In this document: positions 1-64,000 of the stretch, in pieces
Position numbering within the stretch: position 1 is the stretch's first letter
How the letters are laid out: every line of letters begins with the position of its first letter
Source: Caballeronia sp. M1242
Lineage (GTDB): Bacteria > Pseudomonadota > Gammaproteobacteria > Burkholderiales > Burkholderiaceae
Assembly: GCF_017220215.1 (NCBI RefSeq)
Contig: NZ_CP071131.1
Location: forward strand, 558,001 to 622,000
DNA length: 64,000 nt
Direction: 5' to 3'
Notes under the pieces: model-generated
The model's database searches: none
What the model saw: only the letters and a program-made list of their open reading frames with translations
What the model was told of the DNA's origin: nothing
Made by a program: the position numbers and the translations under genes

Positions 1-354
1 CGAATACATGCCGTACCAGTCGATGCCGAGCAGCACGTATTGCACCGGCACCGCGACGAAGAACGCGACGAAAAGCGTGGTGTGATCGCTCGCGGTGGTC
101 GGCGTGAGCGTGATGAATTCGCGCAGCGCGAGATACGAAAGCAGCGCGAAGACGACGAACGTCGCCTTGTCGCCGAGACCGATGGCGACGACCATCACCG
201 CGATCATGCCCCACCAGGCACGGATGCGCTGGTTCAGATTGACGATGGTCGCGCTTGTGCCCTTTGCGCGCGCGCCGAGCACTGCGCCGATCAGCGTCGC
301 GAAGGTCAGCGCGCCCACGACACCCGCGACCAGATTCCAGAATGAAGTCGGCAT
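1..354 (-). CDS. Phosphatidate cytidylyltransferase (CdsA-like), N-terminal part
   Basis: The reverse strand reads open from an ATG at 354 to the window edge, 118 codons, so the C-terminal part is missing. The protein opens MPTSFWNLVAGVVGALTF and continues with several hydrophobic stretches and the segment NLNQRIRAWWGMIAVM, typical of the N-terminus of bacterial CdsA-like membrane proteins that convert phosphatidate and CTP into CDP-diacylglycerol. The diagnostic C-terminal CdsA signature lies outside the window, so the call rests on the N-terminal pattern and context. It starts 3 nt after the stop of the PlsC-like acyltransferase gene, so the two are almost surely cotranscribed, and a CDP-alcohol phosphatidyltransferase gene diverges from them: three successive phospholipid steps in one place. 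Confidence 0.7.
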   Translation of the reverse strand, partial: MPTSFWNLVAGVVGALTFATLIGAVLGARAKGTSATIVNLNQRIRAWWGMIAVMVVAIGLGDKATFVVFALLSYLALREFITLTPTTASDHTTLFVAFFVAVPVQYVLLGIDWYGMYS

Positions 355-357
355 AGA

Positions 358-987
358 TTAATTTCGATGTGCTGATTGAGCGAGCGCGCTCACGGCGTCG
401 CGCATTCGGGCGAGAAACGGCGCTTTCTCTTCGCCGTCGCGCAGTGTTTCGCTCGCGCCGACGTGCACCTTGCAGATGAGCGGAATTGGCCAGATAGCGC
501 CTTTCGGCATGATTCGCTGAAGGTTCTCCAGATACACGGGCGTCAGCGCCACGTCCGGAAACTCGCTCGCCAGATGAAAGAGCCCGCTTTTGAACGCTTG
601 CGGCAGCGCATCGGCGCCGCGCGTGCCTTCGGGGAAGATGATGATCGAGTGGCCTTGCGCGAGCGCATCGCGCACCGGATCGAGCGGATCGCCTTCCGTC
701 TCGCGGCGGCGGTCGATCAATACCGCGTTGAGCAAATTGCGCGCGATATGTCGCTTGATGCGCCCGGTGGCCCAGTAATCGCGCGCGGCGACAGGCCGCA
801 CGGCATCGCGCAATTCGCGTGGCAGTGCGGCGAGGATCGCGAGGGTGTCGATATGGCTCGTGTGATTCGAGAAATAGAGCTTCTGCGTGGCGGTCGGCGC
901 GGCGCAATGCCATACCGGATACGCGCCCGCAATGAGCCGCACGAGCGCGAGCAGCAGGTCGCGCTGCCAGACATGCATAAGTTTCAT
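358..987 (-). CDS. PlsC-like 1-acylglycerol-3-phosphate acyltransferase
   Basis: This 209-residue protein carries both signatures of the glycerolphosphate acyltransferase superfamily: the catalytic NHTSHID box (NHx4D) near residue 41 and the substrate-binding FPEGTRG box near residue 118. The family transfers an acyl chain to lysophosphatidate at the inner membrane to make phosphatidate. An N-terminal hydrophobic stretch (LLLALVRLIAGAYPVW) fits a membrane anchor. The ATG at 987 is used; a second in-frame ATG lies three codons in. The CdsA-like gene follows after 3 nt, which would use the phosphatidate made here. The main housekeeping PlsC may be elsewhere, so the exact acceptor is not certain. 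Confidence 0.85.
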   Translation of the reverse strand: MKLMHVWQRDLLLALVRLIAGAYPVWHCAAPTATQKLYFSNHTSHIDTLAILAALPRELRDAVRPVAARDYWATGRIKRHIARNLLNAVLIDRRRETEGDPLDPVRDALAQGHSIIIFPEGTRGADALPQAFKSGLFHLASEFPDVALTPVYLENLQRIMPKGAIWPIPLICKVHVGASETLRDGEEKAPFLARMRDAVSALAQSAHRN

Positions 988-1192
988 CGGGTGAGAGTGC
1001 GAAGGGTGAGTGTCGGGCCGCTATTCCTTTCACATCCGCCGTTCGCTTGCAATGCGCAGTAACGAGATTTGCCAGATATCGGCGATGCTGTGACAAACCT
1101 GCTCAATTGTTGAGCTTCGGCATCCTTAGCGTTTGACGCGTGCGGAAAGGGCCGCGATAGTAGCGCCTCTTTTCCGATATCCGACGCGTCTC

Positions 1193-1822
1193 ATGAGCCT
1201 CTACGCACTCAAACCCCGCTTCCAGAATCTCTTGCGTCCGCTGACCGACTGGCTGTATCGCCACGGCGTGACCGCTAATCAGGTGACGTTGACCGCGGCG
1301 GGCGGATCCATCGCGGTAGGCGCAATTGCGGCGTTCGGCTCGCCGCGCCGTTCGCTGTTCCTGCTGATTCCGCTTTGGCTTTTCATCCGCATGGCGCTCA
1401 ATGCCATCGACGGCATGCTGGCGCGCGAGCACGGCCAGAAGAGCGCGCTCGGCGCGTACCTGAACGAATTGGGCGATGTGGTCTCCGACGTCGCGCTCAC
1501 GCTGCCGTTTCTCGCGGTGCAGGCGTTTTGCGCGGCCGATGTCTGGCTCTTCGCGCTCCTGGCGGTGATCGTGGAATGCGCGGGACTCGCCGGGCCGCTC
1601 GCAGGCGCAAGCCGGCGTTACGACGGACCGTTCGGCAAGAGCGACCGCGCCTTCGTACTGGGCGCGTTTGCGCTGTGGATCGGCGCGGGTGGCACGATCG
1701 GCGCGGCCGGCGTGGGACTGTGGCGCGTGTTGATCGTCTTGTCGCTCGTGACGGCGATTCGGCGAGTGCGTGCGGGCGTCGCGGAGGCGAACCGCGCAAG
1801 CATCACAAGCGACGTCAGTTGA
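1193..1822 (+). CDS. CDP-alcohol phosphatidyltransferase family membrane protein
   Basis: The 209-residue product contains the CDP-alcohol phosphotransferase motif around residues 72-94: DGMLAR, then eight residues, then GAYLN and ELGD. The family consensus is DGx2ARx8Gx3Dx3D; here the third acidic position is Asn (GAYLN). Hydrophobic segments flank the motif as expected for an inner-membrane enzyme using CDP-diacylglycerol. An upstream TTG at 1133 would add 20 residues, but the ATG at 1193 matches the usual N-terminus (MSLYALKPRFQNLLRPL). It diverges from the PlsC/CdsA pair and its last 8 nt overlap the convergent glycosyltransferase gene. The alcohol substrate cannot be told from sequence. 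Confidence 0.85.
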   Translation: MSLYALKPRFQNLLRPLTDWLYRHGVTANQVTLTAAGGSIAVGAIAAFGSPRRSLFLLIPLWLFIRMALNAIDGMLAREHGQKSALGAYLNELGDVVSDVALTLPFLAVQAFCAADVWLFALLAVIVECAGLAGPLAGASRRYDGPFGKSDRAFVLGAFALWIGAGGTIGAAGVGLWRVLIVLSLVTAIRRVRAGVAEANRASITSDVS

Positions 1823-2789
1823 AGCTCCGCACGAAGCGATAGAAGATGCGCGGATGGATCTTCAAAAGACACATGGCGACGGATAACTTGGGCCGCTTGT
1901 CCGCGTAGATCTTGCCGACGTGCGTGAAGCGCAGCTTGCTCGCCACGCTGTCGAGTATCGGCGCTGCCGTCGCGTAATCGGGCGCGAGGCGCGCGGCTTC
2001 GAACGCGATGTTCCGGTACGCGTACACATACTTGAGCCGGAAGAAGAGCTGGCTGCCATTGTCGATGGGCAGCCCGCGCGTGTCGCGCTCCACGCGGTCC
2101 ATGATTTCGAACAGGTCCACGATACGCGGGTTGAAGCGCACCGAAAGCCCGTTGCCGCGCTTCACGTAGTAGTACAGTTCGTCGGGAATCAGCCGCACCA
2201 CGCGCGCGCGCGAAAGCGCCTGCACGCAGACGAGAATGTCTTCGTAGATGAGCCCCGCCGGATGCTCGACCGAGGCGAACAGTTCGCGCCTGAAGAGCTT
2301 GTTCCAGCAGTACGCCTGCAAGCTCAGGTCCATGATGCGGCCCACCGCCTGAAGTCCGGTGATGGTCTCGTTGCCGGTCTTGACGCGATAGACCTCGCGT
2401 CCCTGCGGGTCGATGCACTTCGCCGCGAAGATCACCACGTCCGCGCCGTGCTGGTCGGCTTCGCGGCACGCCACTTCCACCACGTTCGGCGCGACGAAAT
2501 CGTCGCTGTCCACGCACAGCACGTACTCGCCGCTCGCGTGACTCACCGCGATGCGCCGCGTCTCGGCAATGCCAACGTTCTTCTCATTGCGCACGAGCTT
2601 CCACGGAATGACGTCCTGCGCTTCGAGCAGCGCGCGCGCGACTTCGCCGGAGCGGTCGGGACTGCAATCGTCGACTGCGATGATCTCGAAGTCGGTGCGC
2701 GTCTGCGCGAGAATCGAGCGGACGCATTCCGCGATGCATCCTTCCACGTCGTACATCGGCAGAAGAATGCTGACTTTCGGTATAGGCAT
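1815..2789 (-). CDS. Family 2 glycosyltransferase
   Basis: The 324-residue protein starts MPIPKVSILLPMYDVEGC and has the GT-A layout of family 2 glycosyltransferases: the nucleotide-sugar binding IIAVDDCSPD segment and the metal-binding DSDD motif (VLCVDSDDFVA) near residue 89. Such enzymes move a sugar from a nucleotide donor to a lipid or glycan on the cytoplasmic face. The reading frame stays open upstream to about 3119, but that extension is arginine-rich low-complexity sequence, so the ATG at 2789 is chosen. It converges on the CDP-alcohol phosphatidyltransferase gene with an 8-nt overlap. Donor and acceptor are unknown. Confidence 0.85.
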   Translation of the reverse strand: MPIPKVSILLPMYDVEGCIAECVRSILAQTRTDFEIIAVDDCSPDRSGEVARALLEAQDVIPWKLVRNEKNVGIAETRRIAVSHASGEYVLCVDSDDFVAPNVVEVACREADQHGADVVIFAAKCIDPQGREVYRVKTGNETITGLQAVGRIMDLSLQAYCWNKLFRRELFASVEHPAGLIYEDILVCVQALSRARVVRLIPDELYYYVKRGNGLSVRFNPRIVDLFEIMDRVERDTRGLPIDNGSQLFFRLKYVYAYRNIAFEAARLAPDYATAAPILDSVASKLRFTHVGKIYADKRPKLSVAMCLLKIHPRIFYRFVRSFN

Positions 2790-3144
2790 GCAGGCTCTCA
2801 CGGTTGGCCGGGGGAAGGGGCGGTATGGAGCACCGTTGGAAGGCGGCCTCGCGATGAAACGGCGGTGGACCGCCGTCGAGACTACCGTGACGAATCGTGG
2901 GGGATCGTGCGGCAGCGCACATAGGCGGCGTTGCGCCGCAGGGTGCGTTGCTTGCTGGCTGACGCACAGGCATCGCGACCTGAGACGACTTTTGACGATG
3001 CCGACTCCGCGCGATGCGCCGCGTTCGCCGAAACGCCGCTCTCGCTGCGGCGTGGCCGCGCATGAAACGCGTCGCTCAGAGCGCGCGTCGACCCGGACGA
3101 ACCCGCGACGACGCCGCACGAACCGAAGCCGTGAGCCGCGCGCT
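2790..3144. other. Intergenic region with no recognised gene
   Basis: About 355 bases lie between the start of the glycosyltransferase gene and the end of the next small gene, both on the reverse strand. A 7-bp hairpin (arms 2859-2865 and 2870-2876) lies near the glycosyltransferase start and has no T-tract. The open frames here are arginine-rich by-products of GC bias, and I see no convincing coding sequence. It probably holds the promoter of the glycosyltransferase gene. Confidence 0.4.
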
Positions 3145-3369
3145 TCAGCTAATGAATACCACTTGGTCTTCGTGCGCCGCCGAGTGCCGGTACCAGCACA
3201 CGCGCCCCGCGCGCACGTCGAGCAACACCTGATCGAGGCCGGCTATTTCGATGCCGTCCGTGCGACATCCGTCGATAGCCGGCGCCGCGCGATTCATTCG
3301 CGCGAGCTCCCGCTTGAGTTCCATCAGACGCTTGATGGCGCCTTGCCTTGAGGTGAAATATCGAGTCAT
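3145..3369 (-). CDS. Small hypothetical protein, 74 aa
   Basis: This frame reads MTRYFTSRQGAIKRLMELKR, then a short acidic and hydrophobic section (GIEIAGLDQVLLDV) and ends DQVVFIS. Its composition is protein-like, unlike the arginine-rich shadows around it. No domain is recognised. The ATG at 3369 is preferred over one at 3447, which would add a less convincing N-terminus. It diverges from the YhcG-type nuclease gene, from which it is separated by about 140 nt, so a shared promoter region is possible but a functional link is only a guess. Confidence 0.4.
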   Translation of the reverse strand: MTRYFTSRQGAIKRLMELKRELARMNRAAPAIDGCRTDGIEIAGLDQVLLDVRAGRVCWYRHSAAHEDQVVFIS

Positions 3370-3508
3370 TGACCGCCGAACGCTGATCCGCCTGAAGGGC
3401 CACAGCGTAGGGCGATTCATCGGACAATAATGTGCGCTCGGCGACACACGCGCGTATGCGACACTTCGCTCGAACGCGCCATGTGCGCAGCGGAAAGGAA
3501 GAACGACG

Positions 3509-4648
3509 ATGAACGACGTGATGCTGCCCGAGGACGACTACGACGCGACGCTCGGCGACGTGCTGGCGTTGCTCGAACAGGGGCGTCAGGCGGCGGCGCG
3601 CAGCATCAACGCGCTGATGACGGCGACGTACTGGCGCATCGGGCACCGGATCGTCGAATTCGAGCAGGGCGGCGCGGGCCGCGCGGCGTACGGTCAGGCG
3701 TTGTTGCAGCGGCTCTCGGCCGATCTGACGAAGCGCTTCGGGCGCGGCTTCGGCGTCGACAATCTGGAGCTGATGCGCCTCTTCTACCAGTCGTACGCGA
3801 GCGCCGGGATTTCCGAATCGCCGATTCGGAATTCGGCGGCGTCCGCGTCCGCGGGAAAATCCGAACCGGCGATTCGGATTTCGACGCTCGCGCAATTAGC
3901 CGAGCGGTTCCCGCTTTCATGGACGCATTACGTCCACCTCATGCGGCGCACCCGTTCCGACGACGAACGGCGTTTCTACGAAGCCGAAGCGCTGCGCGGC
4001 GGCTGGAGCGTGCGGCAACTGGACAGGCAGATCGGCAGCCAGTTCTATTCGCGCACGCTGATGTCGCGCGACAAGCGGGCGATGCTGGAGAAGGGCGCCA
4101 TTGCCGAGAGCCGCGACATCGTCACGCCCGAAGAAGCCATCAAGGACCCGTACGTGCTCGAATTTCTCGACCTGAAGGACGAGTACTCGGAGAGCCAGCT
4201 CGAGGACGCCCTGATTCATCGGCTCGAGGACTTCCTGCTGGAACTGGGCGGCGACTTCACGTTCGTCGGGCGGCAGCGGCGCCTGCGCATCGGCGACAGC
4301 TGGTATCGCGTGGATCTGCTGTTCTTTCACCGGCGGCTGCGGTGTCTCGTCATCATCGACTTGAAGCTGACGGAGCTCAATCACGCCGATGTCGGGCAGA
4401 TGCACATGTACTGCAACTACGCGAAAGAGCACTGGATGCTGCCGGGCGAGAACCCGCCGGTGGGGCTGATTCTATGCGCACGGACCAATGCGGCGGTCGC
4501 GAAATACGCGCTCGACGGCCTGCCGAACAAGGTGCTCGCCGCCGAATACCACATGATGCTGCCGGACGAGGCGGTGCTCGCCGAAGAACTGGCGCGCGTG
4601 CGAAGAGAATTGGAGGCCCGGCGGCTCGCGGACGGCGGCGAAGCGTAG
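3509..4648 (+). CDS. YhcG-type PDDEXK nuclease domain protein (DUF1016)
   Basis: The 379-residue protein matches the YhcG/DUF1016 family: an N-terminal helical domain (MTATYWRIGHRIVEFEQGG, residues about 32-50) and a C-terminal PDDEXK-fold domain where the catalytic acids and lysine appear in YRVDLLFFHRRLRCLVIIDLK (D near 269, then DLK near 285). A good ribosome binding site (aaggaag) precedes the ATG. Family members are proposed to be nucleases, some linked with restriction or anti-phage loci, but no partner gene is adjacent here. Residues about 101-128, the linker between the domains, contain two imperfect copies of a short segment (ISESPIRNS and SEPAIRIS) encoded by palindromic DNA. Confidence 0.85.
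   Translation: MNDVMLPEDDYDATLGDVLALLEQGRQAAARSINALMTATYWRIGHRIVEFEQGGAGRAAYGQALLQRLSADLTKRFGRGFGVDNLELMRLFYQSYASAGISESPIRNSAASASAGKSEPAIRISTLAQLAERFPLSWTHYVHLMRRTRSDDERRFYEAEALRGGWSVRQLDRQIGSQFYSRTLMSRDKRAMLEKGAIAESRDIVTPEEAIKDPYVLEFLDLKDEYSESQLEDALIHRLEDFLLELGGDFTFVGRQRRLRIGDSWYRVDLLFFHRRLRCLVIIDLKLTELNHADVGQMHMYCNYAKEHWMLPGENPPVGLILCARTNAAVAKYALDGLPNKVLAAEYHMMLPDEAVLAEELARVRRELEARRLADGGEA
3812..3879 (+). repeat. Pair of intragenic palindromes in the YhcG linker
   Basis: Inside the YhcG-type gene, a perfect 9-bp inverted repeat (TCCGAATCG, C, CGATTCGGA) at 3812-3830 is followed by a related 7-bp inverted repeat (ATCCGAA, 7-nt loop, TTCGGAT) at 3859-3879. Both keep the reading frame and encode the variable linker between the two domains. 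They look like two insertions or a duplication of a short palindromic element. Confidence 0.6.
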
Positions 4649-4665
4649 TCGCTTCCCACCGCGTC

Positions 4666-4800
4666 TTACGCCGCTACCGGTTTCAGCGCGCTCAACGCCG
4701 AGCGCCATGCTTGCGAGAGCCGCTTGCGCCGCCGGGTCTCGCGATCTACATACACGTGCACGAAAGGCCTTTGCGCCGCCGGTGAATCGCTGGCTCGTGC
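4666..4800 (-). pseudogene. C-terminal remnant of a YbgC/FcbC-type acyl-CoA thioesterase
   Basis: Downstream of the hybrid kinase stop, the reverse strand encodes PFVHVYVDRETRRRKRLSQA followed by WRSALSALKPVAA and a TAA at 4666-4668. The string FVHVYVDRETRRP followed by a leucine/proline-rich helix is the usual C-terminus of hotdog-fold 4-hydroxybenzoyl-CoA thioesterase-like proteins. Only about 40 residues of this match remain; upstream, toward 4842, the similarity stops and no start codon or hotdog core exists. I read it as the end of a gene whose front was lost when the neighbouring KaiC/kinase operon arrived or the region was rearranged. The match is from memory of the family. Confidence 0.55.
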
Positions 4801-4841
4801 GGCGCGATGCGACCGGGCCGATTCAACAATGTCCGCGCCCC

Positions 4842-6533
4842 TCAGGTCTTCTCGGCGCTTTTCAGCGCGAGACGCACGGCGCGCGCAAGGTCTTCGAGCT
4901 GGAACGGCTTGCGAAGCGCGGTGAAGCGCCGGTCGGTGATGGTCGTGACATCGACGTCCGCGTAGCCGGTCGCGAGGATCACCGGCAGGTCGGGGCGCGA
5001 TTCGCGGGCGCTCGCGAGCACCTGTATGCCGTTCATGCCCGGCATCGCGTAATCGACCATCATCACGTCCGGGTTGTCGGCATCGAGACGCGCGAGGCCG
5101 CTCGGCCCGTCCTCCGCCTGCGTGACGTGATAACCGAGCGCTTCGAGACAATCGACGATCATCGTGCGCACGTCCTCGTCGTCCTCGATGACGAGGATGC
5201 GGCACGGCGTCGCCGTATCGTCGCGCGGGTCCGCGTCTAACGCTCCTTCGGACGGATCCCGCGCGCCGAACGGCAGCCAGATCTGCACGGTGGTGCCCTT
5301 GCCCACTTCGCTTTCGATGCGCGCGACGCCGCCCGCTTGCCGCGCAATGCCGTACACCTGACTGAGACCCAGGCCGGTTCCCTTGCCGACCGGCTTGGTC
5401 GTGAAGAAGGGATCGAATACGCGCGAGAGCACGCCCGGCTCGATGCCCGAGCCCGAATCGGTCACGCTGATGACGATGTAACGGCCCGGCGCGAGCGCTT
5501 CGTCGACGCTCGGCCGTTCTTCGGCGTGAATCGCCAGGCGGCCGCCGTTCGGCATCGCGTCGCGGGCGTTGATCGCGAGATTGAGTATCGCGAGTTCGAG
5601 CTGGTTCGCGTCGGCTTGCGTCCAGAGATCGTCGGACGCAGTCGTGATCGACAGCGCGATGGTCGAGCCGAGCGAGATCGAAATGATGTCGCGGATGCCG
5701 TGCAACAGCGCGGCCACGTTCACCGCTTTCAAATCCAGATTGCTCGTGCGCGAAAACGTCAGCAATTGCGCGGTCAGCTTCGCGCCCCGCTCGGTCGCAC
5801 GCTTAGTGGTCGCGGCCATCTTGAGCACGCGCTCGTCCTTGCTGATGCGCGCGAGCAGTTCCGCGTTGGCCATGATCACGTTCAGCAGGTTGTTGAAGTC
5901 GTGCGCGATGCCGCCGGTCAGCTGCCCGAGCGCTTCCATCTTCTGCGACTGCACGAGCACGGCCTGCACCTTGGCGCGTTCGTGAATCTCGCGCATCAGA
6001 CGGTTGTTGGCCGACGCGAGCTCGTGCGTGCGTTCCGCGATGCGGCTTTCGAGCGATTCGTTGAGCCGTTGGAGCGCTTCCTGCGCCTTGACGCGGTCGA
6101 TGAGATGCTGCTCCGACTCGGCGAGGTGCCTGCGCGCATCGTATTGCCGGGCGCGCGCCCGCAACGACGACGCCACGGCGCGGCGCAAGGTTTCGGAGTT
6201 GAGCGGCCGTTCGAGCACCAGCACGTTGCCGAGCCGCTCCAGCATCTCGATGCTCTTGGCGGAGCGCCTGCCCGGCAGCCGCCCGGAGAGCAGCACGATC
6301 GGGAAATCCGACCATGCGGGCTGCTGTTCGATCCATGCGGCAAGGGCCATCGCGCTGTCGTCCAGCAGCGATTCTTCGGTGATGATGGCGACGGCCGCGC
6401 CCCGGTCCAGTTCGGTCACGAGCACGCGCGAGTCGGCGCAAACGAAGCACTCGCGGCCCTCCGTCTTGAGGACATCGACGATGACCTCGGCGTCGCGGCC
6501 GAAAGGCGCAACGATCAGTACGCGATGTTCCAT
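4842..6533 (-). CDS. Hybrid histidine kinase with N-terminal pseudo-receiver
   Basis: This 563-residue soluble protein has four parts. Residues 1-125 have a receiver-like fold ([20 protein letters not shown]) but the beta-3 position that normally holds the phosphorylated Asp reads IITEES, so it looks like a pseudo-receiver. A coiled segment follows (residues about 135-190), then a HisKA domain with the phospho-acceptor in [14 protein letters not shown], an HATPase domain ([32 protein letters not shown]) and a C-terminal true receiver ([27 protein letters not shown]). No membrane segment is seen. It lies 4 nt downstream of the KaiC-like gene and is surely cotranscribed with it, which suggests the two proteins signal together. 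Confidence 0.9.
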
Positions 6534-6537
6534 CGCG

Positions 6538-8055
6538 TTATTCCCGTGGCGAGGCCGGCTCGCCCTCCGATGAGGCGAGCATGGCGGTATCGCCCCGGTA
6601 AGTCGGCAGGCCGCTCAACACGCCTTCGAAATCGCGCAGCGCCTCGCCGACGTTCAAGCCCTTGCTGCCGAGCCGGAACTGACGGATCGAGCGTTCGTGG
6701 CCGTTGGCGCGGCTCTTGACGGCGGTCACGGCGGTGAGCACTTCGCCCTGGCGTTCGAAATAGCGAAAGAGCAGCACGACGTCGCTGAGATAGCTGATAT
6801 CGATATCGCTCTGTATCTCGCCGATGATCCCGTGCTGGCCCAGCACGAGCATGGTGATGACGCCGCGCTGGTTCAAATACGTGAGCAGCTCGTGCATCTG
6901 AAGCAGCAGATAGCGCTCGCCGGGCATGGCCTGCAGATACGCGTTCAGGCTGTCGATGGCGACGAAGCGCGCGCCGTCCTGCTCCACGCTCTTGCGCACG
7001 TCGCTCGTGAATTCGCCGGGCGAGATCTCGGCGGGATCGATCTGGCGCAGCGTCAAGAGGCCGCTGTCGAGATGCGGTCTGAGGTCGATGCCGAGGCTCG
7101 TCGAGCGGCGCACGAGCGTCATCAGCGTCTCGTCGAAGAGATAGTAGACGCACGGCTGACCGCGATTGAGCGCGGCGAGCAGACACGAGGCGACCGTCGT
7201 CGTCTTGCCGACGCCCGACGGACCGACGATCAGCGTGTTGGTGCCCGGCACGAGGCCGCCGCCCATGAGCGCATCCAGCTCACGCGTTCCGGTGCTGAGC
7301 GAATCCGAAGCGAAGTCCGCGTGATGCTCCGCCGCGACGAGCCGCGGATACACCTCGATGCCGCCCGTCTTCAGCGTCATGTCGTGAAAGCCTTCGCGGA
7401 ACCGGATGCCGCGCATTTTCGCGATGCGTATGCGCCGGCGCTCGCCGCCGTAGTCGTGCACGAGGTTGTCGAGGCTGATGACGCCGTGCGCGATGCTGTG
7501 CAGCTGCAAGTCGCCGGTTTCGGACGTGTGGTCGTCGAGCAGCATGACGGTGCAGGCGCGCGTGGCGAAATAGCGCTTGAGCGCGAGAATCTGGCGGCGA
7601 TAGCGCAGCGAATTCTGCGACAACATACGCAGTTCGGAGAGGCTGTCGAAGACGAGGCGGGCGGGCTTCAGTTCATCGACTTTGGCGATCACGTCGCGCA
7701 CGGTCTCGCCGAGTTCGACTTCGGCGGGATGCAGCACGGTCTGCTCGTAAGCGGGATCGAGCCCTTCGTCCGACAATAGTTCGATGATGGTGAAGCGGCT
7801 TGTGTCCCAGCCGTGGCTTTCGGCGACGGCGACGAGTTCGTCCCGCGTTTCGGACAGTGTGATGTACAGCCCCGGCTCGCCGACCTCGGCGCCTTTGAGT
7901 AAAAACTGCAAGGCGAGGGTGGTTTTACCTGCGCCGGGCGCGCCTTCGACCAGATACATGCGGTGCGGCGTGAGCCCGCCGCCCAGGATATCGTCGATTC
8001 CTTCGATCCCGGATTGAATGCGCCCCCGTTGTGGCGCGGAGATGTTGTCTGGCAT
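6538..8055 (-). CDS. KaiC-like tandem RecA-family ATPase
   Basis: The 505-residue protein has two RecA/KaiC domains, each with a Walker A loop: EGAPGAGKTTLALQF near residue 38 and VGPSGVGKTTTVAS near residue 276, plus LSETRDEL (catalytic acidic region of the first domain). The C-terminus (FRYFERQGEVL, FEGVLSGLPTYRGD) follows cyanobacterial KaiC closely. By eye, the position of the KaiC phosphosite Ser431 is Ser while Thr432 is Tyr (DISYLSD). Non-cyanobacterial KaiC proteins are hexameric ATPases with mostly signalling or stress roles. There is no kaiA or kaiB here; instead the hybrid kinase follows after 4 nt. Confidence 0.9.
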   Translation of the reverse strand: MPDNISAPQRGRIQSGIEGIDDILGGGLTPHRMYLVEGAPGAGKTTLALQFLLKGAEVGEPGLYITLSETRDELVAVAESHGWDTSRFTIIELLSDEGLDPAYEQTVLHPAEVELGETVRDVIAKVDELKPARLVFDSLSELRMLSQNSLRYRRQILALKRYFATRACTVMLLDDHTSETGDLQLHSIAHGVISLDNLVHDYGGERRRIRIAKMRGIRFREGFHDMTLKTGGIEVYPRLVAAEHHADFASDSLSTGTRELDALMGGGLVPGTNTLIVGPSGVGKTTTVASCLLAALNRGQPCVYYLFDETLMTLVRRSTSLGIDLRPHLDSGLLTLRQIDPAEISPGEFTSDVRKSVEQDGARFVAIDSLNAYLQAMPGERYLLLQMHELLTYLNQRGVITMLVLGQHGIIGEIQSDIDISYLSDVVLLFRYFERQGEVLTAVTAVKSRANGHERSIRQFRLGSKGLNVGEALRDFEGVLSGLPTYRGDTAMLASSEGEPASPRE

Positions 8056-8718
8056 GTGATTGCTTCTGATGATCGACGAGATGGGCGATGTCCGCTACGG
8101 GGACTGCAAGAAGCAGGCCGGGCTCGTCGTCGTAGCGCGGCAGGCGGATGGCGGAGCGGACGCGCGGTTCGCGCGGGCGTGGCTGCGGCGGGCGGCCGCC
8201 TAAAGCATTCGTTCGATGGTCGGCGAAGGCTACCACATCGATGAGAGGGTGCGGCTGGTTTCGTTGGGTGGAGCAGCGAGCGCATCGATAGACGGCGGTT
8301 CTTGATGGCGCGGTGTTCGAGTTGATGAGCATCGCCGCTTTGCGTTCGCTGACGCTCTTCTTGAAGCTTTGGATGAACGCAAAATCATGGGGCCGCGGCA
8401 GCCATGACATGAGCGCTATTCCCGACGGTTTTATCGAGCCAAGGGGCTCGGAGGACGTGGTGATAGTGGGCGTGGAAGGTGCTCCAGGGCTGTTTATAAG
8501 TTGAGTGCCACGGACTGACTGCGGAGTGGCCACACTGCTAGTGCTGCGGGCCAGAAAAGCTGCTTTCTTTGGTTACTTTCTTTGCAGCGGCAAAGAAAGT
8601 GACCCCCGCCCCGGGGAGGGGCAACGCTAATACACCGACACGAATACAAGTTCCATAGAATGACAATACAACCGCCCCAGCAGCAGACAAGCAAAAGAAA
8701 CCGGAGACACCCAACCAA
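8056..8718. other. Intergenic region with a possible gene remnant
   Basis: This 660-base stretch separates the divergent KaiC-like and IlvD/Edd-like genes. At 8306-8407 on the + strand a 33-codon frame with no start codon ends in ADALLEALDERKIMGPRQP, which reads like a real protein C-terminus, and is followed at 8409-8504 by a 31-codon frame (MSAIPDGFIEPRGSEDVVIV). They may be leftovers of a lost gene. The rest contains the palindromic element at 8573-8602 and presumably the two promoters. Longer frames here overlap kaiC and look spurious. Confidence 0.35.
8573..8602. repeat. Palindromic hairpin element, 11-bp perfect stem
   Basis: Arms ACTTTCTTTGC (8575-8585) and GCAAAGAAAGT (8590-8600) pair perfectly around a 4-nt loop, with one more wobble and one more pair outside. 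It is followed by a C/G-rich run. From memory, this string and its translation (FFAAAKKVTKESSFS in annotated hypothetical proteins) recur between genes in Burkholderia and Xanthomonas genomes, so it is probably a dispersed intergenic repeat rather than a gene. It lies about 117 nt upstream of the dehydratase start. Confidence 0.6.
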
Positions 8719-10431
8719 ATGCCAGAAAAAAAGACTGAAGGCCTGTCCAAAGGCCTGACCAACTACGGCGATCGCGGATTCGCCCTGTACCTGCGCCGCT
8801 CGTTCGCCCGCTCGATGGGCTACACCTCCGACATGCTGACCAAGCCGATCGTCGGCATCGCATCGAGCGGATCGGGCTTCAACAATTGCCATCGCGGCAT
8901 GCCGGAGCTCGTCGAAGCAGTCAAGCGCGGCGTGCTCGCAGCGGGCGGCTTGCCCATCGACTTTCCGACCATCTCGCTCGGCGAAGTGTTCCTCAATCCG
9001 ACCTCGATGATGTTCCGCAACCTCATGAGCATGGACGTCGAGGAAATGCTGCGCGCCCAGCCGATGGACTCCGTGGTACTGATCGGCGGCTGCGACAAGA
9101 CCGTGCCCGCGCAATTGATGGGCGCCGCTGCCGCCGATATCCCCGCCGTGCAACTCGTCGTCGGACCGATGATGACCGGCCGTCATCAAGGCGAGCGCCT
9201 CGGCGCGTGCACCGACTGCCGCCGCTTCTGGGGCAAGTTCCGCGCGGGCGAAGTCGGCGAGCAGGAGATCGACCAGATCGAAGGGCGGCTCGCGACCACC
9301 GCCGGCACCTGCGCGGTGATGGGCACGGCAAGCACCATGGCGTGCATCGCGGAGACGCTCGGCATGTCGCTGCCGGGCACCGCCGCGATTCCCGCCGTCC
9401 ATGCCGACCGCATTCGCGCCGCCGAAGCGAGCGGCGCGCGCGCCGTGCAGCTCATTCGCGCGCCGCTGCGCCCGAGCCAGATCATCACGGAGAAGTCCGT
9501 CGAGAACGCGCTACGCGTGCTGCTGGCCATCGGCGGGTCGACTAACGCGATCATCCACTTGACCGCCGTCGCCGGGCGGCTCGGCATTCCGGTGTCGCTC
9601 GAACGGCTGAACGTGCTCTCCGACGACACGCCGGTGCTCGTCAATCTGAAGCCGACGGGCGAGCACTACATGGAAGACTTCTTCGCTGCGGGCGGCATGA
9701 CGGCGGTGCTGCGCGAACTCGCGCCGAAGCTGCATCTGGATGCGATGACCGTCACCGGCGAAACGCTCGGCGAACGCATCGCGGCGGAGCGCGAGGCGTG
9801 GGTCGATCATCGCATCGTGCGCGAGCTGTCCGACCCGGTCGAACCGCAAGGCGGGCTCGTCGCGTTGTTCGGCTCGCTTGCGCCGCGCGGCGCGATTCTC
9901 AAGCGATCCGCCGCCGACAAGGCGCTCTTCGAGAAAGAGGGCCGCGCCGTGGTCTTCGAATCGCTCGAAGACCTGGCCGCGCGCATCGACGATCCCGCGC
10001 TCGATGTCGAGGCCGACGACATTCTCGTGCTGCAAAACGCCGGTCCCGCGAGCGGCACGGGCATGCCCGAAGCGGGCTATCTGCCGATTCCGAAGAAGCT
10101 CGCGCAGAAGGGCGTGAAGGACATGCTGCGCATTTCGGATGCGCGCATGAGCGGCACTGCATATGGAACCATCGTGCTGCATGTCACGCCGGAAGCCGCG
10201 CTCGCGGGGCCGATCGGGCTTGTGCGCAACGGCGACCGCATCCGGCTTTCGGTGCGCGATCGGCGTATCGACCTGCTGGTCGATGAGGCCGAACTCGCGC
10301 GCCGCGCAGCCGATGTCAAACCGCCCAAGCGCGTGCTGCGCGGCTATCAGAAGCTGTATCAGGAGCACGTATTACAGGCCGATGCGGGTTGCGACTTCGA
10401 TTTCCTGCAGGCGGTATCGAAGGATTCCTGA
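8719..10431 (+). CDS. IlvD/Edd family dehydratase
   Basis: The 570-residue protein has the family's iron-sulfur cysteine contexts: NNCHRGM near residue 56, GGCDKTVPAQLMG near residue 124 and TAGTCAVMGTASTM near residue 196. The C-terminal part (AGPASGTGMPE, DARMSGTAYGT) completes the fold at normal length. Members remove water from dihydroxy acids: dihydroxyisovalerate in isoleucine/valine synthesis, phosphogluconate, or aldonates such as arabinonate. The GACTDCRRFWGKF segment resembles the aldonate-type branch more than housekeeping IlvD, so a sugar-acid or side-chain diol-acid substrate is likely but not proven. An AGCS symporter gene follows on the same strand after about 300 nt. Confidence 0.9.
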   Translation: MPEKKTEGLSKGLTNYGDRGFALYLRRSFARSMGYTSDMLTKPIVGIASSGSGFNNCHRGMPELVEAVKRGVLAAGGLPIDFPTISLGEVFLNPTSMMFRNLMSMDVEEMLRAQPMDSVVLIGGCDKTVPAQLMGAAAADIPAVQLVVGPMMTGRHQGERLGACTDCRRFWGKFRAGEVGEQEIDQIEGRLATTAGTCAVMGTASTMACIAETLGMSLPGTAAIPAVHADRIRAAEASGARAVQLIRAPLRPSQIITEKSVENALRVLLAIGGSTNAIIHLTAVAGRLGIPVSLERLNVLSDDTPVLVNLKPTGEHYMEDFFAAGGMTAVLRELAPKLHLDAMTVTGETLGERIAAEREAWVDHRIVRELSDPVEPQGGLVALFGSLAPRGAILKRSAADKALFEKEGRAVVFESLEDLAARIDDPALDVEADDILVLQNAGPASGTGMPEAGYLPIPKKLAQKGVKDMLRISDARMSGTAYGTIVLHVTPEAALAGPIGLVRNGDRIRLSVRDRRIDLLVDEAELARRAADVKPPKRVLRGYQKLYQEHVLQADAGCDFDFLQAVSKDS

Positions 10432-10592
10432 GCGTCGTCCATCGCGCGGGAAGGCGCGCGCCCCGGCGCGCATCACTGATCGAACATGCAAGTACGATTC
10501 GTTCGGCAACCCGAAGCCGCCATCGCCGCGTCGCGCGGGCGAGCCGCGCAGTCCTGTCCGCGATGCGCCCAAAGCGCCGCCAGCCGGCACCG

Positions 10593-10598
10593 TATAAT
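10593..10598 (+). promoter_or_regulatory. Candidate sigma-70 -10 element for the AGCS symporter gene
   Basis: A perfect TATAAT in the context CCGTATAATGG lies about 130 nt upstream of the symporter GTG start in an otherwise GC-rich gap. The hexamer 17 nt upstream (caaagc) is a weak -35, so an activator or an extended leader may be involved. No glycine riboswitch was recognised in the leader. Confidence 0.4.
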
Positions 10599-10728
10599 GG
10601 CCGCCCGCCACGGCGCGCGCGGGTGCGCGCGCGCCTGCGACAGCGCCTGATCCCAGCGAATCCGGTTCACTCAATCGAACTTCCGCCTTAAACAGCTCGA
10701 AGCATCAGAAAACAGAAGGAAAGCCCGC

Positions 10729-12309
10729 GTGGAAGACCTTTTCCAATCCGTCAACGCGTTCTTTGCGTTCATCGCGCCCATTTCCGATTTTCTTTGGGAT
10801 TTTCCGACCAACTTCGCGGCCTATTCGCGCATCCCCGTGCTCGGCCGGTTTCCGTTCGCGATTCTGCTGCTGGTCGGCGTAGGCATCCACTTCAGCATCC
10901 GCACGCGCTTTGTCCAGACGATGAACATGCGCAAGATCGTGCGCATCATGCAGCGCAGGCAGTCGTCCAGAACGGGCGTGAGCGCGATGGCTTCATTCAT
11001 GCTCGGACTGGCGATGCGCGCCGGGCCGGGCAACATCGTCGGCATTACAGGCGCCATTTCGGTCGGCGGTCCCGGCGCGTTGTTCTGGATGTGGGTCGCC
11101 GCCTTCTTCGGCATGGCGACGGCCTTCATGGAATCCGTGCTCGCGCAGTTGTTCAAGGAGAAGAACGGCGACGAGTTCGTCGGCGGCTTGCCGTTCTACG
11201 GGCGGCGCGTGCTCGGGGGACGGCGCATCGTGGGCACGTTCCTGTCGCTCGTGTTTATCGTCTATGCATTATTCAACGTGCCGCCGCAAACGTTCAACGT
11301 CTTCACCGCGATGGGCACCATTGCCGATACCGTCGCAGGCGAGCACCTCGCCCGGCAATCCACCGCGTACTACGGCATCGCGGCGACGCTCGTTTTCGCG
11401 TGCGCGTTCATCATCATGGGCGGCATCAGGCGCGTCACGGCTTACACGGACGTGCTGGTGCCGATCAAGGCCGCGCTCTTTTGCGCGATGTCGCTCGTCA
11501 TCATCCTGATCAATCTGCCGCTCGTGCCTTACTTCTTTCGCGAGGTCGTCGTCGGCGCGTTCGCGCCGCGTGCACTCTTCGGCGGCGCGATCGGCACGGC
11601 GCTCGCGCAGGGCGTGAAGCGCGGCCTCATGTCGAACGAGGCGGGGCAGGGCACCATCACGATGGCGGCGGCCATCGCCGACAACGCGCATCCGTGCGAA
11701 CAAGGCTTCGTGCAGAGCCTCGGCGTGTTCTTCGACACGATGGTGATCTGCACGATGACCGGCTTTATCGTCGTGATGGCGCACGTGTGGACCGGAACCG
11801 TCGACGGGCAGGCATGGGAAGCCGTGCGCGCCTCGAAGATCACGGTCTATCTCGCTTCGGTGCAGGCGCTCGTGCCGCTCTGGGCCGCGCATGCCATCAA
11901 GATCATCATGTGCGTGTGCTACGGGCTTTTCGCTTTCACGACGCTCCTCGGCATGATCTCGTTTGCCGAAATCTCGGCGAACTTCATCTCGCGCCGCCGC
12001 GCGTTCATCGCCGGTATTCGCGTGGCCGGCTCGCTGGTGTTCGTGCCGTTCGGCGCGTTGACCGTGCTGGCCGGGCTCGAACTGCCGAACCTCTGGGCGC
12101 TCTCGGACCTGATGAACATCGTGATGGTGCTGCTTAACGTGCCGATCGTTCTGCTCGGGCAAGCGCTCGTCTATAAGGCGCTCGCGCACTATCGCGCGAC
12201 GGGCGGCGGCGCGTTCGTATCGGAAGAAATCGGAGTGAAAACGGCGTGCTGGCCTGGCGATGCGCGTCGCGCCGCGCCGGTTCACGAACGCGAGACCGTC
12301 GACGCTTAA
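10729..12309 (+). CDS. Alanine/glycine:cation symporter (AGCS family)
   Basis: The 526-residue polytopic membrane protein matches the AGCS (AlsT/DagA) family: the conserved GPGNIVGITGAISVGGPGAL block near residue 102, the GVKRGLMSNEAGQGT block near residue 296, and about ten hydrophobic segments. The family imports alanine or glycine with sodium or protons. The start is the GTG at 10729, preceded by an agaagga ribosome binding site. The gene stands alone, with a -10 candidate in its leader; the next genes are convergent. Confidence 0.9.
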   Translation: MEDLFQSVNAFFAFIAPISDFLWDFPTNFAAYSRIPVLGRFPFAILLLVGVGIHFSIRTRFVQTMNMRKIVRIMQRRQSSRTGVSAMASFMLGLAMRAGPGNIVGITGAISVGGPGALFWMWVAAFFGMATAFMESVLAQLFKEKNGDEFVGGLPFYGRRVLGGRRIVGTFLSLVFIVYALFNVPPQTFNVFTAMGTIADTVAGEHLARQSTAYYGIAATLVFACAFIIMGGIRRVTAYTDVLVPIKAALFCAMSLVIILINLPLVPYFFREVVVGAFAPRALFGGAIGTALAQGVKRGLMSNEAGQGTITMAAAIADNAHPCEQGFVQSLGVFFDTMVICTMTGFIVVMAHVWTGTVDGQAWEAVRASKITVYLASVQALVPLWAAHAIKIIMCVCYGLFAFTTLLGMISFAEISANFISRRRAFIAGIRVAGSLVFVPFGALTVLAGLELPNLWALSDLMNIVMVLLNVPIVLLGQALVYKALAHYRATGGGAFVSEEIGVKTACWPGDARRAAPVHERETVDA

Positions 12310-12326
12310 ATCGCGCGGGGCATCGC

Positions 12327-12719
12327 TCAGGCCGGATTCTGACGCAGCAGTTCGGCCACCATCGCGCTGTCGAGATACGCGCGCACCTCGACGATCGAGC
12401 CTTCCTCGAAACGGCACACCCAGCAGTAGCGATTGTCGAAGTGCATGCCGTTCGCCGCGCGCACGTCCGAATGCAGCTCGACCGCGGCCGTGTCGCCATC
12501 GACGAGCGCGTGCGTGACCGTCAGCTTTGCGCCGTCGGGCAGCGCCTTCGCGAGGCGCGCGAACGTATGTTCGAGAAACGCCTTCTTGCCACGATAGCGC
12601 CCGGCGAGCGGATGCGTGCCCATCACGGTCCAGTCGACGTCATCGGCGACGCGCGCGAAGAAGGCGTCCGTATCGTCCCTGAGCTTTCCGAAAAGCGCGA
12701 GCACGTCTTCCTTGTTCAT
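12327..12719 (-). CDS. SnoaL-like / NTF2-fold protein
   Basis: The 130-residue protein beginning MNKEDVLALFGKLRDDTDAF has the pattern of SnoaL-like (nuclear transport factor 2 fold) proteins: an N-terminal helix, the DVDWTVMGTHPLAGRYRGK segment and a C-terminal strand section (NRYCWVCRFEEGSIVEVRAY). Such proteins are small cone-shaped binders or enzymes acting on varied small molecules. Its ATG overlaps the stop of the upstream SDR gene (ATGA), showing translational coupling. The ATG at 12719 is chosen because longer frames run into the SDR gene. The function is likely tied to the SDR's substrate, which is unknown. Confidence 0.85.
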   Translation of the reverse strand: MNKEDVLALFGKLRDDTDAFFARVADDVDWTVMGTHPLAGRYRGKKAFLEHTFARLAKALPDGAKLTVTHALVDGDTAAVELHSDVRAANGMHFDNRYCWVCRFEEGSIVEVRAYLDSAMVAELLRQNPA

Positions 12720-13486
12720 GCGCCGCCCCATTGCATCGACAAACCGCCGTCGATGGTCCAGGTCTGTCCGGTTACGTAATCGCCGTCGTCGGAGGCGAGA
12801 AAGAGCGCGAGACGCGCGATCTCCTCCGGTTGCCCCGGACGATGCCACGGAATCACCGACATCGACTTCTCGCGAGCGTCAGGGTCGTTCAGGCGCTCTT
12901 GCGTCATCGGCGTTTCGATGAGTCCGGGCGCGATGTTGTTCACGTTGATCTTGTCGTTGGCGACTTCGCGCGACAGGCTGCGCGTGAGCGAGCCGAGCGC
13001 GGCCTTGGCCATGCCGTACGGCGCGCTTTCCGGCGTCGGCAAATGCTGCGCGACCGACGAAATCGTGACGATGCGCCCGCCGCCGCCCGCCTCGCGCCGC
13101 AGCTTCACGAACTCGCGGCAGCAGTAGAGCGGCCCGAAGAGATCGGTCCGGATGACGGTTTCCAGTTGGGCGTCGTCGAGCTCGGCCACTTCGGCGCCGC
13201 CGGCGCCCACGCCTGCATTGTTCACCAGAATGTCGAGGCGTCCCAACTGCGCCGTGACTTCGCCGAAGATGCGCTTGACGGACACGGGGTCGCCCACGTC
13301 GCCTTGCAGCACGAGCGCGCGCCGGCCGAAGGAAGCGATCTTCGCTGCGGTCTGGTCTGCGCCCGCGCGGTCGGTGTGGTAGATGACCGCGACGTCCGCG
13401 CCTTGCTCCGCGAACAGCGTCGCGATTGCCTGGCCGATGCCGGAGTCGCTTCCGGTAACGAGCGCCGTCTTCCCTTGCAGTTTCAT
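12716..13486 (-). CDS. Short-chain dehydrogenase/reductase (SDR)
   Basis: The 256-residue protein has all classical SDR marks: the nucleotide-binding TGSDSGIG near residue 11, NNAG near residue 89, the catalytic Ser in TISSVAQ near residue 142 and YGMAK (YxxxK) near residue 157. It would be an NAD(P)-dependent oxidoreductase; family resemblance is to sugar or 3-oxoacyl-type dehydrogenases. It is coupled by a 4-nt overlap to the SnoaL-like gene downstream. The substrate cannot be inferred from sequence alone. Confidence 0.9.
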   Translation of the reverse strand: MKLQGKTALVTGSDSGIGQAIATLFAEQGADVAVIYHTDRAGADQTAAKIASFGRRALVLQGDVGDPVSVKRIFGEVTAQLGRLDILVNNAGVGAGGAEVAELDDAQLETVIRTDLFGPLYCCREFVKLRREAGGGGRIVTISSVAQHLPTPESAPYGMAKAALGSLTRSLSREVANDKINVNNIAPGLIETPMTQERLNDPDAREKSMSVIPWHRPGQPEEIARLALFLASDDGDYVTGQTWTIDGGLSMQWGGA

Positions 13487-13650
13487 CTGTACTCCTCGCG
13501 AGCGGTTGAGCGATGAACCAGCGTTAGCAAACGGCGTACGCGCACGTTAGCGGCGGAGCGCGCCGCGAGACGAAAAGATTCGCATTTGCAAACATAGGAG
13601 GAATGCATAATGCAGGCGAAAGGTGTCATCAATCTGACGAGTTGCCAACC

Positions 13651-15555
13651 ATGATTGTTCGAATCGCGCAGTATCCGCCGGGCAAGCGCCTGGTGTTCGG
13701 AATGGCGTCCACTGCCGCCGTCCTGGTGGCGCAGCAGGTGCTGACCGTGGTGGCCCACGGACGGTTGACTTTTCTTCTCGTCAGCGCGTCGCTTCCGCTC
13801 ATCACAGTGCTGTTCGGCGGCTGGTCGGGTGTGTTCCTGCTGGCAGCCGGCACGGTGTACGGCGCATTGTGGATGCCGCCTGTCGGCAATTTGACGGTCG
13901 AAGGGCACAGCGACCGGATCGTGCTGCTGGCCTTCGTCGTGGTCGGCGCGCTTTTGGTGGCGGCGGGCCAGCAGCTCGCCAAGGTCGCCAGACGCGCCGG
14001 GCGGGCGGAGGCCGCTTCGCAGGAGACAGCCGAGCGCCTGTTGCAAATGGAGCGCGACGCGCGGCACCGCTTCGACGTCGCGCTCAATAGCGCAGGCGTG
14101 CCGTTCTTCATCCTCACGCCGATCGTGCGCAACGGCCGCGTGGCGGAGTTTCGCTGGGACTACCTCAACGACGCGGCCGCGCACTTGTTCAATCGGGCGA
14201 CGACGGTGGTCATCGGCAGTTCGACCACGTATGTGCGTCCGCGCGGCTGGGACGCGGACGTGCTTCTGAAGCGGCTCGCGCCGTTGGCGGAGGCAGAGGG
14301 CCGCGATGCGTTCGATGTGAGCGTGCAGGGAGAGCACGGCGAGCAGTGGTTCCACGTCGTGGCTGCGTCGCTCGACGGTTCAGTGGTCGCATGGTTCGGC
14401 GACGTGACGCCGCGCGTGCGCGCCGAACAGGCGCTTTCCGAAGCGGACCGGCGCAAGGATGAATTTCTCGCGACGCTCGCTCACGAGTTGCGCAATCCGC
14501 TCGCGCCCATCCGTCAGGTCGCGGAAATTCTGGAACAGCCACACCTGACCGACGAGCGCCGCAAGTGGTGCATCACGGTGCTGCGCCGGCAATCGGCCGC
14601 GATGGCGCTTTTGCTGGACGACCTGCTCGACGTGTCACGCATCACGCGTGGCGCGCTGACGCTTCGCAAGGAAGCCGTGGCGCTGCGGGATGTCGTCGAG
14701 GATGCGGTGGACACCGCGCGGCCGATGCTGGAGGGCAAGGGTCACGACCTCGTCGTCAAGCTGCCCTCGCGGCCCTTGCACATCGAGGCGGACCGCCTGC
14801 GAATTGCGCAGGTATTGGCGAACCTGTTGACGAACGCCGCGAAATACACGCCGTCCGGCGGGCGCATCGAACTGACGGCGAAGGCGGACGACGCCGAGAT
14901 CGTGGTATCGGTCGCGGACAACGGCATCGGTATCGATCCGGACAAGCTGTCGGCCATCTTCTCGATGTTCTCGCAAGTGAATCGCGATCATCATCGGCAG
15001 GGCGGGCTCGGCATCGGACTCGCGCTCTCGAAATCGCTGATCGAGCTGCACGGAGGCCGGCTGACTGCATCGAGCGCCGGAAAAGACCAGGGAAGCTGCT
15101 TCTCCGTTCATCTTCCCGCGCAGTGCCGCGTGGTGGCGCCGCCCGCTCCGGCGCGCGACATGCCCGCCATTTCCGCCGAGATCGAGAAGCATCGCATCCT
15201 GGTGGTCGATGACAACGTCGATGCGGCCGACGCGCTCACCGCGCTGCTCGAACTCGAAGGCCACGAAGTGCGCACGGTCTATTCCGGCGAGGAGGCGGTC
15301 GACATACTGAGCCACTACACGCCCGAAGTCATCCTGCTGGACCTCGGCTTGCCGGGCATGAGCGGCATCGAGGTCGCGCGCCGCATCAGGTCGAGACCGT
15401 CGACGGCGAATGTGACGCTCATCGCGATCACCGGATGGGGGCAGCCGCAGGACCGAGCGCGCACCGCGGACGCCGGCTTCGATTATCACTTCACGAAGCC
15501 GGTCGATGTGGCGCAGCTCAATCACGCGATCGAGAGCGCGGTCACCGCGTCTTAG
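13651..15555 (+). CDS. Membrane hybrid histidine kinase (DUF4118-type sensor)
   Basis: The 634-residue protein starts MIVRIAQYPPGKRLVFGM and has four hydrophobic segments in residues about 15-115 that fit a DUF4118-like membrane sensor. A PAS-like region (residues about 125-260) is followed by HisKA with the phospho-acceptor in EFLATLAHELRNPLAP, HATPase (NLLTNAAKYTPSGG, DNGIGIDPD, GLGIGLALSK) and a C-terminal receiver (ILVVDDNVDAADAL, VILLDLGLPGMSG, HFTKPVD). An in-frame ATG at 13603 would add 16 residues upstream; the internal start gives a more normal N-terminus. No separate response regulator is adjacent, so output may pass through another regulator. Confidence 0.88.
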   Translation: MIVRIAQYPPGKRLVFGMASTAAVLVAQQVLTVVAHGRLTFLLVSASLPLITVLFGGWSGVFLLAAGTVYGALWMPPVGNLTVEGHSDRIVLLAFVVVGALLVAAGQQLAKVARRAGRAEAASQETAERLLQMERDARHRFDVALNSAGVPFFILTPIVRNGRVAEFRWDYLNDAAAHLFNRATTVVIGSSTTYVRPRGWDADVLLKRLAPLAEAEGRDAFDVSVQGEHGEQWFHVVAASLDGSVVAWFGDVTPRVRAEQALSEADRRKDEFLATLAHELRNPLAPIRQVAEILEQPHLTDERRKWCITVLRRQSAAMALLLDDLLDVSRITRGALTLRKEAVALRDVVEDAVDTARPMLEGKGHDLVVKLPSRPLHIEADRLRIAQVLANLLTNAAKYTPSGGRIELTAKADDAEIVVSVADNGIGIDPDKLSAIFSMFSQVNRDHHRQGGLGIGLALSKSLIELHGGRLTASSAGKDQGSCFSVHLPAQCRVVAPPAPARDMPAISAEIEKHRILVVDDNVDAADALTALLELEGHEVRTVYSGEEAVDILSHYTPEVILLDLGLPGMSGIEVARRIRSRPSTANVTLIAITGWGQPQDRARTADAGFDYHFTKPVDVAQLNHAIESAVTAS

Positions 15556-15911
15556 CAGGGCGCGTCATCGCGCGGGAAGGGTTATGCGAAGGGCGAAGCA
15601 TGCGGCAGCGTCGACGGAGGTGAGAATGCGCTCCGTCTTACACCGCGCGGGAAGATCATGCGGCGGTAGAAGCGGCTGCCGGACGGCGATCTTCGGCGGC
15701 GCGTTGGAGCCCCGCAGCCCCGGGCGCGGCACGCCCGGGTTCGCTGGTCGAGCACCGTGTGAAGCACCCGATTAGGGCAAGCGCGTCGCACGCTCGAATC
15801 GGTACGACGCGCGTGATGACGCGAACACGTACAACGAGGACGATCTCGTCGAAACGCAGCAGACGCGTTCGGGTTCCAGCGCGAAAAGGCGCTGGCGTGT
15901 TGTTCGATGAA
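15556..15911. other. Gene-free stretch between hybrid kinase and repeat array
   Basis: No convincing coding sequence is visible in these 356 bases. They include one GC-rich hairpin at 15719-15739. The short open frames are arginine- or serine-rich and lack ribosome binding sites. Confidence 0.4.
15719..15739 (+). terminator. Possible terminator hairpin after the hybrid kinase gene
   Basis: A perfect 8-bp GC-rich inverted repeat (CCCGGGCG, 5-nt loop, CGCCCGGG) lies about 165 nt past the kinase stop. Only two T residues follow directly, so it may merely slow transcription or be unrelated. Confidence 0.3.
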
Positions 15912-16387
15912 TGACGGACGCCGACGGTTTGATTGCGTCATCAAGAGCGTGGCTTGACGGACACCGCAGCAAGACGCGCTTTCACCTCAGGACGCCGAAG
16001 TCTGACGGACGCCGACGGCATCATCGCGTGACCAAGAGCGTGGCTCGACGGAAACCTCGGGGCGGCGCGCTTTCCGCTCAGGACGCCGAAGTCTGACGAA
16101 CGCCGACGGCTTTATAGCGTCACCAAGAGCGTGGCTTGACGGAAAACGCGGGGCGGCGCGCTTTCGCCTCACGATGCCGAAGTCTGACGGACGCCGACGG
16201 CATCATCGTGTGACCAAGAGCGTGGCTCGACGGAAACCTTAGGACGGCGCGCTTTCCGCTCAGGACGCCGAAGTCTGACGAACGCCGACGGCCCGTTCCC
16301 GTGACCTACAGCGTGGATCGACGGAAACCGCAGGGCGGCGTCCTCTCCCCTCAGGAAGAAGAAGCCGAAGTCTGACGGACGAGCCCG
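15912..16387. repeat. Tandem array of a 91-bp repeat, five units plus a partial
   Basis: Units begin at 15912, 16003, 16094, 16185 and 16276 with the string TGACGGACGCCGACGG or a one-base variant (TGACGAAC). The spacing is exactly 91 bp four times and then 97 bp, where the fifth unit has 6 extra bases, and a partial sixth copy starts at 16373. Units 2 and 4 differ at only four positions by eye, while 3 resembles 5 at the start, so the array may also repeat as a 182-bp dimer. The unit is not a multiple of three. Its right end forms the last codons of the diguanylate cyclase gene (RQTSAS). There are no unique spacers, so it is not a CRISPR array. Confidence 0.9.
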
Positions 16388-17754
16388 CCACTCGCCTTAC
16401 CGAAACGCGCGCTGGCGACACGGTTTCGGCCGCCCGCTTTCGCCGCGTACAGTCCCGCGTCGGCGGCTTCGAGCAGCGCCTTCGCTGTCTGGCGCGAGGC
16501 GGCGTCGCGGCAGGCGAGGCCCACCGAGATGGTGACCACGGTGCCGGGCCTCGGCGCGGGCAATGTTGCGCTTTCGACTGCCGCGCGGAGCTTCTCGGCG
16601 ACCGCGAGTCCCGCTGCCGCGTCGCATGCCGGAAGCACGACGACGAATTCCTCGCCGCCGTACCGGGCAACGAAGTCGCCGGTGCGCGCCAGCGTCTCGG
16701 TCAGCGCGTGCGCGACCTTTCTCAGGCAGTCATCGCCGGCCAGGTGCCCGAACGTGTCGTTGTAGGCCTTGAAGTTGTCGACGTCGATCAAGAGCACGCA
16801 AAGCGGATAGCCCGAGGAGGCGGCGAGCGCGTGCTCGCGGCTGTATCGCTCATCGAAATACGCGCGGTTGAACACGCCTGTCAGCCCGTCGCGCGCGGAA
16901 CTCTCGAGCAGCTTCTCATGCGTGTCGGTGAGCTTGCGATACAGCCCGGTCGTCTCGTAGATCAGCATGCCGAGAACGGCGCTTGACGACAGCATCGAGG
17001 CGAGGCGCGCCGCGTACCAGCCGACGCTGTAGCGCGCGCCGGCCGACAGCGTGAGCGTCACGTCGATCAGCGCCGCCAGCAACGCGACGGCGAGCCACAG
17101 GTCCATCAGCGAGCGCAGCCGGGTGGTCGAGACGTGCAGGCCGAGCGCGGCGAGACACGTTGCCTCGACAATCAGCGCGGCCGGGCTGCTCGACAGATTC
17201 GAATACGAGCCGCCCGATGCCACGACGACCGGCAGAACGTCCTTGCCCACGATGGCCAGCGCCGCGCAACACGAGGCGAGGGACAGCGCGCCGAGAAGCG
17301 CCACGTGTCCCGATGCGCGATTGCGCAGGCTCGGCGCCCAGGACCGCGCGGCCAGCGACACGGTGACGAGCGCGGGGAATCCGCCGTGCCAGAACACCCA
17401 TATCCAGATGGCGGTTTGCGGGCCGGCGCCGAGCAGGCCGCCCGCGGAAAAGACGCCGGGAAACACTATCAACTGGATGGCCGCGATCAGGCTCACGAAG
17501 GCGTACGCACCGCTCAGCGTCGCGAAGAGAAGACGCCCGGAAATGCGGTACTGAGTCCACAGCAGGAAGGCCGTGAGGCCCTCGGTGAGCGTGACCCAGG
17601 TCGCGAAGATCGGCAGGAACGGGACGATGACCGGACCGGGCTGCCGGGCATGCGGCCATACGATGAAGGCGCCGATCAGTGCAATAGCGGCGGTGATGGC
17701 CGCGGCGAGGCGGTCCTTCGACGTCGATGGCAGGTGAATAAGCGAAGTTTGCAA
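16351..17754 (-). CDS. MASE4-like sensor diguanylate cyclase (GGDEF)
   Basis: The 467-residue protein has about seven or eight hydrophobic segments (residues about 15-270) of the MASE4 type, ending GWYAARLASMLSSSAVLG, followed by a GGDEF domain: DGLTGVFNRAYFDERY near residue 290, the active-site RYGGEEF near residue 377, and the product-inhibition RxxD site (RTGD) five residues before it. It should make cyclic di-GMP, a signal that commonly controls flagella and exopolysaccharide, both of which have gene clusters in this window. The last residues (VRQTSASSS) are encoded by the edge of the 91-bp repeat array, suggesting the 3' end was altered by repeat expansion. Confidence 0.92.
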   Translation of the reverse strand: MQTSLIHLPSTSKDRLAAAITAAIALIGAFIVWPHARQPGPVIVPFLPIFATWVTLTEGLTAFLLWTQYRISGRLLFATLSGAYAFVSLIAAIQLIVFPGVFSAGGLLGAGPQTAIWIWVFWHGGFPALVTVSLAARSWAPSLRNRASGHVALLGALSLASCCAALAIVGKDVLPVVVASGGSYSNLSSSPAALIVEATCLAALGLHVSTTRLRSLMDLWLAVALLAALIDVTLTLSAGARYSVGWYAARLASMLSSSAVLGMLIYETTGLYRKLTDTHEKLLESSARDGLTGVFNRAYFDERYSREHALAASSGYPLCVLLIDVDNFKAYNDTFGHLAGDDCLRKVAHALTETLARTGDFVARYGGEEFVVVLPACDAAAGLAVAEKLRAAVESATLPAPRPGTVVTISVGLACRDAASRQTAKALLEAADAGLYAAKAGGRNRVASARFGKASGGLVRQTSASSS

Positions 17755-17880
17755 TGCGGATCCTCGGTCTGGCCGGCACCGACGCCGAGCGACAACTGGA
17801 ATACGGCAATTATCGGAAATTCTTGAGCGAACGCGCTCGCACGGGTAGGAATTTCCGGACGTCGGCAGCGTCGTTTGTAA

Positions 17881-18324
17881 TCAGAAGTCTCCCGGCGCGA
17901 CCTGAAAGCACGCGAGACCCTCGGATCGCCACATATCGACGACGCGCTGGCGGTCATCGTAGACGCACAACACGCGCTCGCGCGGAATGGAGCCGTCCTT
18001 CAACCATCCGCGTTTGAGCCGGTCGTCGGCTTGCCGATCTCCGGCGCGGCGCATCAGCAGCGTGTCGATGTAATGCATTCCCACATGCAGATCAAGCCAC
18101 GCTTCGGTTTCGGGGCGCACCTCGTCGCTGCGGCCCGACGCAATCCAGATGCGATGCCGCGCCGCGTGCGTATGCAGCGTTTCGATGACCGGCGCGTTTG
18201 GAAGATCGTCGCCACATGCGGCGAAGAACGCGGGCCAGTTGCGCCGTTTTCCGCTGATGTGGTGCACGCGGTGTTGAATCAGTCCAATCGTCCCGTCTAA
18301 GTCGAATAGCACAATGTCGCGCAT
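17881..18324 (-). CDS. HAD protein resembling the 3'-phosphatase domain of polynucleotide kinase
   Basis: The 147-residue protein begins MRDIVLFDLDGTI, the HAD motif I with nucleophile Asp, and continues NWPAFFAACGDDLPNAPVIE, then IWIASGRSDEVR (motif II Ser) and VLCVYDDRQRVVDMWR (motif IV acids). This order and the FF...CxxDxPxxxV spacing are those of the T4 Pnkp-type 3'-phosphatase domain found mostly in phages, here without a kinase half. It would remove a 3' phosphate from DNA or RNA ends, by analogy. The ATG at 18324 starts the conserved part exactly; the open frame extends upstream but is arginine-rich. Confidence 0.7.
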   Translation of the reverse strand: MRDIVLFDLDGTIGLIQHRVHHISGKRRNWPAFFAACGDDLPNAPVIETLHTHAARHRIWIASGRSDEVRPETEAWLDLHVGMHYIDTLLMRRAGDRQADDRLKRGWLKDGSIPRERVLCVYDDRQRVVDMWRSEGLACFQVAPGDF

Positions 18325-18841
18325 GAGACACCTCCGCTTTCGGAGAAGCAGAGATCGTGCGTGGTCGGTCGGGGAGTGGGCTCGCGGGCATGGCGCCGGA
18401 CGGTCGCATGATCGAGAGAGCGACGCGTTGGCCTGGCGCGCGGTCACCGTCCTGCGAGCTAGCCAGCGAGCGCAAGCGGGCTCGCGCAGACGCTTGATCG
18501 CGAACGGTCGCTATCGCAACCGGGGAAGGGGTGATCTTATATAACAGCCGTCTGTCGACGGCGGGGCGCGTCTGCGGTCGATCTCGCTAAGGCGCTAGCG
18601 CCGGGCGTGACGCCGACCGATCAGAAGCGTCGCGGACAGGACCGCGACGATCGAATAGATACGAGAGCGCGAGCCCCGCTGCATTGTGTCCGTCACGCGT
18701 GCGGCCGGCCTCGCTCAGCGATAGACCACGCACGGCGGCACGAAGCGCATCAGAGCGCATTACACGACCGCCGCGCCGCTCGCACAGTCTCGTTCTACGC
18801 GAGTGCCGCGCACGGCAACGCGACAAGCCGCCGTCAGCGGA
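18325..18841. other. Gene-free region upstream of the HAD gene
   Basis: These 517 bases show no convincing coding sequence on either strand. They contain the likely promoter of the HAD gene on the reverse strand and sequence downstream of the Gly/His-rich peptide gene. Confidence 0.35.
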
Positions 18842-19078
18842 TCAACTCGGCTGTTTATGTTTGTGATGATGATGCTTCAGACGAAGCGTCGAATGTTTCC
18901 CTGAGGGACCGGCAGGCGCGCCGGTCTCGCCGTTGCCATTCGGCGTGCCGACGCCCACTCCGCCGCGGCCGGCGCCGTTACCGCCGGGTAGGCCGCCGGC
19001 GTTGCCCTGAGCGAGCGCGGCGGTGGATAGGCCCCACGCGAGGGCAGTCGTCACTATGCACTTCGTTGCTATGTTCAT
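18842..19078 (-). CDS. Small secreted Gly-rich protein with a His/Lys tail
   Basis: The 78-residue product has a clear signal peptide (MNIATKCIVTTALAWGLSTA, then ALAQ, cleavage expected after ALA). The mature part is glycine/asparagine-rich and disordered (GNAGGLPGGNGAGRGGVGVG) and ends with a basic histidine cluster, LKHHHHKHKQPS. It should be periplasmic or exported. The histidines could bind a metal, but no family is recognised. It stands alone, without neighbours on its strand within 450 nt. Confidence 0.6.
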   Translation of the reverse strand: MNIATKCIVTTALAWGLSTAALAQGNAGGLPGGNGAGRGGVGVGTPNGNGETGAPAGPSGKHSTLRLKHHHHKHKQPS

Positions 19079-19909
19079 CGCTTGTATTGTCCTTGAGTTG
19101 GCCGGCTCAGACCGGACTGCGTCGCGCAGTGTCCGTTGCCGTCGCGGCGGTAGAGCCTCGCAATCGACGGTCCCACGTAGGGACGAGACCGCGACGCGCC
19201 GTATTAGAGCGAAGATTTATGACGATGCCGCGACAAGGCGATGCTCTCATCGCGCGTCTCGAACGACAGCGCGGCGCGTCCAGTCATGCCCTTGCAGCTG
19301 CAGTAAGTGGCGCTCAAGTCGCGGTCCGGACAGCCGCCGTTATCGGCGGCAGCAGGAAAAGCATTCGGCCGGGAAGACTGTGTTTTCACCGCTTTTTCGT
19401 GAGATACCCGATGTCCGATGCCGCATACACTGCTTTCCATGGCGAGCAATCAAACGCCATGAATCGCGAAACGAACGTCACCGAGCAAGCCGGCCTACCT
19501 TTATTTTTCCGGACGCAGCGGTTGTCGCAGTAGCGGTTGCAGCTCGTACTATCGAGGGAGCAGTCCGAAGGGAAAGTTGTTTCGATTATGTGGTTCTTAA
19601 AGCCGTACCATTGCAAGCATAAGCCCCGGCCATCGCATGATGGTCGGGGCTTTGTCTTTCTGGCACAGATGCTTTGGAGCCGGCTCTATCGTCTATCTTA
19701 AGAGCTTATTGCAGATAGGTTACCGTTTGTTAAAACGGATGCGGCCAACGCTACCGTTAATTATTCTTCTCACGGTTTGACAAAGGTTAGACGAGCGGCC
19801 TCATGGTCGATTAGGCCTGGCCCCGAATAGAAAGACGTTCAGACAGCGGACTTCACGGCTTCTTCGAGGAGAGACCGTGCTGATTGAACCGAACCTGAGA
19901 GAGACGAAC
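19079..19909. other. Gene-poor region ending in an orphan terminator
   Basis: About 830 bases carry no convincing protein gene. Open frames here are short or lack coding character. A strong + strand terminator at 19623-19660 has no obvious protein gene in front of it. Base composition falls toward AT-rich after 19660, where the promoter of the next small gene probably lies. Confidence 0.4.
19623..19660 (+). terminator. Rho-independent terminator without an obvious gene
   Basis: Arms 19623-19635 (AGCCCCGGCCATC) and 19640-19652 pair over 13 bp with one G-T wobble around a GCAT loop, followed by TTGTCTTT. This is a good + strand terminator. No annotated gene runs into it, so the transcript may be a small RNA. 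Confidence 0.7.
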
Positions 19910-20137
19910 ATGATCATCTATCACCGCGGCGCGGCCTTCGAGCCGCGAATCATTCCGGCCGGCAACGGCTTCGTGGCTTCTGTCGCCGTGCTCGAGGAAG
20001 ACGGCCACGCCACATCGCTCGGAAAGCTCGGCATGTTTGCCAACGAAGAGGGCGCCATCAATTTCGCCGTTCGGTGCGCGACCGCCTTTATCGAAGGCGA
20101 CGAGATGCCGCTGCCTCCGTTCCGGGTGCACGCGTAG
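19910..20137 (+). CDS. Small hypothetical protein, 75 aa
   Basis: The protein starts MIIYHRGAAFEPRIIPAGNG and has a compact, strand-rich composition (FVASVAVLEEDGHATSLGKL, GAINFAVRCATAFIEGDE). The ATG at 19910 follows a purine-rich gagagagacgaac site; a GTG at 19877 would add 11 residues. No domain is recognised, but the composition and codon use look like a real small Burkholderia protein. It converges on the patatin-like gene. Confidence 0.65.
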   Translation: MIIYHRGAAFEPRIIPAGNGFVASVAVLEEDGHATSLGKLGMFANEEGAINFAVRCATAFIEGDEMPLPPFRVHA

Positions 20138-20232
20138 AACCGCTACGAAGCGAAGAACGGCCAAGCGGCGAATCGGACCGCTTGGCGCTTCCTGCAGACC
20201 AGCGCCAGTGACTGCCTGCGCCTGACACATAT

Positions 20233-21342
20233 TCAATTACGCTCGCTCATTCGGGCGAGCGCCGCTTGCGCGGCCTCTCGCCCGTGCGCCCAGTGGGTTT
20301 CGATCGCCGCAGCGGTGAACTGTCCGTCCTTGAAGTGCGATTCGCGCTGCGAGAACGCGTAGTCGACCGGCACGATGCGAACCGGCCGCGCGCGCGCCAG
20401 CGCCGCGGCATTCATCAGTTGCGGATCGGATTGACGTTGCGCCGCCGGAATACATTCCAGCGCATGAGCGAGCAGGGCTCGCAGGCGCTGCGACTCGTCG
20501 AACGCCTGATGATAGGCAGCCGCGCGGCTACCGTGCTCGATGTTCTTCTGCCGGATTTCGGCGTCGGTCAGATTGTCCGGCACCTGGCCCTCGGGGGTCC
20601 ACAAATCGGCACGGAAGATGATGGTTTCGACGTCCGCAGGCGCCGTCTCGACGATACGTTGCAGCGGGGCGGCGGATACGAGCGAGCCGTCCCAGTACCA
20701 CGCATCGCCGATCTGCACGGCTGCGAACCAGGGCGGCAGCGAGCCCGACGCGACGATCATCGGCGCTTGCAAACCGCCGGCGCGATTATCGAAGTAATGC
20801 GGCTCGCCGGTCGCCACGTTCGCCGCGATGACACTGACCTCCGTCGCACTGCGATTCAGTTCGTCGAAATCGCAAAGGCTCGCGAGTGTCTGATAGAGCG
20901 GGCGCATATCCATGATGCTGGCGAGTTCCGGCGCCTGGCTGCCGGTCGTCCACGGCACGGCGAGGCGTCGCGTGAAGAATCCCGGCAGGCCCGCGCTGAT
21001 CGCGTAGCTTTGATCGGCTTCGGCCAGCATGCGGCGAAAGTCGTCGTTGGCGAATGCCAGTCCGCCGATCAACGACGCCATCCGGTCGCGCAGCGTCGTG
21101 CCGGGAACCGACACGCGATGATAGAACTGCCTGAGCCGATCGACGCGATGCTCCGGCGCGTTGCCGAAGAAGATCGCGGCGTTGATGGCGCCGATCGACG
21201 ATCCGCAGCATGCGTCGATCTGGATGTCTGCATCGTGCAATGCTTCGAGCACGCCTGCCTGAAACGCGCCGATCGCGCCGCCGCCTTGCAACGCCAACGC
21301 CATACGCGGGCGATTGCCTGCGCCGTTATCTTGCTGCGCCAT
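20233..21342 (-). CDS. Patatin-like phospholipase
   Basis: The 369-residue protein shows the patatin layout: the oxyanion loop ALQGGGAIGAFQAGVLEA near residue 18, the nucleophile elbow CGSSIGAINAA (GxSxG) near residue 47, and the catalytic Asp in WYWDGSLVSAAP near residue 210. These Ser-Asp dyad lipases release fatty acids from phospholipids or thioesters in the cytoplasm or at membranes. The C-terminal section (IFRADLWTPEGQVPDNL) fits the longer DUF3734-type members often seen in Burkholderia. The ATG at 21342 is chosen; an upstream frame extension is less convincing. No signal peptide is seen. Confidence 0.9.
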   Translation of the reverse strand: MAQQDNGAGNRPRMALALQGGGAIGAFQAGVLEALHDADIQIDACCGSSIGAINAAIFFGNAPEHRVDRLRQFYHRVSVPGTTLRDRMASLIGGLAFANDDFRRMLAEADQSYAISAGLPGFFTRRLAVPWTTGSQAPELASIMDMRPLYQTLASLCDFDELNRSATEVSVIAANVATGEPHYFDNRAGGLQAPMIVASGSLPPWFAAVQIGDAWYWDGSLVSAAPLQRIVETAPADVETIIFRADLWTPEGQVPDNLTDAEIRQKNIEHGSRAAAYHQAFDESQRLRALLAHALECIPAAQRQSDPQLMNAAALARARPVRIVPVDYAFSQRESHFKDGQFTAAAIETHWAHGREAAQAALARMSERN

Positions 21343-21427
21343 ACATTCTCCAGTTGCCCCAGTGCGCTGCAATCCCCGCAGGCATCGGCTCACATGAAAT
21401 CACGACGCCCGAGCCGGGCGGCCGCCG

Positions 21428-21742
21428 TCACTGCGTCCGAGCGGGCGCGCATTCCGTCTGAAACCAGTAGTCGACGAGGCGCTGTGCCTGCTGCAGGTCG
21501 TCCGGGTAGTAGGGATCGTCGTAGAAGGGAGACGGGTCGTAGCCCGCCTTGCGCAGCGCCCCGAGTTCCACTTGATGCTGGGCCATCGTAGAAGGGCTCG
21601 CGTTCGTTCTGAGCGCGGCCAGATCGCGGCATTCCAGGTCCGTCAGATGCCGGCCCGGAGGGGGCATGCCACCCGCGACGCATCCGGCGAGCAGGAGAAG
21701 CGCCGCCGACGCTAGCTGAGTCTTTGTCCGAATCTCGCGCAT
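21428..21742 (-). CDS. DUF4148-type small lipoprotein
   Basis: The 104-residue product has a lipoprotein signal (LASAALLLLAGC, lipobox LAGC with Cys near 21). The mature region contains QVELGALRKAGYDPSPFYDD and YPDDLQQAQRLVD, matching the DUF4148 pattern of small envelope proteins that are abundant in Burkholderia. It should be anchored in the outer membrane. A 53-codon gene ends 17 nt upstream, so the two probably form one transcript. The biochemical role of the family is unknown to me. Confidence 0.75.
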   Translation of the reverse strand: MREIRTKTQLASAALLLLAGCVAGGMPPPGRHLTDLECRDLAALRTNASPSTMAQHQVELGALRKAGYDPSPFYDDPYYPDDLQQAQRLVDYWFQTECAPARTQ

Positions 21743-21759
21743 GGTGCGTCAGCGGCCGG

Positions 21760-21921
21760 CTAGTCGCCGCGCTCCGGTTCGATGTTTTCGTGCGGGTACA
21801 TGGCGGCGTGAGGCCGCTTGTTCCGCGCTTCGTTGCCCTTTTGCCTTGGCGGTGAGGGATGTCGACAAGTGCGGGCACCGCCTGTTTCATTGATGACGCC
21901 CGGCTCGCGCTGGTCCGGCAT
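21760..21921 (-). CDS. Small hypothetical protein, 53 aa
   Basis: A 53-codon frame starts MPDQREPGVINETGGARTCR behind a strong ribosome binding site (ggagacaacc) and ends 17 nt before the lipoprotein gene. The sequence is charged, rich in Pro, Arg and Glu, and looks disordered. No family is recognised. The frame is open further upstream but the added part lacks coding character. Confidence 0.45.
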   Translation of the reverse strand: MPDQREPGVINETGGARTCRHPSPPRQKGNEARNKRPHAAMYPHENIEPERGD

Positions 21922-22486
21922 GGTTGTCTCCCTGTTGTTCCACGAGCTAGGAGCAAGCACTGTTCCGCCGGGCAAATGGCGCGCGCAAATGATGTCGATG
22001 TTCGTACTGGTCACACGGCGCCGGTTCGCTGGGTCGAAGGGCCGTCGCGTCCAGCAAGTTACGGTGATCCATTCGGCGGCGGCGGGACACCGCGACCAGG
22101 CCTTTCGACGCAAGCACATCGTTACAAAAAGAGTAAGCGGTGGTAACACTGTCGTGTAATAGCCGCGGTAAAAGTGTTACGCGGAAACAATTGCCGGTAT
22201 GCCCATCTCTGTGAATATTGAAACTTGCGTTTAACTCGCAGATTTTCCGATGAATTAATTCGCGGTCTCAAACACTTGCATCGAATATATGAAGCGTCAG
22301 ACAACCGCCATCGTTGGCACAAACCATCAGCAGATAACGTTTGCAACCGCGAATCGAACCTCCGTGAACGTTTGCCACTGTAACTTTTTGTTGCAGATCG
22401 CTGCGATTAGCCAGACAATTGCTTCGCGCTGTGAGTCACGGCGCGCCAGACGCCAAACACGGTCACAGTTACTCGGTAAGCCAGCC
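21922..22486. other. AT-rich leader region of flhDC
   Basis: This 565-base region lies between the divergent small hypothetical gene and flhD. From about 22130 it becomes notably AT-rich for this genome, as expected for a regulated flhDC promoter with a long leader. No promoter could be assigned with confidence and no protein gene is seen. Confidence 0.4.
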
Positions 22487-22786
22487 ATGACACACGCCAG
22501 CCCAGACCTTTCGTCCATCCGCGAGTTGAACCTGTCCTACTTGACGCTCGCGCGGCGTGTATTGGCGTCCGACCGCGAAGCCGCGCAGGCGCACCTCGGC
22601 CTGTCGGCGGAAATCGCGGACACGCTCTTGAATCTCTCGCCGGCGCAAACCGACAAGCTGGCTTCGTCGTCGCAACTGCTGTGCTTCTTCCGCATGAGCG
22701 CGGACGAAATGCTCGGCGGCCTCGCGAGCCGCAGCCACGATGCGCCGGTCGCGGCCCTGTCCAACGCAGCTCTCATTGCCGCCTGA
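22487..22786 (+). CDS. flhD: Flagellar master regulator subunit FlhD
   Basis: The 99-residue protein matches FlhD: SSIRELNLSYLTLARRVL near the N-terminus corresponds to the E. coli ...INLSYLLLAQRL segment, followed by the dimer-forming helices and LLCFFRMSADEMLGGLAS. FlhD joins FlhC in a heterohexamer that activates class II flagellar promoters with sigma-70. The ATG at 22487 gives the normal FlhD N-terminus; the open frame extends 66 codons upstream through AT-rich leader DNA. The flhC gene follows after 2 nt. Confidence 0.92.
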   Translation: MTHASPDLSSIRELNLSYLTLARRVLASDREAAQAHLGLSAEIADTLLNLSPAQTDKLASSSQLLCFFRMSADEMLGGLASRSHDAPVAALSNAALIAA

Positions 22787-22788
22787 CC

Positions 22789-23361
22789 ATGAGCACGACC
22801 ACGTCTTCGAAAAGCCTCGCCGAGGAAGCCGCTCAGGTTCTGCGCGCAATCACGCTGATCAAGCTGGGCGCGCGCATGCAGGTGCTCGAATCCGAATTCC
22901 CGAAGCTCTCGCGCGACCGTCTGATTCGTCTGTATCGGGAAGTGAAGGGCGCTTCGCCGCCCAAGGGCATGCTTCCGTTCTCGGAAGACTGGTATCTGAC
23001 GTGGGGACCGAATATTCACGCATCGATGTTCGCCAACGTGTATGCGTTTCTCGAACAAAACAGCGCGAACCTCGATCGCGTCGACCTGTTGAGCCGCGCC
23101 TACGCGCTGTACGCCGAGCACTTCACGCTGAACGGCGAAGCACTGCAGATGGATCTGACGCGCGCGTGGACCTTCGTGCGCTTCAAGGAAGCCGGCATCC
23201 TGCGCCTCGCTGGCTGCACGCGCTGCCGCGGCAAGTTCGTCGTGCACGCGCACGAACCGACGCACGGCATGGTCTGCGGCATTTGTCAGCCGCCTTCGCG
23301 GGCGGGCAAGACGAAGGCAAAGGCGGCGCGCGAGCAGAGCGCGACGCTGCGGGCGGCTTGA
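22789..23361 (+). CDS. flhC: Flagellar master regulator subunit FlhC
   Basis: The 190-residue protein has the FlhC DNA-binding region (KLSRDRLIRLYREVKGASPP, residues about 42-61) and the zinc site with four cysteines in CTRCRG and CGICQ near residues 144-166. It pairs with FlhD. The start lies 2 nt after the flhD stop, so the two are coupled. No motAB or chemotaxis operon follows at once; a 468-nt gap leads to a chemoreceptor gene with its own sigma-28 promoter. Confidence 0.93.
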   Translation: MSTTTSSKSLAEEAAQVLRAITLIKLGARMQVLESEFPKLSRDRLIRLYREVKGASPPKGMLPFSEDWYLTWGPNIHASMFANVYAFLEQNSANLDRVDLLSRAYALYAEHFTLNGEALQMDLTRAWTFVRFKEAGILRLAGCTRCRGKFVVHAHEPTHGMVCGICQPPSRAGKTKAKAAREQSATLRAA

Positions 23362-23829
23362 CGCCGCATTGCTCGAGCGCTTGATCGGCAAGCGCCGCCG
23401 CATTCAAACACACCGCGCCTCCCCATTTGATGCTTTACGGCCTTCGACGTGTCTCGAAGGCTTTCGCGTTATTGCATCGTCGAGGTCGCGCTCGATAGTC
23501 GACCACTCCCGCATCGGTGGCTAGCCCAAGACGCTCGATCGCTCCGTCAGAACAACCGGCGACGATCGTTAGTGCTACCGATCAAGACGTCAGACGCCTC
23601 GCGGCATCGGTAAAGAATACATCTCAGCGAGCAAATACTGGGAATTCGAGGTAAAGCTTCCGTGCCTTCTGCCGATACTAAAAAAGGAAGGCGACAGTAA
23701 CCAGCGATCCAGATCCGACAGGCGATCCCTGAAGGAACTCAGCCACCGGCGACCGGCCGCGCTACCGCAGCAAGTTAGCGAGCGCCTTCCCCCGAACACG
23801 TCTTGAACAACCGGTCCCCGGAATCCCAA
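23362..23829. other. Intergenic region with the chemoreceptor promoter
   Basis: These 468 bases between flhC and the chemoreceptor gene hold no protein gene that I can support. The one clear element is the sigma-28 promoter at 23652-23678. Confidence 0.5.
23652..23678 (+). promoter_or_regulatory. Sigma-28 (FliA) promoter of the chemoreceptor gene
   Basis: TAAAGCTT at 23652-23659, an 11-nt spacer and GCCGATAC at 23671-23678 match the FliA consensus (TAAAGTTT-N11-GCCGATAA) at 14 of 16 positions. Transcription would start near 23685, about 145 nt before the ATG. This places the chemoreceptor in the late flagellar class. Confidence 0.85.
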
Positions 23830-25518
23830 ATGAACCTGCACAACTTCAAGGTCGGCACCCGCCTGACCATCGGCTTCGGCATCGTCGTCGCGTTGCTCGT
23901 CCTCATCGCCACGATCAACTTCGTCAATATGCGCGGTCTCGATAGCGAGATCACCGTCATCACCGATGACCGGATGGTCAAGGCGGCAGAGGTGAGCAAG
24001 GCTAAGGACTCGGCGAGTCAAACGGTGCTGCGGCTGCAGCGCGCCGCCATCACCGGAAAACCCGAGGATATCGCCGCCATGCAAGTCGGCGTCCTCGAAG
24101 CAGCCAAAGCCACATCGCAGCGGCTCGAGAAAGTCGACCGCATGATCACGACGGCGCGCGGGCGGGAGCTTTTTAACGCGCTCGTCGAGGCGCGCGCGGC
24201 CAACACCGCAGCGCGTCAGGAAGCGGTCAAGCTGCTGACGGCGGGGCAGATCGAAGACGCGCGCGCTCAAATCGCCGGACCGGTTGCAACCGCACAGGCC
24301 AAATACTTCACGGCGCTGGACGCGCTCGTCGCGCATCAATTCGAACTCGCCGACGAGTCCGCCCGGCACGCTCACGCCGCGTATGACCGCGCGGTCGCGC
24401 TGTCTTTCGGATCGACGATAGCGGCGGTGCTGGTCGCGATCGCGGCGATGCTCGTCATCACGCGATCCGTGACGAGGCCGCTGGGCGACGCGCTCGCGGC
24501 AATGAAGGCGCTGGAGCAGGGCGATCTGACGCACCGCGTGGAGGTCGTCGGCCGCGATGAACTCGCCACGTTGATGCTGGCGGTGCGAGCCGCGTTTGAG
24601 AAGCTCTCGTCGCTCGCAAACGGCATCAAGGAGTCCGTCGATGTCATTCGAACCGCGTCGGGCGAAATTGCCGCAGGCAGCACGGATTTGTCGTCACGTA
24701 CGGAACAGCAGGCCGCCTCGCTCGAGGAAACCGCAGCCAGCATGGAAGAGCTGACCGCGACGGTCAAGCAGAACGCCGAGAACGCGCGACAGGCGAGCGG
24801 CCTCGCGGACAACGCGAGTACCGTCGCGAACGAGGGCAGCGCAATCGTGAGCCAGGTCGTGGACACGATGACCGGCATCGAAGATAGCTCCGCGAGGATT
24901 GCCGAGATCATCGGCATGATCGAAGGAATCGCGTTCCAGACCAACATCCTCGCGCTCAATGCCGCGGTGGAAGCGGCGCGAGCCGGCGAGCAAGGCCGGG
25001 GCTTCGCCGTCGTGGCGAGCGAAGTGCGCAGTCTCGCGCAGCGCTCGTCGGCGGCGGCCAAGGAGATCAAGGAACTGATCGAGACGTCGGGCAGCCGGGT
25101 GCAGGCCGGAACCGAACTGGTGGCGCGAGCTGGCGACACCATGCAGCGCGTGGGCACCGCGATCAAGCGCGTGACCGACATCATGGGCGAGATCGCATCG
25201 GCGTCGAACGAACAGAGCCGCGGCATCGAGCAGGTGAATCAGGCCATCTCGCAGATGGACGAAGTCACGCAGCAAAACGCGGCGCTCGTCGAAGAAGCGG
25301 CGGCAGCGGCCGGCTCGATGGAGGATCAGGCGAAGCATCTGACCGCCGCCGTTGCCGTGTTCCGCACGACGCAGTCGTTCGCCGCGCCGACGACCGCCAG
25401 CTACGAACAGAAGCCGGCGCGACCGCCGCTCCCGAAGAAAACGCCGGCGGTGGCGCGTGCGGCGAGTCCGTCGGTGGCGGTCGCGGCGACCGCTGACGGC
25501 GACTGGTCGACGTTCTGA
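23830..25518 (+). CDS. Methyl-accepting chemotaxis protein
   Basis: The 562-residue receptor has a first membrane segment ([18 protein letters not shown], residues about 15-33), a helical periplasmic ligand domain of the four-helix-bundle type, a second segment ([17 protein letters not shown], near 198-214), HAMP, and the highly conserved signalling tip ([20 protein letters not shown] near residue 375). It ends in DWSTF, an xWxxF pentapeptide like the NWETF tether that recruits CheR and CheB in high-abundance receptors. The ATG at 23830 is chosen over one 27 nt upstream because it opens the conserved [12 protein letters not shown] start. The sigma-28 promoter supports a motility role. The ligand is unknown. 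Confidence 0.95.
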
Positions 25519-25643
25519 GCCGGACGGGTGCTGCCGTGCGGCTGACAAACCGGCGCGCGGATCCGGCGGCGCCGACTCACGCAACCTCGCCTTGCCACGA
25601 AGAATCGCAGGGCGAGTTTCTTATCCGGAACGAGGTGGGTGAC

Positions 25644-25808
25644 ATGGTCAAGCAACTGCATGAACTGCGCCGTCGGCTGGCGGCGATGGAAAACGATATC
25701 GCACAAGAGGCGATCGAGGCAGTCGTCAAGGCTTGTTTCGAGCTGGACGAATTCCTTCGATCGAGTGGCGGTCCGCCGGGCGACACCTCGCGTTGCCCGA
25801 GCACGTAG
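25644..25808 (+). CDS. Small hypothetical helical protein, 54 aa
   Basis: A 54-codon gene sits between the chemoreceptor and cheY. It starts MVKQLHELRRRLAAMENDIA with a good ribosome binding site (gaggtggg) and is mostly one predicted amphipathic helix with a Pro/Ser-rich end. A GTG at 25536 would give 90 residues, but the added part is less protein-like. Lying about 125 nt after the receptor and 70 nt before cheY, it is probably transcribed with them. No family is recognised. Confidence 0.55.
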   Translation: MVKQLHELRRRLAAMENDIAQEAIEAVVKACFELDEFLRSSGGPPGDTSRCPST

Positions 25809-25878
25809 CGAGCTAGCCCTCTCGCATGGCTGCGTGCGGGGCCATGCGCGGGACAGTACAAAGAGAAAGGATTGACAG

Positions 25879-26322
25879 ATGGTTAAGACGGAAATGCGTT
25901 TGCTGGTAGTCGATGACTTGACCACCATGCGCAGTTTGATTCGAAAGATGCTCAAGGCGATCGGCTATACGCTCATCGACGAAGCAGTGGATGGCGTGGC
26001 AGCCCTCGAAAAGCTCAAGACGCAGCGGTTCGATCTCATCATCACCGACTGGAACATGCCGAACATGGACGGGCTGACCCTCTTGCAGGAGATTCGCAAG
26101 TCCGAGGATCACGCCGACGTTCCGGTCCTGATGGTGACTGCCGAGACCCGGCGCGAGAATGTCATCGCCGCGATTCGCGCCGGTGCGAACGGCTATGTGG
26201 TCAAGCCGTTCTCCGAAGCGGCGCTCGCTGACAAGCTGGCCCAGATCGCGCCGCTCCAACAAACCGCCGCGCCGGCAGATCGCGGCGCATCCGTGTTCGG
26301 TGCCGTCTTCATGAACGCGTGA
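25879..26322 (+). CDS. cheY: CheY-type chemotaxis response regulator
   Basis: This single receiver-domain protein (147 residues) keeps the key E. coli CheY residues at identical positions: Asp12, Asp13, the phosphorylated Asp57 (LIITDWNMPNMDG), Thr87, Tyr106 and Lys109 (YVVKPF). About 18 extra residues follow the receiver fold. It would carry the phosphoryl signal from CheA to the flagellar switch. No cheA or cheZ gene is adjacent, so it must work with partners elsewhere or be a second CheY. It is in the same direction as the chemoreceptor and probably on the same transcript. Confidence 0.9.
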   Translation: MVKTEMRLLVVDDLTTMRSLIRKMLKAIGYTLIDEAVDGVAALEKLKTQRFDLIITDWNMPNMDGLTLLQEIRKSEDHADVPVLMVTAETRRENVIAAIRAGANGYVVKPFSEAALADKLAQIAPLQQTAAPADRGASVFGAVFMNA

Positions 26323-26361
26323 TTGGCCTCTTTTACACTTTGTTGCAAACTGTTGCAATTG

Positions 26362-26392
26362 CCCGGAAGCCTTGCTGTGTAAGGCTTCCGGG
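26362..26392 (+). terminator. Hairpin between cheY and flgM
   Basis: A perfect 12-bp inverted repeat (CCCGGAAGCCTT, 7-nt loop, AAGGCTTCCGGG) lies 40 nt after cheY. It lacks a T-tract, so it may be a weak terminator or an RNA-stabilising end. It separates the cheY transcript from the flgM promoter. Confidence 0.5.
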
Positions 26393-26435
26393 AGAATGCC
26401 AATGTTTTCGCGGGATCGGCAAGCGCTTCGGATGG

Positions 26436-26462
26436 TAAAGGTTTCAACGCAGGCACCGTTAA
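26436..26462 (+). promoter_or_regulatory. Sigma-28 (FliA) promoter of flgM
   Basis: TAAAGGTT at 26436-26443, 11 nt, then ACCGTTAA at 26455-26462 matches the FliA consensus at 13 of 16 positions. It lies about 28 nt upstream of the flgM ATG. A sigma-28 promoter for its own anti-sigma factor is the known feedback design. Confidence 0.75.
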
Positions 26463-26489
26463 GCATTAAAGCCAGCGAGAACCGAAACC

Positions 26490-26795
26490 ATGAACATCCA
26501 GACCTTCAAAAGCGCAGATTCCTCGAACCAAATCACCGTGAAGCGCGCGGCGAGCACCAGTGCCAAGCTCAGCGCCGGCACCGCGCAGCCGGTCGCACCG
26601 GCAGCGACCGAAGGCTCGACCATCAGCCTGTCGTCGACTGCCGCGTTCTCTTCCCACGCTTCCGATATCGATACGGCCAAGGTGGAATCCATCAAGGCCG
26701 CATTGAGAGACGGGACCTACAAGATCGACTCGGCGGCCGTCGCGGACGGCATGCTGGGTACGGCACGCGATCTCCTGCCGGCGGCATCGCGCTAA
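26490..26795 (+). CDS. flgM: Anti-sigma-28 factor FlgM
   Basis: The 101-residue protein has the FlgM C-terminal sigma-binding region DIDTAKVESIKAALRDGTYK followed by IDSAAVADGML (residues about 60-90) after a disordered Ser/Thr/Ala-rich N-terminus. FlgM holds FliA inactive until it is exported through the finished hook. A sigma-28 promoter precedes it. No flgN or flagellar structural gene follows; the next gene is on the other strand. Confidence 0.9.
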   Translation: MNIQTFKSADSSNQITVKRAASTSAKLSAGTAQPVAPAATEGSTISLSSTAAFSSHASDIDTAKVESIKAALRDGTYKIDSAAVADGMLGTARDLLPAASR

Positions 26796-26957
26796 CCAGA
26801 GGCCAATTTTGCCGGTGCGGCTGTGTGCTCTGCCGCCGCGCCGCGATTCTTCCGGTATCGACCGGACTCAGACAGCGACGCGCGACTCCCGGACTCGTAG
26901 AAGCAGCAGTCCTGGCTGCGTCGTCTGCTCGCGAGAGCGGCCAGACGTTCGTCTCGC

Positions 26958-28232
26958 TCAAAGTCCGCTCGCGTTGACCGGAATCGCGATCCGCACACGA
27001 AAGCCGCCGCCCGGCTCGTTGCCGATCTCGCAGGTACCGCCATGCTCACGTGTCAGTCGCGACACGATGGCAAGCCCGAGTCCGCTATGTCCCTGACTGC
27101 CGCGCGCCGGATCGAGCCGGACGAACGGTTTCATCGCTGCGGCGAGTTGCCCTTCGGGAATGCCGGCCCCGTGGTCGCGCACCGAGATCATCCAGTGACT
27201 TTGCTGCAGCGCCGTCGCTATTTCGATCGGCGGCGCGCCATGCTCTAACGCGTTGTCGACGAGGTTCGTCGCGACGCGATCCAGCATGCCCGCAGGCAGC
27301 CTGAACGCCGGACCCGCGCGCAGGTCCAGCGAGAAAAGGCGTTCTTCATCAGGATCATGAGACGCGGGAAACTGCTCGCGAAGAAACGCATCAACGCCGA
27401 CCGGTTCGCCCTTCTCGACCGGCTGGCCCGCGAATTCGAGAAATTGCTGGACGACGTTGGAGAGCGAGTCGATATCGCGAAGCAATTCGCCGCGCTCGGT
27501 GTCGCACGCGAGAAGCGTGGCGCGCAGTTTAAGCCGCGTGAGCGGCGCTTTGAGATCATGCCCGAGCCCGGCGAGCATGACCGCCTGATTGTCGTCCGCT
27601 TCGTTGAGCCGCCGCATCATGTCGTTAAACGCGCCGATCAGCTCGCGAACTTCCTGCGGTCCTCGCTGCGGCTCGGCCGGCGGGCGTCCTCCTGATCCGA
27701 AAGCGCGGGCCGTGCGCGCAAGTCCAGATAGCGGGCGTTGCATCTGCCATGCGACGAGCACGGACAGAACGATCGCCGCGGTCAACAACGAGAGCGTTTC
27801 GAGGATATGGCGCGGAGGCGGCGGCGTGTCCATCGGCACGACGAGCCACGATGGCTTGCCTGGAAACCGGACCCAGAGATGAGGGGGTCGTTCGTCATCG
27901 AACGCCATCGCGGTGCCGGGCGGCAATGCTGCGCTCAGTTCTCTGATCAGGTCTCTTAACGGCGGCGCGTTCGATTGATGCAGCTTCACATGCGTCGGAT
28001 CGAGTTCGGCCGAAACGGATCGCACGCGCATGGCCGGCGCGAGTTCTTTACCGCTTACCGTCTCGCCGTTCGCCGCGTGCAACGCAAGCACGAGTCCTTG
28101 CGCGAAGCCGTGCATTTGCTGGCGTGGTCTTTCACCGGCCATGATCCAGAACCAGCAGAATTGCATGCCTACCAGCACCACGACAGACATGATGGTCATT
28201 CTGCCGAACAGGGAGTTGAGCGGATTCTTCAT
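26958..28232 (-). CDS. EnvZ-like sensor histidine kinase
   Basis: The 424-residue protein has an N-terminal membrane segment (MTIMSVVVLVGMQFCWFWIM, residues about 12-31), a periplasmic region, a second segment (LLTAAIVLSVLVAWQM), a HAMP region (RPLSGLARTARAFGSGG), HisKA with phospho-acceptor in AGLGHDLKAPLTRL near residue 228, and HATPase (NLVDNALEHG, DHGAGIPEG, GHSGLGLAIV). The domain order and HDLKAPLTRL box are EnvZ-like. The ATG at 28232 lies 7 nt after the response regulator stop. The stimulus is unknown. Confidence 0.92.
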   Translation of the reverse strand: MKNPLNSLFGRMTIMSVVVLVGMQFCWFWIMAGERPRQQMHGFAQGLVLALHAANGETVSGKELAPAMRVRSVSAELDPTHVKLHQSNAPPLRDLIRELSAALPPGTAMAFDDERPPHLWVRFPGKPSWLVVPMDTPPPPRHILETLSLLTAAIVLSVLVAWQMQRPLSGLARTARAFGSGGRPPAEPQRGPQEVRELIGAFNDMMRRLNEADDNQAVMLAGLGHDLKAPLTRLKLRATLLACDTERGELLRDIDSLSNVVQQFLEFAGQPVEKGEPVGVDAFLREQFPASHDPDEERLFSLDLRAGPAFRLPAGMLDRVATNLVDNALEHGAPPIEIATALQQSHWMISVRDHGAGIPEGQLAAAMKPFVRLDPARGSQGHSGLGLAIVSRLTREHGGTCEIGNEPGGGFRVRIAIPVNASGL

Positions 28233-28239
28233 GCGAGCG

Positions 28240-28980
28240 TCACGCCGGATCAGGCTTTGCCGCGTCGGCGTTCGCGTCCGCATCTGCGTCGGGCACGAAG
28301 ACAAAACCTTTGCCGCGCAGCGTCTGAATGTATTTCGGGCTCGATGGATCGCTCTCGATGATGCGGCGCAAGCGCCAGATGGGGACGTCCAGGCCGCGAT
28401 CCTGAAAGCTCACTGCGTCGCGATGCACGAGGTCATGAATTAGGACTCGCGGCAGCACCCTATAGGGGTGATTGACGAAGACCTTGAGTAGAGCGAATTC
28501 GCTATCGCGCAGCGGGATTTGCCTTCCTTCGCGGCTCAACATGCGAGTTGCGAAGTCGAGCTCGAAGGGCCCGAAGCAAAAACGCGCGCGTGCTTCGGGG
28601 GCGCTCGTCTGCGCCGGACCTCTGCGGCGCAGCACGGCTTGAATGCGCGCGAGTAATTCGCCCGGATCGAAGGGCTTGACCAGATAGTCGTCGGCCCCCA
28701 GCGAGAGCCCGGCTATGCGATCGGGAACCGCCCCGCGTCCCGTGACGAAGATCACCGGGATGTCGTCGCCCGAGGCACGAAGCGCCTTGAGAGCCGAGAG
28801 CCCGTCCGTGTCCGGCATCATGATGTCGAGCACGATGACCGATGGACGCTCGGTTTCGAGCCGCCGTTGAAGGTTCTTCGCATCATGCAACACGGATACT
28901 TCCATCCCGTTTGCTTGCATGAAGCGGCGTAGGAGGTCGCGTACCACGGCGTCGTCATCGACGATAAGAACATGAGGCAT
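28240..28980 (-). CDS. OmpR-family response regulator
   Basis: The 246-residue protein has a receiver domain (VLIVDDDAVVRDLLRRF, phosphorylated Asp in VIVLDIMMPDTDG, Lys in VKPFDPGELLAR) and a winged-helix output domain (EGRQIPLRDSEFALLKVFVN, YIQTLRGKGFVFV). It ends in an unusual Asp/Ala repeat tail (DADADANADAAKPDPA). It is the first gene of the two-component operon with the EnvZ-like kinase and should bind DNA as a phosphorylated dimer. Targets are unknown; the serine-rich protein gene lies 94 nt upstream on the same strand. Confidence 0.93.
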   Translation of the reverse strand: MPHVLIVDDDAVVRDLLRRFMQANGMEVSVLHDAKNLQRRLETERPSVIVLDIMMPDTDGLSALKALRASGDDIPVIFVTGRGAVPDRIAGLSLGADDYLVKPFDPGELLARIQAVLRRRGPAQTSAPEARARFCFGPFELDFATRMLSREGRQIPLRDSEFALLKVFVNHPYRVLPRVLIHDLVHRDAVSFQDRGLDVPIWRLRRIIESDPSSPKYIQTLRGKGFVFVPDADADANADAAKPDPA

Positions 28981-29074
28981 CGTTAAGTTGGCAGGGCGGA
29001 GCTGGCAGGCAACTTGCCCGTAGTGATTTCAGAACAAGGTCCGATGATACGCCGGGTGCCGCCCGCGATGCCGC

Positions 29075-29878
29075 TTAAGCCGACGTGCTGACGAACATGC
29101 CTCGCGCGCCCGCGCCGCCGCTTTGCAGATTGCTCGCCAGCGTCGTCAGAAACGTCTGAAGCGTGGCCGTTGCCGTGCTCGACGTGCCGCTGCTGTCCGT
29201 AGAGCCACCGAGCGCCGTGATCAGATTCTGGAAGTCGCTCGACAGCGTGCTGGTGTTGGTCGAATCGCTTGTCGAGTCGCTTGTCGAACTGCTGGCGCTG
29301 CTCGCCGTAGTCGCGCTGGTGCTCGACGTGCTGCCCGATGTAAGCGATTGCGCGAGGCTCTCGATTGCCGAGGCGAGATCGTTGCCATAACCCTGCGCAT
29401 GAGCAGGCGGCGGCGGAGGCGGCGGCGCCGAGTTGGCCGCAGATGAAACAGCGGTACTCGTCGTTGCGTCCGTGCTGCTATCGGTGGTATCGCTCGAAGC
29501 TGTCGTGGTGTTGCTGTCGCTGCTGCCATCGCGCGGCGGCAACGGAGGCGCTCCGTTCTGACTGCCGAGCGTCTGGAACAGATCGCCCATGAATTGTTGA
29601 AGCGCAGACGCGACCGAGTCAGACGAACTCGTCGATGACGTGCTGCTGCTCGAAGCAGTGGTCGACGACGTAGTGCTTCCGTCACTCGATGACGTGCTCG
29701 AATTCGACGTGATGCCGAGTTGTGCGAGCGCCGCGGCAATGGCGGCCGCGAGCGGGTTGGTGCTCGAGTCCGCGCTCGACGACGAGTCGACGCTGCTCTG
29801 CGACGCGCTCTTCTTCGAGTAGCTCGTTTGCCAGATCTGTGCACTGGACGTAGCACCGGACAAAGACGAGATTGACAT
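29075..29878 (-). CDS. Ser/Thr-rich low-complexity protein
   Basis: The 267-residue protein is dominated by Ser, Thr and Asp runs and begins MSISSLSGATSSAQIWQTSY with no classical signal peptide. Five short amphipathic segments interrupt the serine linkers: PLAAAIAAALAQLGI, ALQQFMGDLFQTLG, DLASAIESLAQSL, DFQNLITALGG and LQTFLTTLASNLQSG, plus a run of seven prolines. The beaded pattern looks like a real, fast-evolving extracytoplasmic or phosphorylated protein rather than a shadow, since the opposite frames are less ordered. It resembles an ill-defined family of MSISS-starting proteins. It lies upstream of the OmpR/EnvZ operon on the same strand. Confidence 0.65.
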   Translation of the reverse strand: MSISSLSGATSSAQIWQTSYSKKSASQSSVDSSSSADSSTNPLAAAIAAALAQLGITSNSSTSSSDGSTTSSTTASSSSTSSTSSSDSVASALQQFMGDLFQTLGSQNGAPPLPPRDGSSDSNTTTASSDTTDSSTDATTSTAVSSAANSAPPPPPPPAHAQGYGNDLASAIESLAQSLTSGSTSSTSATTASSASSSTSDSTSDSTNTSTLSSDFQNLITALGGSTDSSGTSSTATATLQTFLTTLASNLQSGGAGARGMFVSTSA

Positions 29879-30506
29879 ACATGTCCTCCAGGTTTTTCGG
29901 CGAATCCGTTCGCTAGACGTGGGCTAACGTTGAAGCCCGAGCGATATAACGGCTGTGATGCTTGCGCCTTGATGCAATGCCGCGTGCGTTTGCCTTACCG
30001 AAACTTTCCCGGGCGGAGTTGCCAGCGGCCTTAGCTGTTAATGTTCGGCCGGGTAGATGATCGACGCGTCTCAACTCCGGCCTTCTGACCTCGCAGGGCG
30101 CCGGGGTCTTTCGCCGACGGACCGAGAAACGCTTCGGTCCGTCGGCGCTTTTATTCTCCATCCCGCTATGCAGCCGTCGAGACAATCGTCGCTTGCGCGA
30201 AGCAGCCGACTATACGTCTAGCGCGCTGTCTTCGCGATTCAAACCGACGGCTTATCCCTAACCGATTCTTACCGGCCGGAACAGGGCGCATCGGCGCCTT
30301 GTATAGTGCGCAGCGCGCGAGCTTTCGTCATATGACCGAAGCGCGGTCCACTCTCCGCTGGACTGCTTCTATCTCACTAGAGCAGCTTCCAATTCACTAC
30401 CCTTCGCGAAACAGCGGAACACTCGCTAATGCAAACGATTGTCCCTTGGAGTCCATCACGATTCGAAACCAGCTATATACGGCTGCATCTATCGCTCCGA
30501 ATAGTG
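29879..30506. other. Intergenic region with an orphan + strand terminator
   Basis: About 630 bases separate the divergent serine-rich and secretin genes. No protein gene is supported. A strong + strand terminator at 30112-30154 suggests a small RNA encoded between about 29900 and 30150. AT content rises after 30200, where the secretin promoter probably lies. Confidence 0.45.
30112..30154 (+). terminator. Rho-independent terminator without an obvious gene
   Basis: Perfect 14-bp arms (30112-30125 CGCCGACGGACCGA and 30134-30147 TCGGTCCGTCGGCG) flank an 8-nt loop and are followed by CTTTTATT. The T-tract fits + strand transcription, but the nearest gene to the left is on the reverse strand. Confidence 0.7.
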
Positions 30507-32582
30507 ATGCGCGCCACGCTGCTGGTCGGCACAGCGTTCCTCGCCATGCATTGCCACCGGTCCTTCGCGGCAGTGACGATGAACTTCTCTCACGCCGATA
30601 TCGGGGAAGTAGCGCGCGCCATTGGGCTCGCGACTTCTAAGACGATCATCGTGGACCCACGCGTGAAGGGCCAATTAGACCTGGTGTCCGAACGCCCGGT
30701 CTCGGAAGAAGAAGCGCTCAAAACACTGCAGTCCGCGCTGCGAATGCAAGGTTTCTCATTGTTGCAGGACCACGGCGTGCTCAAGATCGTGCCCGAAGCA
30801 GATGCGAAGCTTCAGGGCGTTCCCACCTACGTTGGCAACAGCCCGCACGCGCAAGGGGATCAGGTCGTCACTCAGGTCTTTCAACTTCATCGCGAGTCTG
30901 CCAACAATCTCATTCCGACTCTGAGGCCGCTCATCTCGCCGAACAATTCGATTACCGCTAATCCGAGCAACAACACACTTATCGTCACGGACTATGCGGA
31001 CAATCTAAAGAGGATCGCGGCAATCATCGCGGGTATCGAATCGGCTTCGAGTCCGCATATATCGGTCGTTCAACTCAACTACGCGGATGCAACCGCCGTA
31101 GCACAAGAGGCGCAGAAGCTGCTGGATCTGAACGGCATCGGCAATACTGACCCGACTCAGAAGGTCGTGGTCGTGCCGGACGTCAGAAGCAACACCGTCG
31201 TGCTTCGCGCAAGCGGCGGCGCGCGTCTGGACGAAGCCGAGTCTCTCGTCGTGAAGCTCGATACGCCGACGAAGGCGCCAGGCAATATCCATATCGTGAG
31301 TTTGCGCAACGCGGATGCCACCGACGTGGCGAAGACGCTGCGCAGAATTCTGGGGCAATCGAGTGGCAGCGATTCTCAGTCGAGCGCGGCGAACAGCGGC
31401 AACACACAAAGCTCGTCCGGATTGCCAAGCAGCAACGGGACCTTGCCGCCGTTGCCGAGCGGCGCGGATTCGGCCTCGTCGGTCAGCGCGGCTTCGTCTT
31501 CATCGAGCAGTCCTTTCGGCAATAGCAATTCAACGCAGTCGCGTGCGAGCGAAGATAAAGACGATAAAGGAAGTGGCGAAATCGTCGCGGACGTCTCGAC
31601 GAACTCACTGATCATCACGGCGCCCGAGCCGGTGTTCAGAAACCTGAGCACGGTTATCGCGCGGCTCGATCAGCGCAAAGTGCAGGTGTATATCGAATCG
31701 CTGATTATGGAAGTGTCATCCGACAAAGAAGGGGAGTTCGGCATCGAATGGCTGACTACCGCGGGCTTGCAGTCGGTCGCTGCCACTACCACGAACGTCG
31801 GCCTCGTAGCCGGCTTCGGCAACATCCTCGGTACGAAAGGTCTCTTTCGCGCGCTCCAGTCGAACTCGGACGTCAATGTCCTTTCGACGCCCAGCCTCAT
31901 CACGCTCGACAATCACGAGGCGCGGATCCTCGTAGGTACCAACGTGCCGATCGAGTCCGGGTCCTACTCGACGAATACCACGAGTTCATCGTCAGTGTCC
32001 GCATTCAACACCTATGACCGCAAGGACGTGGGCGTCATGTTGAATGTCAAGCCGCAGATCAATCAGGGCGGAACGATCACGCTGCAGGTGTATCAGGAAG
32101 ATTCCAGCGTCGAGAGCGGTACCGCGGATCAGGCCGGCGGTTACAGCATCGACAAGCGATCGCTGCAAACATCGATCCTCGCCGATGACGGACAAATCGT
32201 CGTGCTCGGAGGGCTGATCAGCGACAACTACACCGACGGCAACAGCAGGATTCCGTGGGTTTCCAAAATCCCCGTCCTCGGTGCATTGTTCAGACACGAG
32301 ACAAAAAGCCGTAAGAAGACCAACCTGCTGATTTTCCTTCGACCGGTCATCGTGCGCGACGCATCCATGCTTCAGGCTATCGCGGCCGATCGTTACGGGT
32401 ATATGCAAGCGCGGTCCGCGACTTACCGAAGCGACAACTGGCTGGAGAAGGACGACACGGTGCCGGTATTGCCGTCGCTGCACTCAGGCGAGCGAGGAGC
32501 GGATGACAGTGTCATCGATCTCACTCACGCGCGGCAAGCCACAGTGACCTCGCCCGCCGATAATTCGGCGCCTGTCCGTTGA
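30507..32582 (+). CDS. Type II secretion secretin (GspD family)
   Basis: The 691-residue protein has a signal peptide (MRATLLVGTAFLAMHCHRSF, then AAV), an N0 domain (VTMNFSHADIGEVARAIG), repeated N1-N3 domains (NPSNNTLIVTDYADNLKRI; VPDVRSNTVVLRASG), a Ser/Asn-rich insert in N3 (residues about 285-355), and the secretin barrel (NSDVNVLSTPSLITLDNHEA, VGTNVPIESG, VGVMLNVKPQINQGGTI) with C-terminal S-domain-like tail. It should form the outer-membrane gate of a type II system. The ATG at 30507 gives the proper signal peptide; a start at 30429 would not. No gspC/E/F/G genes are near, so it is an orphan secretin. Confidence 0.9.
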   Translation: MRATLLVGTAFLAMHCHRSFAAVTMNFSHADIGEVARAIGLATSKTIIVDPRVKGQLDLVSERPVSEEEALKTLQSALRMQGFSLLQDHGVLKIVPEADAKLQGVPTYVGNSPHAQGDQVVTQVFQLHRESANNLIPTLRPLISPNNSITANPSNNTLIVTDYADNLKRIAAIIAGIESASSPHISVVQLNYADATAVAQEAQKLLDLNGIGNTDPTQKVVVVPDVRSNTVVLRASGGARLDEAESLVVKLDTPTKAPGNIHIVSLRNADATDVAKTLRRILGQSSGSDSQSSAANSGNTQSSSGLPSSNGTLPPLPSGADSASSVSAASSSSSSPFGNSNSTQSRASEDKDDKGSGEIVADVSTNSLIITAPEPVFRNLSTVIARLDQRKVQVYIESLIMEVSSDKEGEFGIEWLTTAGLQSVAATTTNVGLVAGFGNILGTKGLFRALQSNSDVNVLSTPSLITLDNHEARILVGTNVPIESGSYSTNTTSSSSVSAFNTYDRKDVGVMLNVKPQINQGGTITLQVYQEDSSVESGTADQAGGYSIDKRSLQTSILADDGQIVVLGGLISDNYTDGNSRIPWVSKIPVLGALFRHETKSRKKTNLLIFLRPVIVRDASMLQAIAADRYGYMQARSATYRSDNWLEKDDTVPVLPSLHSGERGADDSVIDLTHARQATVTSPADNSAPVR

Positions 32583-32986
32583 GACGGACTTCTTCGACGT
32601 CAGGAGAAAGGCATGCGGTGCTCGCGCCTTCGAGAGAAGCGTGCTGCAAACCAAGCCCGTACACTGACGCCACCGGTTCCTGCCGCCGATGCGAAGCGCG
32701 AATTCACCGTCAAACGAAGTCCAGAACGAAATGCGCGACCAGTGCCGCTGCAGTCGCCAGCGCCGCGAGCCAGCTGAGCGCGCGCAAAGCCCAGTGCGCA
32801 GCGAGATCGCCTACGGCTTCACGCTCTGAACTCAGCATGCGTCGATAACCACGCGGAATCGCGCTATAAGCCGATTTCAATAGACGGCTATCACGCTTTT
32901 CTCCATGCTTCGGGCATCGGACCGTCGATGTAACGGTCCGCCTCTAAAAGCGCAATTCACGCGCATTGCCCTGTAGGAGACACAGA
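32583..32986. other. Intergenic region with a palindrome before the MFS gene
   Basis: Besides a possible 42-codon reverse-strand gene, these 400 bases contain a perfect 8-bp inverted repeat at 32918-32940 (CGGACCGT, 7-nt loop, ACGGTCCG), about 47 nt upstream of the transporter start, which could be an operator or leader hairpin. Confidence 0.4.
32710..32838 (-). CDS. Possible 42-aa single-pass membrane peptide
   Basis: A reverse-strand frame from the ATG at 32838 encodes MLSSEREAVGDLAAHWALRA followed by a hydrophobic stretch LSWLAALATAAALVAHFVL and DFV, a convincing single membrane segment. It is too short to be judged by length, and its ribosome binding site is weak. If real it is a small inner-membrane peptide of unknown role. 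Confidence 0.35.
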   Translation of the reverse strand: MLSSEREAVGDLAAHWALRALSWLAALATAAALVAHFVLDFV

Positions 32987-34312
32987 ATGCCGCAACGTCC
33001 ACGCGTTACCCGGTCAGTTCTCGCCCTGATGTGCGCGATGTCCTTCATCATGTATCTGGACCGCGTGAATCTGTCCGCCGCCGCGGGTCTAATTCGCGAC
33101 GATCTGCATCTCTCCAATACCGATGTCGGCTTCGTGTTCGGCGCATTCGCGTACACGTATGCGATTTGCCAGGTCATCGGCGGATGGTTCAGCGACCGGA
33201 TGGGCGCAAAGACCACTCTCGTGATCTGCGCGACGATCTGGATCATCGCGACCGTGGCCACAGGCTTCGCGGGCGGCGTGGTGTCGCTCTTCTGCGCGCG
33301 TATGTTACTCGGTGTCGGCGAAGGCGCCGCGCTGCCGGCGCAGGCGCGCGCGCTCGTCAACTGGTATCCGGCGAGCAAGCGGGGCTTCGTGCAAGGGCTG
33401 ACGCATTCCTTCTCGCGACTCGGCAACGCACTCACGCCGCCGCTCATCGCGATGTTGGTCGCGTTCGCGTCGTGGCGTGCATCGTTTCTACTGGTCGGCG
33501 CGCTGACGGCAATCTGGCTCGCGTTCTATGCGTGGTACTTCAGGGACGATCCGCGCAAGCATCGCCATATCACGGCGGAAGAAGTGGCCGAATTGCCGCC
33601 CGAAACCATCGCGTCCGCGAGCAAGACGCGCGAACCGACGCCGTGGGGCAAGCTTATCAAGCGCATCGGACCGACCATGGCAGTGTATTTCTGTTATGGC
33701 TGGACCGGCTGGCTCTTTTTCACCTGGCTGCCGACTTTCTTCATGCATGGTCGCGGCCTCGATCTCAAGAGTTCGGCGCTGTTTTCCGCAGGCGTATTTC
33801 TGTCCGGCGTGGTCGGCAATACGGCTGGCGGCGTGCTGTCGGATCGCATTTTGAAGCGCACGGGCAACGTGGTGGCGGCGCGTCGCAACATGATCATCGT
33901 CGCGTTTCTGGGCGCGCTGGTCTTCCTGGCGCCTGTGATGATCGTGCATTCGCTGCCCGTCATGGCGGCATCGTTGAGCCTGTCGTTCTTCTTCCTCGAA
34001 ATGACCATCGGGCCGATCTGGGCCGTGCCGATGGACATCACGCCGAAACACGTCGGTATCGCGAGCGGGATGGTGAACGCGGGATCCGCGATTGCCGGCA
34101 TCTTCTCGCCCATCGCGTTCGGCTTCATCGTCGATCGCACAGGGAGCTGGACGCTGCCGTTCGTCGGATCGCTCGGGCTGCTCGCCGTGGGCATCGCGAT
34201 GACGTTTTTCATGCGGCCGGACATCAAGCTGGATGCGCAGACTGGAAATGAGGCGGACGTCGCAGAATCGATGGCGGAATTCGCGTTGGCGGAGCAGAGG
34301 GGAAGCCGGTGA
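32987..34312 (+). CDS. MFS transporter, anion:cation symporter (ACS) type
   Basis: The 441-residue protein has twelve hydrophobic segments and the ACS-family mark MYLDRVNLSAAAGLIRDDL in the first segment, as in tartrate, galactonate and rhamnonate transporters. The loop after TM2 reads GGWFSDRMGAKT, the MFS A motif. It should import a sugar acid or similar anion with protons. The ATG at 32987 has a good ribosome binding site (taggaga). It precedes a LysR regulator and an enolase-superfamily dehydratase, the usual company of RhmT-like transporters. Confidence 0.9.
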   Translation: MPQRPRVTRSVLALMCAMSFIMYLDRVNLSAAAGLIRDDLHLSNTDVGFVFGAFAYTYAICQVIGGWFSDRMGAKTTLVICATIWIIATVATGFAGGVVSLFCARMLLGVGEGAALPAQARALVNWYPASKRGFVQGLTHSFSRLGNALTPPLIAMLVAFASWRASFLLVGALTAIWLAFYAWYFRDDPRKHRHITAEEVAELPPETIASASKTREPTPWGKLIKRIGPTMAVYFCYGWTGWLFFTWLPTFFMHGRGLDLKSSALFSAGVFLSGVVGNTAGGVLSDRILKRTGNVVAARRNMIIVAFLGALVFLAPVMIVHSLPVMAASLSLSFFFLEMTIGPIWAVPMDITPKHVGIASGMVNAGSAIAGIFSPIAFGFIVDRTGSWTLPFVGSLGLLAVGIAMTFFMRPDIKLDAQTGNEADVAESMAEFALAEQRGSR

Positions 34313-34445
34313 GCCGTGTTCGAATGTCGATCCGTTCCAACGGGAAGGTAGCGGCTAGAAGTGGGACGGCGCAGGGCAAGCTCGTTCGCTTGCTCTCGAA
34401 GCCTGCAAGCCAACGCCGTTGCGTCGAACGCCCGGCGGCGTCTTC

Positions 34446-35393
34446 TCAGGCGCCTCTGATCGCCTCTATTACCAATTGCGTCGCCGGACCGATCCGCCGG
34501 TTTCTTCGCAAAATCAGCCCGTACGGCGCGAGCCTTCCACGCAGCGGCGTCGACAGCGACGCAATGGTGTTGAGCGCCGAATAATAGTCGGCAACGGACG
34601 CCGGCAACACCGCCAGCATGTCCGAGTCGCGCAGCAGCGACAGCGTCGTGAGAATCGATGACGTTTCGACCGTGCTCGCCGGTGGGCTGACCCGTGATTC
34701 CCTGAACGTCTGGTCTATTATCTCGCGCATCGGACTCGGATGCGGCTGCACGATCCACGCGAACTTCGCAAGCTCGAGCAGCTTCGGCCGACCGGGCAGG
34801 GCGAGGGCGGGATGATCGGGCCGCGCCACGATGGAAAGCGCCTCTTCGGACAGCGTCTCGAAGGTCAAGTCCTGCGCCGGATAGCCATAGGGTATGCGGC
34901 CCACGACGATATCTAGTTGATCCTGCTGCAAGGCTTGCACGAGCACATCGCTGGTATCGATCTGCACGCCGATCTGCAAGCGAGGATGCGCTTCCTTCAA
35001 CTGCACGATCACGCGAGTGAGCAGGTCCGGCGCAGGGGCCATGACTGCCCCGATGCGTACCTTGCCGATATCGCCCGCCTCGATAGCCGCCAGTTCCTCG
35101 CGCAATTTATCGAGATCCTCGAACACGACGCGCGCATAGCGCATGACTGCTTCGCCGTAGATCGTCGGTTCCATGCCGCGCGCATGCCGCACGAAGAGCG
35201 ACACGCCGATGGTGTCTTCCAGTTCCTTGAGTGCCTTGGTTGCCGCGGGCTGCGTCATCGCGAGTTCGTCGGCCGCGCTGCGTAGCGATTCCGTCTCCGA
35301 GAGCGCGGTCATCAATTGCAGATGACGCAGGCGAAGTCTCTTTCGAATGGTCGATGCGGGCGCAATCATCTCTACGGAGTAACCCTCGGTCAT
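34446..35393 (-). CDS. LysR-family transcriptional regulator
   Basis: The 315-residue protein has an N-terminal winged helix-turn-helix ([20 protein letters not shown] and [20 protein letters not shown], residues about 20-62) and a C-terminal effector domain ([20 protein letters not shown]). The [13 protein letters not shown] helix resembles GbpR/CbbR-like sugar or aromatic regulators. It diverges from the enolase-superfamily dehydratase gene by 133 nt, the normal layout for a LysR protein controlling its neighbour. The ATG at 35393 is used; an internal ATG ten codons in is possible. Confidence 0.9.
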
Positions 35394-35410
35394 AACCACA
35401 GGAAATAGCC

Positions 35411-35427
35411 TGATTCTGAATATTCAA
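35411..35427. promoter_or_regulatory. Candidate LysR operator
   Basis: An AT-rich imperfect palindrome around GAATATTC (35418-35425), containing a T-N11-A arrangement, lies in the 133-nt gap between the divergent LysR and dehydratase genes. This is the expected place for the regulator's binding site. Confidence 0.3.
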
Positions 35428-35526
35428 TGGTCAGTTATCGCGGAGTTTCGCACACTAGCGTTACCCGACATAGCCGCGCAAACCCTCGCATGCGACGGCG
35501 CAATCAATCGAATGGAGACAGGGCAT

Positions 35527-36702
35527 ATGAAGATCAAGCACGTTCGCGCACGCGTTTTCGAATGGAAAGGCAAGGTCGTGCCGCCGCAAGCGCACTTCTG
35601 TACGAATGCCGTGGATATTCTCTACGAACGCGGCGATGCAATGGGCTCGTTCCGCTTCCACGGCTGGCTCGTCGTCGAGATCGAATGCGACGATGGCACG
35701 GTCGGCATTGGCAACTGCGCGCTCGCCCCGCGCGTGGCGAAGCAAATCGTCGATGAATACCTCGCGCCTATCGCTATCGGCGAAGATCCCTTCGATAACG
35801 AGTACATCTGGCAGAAGATGTATCGCCGCACGCTCGCATGGGGCCGCAAAGGGATCGGCATGGCGGCGATCTCGGCGATGGATATCGCCATCTGGGACAT
35901 CATGGGCAAGGCGGCGAAGAAGCCGGTGTTCAAGCTGCTCGGCGGCCGGACCAAAGAGAAGATCTGGTGCTATGCGTCGAAGCTCTATAACAACGATAAC
36001 CGCGACGCCTTCCTCGCCGAAGCCCAAGGCTACCTGGATCAAGGCTTCACCGCGATGAAGATGCGCTTCGGCTATGGTCCCAAGGACGGCCCGAAGGGCA
36101 TGGCGAAAAACATCGAACAAGTACGCTTGCTGCGCGAACTGATCGGCGATGATGTAGACCTGATGGTCGAGTGCTACATGGGATGGACGCTCGAATATGC
36201 GCGGCGCATGCTGCCGCGACTCGCCGAATTCAATCCGCGCTGGCTCGAAGAACCAGTCATCGGCGACGATATCGAGGGCTATCAGGAACTGAAGAAGATG
36301 AACATCGTGCCGATCTCCGGCGGCGAGCACGAGTTCACCGTGTATGGGTTCAAGGACCTGCTCGAACGCCGCGCAGTCGATGTCATTCAATACGACACGA
36401 ACCGCGTAGGGGGCATCACGGCGGCGCGCAAGATCAATGCGATGGCCGAAGCGTGGTCGGTGCCGGTCATACCGCACGCGGGTCAGATGCACAACTATCA
36501 TCTCACCATGGCATCGACCGCCAGCCCTATGTCCGAGTTCTTCCCGGTATTCGACGTGGAAGTGGGCAACGAACTCTTCTATTACATCTTCGACGGCGAA
36601 CCGCAACCTGAGAACGGCTATTTGCAACTATCCGATGACACGCCGGGCCTCGGCCTCACGCTGTCGGACAAACATTTGAGCGACTTCGACATCATCGAAT
36701 GA
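35527..36702 (+). CDS. Enolase-superfamily dehydratase, L-rhamnonate dehydratase-like
   Basis: The 391-residue protein shows enolase-superfamily barrel motifs: acidic metal ligands in LMVECYMGW (near residue 218), RWLEEPV (near 244) and ISGGEHEFT (near 270), and a histidine-rich catalytic segment [11 protein letters not shown] (near 320). The order and SGEHEFTxxxF pattern resemble the rhamnonate dehydratase branch. It would dehydrate an acid sugar to a 2-keto-3-deoxy acid. The ribosome binding site ggagacaggg lies just before the ATG at 35527, making it better than the ATG at 35512. A PdxA-like gene follows. The true substrate is uncertain. Confidence 0.88.
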
Positions 36703-36891
36703 AGCGGGCAACACAACGGCCGTCGAAAGCATGAGGAGCGTCCGCTGCCGGATACTGGACATGTCGTCCACCCGGCGCGTGCTTGACTTGCGCGAGCAGC
36801 GTGGCACTCATACAGCATGGGCGCTGATATATAACTTCCTATCGCTGGCGTTCGATCCGCACCGCACGCGCTAACACATGAAGGGCTAACA

Positions 36892-37893
36892 ATGAAACCT
36901 CGCATTGCAGTGTTGCTTGGCGACCCCGCCGGCATCGGTCCCGAACTCATCGCGCGTCTGATCGCGCGGCCGGAGAACCGCGCCCGCGCCGATCTACTCA
37001 TCGTCGGCGACAAGCGCGAGCTCGAAAAAGGCATGGCGATCGCGCAACAACGCTTCGAATACGTGGTGGTCGAGAACGAAGCCGATGCCGAACGCGATAG
37101 CGATACACCGTCGCTCATCGATTTCCGCCTTACCGATGATGCTCCCTACGAGCGCGCCCTGTCCACAGAACGAGGCGGACGGTACAGCCTCGAAGCGTTC
37201 AAGAAGGCGCTCGCGATGACGCAAGCCAACGTTACGAACGCCATGTTGTTCGCGCCCGTCAACAAGACCTCGTTGCACATGGCGGGCATGGAAACGAACG
37301 ACGAGATGGAATGGTTCGCGCGTCAACTCGATTACAGCGGCGCCTTCTGCGAATTCAACGTGCTCGATGAACTGTGGACGTCGCGCGTCACGTCGCATAT
37401 CGCGTTGAAGGACGTCAGCGAAAGGCTCTCCGAACAGCGTATCGTCGGGGCGGTGCAATTGATTCACGATGGACTCGAGCGCGCGGGCGTCGCATCGCCG
37501 CGCATCGCGGTATGCGGCTTCAATCCGCATAACGGCGACAACGGCGCATTCGGACGCGAAGAAATCGATGTGATCGCGCCCGCTGTCGATAAAGCGCGCT
37601 CGCTCGGCTACGACGCACGAGGCCCGTTCCCGGCCGATACCATTTTCGTGCGCGCACGCGACCAAAGAGCCTTCGACGGCGTGGTGACCATGTATCACGA
37701 TCAAGGCCAGATCGCGATGAAACTCATGGGTTTCTGGCGCGGCGTCACGGTGCATGGCGGCTTGCCCGTGCCGATCACGACACCCGCGCATGGCACCGCG
37801 TTCGACATTCACGGTCAGGGCCGTGCGGACGTCGGCGCCACGCAGAAGGCGTTCGATATCGCGTTGAGCATGGCGCAGGCGCGGCTCGCCTGA
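36892..37893 (+). CDS. PdxA-family 4-hydroxythreonine-4-phosphate dehydrogenase-like protein
   Basis: The 333-residue protein has PdxA features: LLGDPAGIGPELIARL at the N-terminus, a metal-binding His in VTSHIALKDV, the ICGFNPHNGD-type loop (VCGFNPHNGDNGAFGREE) and VTMYHDQGQIAMKLMGF with another metal His. PdxA oxidises 4-phosphohydroxy-threonine in vitamin B6 synthesis, but second copies next to sugar-acid genes act on 4-phospho-erythronate or threonate-type intermediates. Given the dehydratase and ACS transporter beside it, a catabolic PdxA2-like role is more likely. No DUF1537 kinase partner is present here. Confidence 0.88.
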   Translation: MKPRIAVLLGDPAGIGPELIARLIARPENRARADLLIVGDKRELEKGMAIAQQRFEYVVVENEADAERDSDTPSLIDFRLTDDAPYERALSTERGGRYSLEAFKKALAMTQANVTNAMLFAPVNKTSLHMAGMETNDEMEWFARQLDYSGAFCEFNVLDELWTSRVTSHIALKDVSERLSEQRIVGAVQLIHDGLERAGVASPRIAVCGFNPHNGDNGAFGREEIDVIAPAVDKARSLGYDARGPFPADTIFVRARDQRAFDGVVTMYHDQGQIAMKLMGFWRGVTVHGGLPVPITTPAHGTAFDIHGQGRADVGATQKAFDIALSMAQARLA

Positions 37894-38087
37894 TCGCCAT
37901 GATGCGAGAGCACGTGGAGGCGTTGCGCGAGCGCTTCCTGCGGAGCGAGAACGATGACGACCTTCCTATCGTGGAGGCGCATCGCCATATTCGGGACTTC
38001 TGGCGCAACCCTCATCGTGTCGTTACGAGCCGCCCGGCGTGCAGCCGCGTCCTGGCCGGGCGTCACGAGGGCAAGGGATGGGCGCCG

Positions 38088-39467
38088 TCACTCCGCAAGT
38101 CCGGCGCCCGTCGCGGACGCGGGACGGGCGGGCGCCGCCGGCGCGTCGTGTGTCGCGCGGCGCATGAGGGGCGCGAGCCACGCGGCGCCGATTGCCGCGA
38201 CGAGCAGCACGCCCGCCATCAGCGTGAGCATCGCGGATGCGCTCCAGTGCAGGCCGAGCAGGAAGCCGCCCGCCATCGATCCGACCACGGAGCCGATGCG
38301 CCCGACGCCGAGCGCCCAGCTCATGCCGGTGGCGCGGCTCGACGTCCGATAGAACGACGACGTGACCACATGCGCGCCGGTCTGCGCGCCGCCGGTGCCG
38401 ACGCCGATAGCGAACATCAGCGGCAACAGCACGGCGGCCGATGTGCCCGCGTGCGCGGCCAGAACAAGCGCCAGCACGCCCACGAGAAACGAGGCCGCCA
38501 GCACGCGACACGGGCTCGTGCGATCCATCACATAACCGATGCCGATCGAGCCGAGCGCGCCGCCGAGCTGGAAGGTCGAGGTGAAGGCCGATGCGCGCAT
38601 GATCGACAGGCCGTGACCGAGCAGCAGCGTCGGCAGCCAGCTGTTCAGAAACAGCAGCACGAGAAGGTTGGCGAAATAGACGAGCCAGATGAGTGCCGTG
38701 CCTGCTCGCACGCCCGGCGCGACCAGTTCGGCGACGGGAAAGCGCCGGCGCGCGTCCGCATGCGCGGCAAGATCGACGGCGGTGATATCGGACGAAGGAA
38801 AGAGCCGGGCGGCGATGCGCGCGATGCGCGCGCCGGCATCGCGCCGCAGCGACAGAAATCGCAGCGACTCGGGCAAGCCGATCGCGAGCACAGGCGCGAA
38901 CAGCAATGGCAGCAAGCCGCCGGTGACGAATACCGCGCGCCAGCCGAAGTCCGAGACGATCCATGCGGCCAGCAGGCCGCTCGCGGCTGCCCCGGCCGTG
39001 AACCCGCAGAACATCGTCGTGACCATGAGCGAGCGATGGCGCCGTGGGCAGAACTCGGATGTAAGCGTGATCGCGCAGGGCATCGTCGCGCCGAGACCCA
39101 GCCCGGCGCACAGGCGCAACGCGACGATGACCGGCAGCGATGTGGCGAGCGAAGCGGCGAAGGTCAGCAAGCCGAACGAGGCGACGCTCGCCACGAGAAT
39201 CGACTTGCGGCCGAACCGGTCAGCGAGAGGACCGATCAGCATGGCGCCGACCATCAGCCCGATGACGCCCGAGCCGAACAACGGCGCGAGCTGCGCCGGC
39301 GCAAGCCTCAAGTCGGCGCGGATGGCGGGCGCGACATACCCGATCATGATCGAATCGAAACCGTCGAGCAGCACCGCGACGAAGCAGAGCACGCCGATCA
39401 GCACCTGCGTGCGCGAGAGCGGCTGCGAATCGACGAATTCCTCCAGGGTCAGGCGGGCTTGCGCCAT
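38088..39467 (-). CDS. AAHS-family MFS transporter (aromatic acid:H+ symporter)
   Basis: The 459-residue membrane protein has twelve hydrophobic segments and AAHS marks: FVAVLLDGFDSIMIGYVAPA in the first segment (DGFD), the A motif GPLADRFGRKSIL, and GLGLGATMPCAITLTSEFCP. PcaK, BenK and VanK-type members import aromatic acids with protons, and this close match suggests a similar ligand. It lies 70 nt downstream of the class II aldolase-fold gene on the same strand, so the two are probably one transcript. The long + strand frame over it is a GC-bias shadow. Confidence 0.9.
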   Translation of the reverse strand: MAQARLTLEEFVDSQPLSRTQVLIGVLCFVAVLLDGFDSIMIGYVAPAIRADLRLAPAQLAPLFGSGVIGLMVGAMLIGPLADRFGRKSILVASVASFGLLTFAASLATSLPVIVALRLCAGLGLGATMPCAITLTSEFCPRRHRSLMVTTMFCGFTAGAAASGLLAAWIVSDFGWRAVFVTGGLLPLLFAPVLAIGLPESLRFLSLRRDAGARIARIAARLFPSSDITAVDLAAHADARRRFPVAELVAPGVRAGTALIWLVYFANLLVLLFLNSWLPTLLLGHGLSIMRASAFTSTFQLGGALGSIGIGYVMDRTSPCRVLAASFLVGVLALVLAAHAGTSAAVLLPLMFAIGVGTGGAQTGAHVVTSSFYRTSSRATGMSWALGVGRIGSVVGSMAGGFLLGLHWSASAMLTLMAGVLLVAAIGAAWLAPLMRRATHDAPAAPARPASATGAGLAE

Positions 39468-39537
39468 GATGTGTCTCCAGGTCGGATCTTATAGTTGAGG
39501 TGCGTGACCGCGTACCGGGCAATTCAGGTCGTTGTTG

Positions 39538-40290
39538 TCATCGCGGGTCGTCCGCGTAGCGTCGCCATAGCGCCCAGGGCTTGGCGACCGCGCCCATGTT
39601 GGTTTCGTCGGCGAGCCGCGCCTCGGTTTCGTCGAGGTAAGTCACGGGGCCGCCCATCGCGATGGCCTGCTGCTGGATCGCGGCGTTGCGCTCGGTATAG
39701 ATCGCCCGATAGACGGCCCCGGGAAGCGACTCGCTGGTCGCGACATAGCCGTGTCCGCGCATGAGCGCCACGGACGCATCGCCGAGCGACCGCGCGAGCG
39801 CTTCGCCGTGTGCGGGCGCGCGCACGAGCATGTCGGTGCAGCCGAAGCAGGCGTGAATGTCGAACACGGGCGCGCCTTTGCCGAGAAAGCCGGCCATGTG
39901 ATAGACGGGCCGCAAAGGCTGCGTTACCACGCCGAAGGGAATTACAGAAGGCGCATGGCTGTGCACGATCGCCCGCACGTCCGCTCGCGCCCGATAGATT
40001 TCGGCGTGGATCGGTACTTCGAGATACGGCTTGGCGCCGTCGCCTTCCGATATCGAGCCGTCGAGACGCATCGTGATGATGTCGTCGAGTTCCACGAGTT
40101 CGGGCGCGCACGAGCGCGAAATCAGAAACTCCCCTGGGCGATCGGGATGCCGCACGCTCACATGACCGAATGCATCGAGCACGCCGAGATGCGCGAGCAC
40201 GCGGTTCGCCGCCACGAGCTCGCGTTTGAGCGCGAGCAGTTCTGTGCAAGAATCGACCGCTTGAGAACTGGCTGATTGAGTTGTTTCCAT
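39538..40290 (-). CDS. Class II aldolase/adducin-fold protein, probable decarboxylase
   Basis: The 250-residue protein has the class II aldolase zinc site: VRAIVHSHAPSVIPFG near residue 112 and RGHGYVATSES near residue 178, with AFGHVSVRHPDRPGEFLISR near the N-terminus. The LISRSCAPELV segment is typical of family members acting as decarboxylases on aromatic ring-cleavage or dihydroxyphthalate-type acids (HCOMODA decarboxylase, PhtC). Next to an aromatic acid transporter, decarboxylation of an aromatic-derived acid is more likely than sugar aldol cleavage; this is inference. The ATG at 40290 is chosen over one 24 nt upstream. A LysR gene diverges from it. Confidence 0.85.
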   Translation of the reverse strand: METTQSASSQAVDSCTELLALKRELVAANRVLAHLGVLDAFGHVSVRHPDRPGEFLISRSCAPELVELDDIITMRLDGSISEGDGAKPYLEVPIHAEIYRARADVRAIVHSHAPSVIPFGVVTQPLRPVYHMAGFLGKGAPVFDIHACFGCTDMLVRAPAHGEALARSLGDASVALMRGHGYVATSESLPGAVYRAIYTERNAAIQQQAIAMGGPVTYLDETEARLADETNMGAVAKPWALWRRYADDPR

Positions 40291-40420
40291 GACGAATCCG
40301 TTCTTCCGAGACAACCTAGTCTATCGGCGCGGTCCCGCGATGTCACACGAGCATTTCTTGGGCTGATCGCGAATTTTTTTCGTGTCCCGGCCGCCGCCCG
40401 CCATCCATCTGACGACCACG

Positions 40421-41398
40421 ATGCCCACGCCGTTACCGCCGCTGAACGCGCTGAGAGCGTTCGAATCCGCCGCCCGTCATCTCAGCTTTCGCAAGGCTGC
40501 CGAAGAGCTTCACGTGACGCCCGCCGCCATCGGCCATCAAGTCAATTCGCTTGAAACCTACCTCGGCGTCCTTCTCTTCGAACGCACGAAAAAAGGCATC
40601 GTGCTCACTCAGGCGGGCCGGCTGTGGCTGCCGAAACTAAGCGAGAGCTTTCGCACGCTGCGCGAATCGATCGATCTACTCTCGCGCTTCAAGGACAAGG
40701 AAACGCTCACGGTGAGTTGTCCGCCGTCGTTCTCCAACCGCTGGCTGATGCCGCGTCTGCATCGCTTTCTCACGCAGCACAGGGACGTGGATGTGCATGT
40801 CGTCTCGTGGATGCTCGGCTTCGGACATTCGTGGACCGCGCCGGAAACGGAGGCGGATTCCGTGCGCCAGCAACTCGAAGAAGTCGATGTCGTCATCGTG
40901 CTGGGCGACGGCCGCTATGACCCGCTGCACGTGGACGCACTGCTGCCGCTCACGCTCACGCCGCTTCTGCCGCCCGCGCTCGCGGCCACCGTGAGCGTGG
41001 AGCGCCCCGAATCGCTCATGACACTGCCGCTCCTGCACGACGATCGGGGCATCGTTCACGGCGGCCTGTCTTACTGGCGGAAGTGGTCGGAGTTCGTCGG
41101 CATTGAGGTGTCGAACGAATCGCAAGGCCATCATTTCTCGCACGCCATGACGGCGCTCGAAGCCGCCGCGGATGGCATGGGCGTGGTCGTGAGTTCGCCG
41201 GCGCTCGCGCTCAAGGAACTGGAGAGCGGACGGCTCTTGGCGCCCTTTCCCGTGCTGGAAAACTGCGGCGCGTCGTATCACGCGGTCGTCTCCAACATGC
41301 GGCGCGATACGGAAGTGTTCATCGAATGGCTGCGCGCCGAGGCAGAAGCCACAGGGCGAGCTCTGCGGACATTGCGGGAGACTCGAGCGAGGCGTTGA
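40421..41398 (+). CDS. LysR-family regulator, GcvA-like
   Basis: The 325-residue protein begins MPTPLPPLNALRAFESAARH with the helix-turn-helix LSFRKAAEELHVTPAAIGHQ, the GcvA/AmpR-type N-terminus. The effector domain follows (LTVSCPPSFSNRWLMPRLHR, ADGMGVVVSSPALA). It diverges from the class II aldolase-fold gene by about 130 nt and should control that gene and the AAHS transporter. An upstream GTG at 40382 would add 13 residues; the ATG opens the conserved part. Confidence 0.9.
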   Translation: MPTPLPPLNALRAFESAARHLSFRKAAEELHVTPAAIGHQVNSLETYLGVLLFERTKKGIVLTQAGRLWLPKLSESFRTLRESIDLLSRFKDKETLTVSCPPSFSNRWLMPRLHRFLTQHRDVDVHVVSWMLGFGHSWTAPETEADSVRQQLEEVDVVIVLGDGRYDPLHVDALLPLTLTPLLPPALAATVSVERPESLMTLPLLHDDRGIVHGGLSYWRKWSEFVGIEVSNESQGHHFSHAMTALEAAADGMGVVVSSPALALKELESGRLLAPFPVLENCGASYHAVVSNMRRDTEVFIEWLRAEAEATGRALRTLRETRARR

Positions 41399-42060
41399 AA
41401 GGGCGCGCGCGCCAAGCCGGGCGGCGCATCACAATGCCAGTGGCCGACCGGCGCTCGACGGACTTTGGCTTGCTCTTACGCGACATGTTCTCGCCTTTAG
41501 ATGTCGGAGCCTTCGAGGCTCTACACGTGGAACTGACGGACCGTCAACGGTCTGTAAGTATGCGTGCGGGTATGCGCGTTGCCATTTCAAGACCTATGGC
41601 ACAGCGACTTCTGAGCGCATTGCCGCTCTACCAACCGCAGTTCAATACGAAACACCTCACAACGGCATCTGTTTTATTTATCGGCGTCGTTCGTCCGAGA
41701 AGCGCGGACTGCGTCGCTGAATCAGCCGGTCGTCCTCCGAAAGTCTCTTACCGCAAGGCTCCGGCGCTTGCGAGCCTTCATACGCGGGCTTGCTCGATGC
41801 GCCTACGCACTGGTTAACCCGGCCTTTTCCGCCAGCGGCGTCGCAGCCATTTTGTAGCCGGTATCAACTTTCAAGCCGATGACCCTACACGGCATAACGA
41901 TTCGAGAAGGGAGACGCTTCCATGCCTGACGCTTTTGCGCCCTAGCGCCGCCGCGCGGTAGCAGCACCCGCGGAACCACCATCGCAAGCCAACCTCGCCG
42001 CCGTTCTCATGACGCGCGGCACGGACAGGCTTTGCCCAACGTCGTAGCCATCAAGAGAAC
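41399..42060. other. Gene-free region upstream of the porin
   Basis: No convincing gene is seen in these 660 bases; the open frame reaching 41817 continues out of the LysR tail region and lacks a start with a ribosome binding site. A near-perfect 9-bp hairpin at 41536-41555 (ACGGACCGT, CA, ACGGTCTGT) and a short hairpin about 20 nt before it are the only structures. The porin promoter must lie here. Confidence 0.4.
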
Positions 42061-43323
42061 ATGAGGAAATCAAACGTGACACGTCGACTAAAGCAGTTTG
42101 GGGCAGGGATGATTGCAGGAACGGCGGCCATCGCCGCGCCTGTTTTCGCGCAAAGCAGCGTGACGCTGTACGGTATCGTCGACGATTCGATCGTCTATCA
42201 GAACAGCCAGACGAACCTGGCGCGCTCGACAGCGGGCCGCTCGAACGTCAAGATGGCCTCGGGCATCTGGGCGGGCAGCCGCTTCGGCCTGAAGGGCGCG
42301 GAAGATCTCGGCGGCGGCAACAAGGCCATTTTCCAGCTGGAGTCGGGCTTCGATATCAATAGCGGCGGCCAGCAGTTCACCAACGCGATGTTCGGCCGCC
42401 AGGCCTGGGTCGGTCTTACGAACGCGAACTACGGCACGGTGACGTTGGGCCGTCAGTACACCTCGTACTACACGCTGCTTTCGCCGTATAGCCCGACGAA
42501 CTGGCTGACCGGCTACTTCGGCGCGCACCCCGGCGATATCGACAACATGGACACCATCTACCGGGCCAACAACTCGGTCGTGTACACGTCGCCGAAGCTG
42601 TACGGCTTCACGGTGAGCGGCTCCTACTCGTTCGCGGGCGTGCCGGGCAGCGTCTACCAAGGCTCGGCATGGTCGGCGGCAGTGCAGTACGCGCAAGGTC
42701 CGGTCGGGATGACGGTCGCGTTCGAGCGCTTCAACAATGCGGCCAACGGCGGCGGCATCTATAGCGGCAGTTCGGCTGTCGTCAACAACACCGCGGCCAC
42801 CGACGGCACCGGCCAGCCGGGCGTCTCGGCGCTCACCGCAGGCTATCAGCGCGCGCAGGCGCAGAACCGCTTCGCCGTCGCGGGCGGCTACGCGTTCAAC
42901 AGCGCGTGGGACATCTCGGTGACGTACTCGAACGTGCAGTACATCCCGGGCGTCAACTCGCTGTTCACGGATGAAGCCATCTTCAACACGGCGGGCACGG
43001 TGCTGCACTGGAAGGCATCGTCGGCATGGGACTTCGCCGCCGGCTACAGCTACACGTGGACGAGCAAGGCCAACGGCATCACGAACGCGGCGACGTATCA
43101 CCAGTTCAACCTGTCGCAGTACTACGCGCTCTCGAAGCGCACGGGCTTCTACGCGCTCGAAGCGTTCCAGCGCGCGAACGGCAATACGCTCTCGGCGCCG
43201 ACGGGCAACACGGCGGGTCATCAAGTCGCGGCGAACGCGACGCTCGGCGACGGTTTCCAGAACACGCCGTCGGCGACGCGCAATATGTTCGGCGCGGGCG
43301 TGGGTATCATCCACCGGTTCTGA
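42061..43323 (+). CDS. Gram-negative porin (Porin_4, Burkholderia type)
   Basis: The 420-residue protein has a signal peptide ending AAPVFA, then the canonical mature start QSSVTLYGIVDDSIVYQN. The eyelet-loop PxxxG-like pattern FGRQAWVGL and the terminal strand AGVGIIHRF with final Phe are those of trimeric betaproteobacterial porins. It allows passive uptake through the outer membrane. The tannase-like gene starts 56 nt downstream with no terminator between, so the pair is probably one unit serving uptake and breakdown of aromatic esters. Confidence 0.93.
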   Translation: MRKSNVTRRLKQFGAGMIAGTAAIAAPVFAQSSVTLYGIVDDSIVYQNSQTNLARSTAGRSNVKMASGIWAGSRFGLKGAEDLGGGNKAIFQLESGFDINSGGQQFTNAMFGRQAWVGLTNANYGTVTLGRQYTSYYTLLSPYSPTNWLTGYFGAHPGDIDNMDTIYRANNSVVYTSPKLYGFTVSGSYSFAGVPGSVYQGSAWSAAVQYAQGPVGMTVAFERFNNAANGGGIYSGSSAVVNNTAATDGTGQPGVSALTAGYQRAQAQNRFAVAGGYAFNSAWDISVTYSNVQYIPGVNSLFTDEAIFNTAGTVLHWKASSAWDFAAGYSYTWTSKANGITNAATYHQFNLSQYYALSKRTGFYALEAFQRANGNTLSAPTGNTAGHQVAANATLGDGFQNTPSATRNMFGAGVGIIHRF

Positions 43324-43379
43324 CGTAGCGGCCGAATGGATACGATGATTCGTACAACGAACGTAGCATGGAGATCATC

Positions 43380-45146
43380 ATGACAGTCACGAGATTACTT
43401 GGGCGATTCAGACGTGCCCGCGTAGGCGCGGTTTCGCTGGTGACGCTTTGCGTGGCGTCCATCGCCGTTGCGATGGTCGCGGCATGCGGCGGAAGCAGCG
43501 GCAGCAGCAGTACCAGTAGTGCGCCTTTGTCGGTAGTGAAGCCGCTCGTCGATTGCTCGAAGCTCGCCTCGCTCGATATCAGCGATATCGGCGGCGCGGG
43601 CAGTTCGATCACATCGGCTACCGTCACGGCCGCGACCATCAACGGCGCGACGGTCAACTTCTGCACGGTCAAAGGCACCCTCGCGCCGTCGAATACATTC
43701 GAGGTCGCGCTGCCCGTGGATTCATGGACGCAGCGTTTTGCCGAGCTCGGTTGCGGCGGGCTGTGCGGCAATCTGAGCGATCCAACCAAGCAGAGCTCGT
43801 TCAGCTTCAGCTACACGTGCCCGCTCGTGCAGCAAGGCGGCTTCGTGACGGCGGCGACCGACATGGGCCACTCGGCGCAGGATTCGTCATGGACGACCGA
43901 CCCGCAGAAGCAGGCAGACTTCGCGTATCGCGGGCAGCACATCACGACGCTCGCCGCGAAGAAGCTGATCCAGACGTATTACGGCCAGGCGCAGAAGTAC
44001 TCGTACTTCGTCGGCTGCTCGGACGGCGGCCGCGAAGCGTTGATGGCCGCGCAGCGTTATCCGGCGGACTACAACGGCATCGTCGCGGGCGCGCCGGCTG
44101 CGCATTTTCAGGTGCAGAACTCGCTGTATCACGGCTGGAGCGTCGAATCGAACAGCACGACGGGCACGAGCGCCGGCAAGGCCGTGCTCTATGCGGACAA
44201 GGCCGCGGTGCTGCACAAGGCGGTCGTGGCAGCTTGCGGTGGTCAATCGGGCGCGCCTGACGGCTTGATCGCCGATCCGCGCGCTTGCCATTTCGATCCC
44301 GCGACGATCCAGTGCAGCGCGAACGCGTCCGATACGAGCAACTGTCTGACGGCGGCGGAAGTCGCGACGGCCACGAAGATCTACGCCGGCCCGACCGATG
44401 CAACGACCGGCGAGCGCATGCTCGCGGGCTCGCCGCAGTATGGCTCCGAAGTGAACTGGCCCGGTGTCGAACTGCCGACGTCCAAGTCGACGGATGCGCC
44501 CGTGCCCGTCACCAGTCTCTTCAGCTATATGATCGTGAGCGGCGCGTACAACCTGATCTTCACGGGATCGCCGACCATGCCGAACATCGACACCTTCGGC
44601 TATCGCGACGCGAGCTTCTATCCGAACTACTTGCAGGCCAACCATCCGCTCAACGATGCGACGAACCCGGATCTGTCCGCGTTCAAGAAGGCCGGCGGCA
44701 AGCTGATTCTCTGGCATGGCTGGGCGGATCAGCATATCTCGCCGCTTTTCACGATCGCGTATTACCAGGCGGTGCAGAACACTATGGGCGCTGCGAGCGC
44801 GAGCGAGTTCACGCGTCTTTATCTCGTGCCGGGCGTCGGTCACTGCGGCGGCGGCGAGGGCTTTCCTAATATCGACCTCGTTTCGCAGATCACCGGCTGG
44901 GTCGAGCACGGATCGTCGCCCAATGCCGTCATGACTTATCAGACCGACTCGAACGACAAGGTCACGGCCACGCGGCCGGTCTATCCGTATCCATCGGTGG
45001 CGAAGTACACCGGCAGCGGCGACTGGCACGATGGCGCGAACTACACGCAAGGCGCCGCGTTGTACACGGGCGTCGCGCCTGCCTGGGCGGGCTCGAGCCT
45101 CTACACGCCCTATACCCCGAAGACGCAGGGCGTAGCGGCGCCGTAA
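43380..45146 (+). CDS. Tannase/feruloyl esterase family lipoprotein
   Basis: The 588-residue protein has a lipoprotein-type signal (VTLCVASIAVAMVAAC, lipobox Cys near residue 33) followed by a Gly/Ser linker. The alpha/beta hydrolase domain shows the tannase nucleophile GCSDGGREALMAAQ (near residue 211), catalytic Asp in HGWADQHIS and His in PGVGHCGGGEGF. The family hydrolyses gallate or ferulate esters and some terephthalate monoesters; the exact ester is unknown. The ATG at 43380 follows GGAG at ideal spacing, which makes it preferable to the ATG at 43368. A terminator follows. Confidence 0.88.
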   Translation: MTVTRLLGRFRRARVGAVSLVTLCVASIAVAMVAACGGSSGSSSTSSAPLSVVKPLVDCSKLASLDISDIGGAGSSITSATVTAATINGATVNFCTVKGTLAPSNTFEVALPVDSWTQRFAELGCGGLCGNLSDPTKQSSFSFSYTCPLVQQGGFVTAATDMGHSAQDSSWTTDPQKQADFAYRGQHITTLAAKKLIQTYYGQAQKYSYFVGCSDGGREALMAAQRYPADYNGIVAGAPAAHFQVQNSLYHGWSVESNSTTGTSAGKAVLYADKAAVLHKAVVAACGGQSGAPDGLIADPRACHFDPATIQCSANASDTSNCLTAAEVATATKIYAGPTDATTGERMLAGSPQYGSEVNWPGVELPTSKSTDAPVPVTSLFSYMIVSGAYNLIFTGSPTMPNIDTFGYRDASFYPNYLQANHPLNDATNPDLSAFKKAGGKLILWHGWADQHISPLFTIAYYQAVQNTMGAASASEFTRLYLVPGVGHCGGGEGFPNIDLVSQITGWVEHGSSPNAVMTYQTDSNDKVTATRPVYPYPSVAKYTGSGDWHDGANYTQGAALYTGVAPAWAGSSLYTPYTPKTQGVAAP

Positions 45147-45176
45147 GTCTTATCGACGAACTCCAAGCGGGTGTTT

Positions 45177-45214
45177 GCCGCGCACTGTCACTCAGTGACA
45201 TTGCGCGGCTTTTT
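45177..45214 (+). terminator. Terminator of the porin-tannase unit
   Basis: An 8-bp stem (GCCGCGCA with TGCGCGGC) extends through a single mismatch into an inner TGTCAC/GTGACA stem and is followed by TTTTTC. It lies 30 nt after the tannase-like stop and is a strong rho-independent terminator. Confidence 0.85.
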
Positions 45215-45343
45215 CATGTGCAGTAGACCGGTTGCGCGAGAAAGGCATTGCGACGCGCTCCTGCTTCGTGGTAGAAGCACCGCTGCGTTCGCGGCTGTGC
45301 GGCGCGTGTAAGGGATTCATTTGTTGCCACGAAGGAGCAGAAG

Positions 45344-45619
45344 TTGAGAAGGACCGCCGAAAACAAGTTGAAGGTGGTCGCGGTACGAGTCGAGCCGGCA
45401 ATCGAGCAGAGGTTGCGGCTACTGGCGGAAGTAACGGGACGCAAGCAATCATTCTTTTTGCAGCAGATGATCGAACGCGGCATCGGCGCAATGGAAGAGC
45501 TCTGGCTTCCGGCGGATGTCCTCGAAGAGGTGCGCGGCGGCAACTTGCAGGCGCGGCAACCCGTGGCCGGCGCGACGCCTGATCTATTCGGCGATTTGTC
45601 TGATGAGACAACTGGCTAG
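45344..45619 (+). CDS. Ribbon-helix-helix protein, antitoxin-like, TTG start
   Basis: The 91-residue protein begins MRRTAENKLKVVAVRVEPAI, a beta-strand typical of ribbon-helix-helix repressors, followed by helices EQRLRLLAEVTGRKQSFFLQ and MIERGIGAMEELW. The AxxTGRxxSF pattern and trailing acidic helix resemble RHH antitoxins of RelE/ParE pairs. It starts with TTG behind a good gaaggagcag site. No toxin gene follows within the next 570 nt, so it may be an orphan antitoxin or a stand-alone repressor. Confidence 0.65.
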   Translation: MRRTAENKLKVVAVRVEPAIEQRLRLLAEVTGRKQSFFLQQMIERGIGAMEELWLPADVLEEVRGGNLQARQPVAGATPDLFGDLSDETTG

Positions 45620-46194
45620 GCAGCTCGCTTTCAATTTGCGAAGTGAATTCGGCCTGCGAAAATGATTTGCGTTTAACCAACGCGCACAGCAGTTTTCCGA
45701 ACTCACAGTAAAGAAGCGAAAAGCCGTGACTCGATTGCGCCGCTGCCCGGTATTACCTATCCGATAATCCATGCGCTTTGCTTCGAGACAGACGGCGCGC
45801 GCTGTCACGCGGCGAGCGCCTTACGCCGCAAGGCGTTCATCGCCATGAGGCGATGGCCGTAGTACCTCCGCCGTAACGCCTTCGCAGGTCGCTCAATTCA
45901 AGCCGCATTATCCGGGTATCGCCCTTGCTCCAAGCAGCGGCGCAATCACGCGTTCGCAAGGCATCCCTGTAAAAGTCAATGCGCCATTCCGCGGCACGTT
46001 TCAACGGCTAATACAAGGAAAATCCGCAAGCAATCGTTTCTGGGATGCAGTGTACGGTTCCGCACGGTGGCAAGACCACTGCCTTGGGACGATTTCGGGG
46101 ATACACCTAACCGGTGAAAAAGCCCGAGGCGCCCGCCACCGTGGGCCGCGAATCGCGCCTAAACATTACATGACATTTACAGGGGGATAACCGG
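45620..46194. other. Gene-free region before the polysaccharide locus
   Basis: These 575 bases carry no supported gene. Two hairpins lie at 45817-45835 (CGCCTT/AAGGCG) and 45838-45855 (CATCGCC/GGCGATG). The region is moderately AT-rich and must hold the promoter of the ATP-grasp gene. Confidence 0.4.
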
Positions 46195-47088
46195 ATGTCG
46201 CTTTCGAAAAGGCTCATTGACAGCGCTAAAGTCTTTCTGCCCGACGACGTCTTCTTGAGCTTCGTTCATCGCCGCCGGATCGGGCGATTTCCTAATCTCA
46301 AGCGTCCGCTCACCTTCAACGAACAGATCCTCAGCCGCTGCCTGCACCCGGATCCGCGCTACGTGGATCTCAGCGACAAACTCGCGGTGCGCGACTTCAT
46401 CGCCCAAAAGATAGGCCCGCAGTATCTGATTCCGTTGATCGCCGAGCCCGCCGTCTTCACCAAGACCGTCTTCGACCAGTTGCCCAACGAGTTCGTGATG
46501 AAGGCGAACCACGGCAGCGGCTTCGTGAAGGTCGTGCGGGACAAGAAAGATACGAGCTTCGAAGAACTGGCGGCGCTCGCGCAAGAGTGGCTCGCGACCG
46601 ACTTCTACAAGATCGCGCGAGAGCGGCACTATCGCGCCATCAAGCCGCGCGTGTACTTCGAAAAGCTGCTTCTCGACGACAACGGCGTCGTGCCGGCCGA
46701 CCTGAAGTTTCACGTATTCAACGAGAAGTCCGGCAAGCAGACCATCTACATCATGGTGATTTCGGATCGCTTCGGAGAGACGCCGCGCGGCGATATCTTC
46801 GATGTGAACTGGAATGTGCAGGACATCACGTTCGGCGCGTACGCGCGCAGCGAGACGCCTGTTCCTCGCCCCAAGAATCTGGACGCGTTGCTCGAAGTCG
46901 CGGACGCGCTCGCGAAGGACTTCGAATACGTGCGCGTCGATCTGTATTCGCGCAACGATGACATATTCTTCGGTGAGCTAACGTTCACGCCGGGCGCGGG
47001 CGTTTTGCGGATGCTTCCGGAAAGCGTCGACTATGAATGGGGCCGGCTGCTGCAGATGACACGCCGCCCGATGCGCGCCGGCGCGTAA
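46195..47088 (+). CDS. TupA-like ATP-grasp polysaccharide protein
   Basis: The 297-residue protein follows the TupA-like ATP-grasp family: an N-terminal region RRRIGRFPNLKRPLTFNEQI, the FVMKANHGSGFVKVVRDKKD glycine-rich nucleotide segment near residue 101, and EYVRVDLYSRNDDIFFGELT near residue 243 with metal-binding acids. Such proteins link amino acids or sugars onto surface polymers and are common in capsule and teichuronopeptide clusters. It begins the polysaccharide locus here. It is monocistronic, and the next gene is convergent. The attached group is unknown. Confidence 0.85.
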   Translation: MSLSKRLIDSAKVFLPDDVFLSFVHRRRIGRFPNLKRPLTFNEQILSRCLHPDPRYVDLSDKLAVRDFIAQKIGPQYLIPLIAEPAVFTKTVFDQLPNEFVMKANHGSGFVKVVRDKKDTSFEELAALAQEWLATDFYKIARERHYRAIKPRVYFEKLLLDDNGVVPADLKFHVFNEKSGKQTIYIMVISDRFGETPRGDIFDVNWNVQDITFGAYARSETPVPRPKNLDALLEVADALAKDFEYVRVDLYSRNDDIFFGELTFTPGAGVLRMLPESVDYEWGRLLQMTRRPMRAGA

Positions 47089-47258
47089 TTTCTGCGCGCG
47101 CCGCAACGGCGCGCGGCCCACGCGACGACGAGCTTCGCGCTCATGCGGGCCGTCGCCGCCCATGGACTCTCCTTCCTTCTCCCGGCGAGCGGCGGCGACT
47201 ATCGGCTGTTGCTCGTGATCGGCGCGGCAGCGCTTCCCATAGCGCGTTCGTTCCGCAC

Positions 47259-49067
47259 TCAATACGAAACCGACGGACGCCGGCGCCGCGCGCCATAGCC
47301 GCCGGCGTACGCGCGCGTGCGTCTTTCGTTCGGGCGCGGCATGTCGCCGTTGAACACCACGCCTACGACATGCGCGCCGACTTCATCGAGCTGCCGGACC
47401 GCCTCTTCCAGTTCGTCCTCGCTGCGCCGCCCCGGCTGCGCGACGAGCACCGCGGAGCCACCGAGCGCGGCGATGACGCTCGCATCGTCGACTGACAACA
47501 TCGGCGGGGTGTCCACGATGATCAGGTCGTAATGCGGTGCGAGTTGCTGAATGAGGCGCGGCAGGCGGCCGTTCGAGAGCAGTTCGACCGGATCCGCAGG
47601 CAGGCCGCCTGCAGGAATCACATCCACGCCCGTGCCCCCGACCGAGCGAATCACGCGATCGACGTTCACCATACCGTCGAGCACCTGCGCGAGCCCCGCG
47701 CTACCCGAAAGCCCGAACAGGAACGCCATCCGGCCGCGCCGCAGATCGCCGTCGATGAGCAGCACGCGCTTGCCGGCGCGGGCATTCACGCCTGCGAGAT
47801 TCGCGGCCACGAAGGTCTTGCCCGAGCGCGGCGCGGGCCCGGTCACGACGAGCAGCTTGCGGCGCCACGGCGCGCCCGCGAGCCGCATCCGCCTCGCGCG
47901 GCCGAATCCGAAGCGTTCGATCGGCGTCAGCGCGAAGCGCTCCTGCATGAACCATGTTCGCTTGGCCCGGTACGCGGCGAACCTCGGCCAGTAGAGGACC
48001 AGATAGGCGATCGGCACGAACGAGGTCACGGTCGTGATGCTGACCGTCGAGGTGACGAGAAGCAGCAGCAACATGACGAAGCCGTCGCTCGCGGTGAACG
48101 CGACTACGCCGAACAGCAGCAATGCGCTGAAAAGCCCCATGTCCGCGACGCTCGCGGGCAGGCCGGCAAACGGGATGCCGGCGGCGATCTCCGTCTGCAC
48201 GAGGCGCATGGACGGCATGTACATGTAGTGGGAGCGGACATCCTCCGCGTTGACGCCCGCGAGCAGGTCCTCCAGTCTCGCTTCGACCATGAAGGGGTAG
48301 CCGCCGAGACGGTGCGCGAAGGTGGTCGATCCGAAGAAGGCGTGATTGCCGAGATACACCGAAATGAGTCCGACGACGCCGATGAACGCCGTCAGAACGA
48401 CGAGCGGATGGATCAACCGCAGCTTGTGACGCATCGGATACAGCGCGAGGAAGATGAAGAGCACCATCGAAGACTTCGAGAAGGAGATGAAAAGGCCGAC
48501 GCAATAGAGCGCGACCACCTTCTTGTTGACCTTCTCGGTCAGCAGATACGCAATGAGCGATGCGACGAGCAACGACGAGAAGAACCCGGCTTCGCGCGAG
48601 AAGCCCGACACGCGCGCGAAGTAGAAGATCTCGAAGAAGTTCGTGTAAGTGCGCGTCGCGTAAGGGCCCCAGATCGTCTGCGCGAGTTGCGTCGGGCCGA
48701 GTTGCCAGGCGAGGCCCTTGTCGACGTAATAGAGCACGAACTGCAGCATCGCGAAGACGATGTTGATGCCCATCCAGTGATGCAGATAGCTGATGCGCCG
48801 GCCCATGGTGTACATCAGATAGCCGATGCAGATGGCAATGGACACCACGCGCGCGGCGACGCTCGGCGAACCGAGAAGACTCACCGCGACGGCCAGGACC
48901 AGTGGAACGCTCCAGTGCCGAACCGTGGCCGTGAGGAACCGCACGAACTTGGGGTCGAGAAACGGAATGAAGAGATAGAAATAGATCGTCGCGCCGTTGA
49001 CCTGCGGATTGAAGATCACGCAGGTGAAGAACATGTAAAAGAGAAAGGAGACGATCTTTGAATACAT
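47259..49067 (-). CDS. Fusion of Wzy-like polysaccharide polymerase and BY-kinase domain
   Basis: One uninterrupted 602-residue frame holds two proteins usually made apart. Residues 1 to about 385 form roughly ten or eleven membrane segments with the polymerase-like loop VSGFSREAGFFSSLLVASLI (near 165) and a long periplasmic section, as in Wzy/O-antigen polymerase proteins. From about 404 to the end is a complete bacterial tyrosine kinase: Walker A VVTGPAPRSGKTFVAANLA, Walker A' RVLLIDGDLRRG, Walker B DLIIVDTPPM, and a C-terminal tail with three tyrosines (RAYAGGYG, VSY). The kinase half resembles that of the Wzc encoded at 54143-56449. No Wzz-like adaptor precedes it. The ATG at 49067 has a clear AGAGGAAC ribosome binding site. 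Confidence 0.9.
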   Translation of the reverse strand: MYSKIVSFLFYMFFTCVIFNPQVNGATIYFYLFIPFLDPKFVRFLTATVRHWSVPLVLAVAVSLLGSPSVAARVVSIAICIGYLMYTMGRRISYLHHWMGINIVFAMLQFVLYYVDKGLAWQLGPTQLAQTIWGPYATRTYTNFFEIFYFARVSGFSREAGFFSSLLVASLIAYLLTEKVNKKVVALYCVGLFISFSKSSMVLFIFLALYPMRHKLRLIHPLVVLTAFIGVVGLISVYLGNHAFFGSTTFAHRLGGYPFMVEARLEDLLAGVNAEDVRSHYMYMPSMRLVQTEIAAGIPFAGLPASVADMGLFSALLLFGVVAFTASDGFVMLLLLLVTSTVSITTVTSFVPIAYLVLYWPRFAAYRAKRTWFMQERFALTPIERFGFGRARRMRLAGAPWRRKLLVVTGPAPRSGKTFVAANLAGVNARAGKRVLLIDGDLRRGRMAFLFGLSGSAGLAQVLDGMVNVDRVIRSVGGTGVDVIPAGGLPADPVELLSNGRLPRLIQQLAPHYDLIIVDTPPMLSVDDASVIAALGGSAVLVAQPGRRSEDELEEAVRQLDEVGAHVVGVVFNGDMPRPNERRTRAYAGGYGARRRRPSVSY

Positions 49068-49157
49068 GAGTTCCTCTGTATCGGCATGCACAGGCTGGAC
49101 GCTGCTTGCAGCGCCGGTTGTTCCAGGCCCGCCATGCAAGGCGGGCCGCGAAAAGCA

Positions 49158-50333
49158 TCAAGGCGAACGGCGCGCGTTCTCCTTGGCCGCCGTATCGCCG
49201 AGCGCAGATCGCGCGGGCGCTCGCCGCGTGGACGTCAACGCGTGACCGAGCCGGATGCACGGCGCTTCGACGATGCGAAACGCCACGGAAGACAACGCGA
49301 TTCCCAGGACGCCGGCCACGACCATGTAGAGAGCCAACGGGCCGCCGGTCCAACCGGCGCGCTGGCATCCCCAGTACAGCACATAGAGCGGGACGCCGTG
49401 CAGCAGATACAGCGAATAGCTCCGTTCACCGAGCCATGCGAACGACCGCCAGTGAATCTTCGCGACGGTGGCGAGCAGCGCGAAGATGCCCATGCCGACG
49501 AGATAGCTCACCGAGTTGATGACGTGCTCGCTGTCGTGCTGCTTGATGGCGACGGCGAACGTCAGCACCGAAATGCCCGCGACGACGCTTGTCACGGCAA
49601 GGAACGCGGTTCTATAGGACCAGTCGGCTCGCAGGCCGCGCGCGCCCGGAAATTGGAACACCACGCGCGCGCCGGGGTTGTCGTAGAAGTGCCGGAAACA
49701 GGCGCCCCAGAACATGATCGACAGGTGATACAGCATGCCCTTGTACTGGCCGAGCGCAGTGGGCGGCACGATCTTCAGCGCCGATGTGATAACGAACGCC
49801 GCGCCCAGCGAGACGCAAACCACGCAGAGGTCGCGCATGCGGTGAATCCGCCCTTGCCAAAAGAGCGCGAGGCACAGCACGTAAAATACGAGCTCCGTTT
49901 CGAGCGTCCAGTAGTGGCCCATCACTTCGGGATAGCCGAGCGGGCGCGGCACCATGGTGGCGTTCGCGAGCCAGCCCGCAGGCTCCAGTTGCTTCCCGAA
50001 GAGCATCCAGTACGCGAGAAAGCCGAGCGGGATCGACGCCCAGAACGCGGGATAAAGGCGGAAGAATCGCCTGATGAGAAACTGCCGCGTGCCGGGTCCG
50101 ATGGGACCGTGCAGGCTTTTCGGGATCAAGAGTCCGCTCAGCGCGAAGAAGACGACCACGCCGATCCGCCCGAAGTTGCCGTAGTGCTGGATCGCGTTGA
50201 GCCATTGCTCGGAGCCCGCGAGATCGGAGAATTTTTCCGCGTAGTGCGTCCACATCACGAACAGCACGGCGACGGCGCGGATCGCATCGACGTGCGACAT
50301 GCGGTTGGGCAGCGGTGATGTTTGCGCGTTCAC
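49158..50333 (-). CDS. Acyltransferase family 3 (OafA-like) membrane protein
   Basis: The 391-residue protein has about ten membrane segments and the acyltransferase-3 start VDAIRAVAVLFVMWTHYAEK (catalytic His in TM1), followed by FGRIGVVVFFALSGLLIPKS. These enzymes O-acetylate or succinylate sugars at the membrane. It lies 90 nt upstream of the Wzy-kinase fusion on the same strand, so it is probably cotranscribed and would modify the same polymer. Confidence 0.9.
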   Translation of the reverse strand: MNAQTSPLPNRMSHVDAIRAVAVLFVMWTHYAEKFSDLAGSEQWLNAIQHYGNFGRIGVVVFFALSGLLIPKSLHGPIGPGTRQFLIRRFFRLYPAFWASIPLGFLAYWMLFGKQLEPAGWLANATMVPRPLGYPEVMGHYWTLETELVFYVLCLALFWQGRIHRMRDLCVVCVSLGAAFVITSALKIVPPTALGQYKGMLYHLSIMFWGACFRHFYDNPGARVVFQFPGARGLRADWSYRTAFLAVTSVVAGISVLTFAVAIKQHDSEHVINSVSYLVGMGIFALLATVAKIHWRSFAWLGERSYSLYLLHGVPLYVLYWGCQRAGWTGGPLALYMVVAGVLGIALSSVAFRIVEAPCIRLGHALTSTRRAPARSALGDTAAKENARRSP

Positions 50334-50921
50334 AGAGTTCTCCGGCTTGGCAGGCGCTTTCCGGCCGCGTCAGTAAGTGCAAAGGCATCCGTGGGAAGCA
50401 GGGCGTCGTGCGGGACGCCGGATGCGCGGTTTTCGGTTCAGTGCGCCGAAACGTCCTTTTTTCATCGGATTCATCGGCATCGCGCGGCGCGTGCGGCACA
50501 TATGACCTGCGAGAGCCGCTAGGCTGCGCAAGCCGCAAAACTTTCGCGCGCTGACGCTGTTTTCCACCTCGATTCGATCCGCGCGCTCGATGAATCAGCG
50601 CGCACGATCGTTCGCACAACGACCTATTTCCGGTCATTCGTACTGATCAGTAAAAAGGGTGCTATTCAAGACCCTCCAAACTGACCGGTTTCTTCCACTG
50701 TCCCCAAAAGCGAGCGAACGTTTGTTCCTCTTTCACATTCATGTGAAGGAAAGTTTCCTGTCTACGATATGAATAAAGCGAGTGTTTACCTTTTCCGTTT
50801 TTTGTTACATTCAGAAACGTTTGGGAGCGTTTTAGGAACATATACTCCGGTCTCCTTAAGCAAACACGCACTTTTTCCCGTGTCTACGAATCTCTCCACT
50901 CGCAAGCAGGACCAAATTTCC
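50334..50921. other. AT-rich divergent promoter region
   Basis: The acyltransferase and Tat-type hydrolase genes diverge here. From about 50640 the DNA is markedly AT-rich for this genome and contains the palindrome at 50732-50747. No extra gene is supported. Confidence 0.5.
50732..50747. promoter_or_regulatory. Perfect 16-bp palindrome, candidate operator
   Basis: TTCACAT, a 2-bp centre, ATGTGAA forms a perfect inverted repeat in the AT-rich divergent promoter region of the polysaccharide locus. Its form fits a dimeric regulator such as a Crp/Fnr, GntR or MarR-type protein. Confidence 0.5.
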
Positions 50922-52286
50922 GTGTTCTCCGTGACGGAAGCCCGTAACGCACCCGTATCGCGTAGAAGCTTCCTGTCCCTTCTCATGGCAGGTGCTGGCA
51001 GCGCGGCGTTGGCGGCCTGCGGCGGCGGCGGAGATTTGACCAACACCGACAGCGTGGCGAACGCCGAAAAGGGCGTGGCGAAGAGCGCCTCCGCGAGCGG
51101 CACCGTCATTCCGCCGGCGGCATCCGTGACCGATAGCTCGGGCGCCGTCTGGACGCTCGTGAACGGCCACGCGACGCGCAACGGCACCTCGGTCGCGACC
51201 GGCTCGCCCGTCGCGTTCGTCAACATCCTCTATTACAACGGCGTCATCTACGGCAAGAACTCCGCCGGCAACTGGTTCAAGAGCGGCACGTCGCCGTGGC
51301 AGAACCTCGGCACCGCCGACCCGCGCGGCACCGTGGCGGCGGCGGCCACCACCAGCAAATCGCTGTTCTACGGCATCAACGGCCACATGGCCTACGGCAG
51401 CGGCATCTACCACACGATGTCGCCCGCCGCGCAGCTCGCGATTCTCAAGGACCTCGGCGTCACGAATTACCGCGCCGACGTGGCATCGGCCGGCATGGCG
51501 ACCGTCCTCGCGACCGCGCTCAACGGCGCGTTCAAGAACAGCGGCGTGAACATTCTTCCCGTGCTGAACCCGTCGTCGTGCGGCTGGAACGGCTCGCTCA
51601 GCGAATCGGCGGCGTACACGCTCGGCTACAACCTCGCCACCGGCGTCACGCAGCAGCTCAAGGGCCTCGTGAAGTACATCGAGTGCGGCAACGAACTCGA
51701 AGTGTCGCTGAAGATCAGCGGCGACGGACATGACACGAGCAACTGGAGCCCGACGATGTGGCCCGCGTACCGCGGCGTGATCCGCGGCATGGTCGACGGC
51801 GTGCGCGCGATCGACTCTTCGATCAAGGTCGGCGTCGGCACCGGCGTCGCGCTGTCGTACCGCGCGCTGCAGATGCTGTGGAACGGCATCTCGCCGAACG
51901 GCACGTCGGCGGGCGTGGGCGGCGCGGCTTCGGTGCGCTGGGACTTCACGTGCTACCACTGGTACGAAAGCTCGGGCGACGTGCTGTGCGGCTGGCAGAA
52001 CAGCCAGTGCTACGACGTGCTGCAGGCGCTGAAGGATTCCTTCGGCGTGCCGATCTGGCTGACGGAATGGGGCTGGTTCGGCCAGGTCGACACGGCGGCG
52101 CAGCAAACCGCCTACGTCACCAAGGCGCTCACCGAGTACAAGTCCATCAAGGACAAGTACAACATTCAGTCGGTGATGATGTACGCGGTGATCGACGACT
52201 CGTACGGCCTCATCAAGAACGACGGCGTCACGAAGACCCCGGCCTACGCGGCCTTCAAGAACTTCGTCCAGGCGAATCCGGTTTAA
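50922..52286 (+). CDS. Tat-exported clan-A glycoside hydrolase-like lipoprotein
   Basis: The product (454 residues from the GTG at 50922) has a twin-arginine signal PVSRRSFLSLLMAGAGSAAL ending in the lipobox AAC, so it should be exported folded and lipid-anchored. The hydrolase part has two acidic motifs of clan GH-A: VKYIECGNELEVS (acid/base in NE) and PIWLTEWGWFG (nucleophile E). It likely cleaves or trims the exopolysaccharide. The frame is open to an ATG at 50769, but that would put 60 residues before the Tat motif; the GTG is preferred. A strong terminator follows. Confidence 0.75.
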   Translation: MFSVTEARNAPVSRRSFLSLLMAGAGSAALAACGGGGDLTNTDSVANAEKGVAKSASASGTVIPPAASVTDSSGAVWTLVNGHATRNGTSVATGSPVAFVNILYYNGVIYGKNSAGNWFKSGTSPWQNLGTADPRGTVAAAATTSKSLFYGINGHMAYGSGIYHTMSPAAQLAILKDLGVTNYRADVASAGMATVLATALNGAFKNSGVNILPVLNPSSCGWNGSLSESAAYTLGYNLATGVTQQLKGLVKYIECGNELEVSLKISGDGHDTSNWSPTMWPAYRGVIRGMVDGVRAIDSSIKVGVGTGVALSYRALQMLWNGISPNGTSAGVGGAASVRWDFTCYHWYESSGDVLCGWQNSQCYDVLQALKDSFGVPIWLTEWGWFGQVDTAAQQTAYVTKALTEYKSIKDKYNIQSVMMYAVIDDSYGLIKNDGVTKTPAYAAFKNFVQANPV

Positions 52287-52302
52287 GCGGACACCGCCCT
52301 CC

Positions 52303-52340
52303 AACGCTCCGGCGCGCCATGCGCCGGAGCGTTTTTTTTT
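52303..52340 (+). terminator. Strong rho-independent terminator
   Basis: Perfect 13-bp arms (AACGCTCCGGCGC and GCGCCGGAGCGTT) around a GCCAT loop, followed by a run of T. It lies 17 nt after the Tat-type hydrolase stop. The convergent hydrolase gene ends 21 nt further on. Confidence 0.95.
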
Positions 52341-52360
52341 GTCTGCGCGCGCGGCTCGGT

Positions 52361-54052
52361 TCATCGCGTTGCCGGAATCAGGTACTTGGGCAGCGCGCCC
52401 AGTTTCCACTCGAAGCCTTCCTTGACTTCGACGGTCGAGGTCGCGCCCTGCCAGTCGAGTTGCTTGTACGTTCCCGGCGGAATCGGCGCGGGCGTGGGCG
52501 ACGGATCGGCGTTCGAATCGCTCTTCCAGCCCACGATCACGCGGTCATCGCTACCGTATTGATAGATCTTGGTCTTGTCGTCGTCGACGAACGACCGGTT
52601 GAACGCGCGTGCGCCGATGGTCCTGAACAACGTGGCCGCGGCGACATACGCGGGCTTGGGCGTGAGGTCGAGCCGCACGAGGCCGAAGTTCGCTTCCTTC
52701 TCCGCCGCGTCCACGCCGTCGTCGACGAAGTCGTACCAGATCACCGTTTCCACGGTGCCGAAGCGGCGCGAGAGCAGGAAGGTGCGCGCTGCCGCCGCCG
52801 CCTGCTTGCGCTCCGAGAGACCGGCTTCCGTGGGACTCGACGGCCAGCCGATTTCCGTGATGTACACCTTCAGCCGTCCGACGCCGGGGCGCGGGTGCGA
52901 CTGCGTCATGCGCTGCAAATGCGGCCATACGGTCGAGACGTTCACGCGCGGCAGCGGCGATCCCTTCGCCTCGTAACCGCGGTCCGGGTCGTACGGCGAC
53001 ATGTACGGATGAATGCTGAAGCCGTCCTGATAGTCGAGCGCGTTCGCCTTCACGATCTGCACGATGCAATCGCCGCCGGGACCGCCGCCCGCTCCGCCGC
53101 CGCCGCACGACACCACGCTCGCGTCGGGACTTTCTTTCTTGATTGCCGTGTAGACGGGCTTGAGCAGCGCAATGTAAGTGTCATAGCCGATGCTCGGGAA
53201 AGCCGGCTCGTTCCAGACTTCCCACGTCTTCACGTACTTGCCGTAGAACCCGACCACCTTCTGCGCGTAACGCACGAAGAGGTCGCGTTCCTGCTGCGTC
53301 TGCGGAAACCCCTTCGGTCCCTTGAACAGGCCCGGGTAGGCGCGGCCGTTCCCGTAGTCGAGCACGATCAACGGCTTCAACCCAATCTTCGAGGCTTGCG
53401 CGACATATCCGCCATAGTCGCTGTCCTTGCGCGGGAACTGGAACTTGCCGGGCGTCGGTTCGACGTCGGTCCAGTACAGTTCGTCGCGAATCCATGTGAA
53501 GCCTGCGCGCTTGATGAGCGACATCACCGTCGGCGGATCACCCTTTCGTTGTCCGAAATGTGTCGCGACGCCGGCTTCCCTGAAATTGCCGTTGCCCGCC
53601 GCGAGCGCGGCAAGACTGACCTTGAGCGAATCGCTTTCGCCGCCGTCCTTCGATACGACCTTCGCGTCGAGCGTATAGAGCCCAGCGCCCGGCAACGAGA
53701 CATTGACGGCCACCTGCGCGCCGCCCTTTCCCTGCGACGGCGACACGCGGTACGTGTCGAGCGGCGTGCGCGAGAGCTCGGCGTTATCGTCGTAGCGATA
53801 CAGCGTCGCGACGACCTGATCGCCGTCCGACGCACTGCCAGCATCCATCTTCAGCGTGATGCGCTTCGCGCCAGCACCGTCGCTGATGAGCGAACTCGGC
53901 GCGCTGGCGAGTTGCAGCCCGCTCGCGGCGAAGCATGCGTCCGCGGCGGCGAGTCCGGTGGACAGCGCGGCGAGCATCGAGACGATGCGCACCGTCGGAT
54001 CGACATGCCACGTGCGGCGCGGCACGTCGTGCTTCGTGCTGAATGCCAACAT
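52361..54052 (-). CDS. Secreted clan-A glycoside hydrolase (PslG/GH39-like)
   Basis: The 563-residue protein has a basic start and a hydrophobic signal-like segment (TVRIVSMLAALSTGLAAADA), a beta-rich domain (residues about 45-155) and a TIM barrel with clan-A acids: KTWEVWNEPAFPS (acid/base E near 290) and KVYITEIGWPSSP (nucleophile E near 415). The layout resembles PslG, which clips its own Psl polysaccharide in the periplasm. It is upstream of nothing on its strand until wzc, from which it is 90 nt downstream, so it is probably in the wzc transcript. Role: trimming or release of polymer, inferred. Confidence 0.85.
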   Translation of the reverse strand: MLAFSTKHDVPRRTWHVDPTVRIVSMLAALSTGLAAADACFAASGLQLASAPSSLISDGAGAKRITLKMDAGSASDGDQVVATLYRYDDNAELSRTPLDTYRVSPSQGKGGAQVAVNVSLPGAGLYTLDAKVVSKDGGESDSLKVSLAALAAGNGNFREAGVATHFGQRKGDPPTVMSLIKRAGFTWIRDELYWTDVEPTPGKFQFPRKDSDYGGYVAQASKIGLKPLIVLDYGNGRAYPGLFKGPKGFPQTQQERDLFVRYAQKVVGFYGKYVKTWEVWNEPAFPSIGYDTYIALLKPVYTAIKKESPDASVVSCGGGGAGGGPGGDCIVQIVKANALDYQDGFSIHPYMSPYDPDRGYEAKGSPLPRVNVSTVWPHLQRMTQSHPRPGVGRLKVYITEIGWPSSPTEAGLSERKQAAAAARTFLLSRRFGTVETVIWYDFVDDGVDAAEKEANFGLVRLDLTPKPAYVAAATLFRTIGARAFNRSFVDDDKTKIYQYGSDDRVIVGWKSDSNADPSPTPAPIPPGTYKQLDWQGATSTVEVKEGFEWKLGALPKYLIPATR

Positions 54053-54142
54053 GAAACTCCCGTAGGCGGCGGATTCGAAACGCGGCAGCGCGCGCCGCGC
54101 TCAGGCGGCGGTCCGCGAGGTCTCACAGAGAAGTGCTGCCGC

Positions 54143-56449
54143 CTATTCCTCTTCCGTGGCGAGATTCGACGTGTACGCGCTCGCGTAGGCATACGTGCGC
54201 TTCTCGCTGCGGCGCTTCGGCACCGCGTTGAAGATCACGCCCGCGATGCGCGCGCCAGTCAGGTCGAGCCGCTTGATGGCTTCCTGAAGTTCGTCCTCGC
54301 TTTGCGCGCTCGGCCGCACCACGATCACCGAGGAGCCGGCGTTCGCGGCGATCAGGTTCGCGTCGCTGACCGCGAGCACTGCGGGGGTATCGATGATGAC
54401 GAGATCGAACTGCTGCTGCATGTAGTCGAGGATCAACGGCAGGCGCGGCGTCGAAAGCATCTTCGACGGATTGGCCGGGAAGCGGCCGGCCGTCATGAGC
54501 GAAAGCCCCGGCACGTCGCTCTCGCGAATGGCCTGATCGACCTGAATCTTGCCGGCGAGCACTTCTGCGAAGCCGTTGCCGCCGTTCTGACCGAAGATCG
54601 ATGCAATGCGTCCGCGTCGCATGTCGCCGTCGATCAGCAACACGTTCTTGCCGGTTTGCGCGTGCAGCACGGCGAGGTTCGAAGCGACGAACGTCTTGCC
54701 GGTTCCGGGCGTCGCGCCGACGACCGCGAGAATATTGTTCGGGGCGGGCGCGATATCCAGCATCAGCGACGCATGCACCGCGCGCAACGCTTCCACGGCC
54801 ATGTCGCGATTGCCGAGCGCCGACAGCGCGTGGCTGCCTTCGACCGACCCCGCGTTCGGATCGTCGCTCAGTACGCGGCGCGACACATCGTTGATGACCG
54901 AGGGCAGACGACTCTTGCCGGGCAGAAGCGAAGGCCTGGCCGTGCGGTCGAGCCGCGCCTGCATCGGGCTGAAGCTCACTGCGCCGAACACCGGCAGGCT
55001 GAGACGGCTCTCGACCGAGTGCGGCGTCTTCACCGCGCGCGAAAGCTGATCGCGGAAGAACACGAAGAGAATGCTCAGGATCACGCCACCTGCGGCGCCG
55101 CCCGCCATGACCAGCATGCGCTTGGGCTTGGACGGTTCGGTCGGATAAATGGCCGAGTCGATCAGATGCACATTGCCGATGGTGCCCGCGCGCGTGACGG
55201 CCAGTTCGCTTGCTTTTTTGCGCATGGCGACATAGATGTCCTCGGCCACCTTTGAATCGCGCGTCAGGTCCATGAGCTTGCGCTCGGAGCCGGGCAGTTG
55301 CCCGAAGCGTTTGTCGAAGGCCTGCTTTTGCGCGTTGAGCGTGGCGAGCTGTTCGTCGATGGTGCGGACTTCGCGCGTCGTCGGCGCGAAGCGGCTCGCC
55401 ATCTGCGTGCGCTGCATGGTGAGCGCCGCAATCTGCCGTTCGATGTCGATGCTGCCTTGCAGATACGACGTCGCTTCGGTGCCCGGCTGCATGGAGTTCG
55501 ACGACTTGCGGTAATTGCTCAATTCACTCTCGGCGCGTTGCAGTTCACGCTCGAGACGCGGCAGCTCGCCGATGATGAAGTCGCGCGTGACACTCGCTTC
55601 TACGCGATGCTGGTCGATGTGCGCGGCGATATAGGTCTGCGCGATCGCATCGGTGATTTGCTGCGCGAGCTTAGGGTCATCGTTCTCGTAGACGACCTGG
55701 ACGACGCCCGAGTCCTTGGTCGACTCCATCACCTTCAGGCTTTTCTGGAAGCGCGAGACGGCCTGATACTCGCTGAAACGCACGACCTTGAACTCGGTGC
55801 CGGGACGCGCGACCAGCTTGTCCACCATGATCGAGATTCCGTCGGCATTCGTCAGATGACCGACGGTGCCATGCAGGATCGAGTTGCCGTCGGAGTCCGT
55901 CAACTCGTAAGCGCCCTGCGGCAGCGCGCGCAGGATGAATGCCTTGTTTTCCAGACGCGGCGGTACCTCCAGCGTGCTGATGTCCGCATCTTCTCCGCCC
56001 CACGCGAACGACTTCAGACCGAGAACCGGCGCCATGGGTTGCCCCGGCGTGGCGAACATGCTCGAAATGCGCCCGAGGAGCGGCACCTGTCTCGGCGTGA
56101 TAGAGAGATTCTGATGGTACTTCTTGATCACTGGCAAAAGGACGGCGCGGCTTTGCATGATCTGCATTTCGGCATCCGTCGGCAACGTGGCCGGACCCGC
56201 CTGCTGTTGCCCTTGTGTGTTCACGCCGAGCGCATTGGGATTCGGGAAATCCACTTTGATGAGTGCGTCCGACGAATAGACCGGTGTGGCGATGAACGCG
56301 TACAGCGTCGCCAGGCCTGTCACCAGGACGATGATCCCGAGCACGAGCCACACGTTATCGACCATCAGCTTCCAAAAGTCACTCGCTGAAAAGCTGTCGT
56401 CTCGCGTGCGCGCGGGGACTGGATCGATCCCAAGAACTGGTGTGTTCAT
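54143..56449 (-). CDS. Wzc-type polysaccharide co-polymerase and tyrosine autokinase
   Basis: The 768-residue protein has an N-terminal Wzz domain with a membrane segment (NVWLVLGIIVLVTGLATLYA near residue 32), a long periplasmic coiled region, a second segment (MLVMAGGAAGGVILSILFVF near 455) and a cytoplasmic BY-kinase: Walker A VVGATPGTGKTFVASNLA, Walker A' NVLLIDGDMRRG, Walker B LVIIDTPAVL and a tyrosine tail RTYAYASAYTSNL. It controls chain length and export of the polymer through phosphorylation. The kinase part is similar to the domain fused to the polymerase at 47259-49067. No Wzb phosphatase gene is near. Confidence 0.95.
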   Translation of the reverse strand: MNTPVLGIDPVPARTRDDSFSASDFWKLMVDNVWLVLGIIVLVTGLATLYAFIATPVYSSDALIKVDFPNPNALGVNTQGQQQAGPATLPTDAEMQIMQSRAVLLPVIKKYHQNLSITPRQVPLLGRISSMFATPGQPMAPVLGLKSFAWGGEDADISTLEVPPRLENKAFILRALPQGAYELTDSDGNSILHGTVGHLTNADGISIMVDKLVARPGTEFKVVRFSEYQAVSRFQKSLKVMESTKDSGVVQVVYENDDPKLAQQITDAIAQTYIAAHIDQHRVEASVTRDFIIGELPRLERELQRAESELSNYRKSSNSMQPGTEATSYLQGSIDIERQIAALTMQRTQMASRFAPTTREVRTIDEQLATLNAQKQAFDKRFGQLPGSERKLMDLTRDSKVAEDIYVAMRKKASELAVTRAGTIGNVHLIDSAIYPTEPSKPKRMLVMAGGAAGGVILSILFVFFRDQLSRAVKTPHSVESRLSLPVFGAVSFSPMQARLDRTARPSLLPGKSRLPSVINDVSRRVLSDDPNAGSVEGSHALSALGNRDMAVEALRAVHASLMLDIAPAPNNILAVVGATPGTGKTFVASNLAVLHAQTGKNVLLIDGDMRRGRIASIFGQNGGNGFAEVLAGKIQVDQAIRESDVPGLSLMTAGRFPANPSKMLSTPRLPLILDYMQQQFDLVIIDTPAVLAVSDANLIAANAGSSVIVVRPSAQSEDELQEAIKRLDLTGARIAGVIFNAVPKRRSEKRTYAYASAYTSNLATEEE

Positions 56450-56787
56450 CAGAGAGTTTCCTTATTCGTTCGAATGGCGGTCCAACGAAAAGCGGCGATA
56501 GCGCGACCGACGAAGTCGGCAACGAACGTTGTGGTTACGATGCTTGGCGATAAACGTCGGATGACGAAACGTACGACGTTAGCTGTACGCACGGACGGAA
56601 GTGAAATGTCAACGTCCAATACTACTTACCTTCACGCCTCGCCAAATTGCAGTACGTGCGCCAACCCACATTGCGATAAAAGGGACGGAAATGCAAGCGG
56701 AATACTCGGCACTTACATAGGTCTGCTTCACGATCGTTCGATACGCGATGGCGAGACGAACGAAACGTCCGACGAACCCGACTTAAT
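56450..56787. other. Intergenic region upstream of wzc
   Basis: These 338 bases lie between the GT4 gene stop and the wzc start, both on the reverse strand. They probably hold a wzc promoter. No gene is seen. Confidence 0.4.
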
Positions 56788-57861
56788 TCAGTGCGTAGTC
56801 TGAAGTATCTCCAGCAGCCTCGTGGCCGCGCCGTCCCACTTGAACTTGCGCGCGTGTTCCAGTCCTGCGCGCCTATGCATCGCGCGGACGTCTTCTTGCG
56901 TTGCCATGATGCGAATCTTGGCGGCGATGTCTTCGACCGAACTCGCATCGCAATACATGGCGGCATCTCCGCACACTTCGGGCAGCGATGCTTCAGACGA
57001 AACGATCACGGGGCATCCACAGTACATCGCTTCCAATGGCGGCAGTCCGTATCCTTCGTACAAAGAAGCGAATACGAGGCATGCCGCGCTGCCGTAGAGG
57101 GCTTTCAGTTCGCCGTCGGTTACGAATCCCGCCCATATCACGCTATCCGAATCGAGCGTTGGCGCGGAGTCGCTCGATGCGAATACCCGGGCGTTCGCGC
57201 CGCCCGCTATGACGAACTTGAAGCCGTCGAGATCTTTCAGCAGCCGCGTCGCTTCGAGCACGCGCCGCAGATTCTTGCGCGGATCGAGGCTGCCAACGAG
57301 AACGCAATACCTGTCTTTCACGAGCGAAAGTCTCTCGAGAATCGAAGGCTCGGGCGTGACGCGGTCCATGTGATCAGCGCCGGGACGTACCACCATGACG
57401 CGGGATTCGTCGACACCCAGGTGATGACAGATGCGGTTTCGCGAGAATCCCGAGACTGTCAGGATGGTGCTGGCCTGTCTGCGCAGCAGCGAGAAGCGCA
57501 AGCGGTACCACATGACGAATTCCTTCGAGAACCCGTGCGGTACGTCGTAGACGGCCATGTCGTGAATCATCAACATATGCCGCCGCTTAAACAGTGGTCC
57601 TGTGTTGCAGAGGCTGATGAGCGTATCGCGGCGCGACTCCAGCGGCAAAGCGATCTGCTCCCAGAGGTTGCCTTTGAGCCGTCGGCCGATCTGAGTCGGG
57701 CGCGCTGCGAGACCGAGATCCGTCGCATTGGACGGAATCAGCACGGGCAGTTCCGTCGGAGACTTCGTGTGCGACTGCATGGCGCGCGTCAGTTCATACG
57801 CCACGCGCTGCACGCCGGTAATGCGTTGTGAGGCGAACTTACCATTGATTGCGAAGCCCAT
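56788..57861 (-). CDS. Family 4 glycosyltransferase
   Basis: The 357-residue protein begins [20 protein letters not shown] and has the GT-B donor-binding half: [20 protein letters not shown] near residue 185 and [20 protein letters not shown] (E-x7-E motif) near residue 266. It transfers a sugar from a nucleotide donor to a lipid-linked intermediate. It lies 338 nt upstream of wzc on the same strand. The donor sugar is unknown. Confidence 0.9.
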
Positions 57862-58399
57862 CGGAGGTCCCTGATAGATGCACGCGGCAATTCTTCATAC
57901 GTCCAACGCGGTGCAAGGAGCCGCAAAAAAATGGACGCGGCTCACGCATAGGACACGTTCTACCAGAGACAAAGTTTCGTGTCATGCGCATTTGCCGAGA
58001 AATTGCGAGGCCGTGAGTTGCGCCAAACATATGCTGAATCGAATCAATCGCAATCCTTAGAAGATTATCGGTTCATAGAATCAATGGCTGACAAGGTGAA
58101 TGAGCGATAGGGTGAGTCGCGATTATTTCGCTCAGCGATTTATTTCTGGGATCTAATTCACGCAAGCTTCATTGCTCAAGTCACCAGGATCGCTTAGAGT
58201 GTGCTCTTTCCGTTGCATGTGCGACGGCACTCATCTGTTCTACGCGAATACCTCAACCGCCTGATGAATAAAGGTCAGGCTTGCATAACACCTCGTTGAC
58301 TCAATAAGGCACTGGCATCGTCCATGCTTCGCTTCGACGCCACGTTCCTTAGACAACGCTTAGGTATACCAAGCATAATCGTCAGACAAAGGAATCCGC
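57862..58399. other. AT-rich divergent control region in the polysaccharide locus
   Basis: The GT4 gene on the reverse strand and the small membrane protein gene on the + strand diverge from these 540 bases. The DNA is AT-rich for this genome, as expected for a regulated promoter. I see no gene or clear operator. Confidence 0.45.
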
Positions 58400-58618
58400 A
58401 TGCGACCGAATTGGCGATACCTTCATGAACGGCAAACGCACCGCGAGATCGACGACAAGTCGTTCGCAGCCACGCTGTACGCCATGTTCGCGCTCTTCGT
58501 GCGCGCACTGGATATCGTCAGGGTCGTCGGACTCTTTCTTCTACTGACCATTTCCATGTGGGTGTATCAATCGATCGAAAAGCTGCTTAATCGAGGTGCG
58601 AAAAGTAGTCGCCAATAG
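58400..58618 (+). CDS. Small membrane protein, 72 aa
   Basis: The protein starts MRPNWRYLHERQTHREIDDK and has a long hydrophobic stretch (YAMFALFVRALDIVRVVGLF, then LLLTISMWVY) that could form one or two membrane segments, followed by a basic C-terminus. A purine-rich aaaggaat precedes the ATG. It ends 55 nt before the GT4 gene and may be cotranscribed. No family is recognised. Confidence 0.5.
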   Translation: MRPNWRYLHERQTHREIDDKSFAATLYAMFALFVRALDIVRVVGLFLLLTISMWVYQSIEKLLNRGAKSSRQ

Positions 58619-58672
58619 TGCAAGCCGGCAGCCTGGCGAGCCCAGTTGGAGCATCCACCTACAGGAGTTACT

Positions 58673-59872
58673 GTGAGAGTTGCTATCGTCCACGACTGGC
58701 TCGTGGTGTCGGGCGGAGCGGAGAAGGTGCTCCATCAGATCATCGAATGCTTTCCCGAAGCGGACATCTTCACGCTGGTCGACTTCCTGGAGGACCGAAC
58801 GTGCATCAATAAACGTCCGGTTCGAACCTCTTTCATTCAGCAATTGCCGCTTGCCAGAAAGCACTACCGCAGCTACCTGCCGCTGATGCCCATCGCCATC
58901 GAGCAGTTCGACCTTTCCGGCTATGATCTCGTGATCTCGAGTTCCTATGCGGTCGCGAAGGGCGTGCTGACCGGACCGGACCAGTTGCATATCAGCTACA
59001 TGCATTCGCCGATTCGCTATGCATGGGACCTTCAGCACCAGTACCTGAACGAGGCCGGGCTCTCGAAGGGCGTCAAGTCGGTGTTCGCGCGGGCATTGCT
59101 GCACTATATTCGCGGCTGGGACGCGCGTTCGACGAACGGCGTCGATTACCTCATCGCGAATTCGCATTTCATTGCGCGGCGCATTAGAAAGGCGTATCGG
59201 CGCGACGCGACCGTGATTTATCCGCCGGTCGATATCGCAGCGTTGCCCGTTCGCGTTCAAAAAGACGACTTCTATCTGACGGCTTCGCGCATGGTGCCGT
59301 ACAAACGGATCGATCTCATCGTGAAGGCATTCTCGATGACGCCCGAGCGCCGGCTGATCGTGATCGGGGACGGCCCCGACATGCGCAAGGTGCGCGCGGC
59401 GGCCGGGCCGAACGTCTCGATACTCGGCTATCAGTCGTTCGAAGTACTGCGCGATCACCTTCAGCGTGCACGCGCGTTCGTCTACGCCGCAGAGGAAGAC
59501 TTCGGCATCTCGATCATAGAAGCACAGGCTTGCGGCACGCCGGTCATCACCTACGGACGGGGCGGCGCGCTGGAGACGGTCATTGGTATCCCGAGTGAGC
59601 GCGCCACGGGTGTCTTCTTCAAGGAGCAGACGCCCGAATCGTTGAACGAAGCCGTTACGCGTTTCGAACGCAACCGGCATGCGTTCGACCCGCAGGTATG
59701 CCGCGACAATGCCGAGCGCTTCTCACGAGAGAAATTCAAGGCGGCGCTCAGGGCGTTCATCGAAGTGCAACTGGCTCGTTCTCCGTCCGAGACGATGCTC
59801 GACAGGCGGGCGGCGTCCAGAGACATTGCAGTAGAAACGGGCGTTACTGAAGCAGTCGCGTCGTCGAAGTGA
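58673..59872 (+). CDS. Family 4 glycosyltransferase, GTG start
   Basis: The 399-residue protein begins VRVAIVHDWLVVSGGAEKVL, the typical GT4 start found in mannosyltransferases such as WbaZ. The donor half shows FYLTASRMVPYKRIDLIVKA and EDFGISIIEAQACGTPVITY (E-x7-E). The GTG at 58673 follows acaggag at good spacing; the upstream ATG lacks one. It belongs to the polysaccharide assembly set. Confidence 0.9.
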   Translation: MRVAIVHDWLVVSGGAEKVLHQIIECFPEADIFTLVDFLEDRTCINKRPVRTSFIQQLPLARKHYRSYLPLMPIAIEQFDLSGYDLVISSSYAVAKGVLTGPDQLHISYMHSPIRYAWDLQHQYLNEAGLSKGVKSVFARALLHYIRGWDARSTNGVDYLIANSHFIARRIRKAYRRDATVIYPPVDIAALPVRVQKDDFYLTASRMVPYKRIDLIVKAFSMTPERRLIVIGDGPDMRKVRAAAGPNVSILGYQSFEVLRDHLQRARAFVYAAEEDFGISIIEAQACGTPVITYGRGGALETVIGIPSERATGVFFKEQTPESLNEAVTRFERNRHAFDPQVCRDNAERFSREKFKAALRAFIEVQLARSPSETMLDRRAASRDIAVETGVTEAVASSK

Positions 59873-59918
59873 TGCAACGGCGCGGGCCGGTGGCGCTGCC
59901 GGTCCCGCGCATTCGACC

Positions 59919-61253
59919 TTACTGAGCGGTATCCAGATTGACGTGATGCGGGCGGCTCACGGTCCTCTCCGTGTGAATGAGAGCCGTGGCAGCGGAAGGT
60001 TTGAAGCCGGACGCGAGCGCCGCGACAGCCGAGCCGACGCCGCGAATCGCCGCGTGCTCCCAGCTGTGCGCGGCGCGCGGCTCGCCCGGCGCATGCGGCG
60101 CCCAGCCGTGGAAGCTCAGGAACGGCCCGCCGCCCGTTCTGGCGCGACTGTAGGTCCTTGCTCTCTCGGTCAGCGACGCGAGCATGCGTTGCTCGGCCAC
60201 ATCCGCGCGACGTCTCAGCGTCTCGAGCACGGACATCGCGGCGGCCAGCGATTGCACGAGCACCGGTATCGCACGGCCAACGCCCACGTCCAACAGACGC
60301 AACACGCGAGAGAGGTCCGCAGTATCGTCCGCGAGTTCGCGGCTTGCGAGCACGATAGCGGCATCGGACGAGCCGCGCGCCATCTCGAAGAGACTCAAAG
60401 CATCAGCGACCGTGAACCGGTCTAGCGCGTGCATTCGCATCGCTGCGAAGCCGAGCGCGCATCCGCTCAACGCGTCTTCGCCGACGCCCTGCCAGTCAAA
60501 GCCGTCGGACAGTTCACGCGCAACGCTATTCCCATGCTGAGACTGATTGAGCGAGAGAAGCGACAGCAAGGTGTTTCGCGGCCCTGCGGACACGCGCGAC
60601 ACCACGATATTCAGCGCATCCCTGCTTGAAGACCCCGCCGCGTTCGCCGTGAGCAGTACCTTCACGTGTCCCTCTGGCAGCGATACGAAACGGGGTTCGA
60701 TTTCCGGCCCGCCGATCTGCAACAGCGACGGCTCGTGCGTCGTCAGTTCGAACTGCTTCGCATAGCCGTTCGATTTCTCGTCGCTTATCAGGAGATCGAC
60801 AGGACGCCATGCGCCGAGCCGGCGCGCCCAGAGTTTTCCCCAGACATGATAGGCAGGCGTGTCGGCGAAAAGCGCGCGCGCGCCGCGCGTCAGGTCCACG
60901 TCTGCGGCAGCCCACATGAGCCACTCTGGAATGTCGTCGGGAACGAGGTCGATCGTATGTTGAGCGAAGCGACCGATCAGCGGAATGCGGCGCGTGATGG
61001 TCGATCCGTTCCGAGTGGCGAGCTCGACGACGACGAACGACAAGCCGCCATGCCGGCTTGCGCCGCGACTATCGGCCTGTTCGCGTCCGCGATACGCGTC
61101 GTCCGGCAATTGAACCGTCGTTGGCCGCCTGGTTGAGAGAATGACGCGCTCAACGAGTGAACCGAACTCACTCTTTATTTCAGCAGGCAGTGCCACATCC
61201 CCTTCATCATCGTCAGTCAGCGACGCGAGGCTGAGAATAACGACTCGGCTCAT
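59919..61253 (-). CDS. Unrecognised 444-aa protein in the polysaccharide locus
   Basis: The protein starts MSRVVILSLASLTDDDEGDV and has good coding character. The N-terminal half is strand-rich (GGLSFVVVELATRNGSTITR, EPRFVSLPEGHVKVLLTANA) and the C-terminal half is helical (AIPVLVQSLAAAMSVLETLR). No signal peptide or membrane segment is clear. No domain is recognised. It converges on one GT4 gene and lies downstream of another on its own strand, so a role in polymer synthesis or its regulation is possible, but nothing in the sequence says which. Confidence 0.75.
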   Translation of the reverse strand: MSRVVILSLASLTDDDEGDVALPAEIKSEFGSLVERVILSTRRPTTVQLPDDAYRGREQADSRGASRHGGLSFVVVELATRNGSTITRRIPLIGRFAQHTIDLVPDDIPEWLMWAAADVDLTRGARALFADTPAYHVWGKLWARRLGAWRPVDLLISDEKSNGYAKQFELTTHEPSLLQIGGPEIEPRFVSLPEGHVKVLLTANAAGSSSRDALNIVVSRVSAGPRNTLLSLLSLNQSQHGNSVARELSDGFDWQGVGEDALSGCALGFAAMRMHALDRFTVADALSLFEMARGSSDAAIVLASRELADDTADLSRVLRLLDVGVGRAIPVLVQSLAAAMSVLETLRRRADVAEQRMLASLTERARTYSRARTGGGPFLSFHGWAPHAPGEPRAAHSWEHAAIRGVGSAVAALASGFKPSAATALIHTERTVSRPHHVNLDTAQ

Positions 61254-61404
61254 ACGATGGCCCCTGTGTAGTGGGAGACAACGGAGTACTTCAGACGAAA
61301 GGACGCCTGCAACGGCAATTTATCGAAGTGGACAATACAAGATTCTTCGCTCTACTACGATACATGTACACCCGGCTTGCGCAAATAAAAATGCGAGGGT
61401 GACG

Positions 61405-62598
61405 TTATTTTTCGAGTACGTCGGAGCGTGGAGGCGAGGCAGCGTCGAACGCATCTCGCGATGGAACGGGCAGGGTCATCACCCGTTGGGCCTGCGCCTC
61501 GAAAGTCTCGCGAGAGAAGCGCCGACGAAACTCGGCCGCGAGCGATGCCATCGGGACATCGGGCGCGGCGAAGATACGTTGTACGAACGCAGTGTGATCG
61601 CCTGGAGGGAAGAGCAACGTTTCGGGAAGGTAAGCATCGAGTCCGGACACGCGCGATACGACAATCGGTCGCTCCGCGAGCACGGCTTCGATCATCACGA
61701 GCGGCACGCCCTCGAAAGCAGACGGCAGCACCAGCGTGTCGCTCGCCGCGATATAGGGCAGCACGTCCGCTTGCGCGCCGACCACGCGAACGTGCGCGGA
61801 CAAGATCGGGCTTGCCTGCACCATGTGGGCCGCGCGCTGCGCGTCGGGTCCTTCGCCGACAATGAGTACGAGCGTGCGCTCGAAGGCATCGGCGTGTCGT
61901 TCTATCGTTTCGAGCAGAAAGTCTTGCCGCTTATGCGTGAAGTCGATTCGCCCGATATGAGCGACGATGGTCGTGCCGTCGTCCGGCAAGCCCAGCATGG
62001 CGCGGGCCGCTGACCGCGTGAGCGTGGACTGTGCGAAGCGGTCGTCCACGCAGTTCGCGAGTATGGTCGTGCGCGCGTTCGGTGCCAGCGTGCGCAGCTT
62101 GGCGCGTAGATGTTCGTTGAGCGTGATGAATTCGTGGGGCATGCGATACACGCCACGTTTCACCAGCCACTTGAGTCTGTCGACGAGGCGGCCGCTGTCG
62201 GGCCCGTCTGCGACCAGCGGCAGATAGCTCACCGAGCGCGTGCGGGTCACTCGCGCGGCCAAAAGCCCGGCGAGTCCTGAAACAATCGTGCCTTGGGCAA
62301 TGAGTAGTCGAGTCAGTTTCAATCTGCGCAGGATCGAGGCGGTCGAGCGCGTCATGCGAAGCATCGCGAACGCATTGCCGCGTATCGACTCGGCTGTATA
62401 TGACAGGCCAATCGTCTGCACTTTTGAATGCGCGCGCGCGAGGTCTTCCACGAAGCTAAAGAGCGCGGCGTTCTGCCTGGGCGCCAGGATATACAAGGTT
62501 TCGATCTGCGCGTTCCCGACAAGCGCAATCATGAAACGCTTGAGCATCTCCTCGTGACCGCCGTTGATGCCCGAATCACAGTAGATCCCAACCTTCAC
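61405..62598 (-). CDS. Family 4 glycosyltransferase
   Basis: The 397-residue protein begins MKVGIYCDSGINGGHEEMLK and has the GT-B donor half: IVAHIGRIDFTHKRQDFLLE near residue 213 and LPSAFEGVPLVMIEAVLAER (E-x7-E) near residue 290. It is a third GT4 enzyme of the locus. The unrecognised 444-residue protein gene follows 151 nt downstream on the same strand. Confidence 0.9.
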   Translation of the reverse strand: MKVGIYCDSGINGGHEEMLKRFMIALVGNAQIETLYILAPRQNAALFSFVEDLARAHSKVQTIGLSYTAESIRGNAFAMLRMTRSTASILRRLKLTRLLIAQGTIVSGLAGLLAARVTRTRSVSYLPLVADGPDSGRLVDRLKWLVKRGVYRMPHEFITLNEHLRAKLRTLAPNARTTILANCVDDRFAQSTLTRSAARAMLGLPDDGTTIVAHIGRIDFTHKRQDFLLETIERHADAFERTLVLIVGEGPDAQRAAHMVQASPILSAHVRVVGAQADVLPYIAASDTLVLPSAFEGVPLVMIEAVLAERPIVVSRVSGLDAYLPETLLFPPGDHTAFVQRIFAAPDVPMASLAAEFRRRFSRETFEAQAQRVMTLPVPSRDAFDAASPPRSDVLEK

Positions 62599-63201
62599 GG
62601 CATTCTCCCTTTTTGTGCGCGTCCTCGCGCTTCTTCATGGCTTTGCTGCCGACAACGTCGAGTACGTCTGTGCGTCATGATTGCAATGGGCCGCCGTTCA
62701 CCAGTCGGGCTTGGTCGCCCTCTGTCATCTCAGTGTGAAGCTTAGGCAAAAAAGGAATGAATTATTAGCACTCGCGCATTTCTGAACCGGCGTGCTTCGC
62801 ATGAAGCCTCCTGCGGCTCTTGTGCATCGCGAAGCGGTTTGTCTGTAGAAAGCAATTAGCCGGATGTCCGAAGCGATTCGCGAAGCGTGAATGCAAAGCA
62901 TCGATCAGGCCAAGCGTGAGTCGGCGATGGGCAACGAAACCGCACGGTCTCTGCAGCGTTTGTTGCGATGTCGTCCACGACGCTCAGTGTAGGGAAAATG
63001 GCAGGCGGTGTCTGCCGAAATTAATGCTGAAACAAGGCGCGAACGCAGTGCCGTTGCGCGAACAATCTCGTCTACCTAAGTGTTAATAGGTGTGCTAAGG
63101 TCGGTGCGACTTCAATGCACGATAGCTTCGTCCGTTGCAACATGCACTGCATGACCGATGCACCAACGCGTCGCAGACGGCGCTCAAACCGATATGTGAC
63201 C
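62599..63201. other. AT-rich intergenic region at the right end
   Basis: These 600 bases show no supported gene; a reverse-strand GT4 gene and the + strand zinc-ribbon gene diverge from it. A short + strand frame at 62820-63086 lacks a ribosome binding site and coding character. Confidence 0.4.
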
Positions 63202-64000
63202 ATGGATCAGCGGGAAGAGTTGCGCTCGCTTTATTGCGTCGTTTGTCCTCGTTGCGAAAGCGTGTCGCCAGCGGATGACCTGTCGTGTCCTTACTGCGGC
63301 GCAGATCGACATGGTGCTGTGTTGACGCGGGCGCAGGCGTCGCTCCTCGGCATAGACGAGGCTGCGCGCGCGCTGGTGCGCGCCGCTTCATCGCAAGTCG
63401 GAGACATGCGCCGCGATCAAGTGGACGATGCCACACGCGCGGACAGCGCGAATCAATCGGCGGCATTGGTGTCGTCGCCCACTTATTTCGCTGTGAAGCG
63501 CAAGTGGGCTGCCGTGTTGACCGTAGGCGTGTGCGTGCTGGCCGGCATCGTTGCGTGGGTGCGCACTTCGCACAGTCCCGGTGCCGGCGAGCCGCACGAT
63601 GACCGCGTGAGTGTCGTCGGGACGGTTCATAAGCTGCCGCCTGTTGCGCCGGCCGCTCGTTCCGATGACGTCGCGCCAGGAGGCTCGGCATCCGATGCGC
63701 AAGCACGCTTTCTCGCGATGACCAATGCGCCCGGCCGAGCTATCTTTGCATTGCCGGCGTCGATGGACATAGCACCGTGCGCCACGGCGTCGATGCCTGC
63801 GTGCGACACATTGGCTGAAAGCCAAGCGTCGAGCACAGCGGCCGATACCGGCGGCTCGACGGCCACGGTCGTTCCTGAAGCGCCTCATTCAATTGCATCG
63901 GCTTCGGCGAAGCCGGCGGCACGAAAGCATGGTCGCGTCGAACATGCTTCGGTGAGCACGCGGCAGGCGCCGACGCACTCACGTGCGCATGCCAACGAGA
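63202..64000 (+). CDS. Zinc-ribbon single-pass membrane protein, C-terminus cut by window edge
   Basis: From the ATG at 63202 a frame stays open to the window end, 266 codons. It starts MDQREELRSLYCVVCPRCES with a zinc-ribbon (CPRC and, 12 residues on, CPYC), then a membrane segment RKWAAVLTVGVCVLAGIVAW near residue 100 and a long Ala/Ser/Pro-rich periplasmic-type tail with no recognised domain. In-frame ATGs at 63115, 63142 and 63151 are alternative starts; none has a strong ribosome binding site. It diverges from the GT4 gene and may belong to the polysaccharide locus. Confidence 0.7.
   Translation, partial: MDQREELRSLYCVVCPRCESVSPADDLSCPYCGADRHGAVLTRAQASLLGIDEAARALVRAASSQVGDMRRDQVDDATRADSANQSAALVSSPTYFAVKRKWAAVLTVGVCVLAGIVAWVRTSHSPGAGEPHDDRVSVVGTVHKLPPVAPAARSDDVAPGGSASDAQARFLAMTNAPGRAIFALPASMDIAPCATASMPACDTLAESQASSTAADTGGSTATVVPEAPHSIASASAKPAARKHGRVEHASVSTRQAPTHSRAHANE

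Follow-up and report, generated by a model that had tools for sequence, protein, structure and literature searches.

Can a polysaccharide polymerase of the Wzx/Wzy type carry its own tyrosine-kinase domain, and, if such a protein is real, what would the attached domain do there? The question is raised by a single gene in the stretch of DNA analysed here, hereafter the window (64,000 nucleotides of Caballeronia sp. M1242, G000:C3:558001-622000, from a genome of 5.76 Mb on four contigs). The gene occupies window positions 47259-49067 on the minus strand, starts with ATG and comprises 602 codons with no internal stop in the ORF check, and AGAGGAACTC precedes this ATG closely. The protein is composed of a membrane half (residues 1-370, 47958..49067), a basic linker (residues 371-403, 47859..47957), a BY-kinase domain of the MinD/ParA P-loop type (residues 404-580, 47328..47858) and a short C-terminal tail (47262..47327), all on the minus strand. 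A preliminary description of this DNA had claimed that one open reading frame joins a multi-pass half to a BY-kinase at this place, which is borne out and conserved across species: the entire fusion is present and free of stops in 8 of the 58 genomes of the genus (identity 64-100%), ruling out the misassembly or frameshift at the join that the same description had raised as a possible source. The in-frame fusion is thereby confirmed as real. Its nearest relative (G049) shares 92% identity over the whole fused protein and 94% over the N-terminal half, and besides the genome of the window, G039 and G040 the carriers are apparently C. megalochromosomata, C. arvi, C. novacaledonica, Caballeronia sp. 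GAFFF1 and Burkholderia sp. 8Y.

The membrane half also exists on its own. It is 70-94% identical to 14 other copies in the genus, seven unfused copies of 400-430 aa are spread over six other genomes of the same genus, and unfused copies occur in Paraburkholderia. The genome searches sampled each group: among the matches listed for 398 genomes of the family, the membrane half was found in 20 and fused in just the eight, as judged from open-frame length, and among those listed for 399 genomes of the order the window's own genome was the only match. A scan of genome contigs returned 21 loci, at five of which the kinase follows in a continuing frame.

Residues 1-370 contain about eight hydrophobic segments and are not matched convincingly by any family of Pfam, NCBIfam or PHROGs or by PDB sequences, the best being a weak match to DUF420 in 6 of the 15 relatives scanned (best E 0.0013). 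No Wzy or O-antigen polymerase family of Pfam, NCBIfam or PHROGs was matched, which is weak counter-evidence because the sequences of Wzy proteins are highly variable. A profile link to Wzy_C proteins was sought by hhalign against 20 Wzy_C ORFs and none was found (probability 0.3%, while two unrelated alignments used as controls gave 0.1% each), this being a weak test because the query profile of the family is shallow (Neff 2). No confident fold came out of AlphaFold modelling (pLDDT of 33-73 per block across residues 1-370), and the check for a GT-C-like fold gave just these values. As a convincing family match is missing, we infer the Wzy-like nature of this half from topology and gene context, which make a Wzy polymerase very probable; the earlier assignment as Wzy-like polymerase thus fits in these two respects, and lacks a convincing family match and a confident fold.

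The context in question is that of exopolysaccharide clusters. In P. solitsugae, the homologue comes after wzc in a cluster that also has a Polysacc_synt flippase, glycosyltransferases and an acyltransferase; in P. largidicola, it shares its cluster with a GDP-mannose dehydratase, a Wzc-sized kinase-matching protein, glycosyltransferases, two flippases and rfbA/rfbB; and near the P. kururiensis copy there is a Bac_transf initiating transferase. The missing Pfam/NCBIfam match, the weak DUF420 hits, the negative comparison with Wzy_C ORFs (with its shallow profile) and the poor structural model would suit another multi-pass protein of the locus, e.g., an unknown transporter or a ligase, whose function the kinase would tune, but this is very improbable given that the homologue is the sole protein with more than two hydrophobic segments besides the assigned flippase/acyltransferase in the clusters of P. 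solitsugae (11 ORFs examined) and P. largidicola (12 ORFs examined), and that it lies immediately 3' of wzc in five of the six Paraburkholderia loci L067-L072. The polymerase reading would also have fallen with an N-terminal half of the Wzz/CpsC type, and such an identity is ruled out: the fusion matched neither Wzz nor GNVR nor WZC_N, all three of which match the separate Wzc of the window, and the number of hydrophobic segments points the same way. Like WzyE of the WzyE-WzzE complex, as portrayed in the available part of PMC10030265, the membrane half is a multi-pass protein in a Wzx/Wzy-type gene context, and it differs from Wzy polymerases in having a sequence not detectably related to Pfam Wzy_C proteins and in carrying a BY-kinase domain. 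Together with its homologues it defines a probable Wzy family of Paraburkholderia/Caballeronia that has no Pfam or NCBIfam model.

For the kinase half, matches to Pfam AAA_31 (residues 415-532) and to the tyrosine autokinase model TIGR01007 (residues 403-574, E 1.4e-36) are above cut-off, and the closest solved relatives by sequence are BceF (6z0p) and Etk (3cio), with E ~1e-39. The AlphaFold model of this half has pLDDT values of 69-88 in blocks of ten over residues 401-570 and 49 for 571-580, and Foldseek on the model returned BceF, Etk and Wzc kinases as leading matches, with BceF 6z0p best (E 5e-13); because AlphaFold is good for the kinase and poor for the membrane half, Foldseek informs the kinase half alone. 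Walker A (GPAPRSGKT, residues 410-418, 47814..47840), Walker A' (LLIDGDLR, residues 436-443 with D439 and D441, 47739..47762) and Walker B (IIVD, residues 516-519 with D519, 47511..47522; all minus strand) are present, as first described. The tyrosine tail that had been attributed to the protein does contain three tyrosines, and the YxY of Wzc tails is absent from it. The domain is homologous to that of Wzc/PCP-2a proteins such as E. coli K30 Wzc and Burkholderia BceF, the latter being the best match in both sequence and fold. Whereas in Wzc the kinase sits on a Wzz/GNVR co-polymerase and mostly has a YxY tail, in the fusion it sits on the polymerase, with neither GNVR/Wzz nor YxY.

In a model of active phospho-control, the fused domain would function as a tyrosine kinase that phosphorylates its own tail, or would be phosphorylated by Wzc, and would thereby switch the polymerase directly. 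The window protein, in which no Walker motif is missing and the tail has three tyrosines, the invariance of K417, T418, D439 and D441 across the eight fused proteins, and the fact that the closest solved relative, BceF, is a BY-kinase would all agree with such active control, but the tails and motifs across the eight proteins make it unlikely. YxY is found in none of the eight fused proteins and in neither of two stand-alone kinases related to them (see below), versus 50 of 53 Wzc rows; the fused tails hold 3, 3, 1, 1, 1, 1, 1 and 0 tyrosines (the zero belonging to G040), so that at least two are present in 2/8 versus 53/53 Wzc rows. Partial losses have damaged Walker A, A' or B in four of the eight (G020, G039, G040 and G041): the full Walker A is retained in five and incomplete in three, A' is present in seven, its Arg being lost in G040, and B is likewise present in seven, with its Asp lost in G041. 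Among the 53 Wzc rows, many of which are near-duplicates, Walker A is complete in 47, A' in 53 and B in 51, and YxY is missing in three. With the tail eroded and the Walker motifs damaged in half of the proteins, the direct phospho-control that had been proposed is unsupported as a conserved property. The fused domain appears to be turning into a pseudokinase in some species; in the species of the window, which retains every Walker motif and three tail tyrosines, the domain may still have some kinase activity.

A further feature concerns the segment ahead of Walker A, where all nine Wzc proteins of these loci (two by inspection) have a helix that we take to be EX2RX2R-like (EALRAVH, EALRAGH or DALRAVH). 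When looked for in the eight fused proteins it was absent from every one, which speaks against the fused domain entering the Wzc ring through the contact normally used. Of the two stand-alone kinases, one matches the pattern.

Selection was estimated as dN/dS over six species pairs, using YN00 for all values of four pairs, and NG86 for the other two and for the tail. With YN00, the membrane half gave 0.025, 0.025, 0.065 and 0.116, the fused kinase 0.068, 0.199, 0.210 and 0.274, and the kinase of the species' own Wzc 0.022, 0.029, 0.050 and 0.053. The gap is smaller in the two NG86 pairs (membrane half 0.087 and 0.129, fused kinase 0.186 and 0.166, Wzc kinase 0.133 and 0.096), and for G000/G020 the constraint on the kinase half is almost as tight as that on the membrane half (0.17 vs 0.13); the Wzc of G020 ends at a contig end, which makes its N-part dN/dS values meaningless. 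The kinase core, with 0.07-0.30 across the six pairs wherever either method gave a value, is under purifying selection, yet looser than its neighbors. The tail (NG86 values of 0.21, 0.87, 0.41, 1.62, 0.89 and 0.39) is loosely constrained and near neutral in half of the pairs, and the three values above 0.8 again speak against phospho-control through it. Since 8 of 58 genomes carry the fusion stop-free and both the membrane half and the kinase core have dN/dS values well under 1, its retention reflects more than chance. A passenger in slow decay, joined to wzy by chance, with little function left and kept since its loss would disturb the C-terminus of the polymerase, would account for the motif losses, the shortened tail and an evolution faster than that of the own Wzc kinase. 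The constraint on the core, however, weakens this explanation, with a dN/dS of 0.20 even in the most eroded pair, and none of the eight genes has acquired a stop; we consider it to have a low probability.

Where the domain came from can be read from two sets of trees. In a polymerase tree of 24 rows, the eight fused proteins group as a single clade (100/100), which is surrounded first by unfused Caballeronia copies and further out by those of Paraburkholderia, and because of this the fusion probably arose in a single event. For the kinases, a quick tree of 63 rows, in which identical sequences were entered once (that of L073 standing for the identical fused kinase of G049), was complemented by a careful tree of 37 rows that left out 26 of the 63, namely 4 long-branch and 22 other Wzc sequences, mostly near-duplicates. 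In the careful tree the fused kinases group together (99/98) and are sister (100/98) to two stand-alone kinases from C. concitans and C. grimmiae, with 100/100 for both together, and in the kinase trees this group sits within the Wzc kinases of this locus type. The stem of G039/G041 measures 1.06 changes per site in the kinase tree vs 0.14 in the polymerase tree. A profile of six fused and the two stand-alone kinases, run over the 398 family genomes with the best seven candidates scored per genome, gave these eight at least 324 bits; the next among the matches listed were Wzc-type proteins at no more than 252 bits, and the fused kinases outside the profile (G039 and G041) scored 215-221, among the Wzc values. 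Stand-alone sister kinases thus number at least two in the family sample, among the matches listed and the best seven candidates per genome.

These comparisons support the Wzc kinases of this locus type as the lineage from which the fused kinase descends. The earlier proposal that a duplicated kinase of the nearby Wzc had been captured holds as far as this lineage is concerned, and fails with regard to a fresh copy of the adjacent gene: the fused kinase branches with the stand-alone kinases, outside the Caballeronia Wzc clade. Fission, with the stand-alone kinases being broken fusions, is disfavoured as the polymerases of C. concitans and C. grimmiae lie outside the fused clade; the kinase tree alone is indecisive on this point. 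A candidate second Wzy-kinase fusion in Sinorhizobium (70% query cover) was by reading a 664-aa protein with a Wzz-like N-terminus.

The neighborhoods overlap as well. The stand-alone kinases face a TupA-type ATP-grasp gene in convergent orientation and have a tyrosinase-type gene close by, and the window has a TupA-like ATP-grasp gene (46195..47088, plus strand, PF14305) convergent with the fusion, a relative of which also stands beside the stand-alone kinases. Neighbors common to stand-alone kinases and fusions are TupA in the window's genome, TupA plus tyrosinase in G040 and TupA two genes off in G049; in all, TupA was found in three of the eight fused stretches (L038, L039 and L043), which are of unequal length.

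The linker itself aligns with the leader of the stand-alone kinases. Its DNA and the leader of the C. grimmiae kinase align without gaps, GAGGAG...ATG there corresponding to CAGGAG...ACG in the window, so that CAGGAG at codons 375-376 (47940..47945, minus strand) and the ACG codon of T381 (47925..47927, minus strand) may represent the fossil ribosome-binding site and start codon of a formerly separate kinase gene. AGGAG occurs in four of the eight fused genes, AGGAA in one and neither in three, and none has an ATG at the position aligned with the presumed stand-alone start. At odds with the fossil reading, the annotation of C. grimmiae Lep1A1 puts the kinase start ~70 bases downstream of the start we infer. 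An internal start from which the kinase would be translated on its own was considered and rejected, as reading the linker DNA revealed no conserved ATG accompanied by a ribosome-binding site at a suitable distance; among the fused proteins, M394 is present in G000 and G049 only. The dN/dS of the linker was 0.03-0.12 in three close pairs and 0.25-0.64 (NG86) in the other three.

What, then, would the domain do? We favor, at a probability of about 0.5, a docking or allosteric module that tends towards a pseudokinase and couples Wzy to the Wzc kinase ring. This is the economical reading because the ratchet motif is gone and a full Wzc is retained: the window encodes a full-length PCP-2a Wzc with its own BY-kinase and a YAYASAY tail (54143..56449, minus strand; WZC_N, Wzz, GNVR and AAA_31 matches), and a full Wzc is present in seven of the eight fused loci, that of the eighth being cut by a contig end. 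According to the accessible text of PMC10030265, one copy of WzyE lies in the lumen of a WzzE octamer, and in that of PMC11986026 the Wzc octamer is proposed to assemble around or enclose Wzy, with the YxY ratchet in the Wzc tail driving disassembly. A Wzy-type exopolysaccharide polymerase would be pictured as having captured a BY-kinase domain at its C-terminus, which would be cytoplasmic, as a kinase would need. With one Wzy inside the lumen of the Wzc octamer, the attached domain would be placed within or below the ring that the eight Wzc kinase domains form, and might contact these domains or their tails in a nucleotide-dependent manner and so tie Wzy activity to the Wzc assembly cycle, its main action being something other than phosphorylating itself or the polymerase. 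More tentatively, and with some doubt, the polymerase might bring a ninth kinase-like domain into the center of the Wzc octamer, a hub without ratchet that uses covalent coupling instead of phosphorylation and senses or sets ring assembly.

A known BY pseudokinase offers both a parallel and an objection to the docking module. EcpK, as presented in the available part of PMC12004946, is proposed to be a phosphorylation-independent scaffold of its co-polymerase, and the fused domain resembles EcpK/HfsB pseudokinases in having a BY-kinase fold and having lost the tyrosine tail. EcpK is, however, a stand-alone protein that has lost all Walker motifs and works with a co-polymerase without kinase, whereas the fusion mostly keeps its motifs next to a complete Wzc (comparison from the same part of PMC12004946), and the EcpK-type loss of all Walker motifs and tail tyrosines is not seen in the window protein, which keeps them. 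In the same text, the authors argue against EcpK acting through binding of active BY-kinases, which counts against the docking reading. The stand-alone BY-kinases of the CpsD/CapB type are a second comparison: the C. concitans and C. grimmiae sisters have the size of such proteins, and one is annotated as CpsD/CapB family. In firmicutes, kinase and transmembrane partner are two proteins of one operon, going by the portion of PMC8394532 at hand, in contrast to the domain of the window, which is joined covalently to the polymerase.

A Wzy-BY-kinase fusion was not found in the literature as covered by titles and abstract openings, with preprints and most subscription journals outside the scope. 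A 2025 review states in its available part that no Wzy structure has been solved (PMC12004945), and the known WzyE-WzzE complex is described as low resolution and kinase-free in the accessible sections of PMC10030265. The fusion bears on the way in which Wzy is controlled by the cycling of BY-kinases. The natural covalent link suggests that polymerase and kinase domain come close enough to be joined, and it provides a ready construct to trap the complex; those species that keep the fusion intact although their kinase motifs are eroded are a natural test of contact versus phosphorylation.

Upstream of the fusion, an Acyltransferase_3 gene (49158..50333, minus strand, PF01757) ends 90 bases before the fusion start on the same strand, and the window also holds glycosyltransferases and two proteins with weak glycosidase-type matches or relatives. 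In the window's genome, matches to the initiating transferase (PF02397), Wza (PF02563), the low-molecular-weight phosphatase (PF01451) and one flippase family (PF13440) were located on other contigs only, and the system may borrow these components in trans. Besides the fusion, the four contigs hold five Wzc-sized BY-kinase matches and one low-molecular-weight tyrosine phosphatase match.

Several minor observations were made along the loci. The membrane-half family (window 47958-49067 and the unfused homologues of L067-L072, L074-L076 and L151) is often located directly downstream of wzc. In C. novacaledonica, a tandem wzc pair (L041 1327-3645 and 3802-6138) lies beside the fused polymerase locus. 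A tyrosinase-domain protein stands beside the TupA-kinase module or wzy at L043 3825-5390, L053 5551-7071, L054 6358-8127 and L046 1916-3439, PF00264 having been scanned in L043 and the other three assigned via clustering. Just outside the window, at the other end of the exopolysaccharide cluster, there is a second TupA-like ATP-grasp gene (L148 7470-8348, on the scale of the window 64470-65348). Finally, a 444-aa protein with no Pfam match is encoded at window positions 59919-61253 and recurs in some related clusters (cluster c9).
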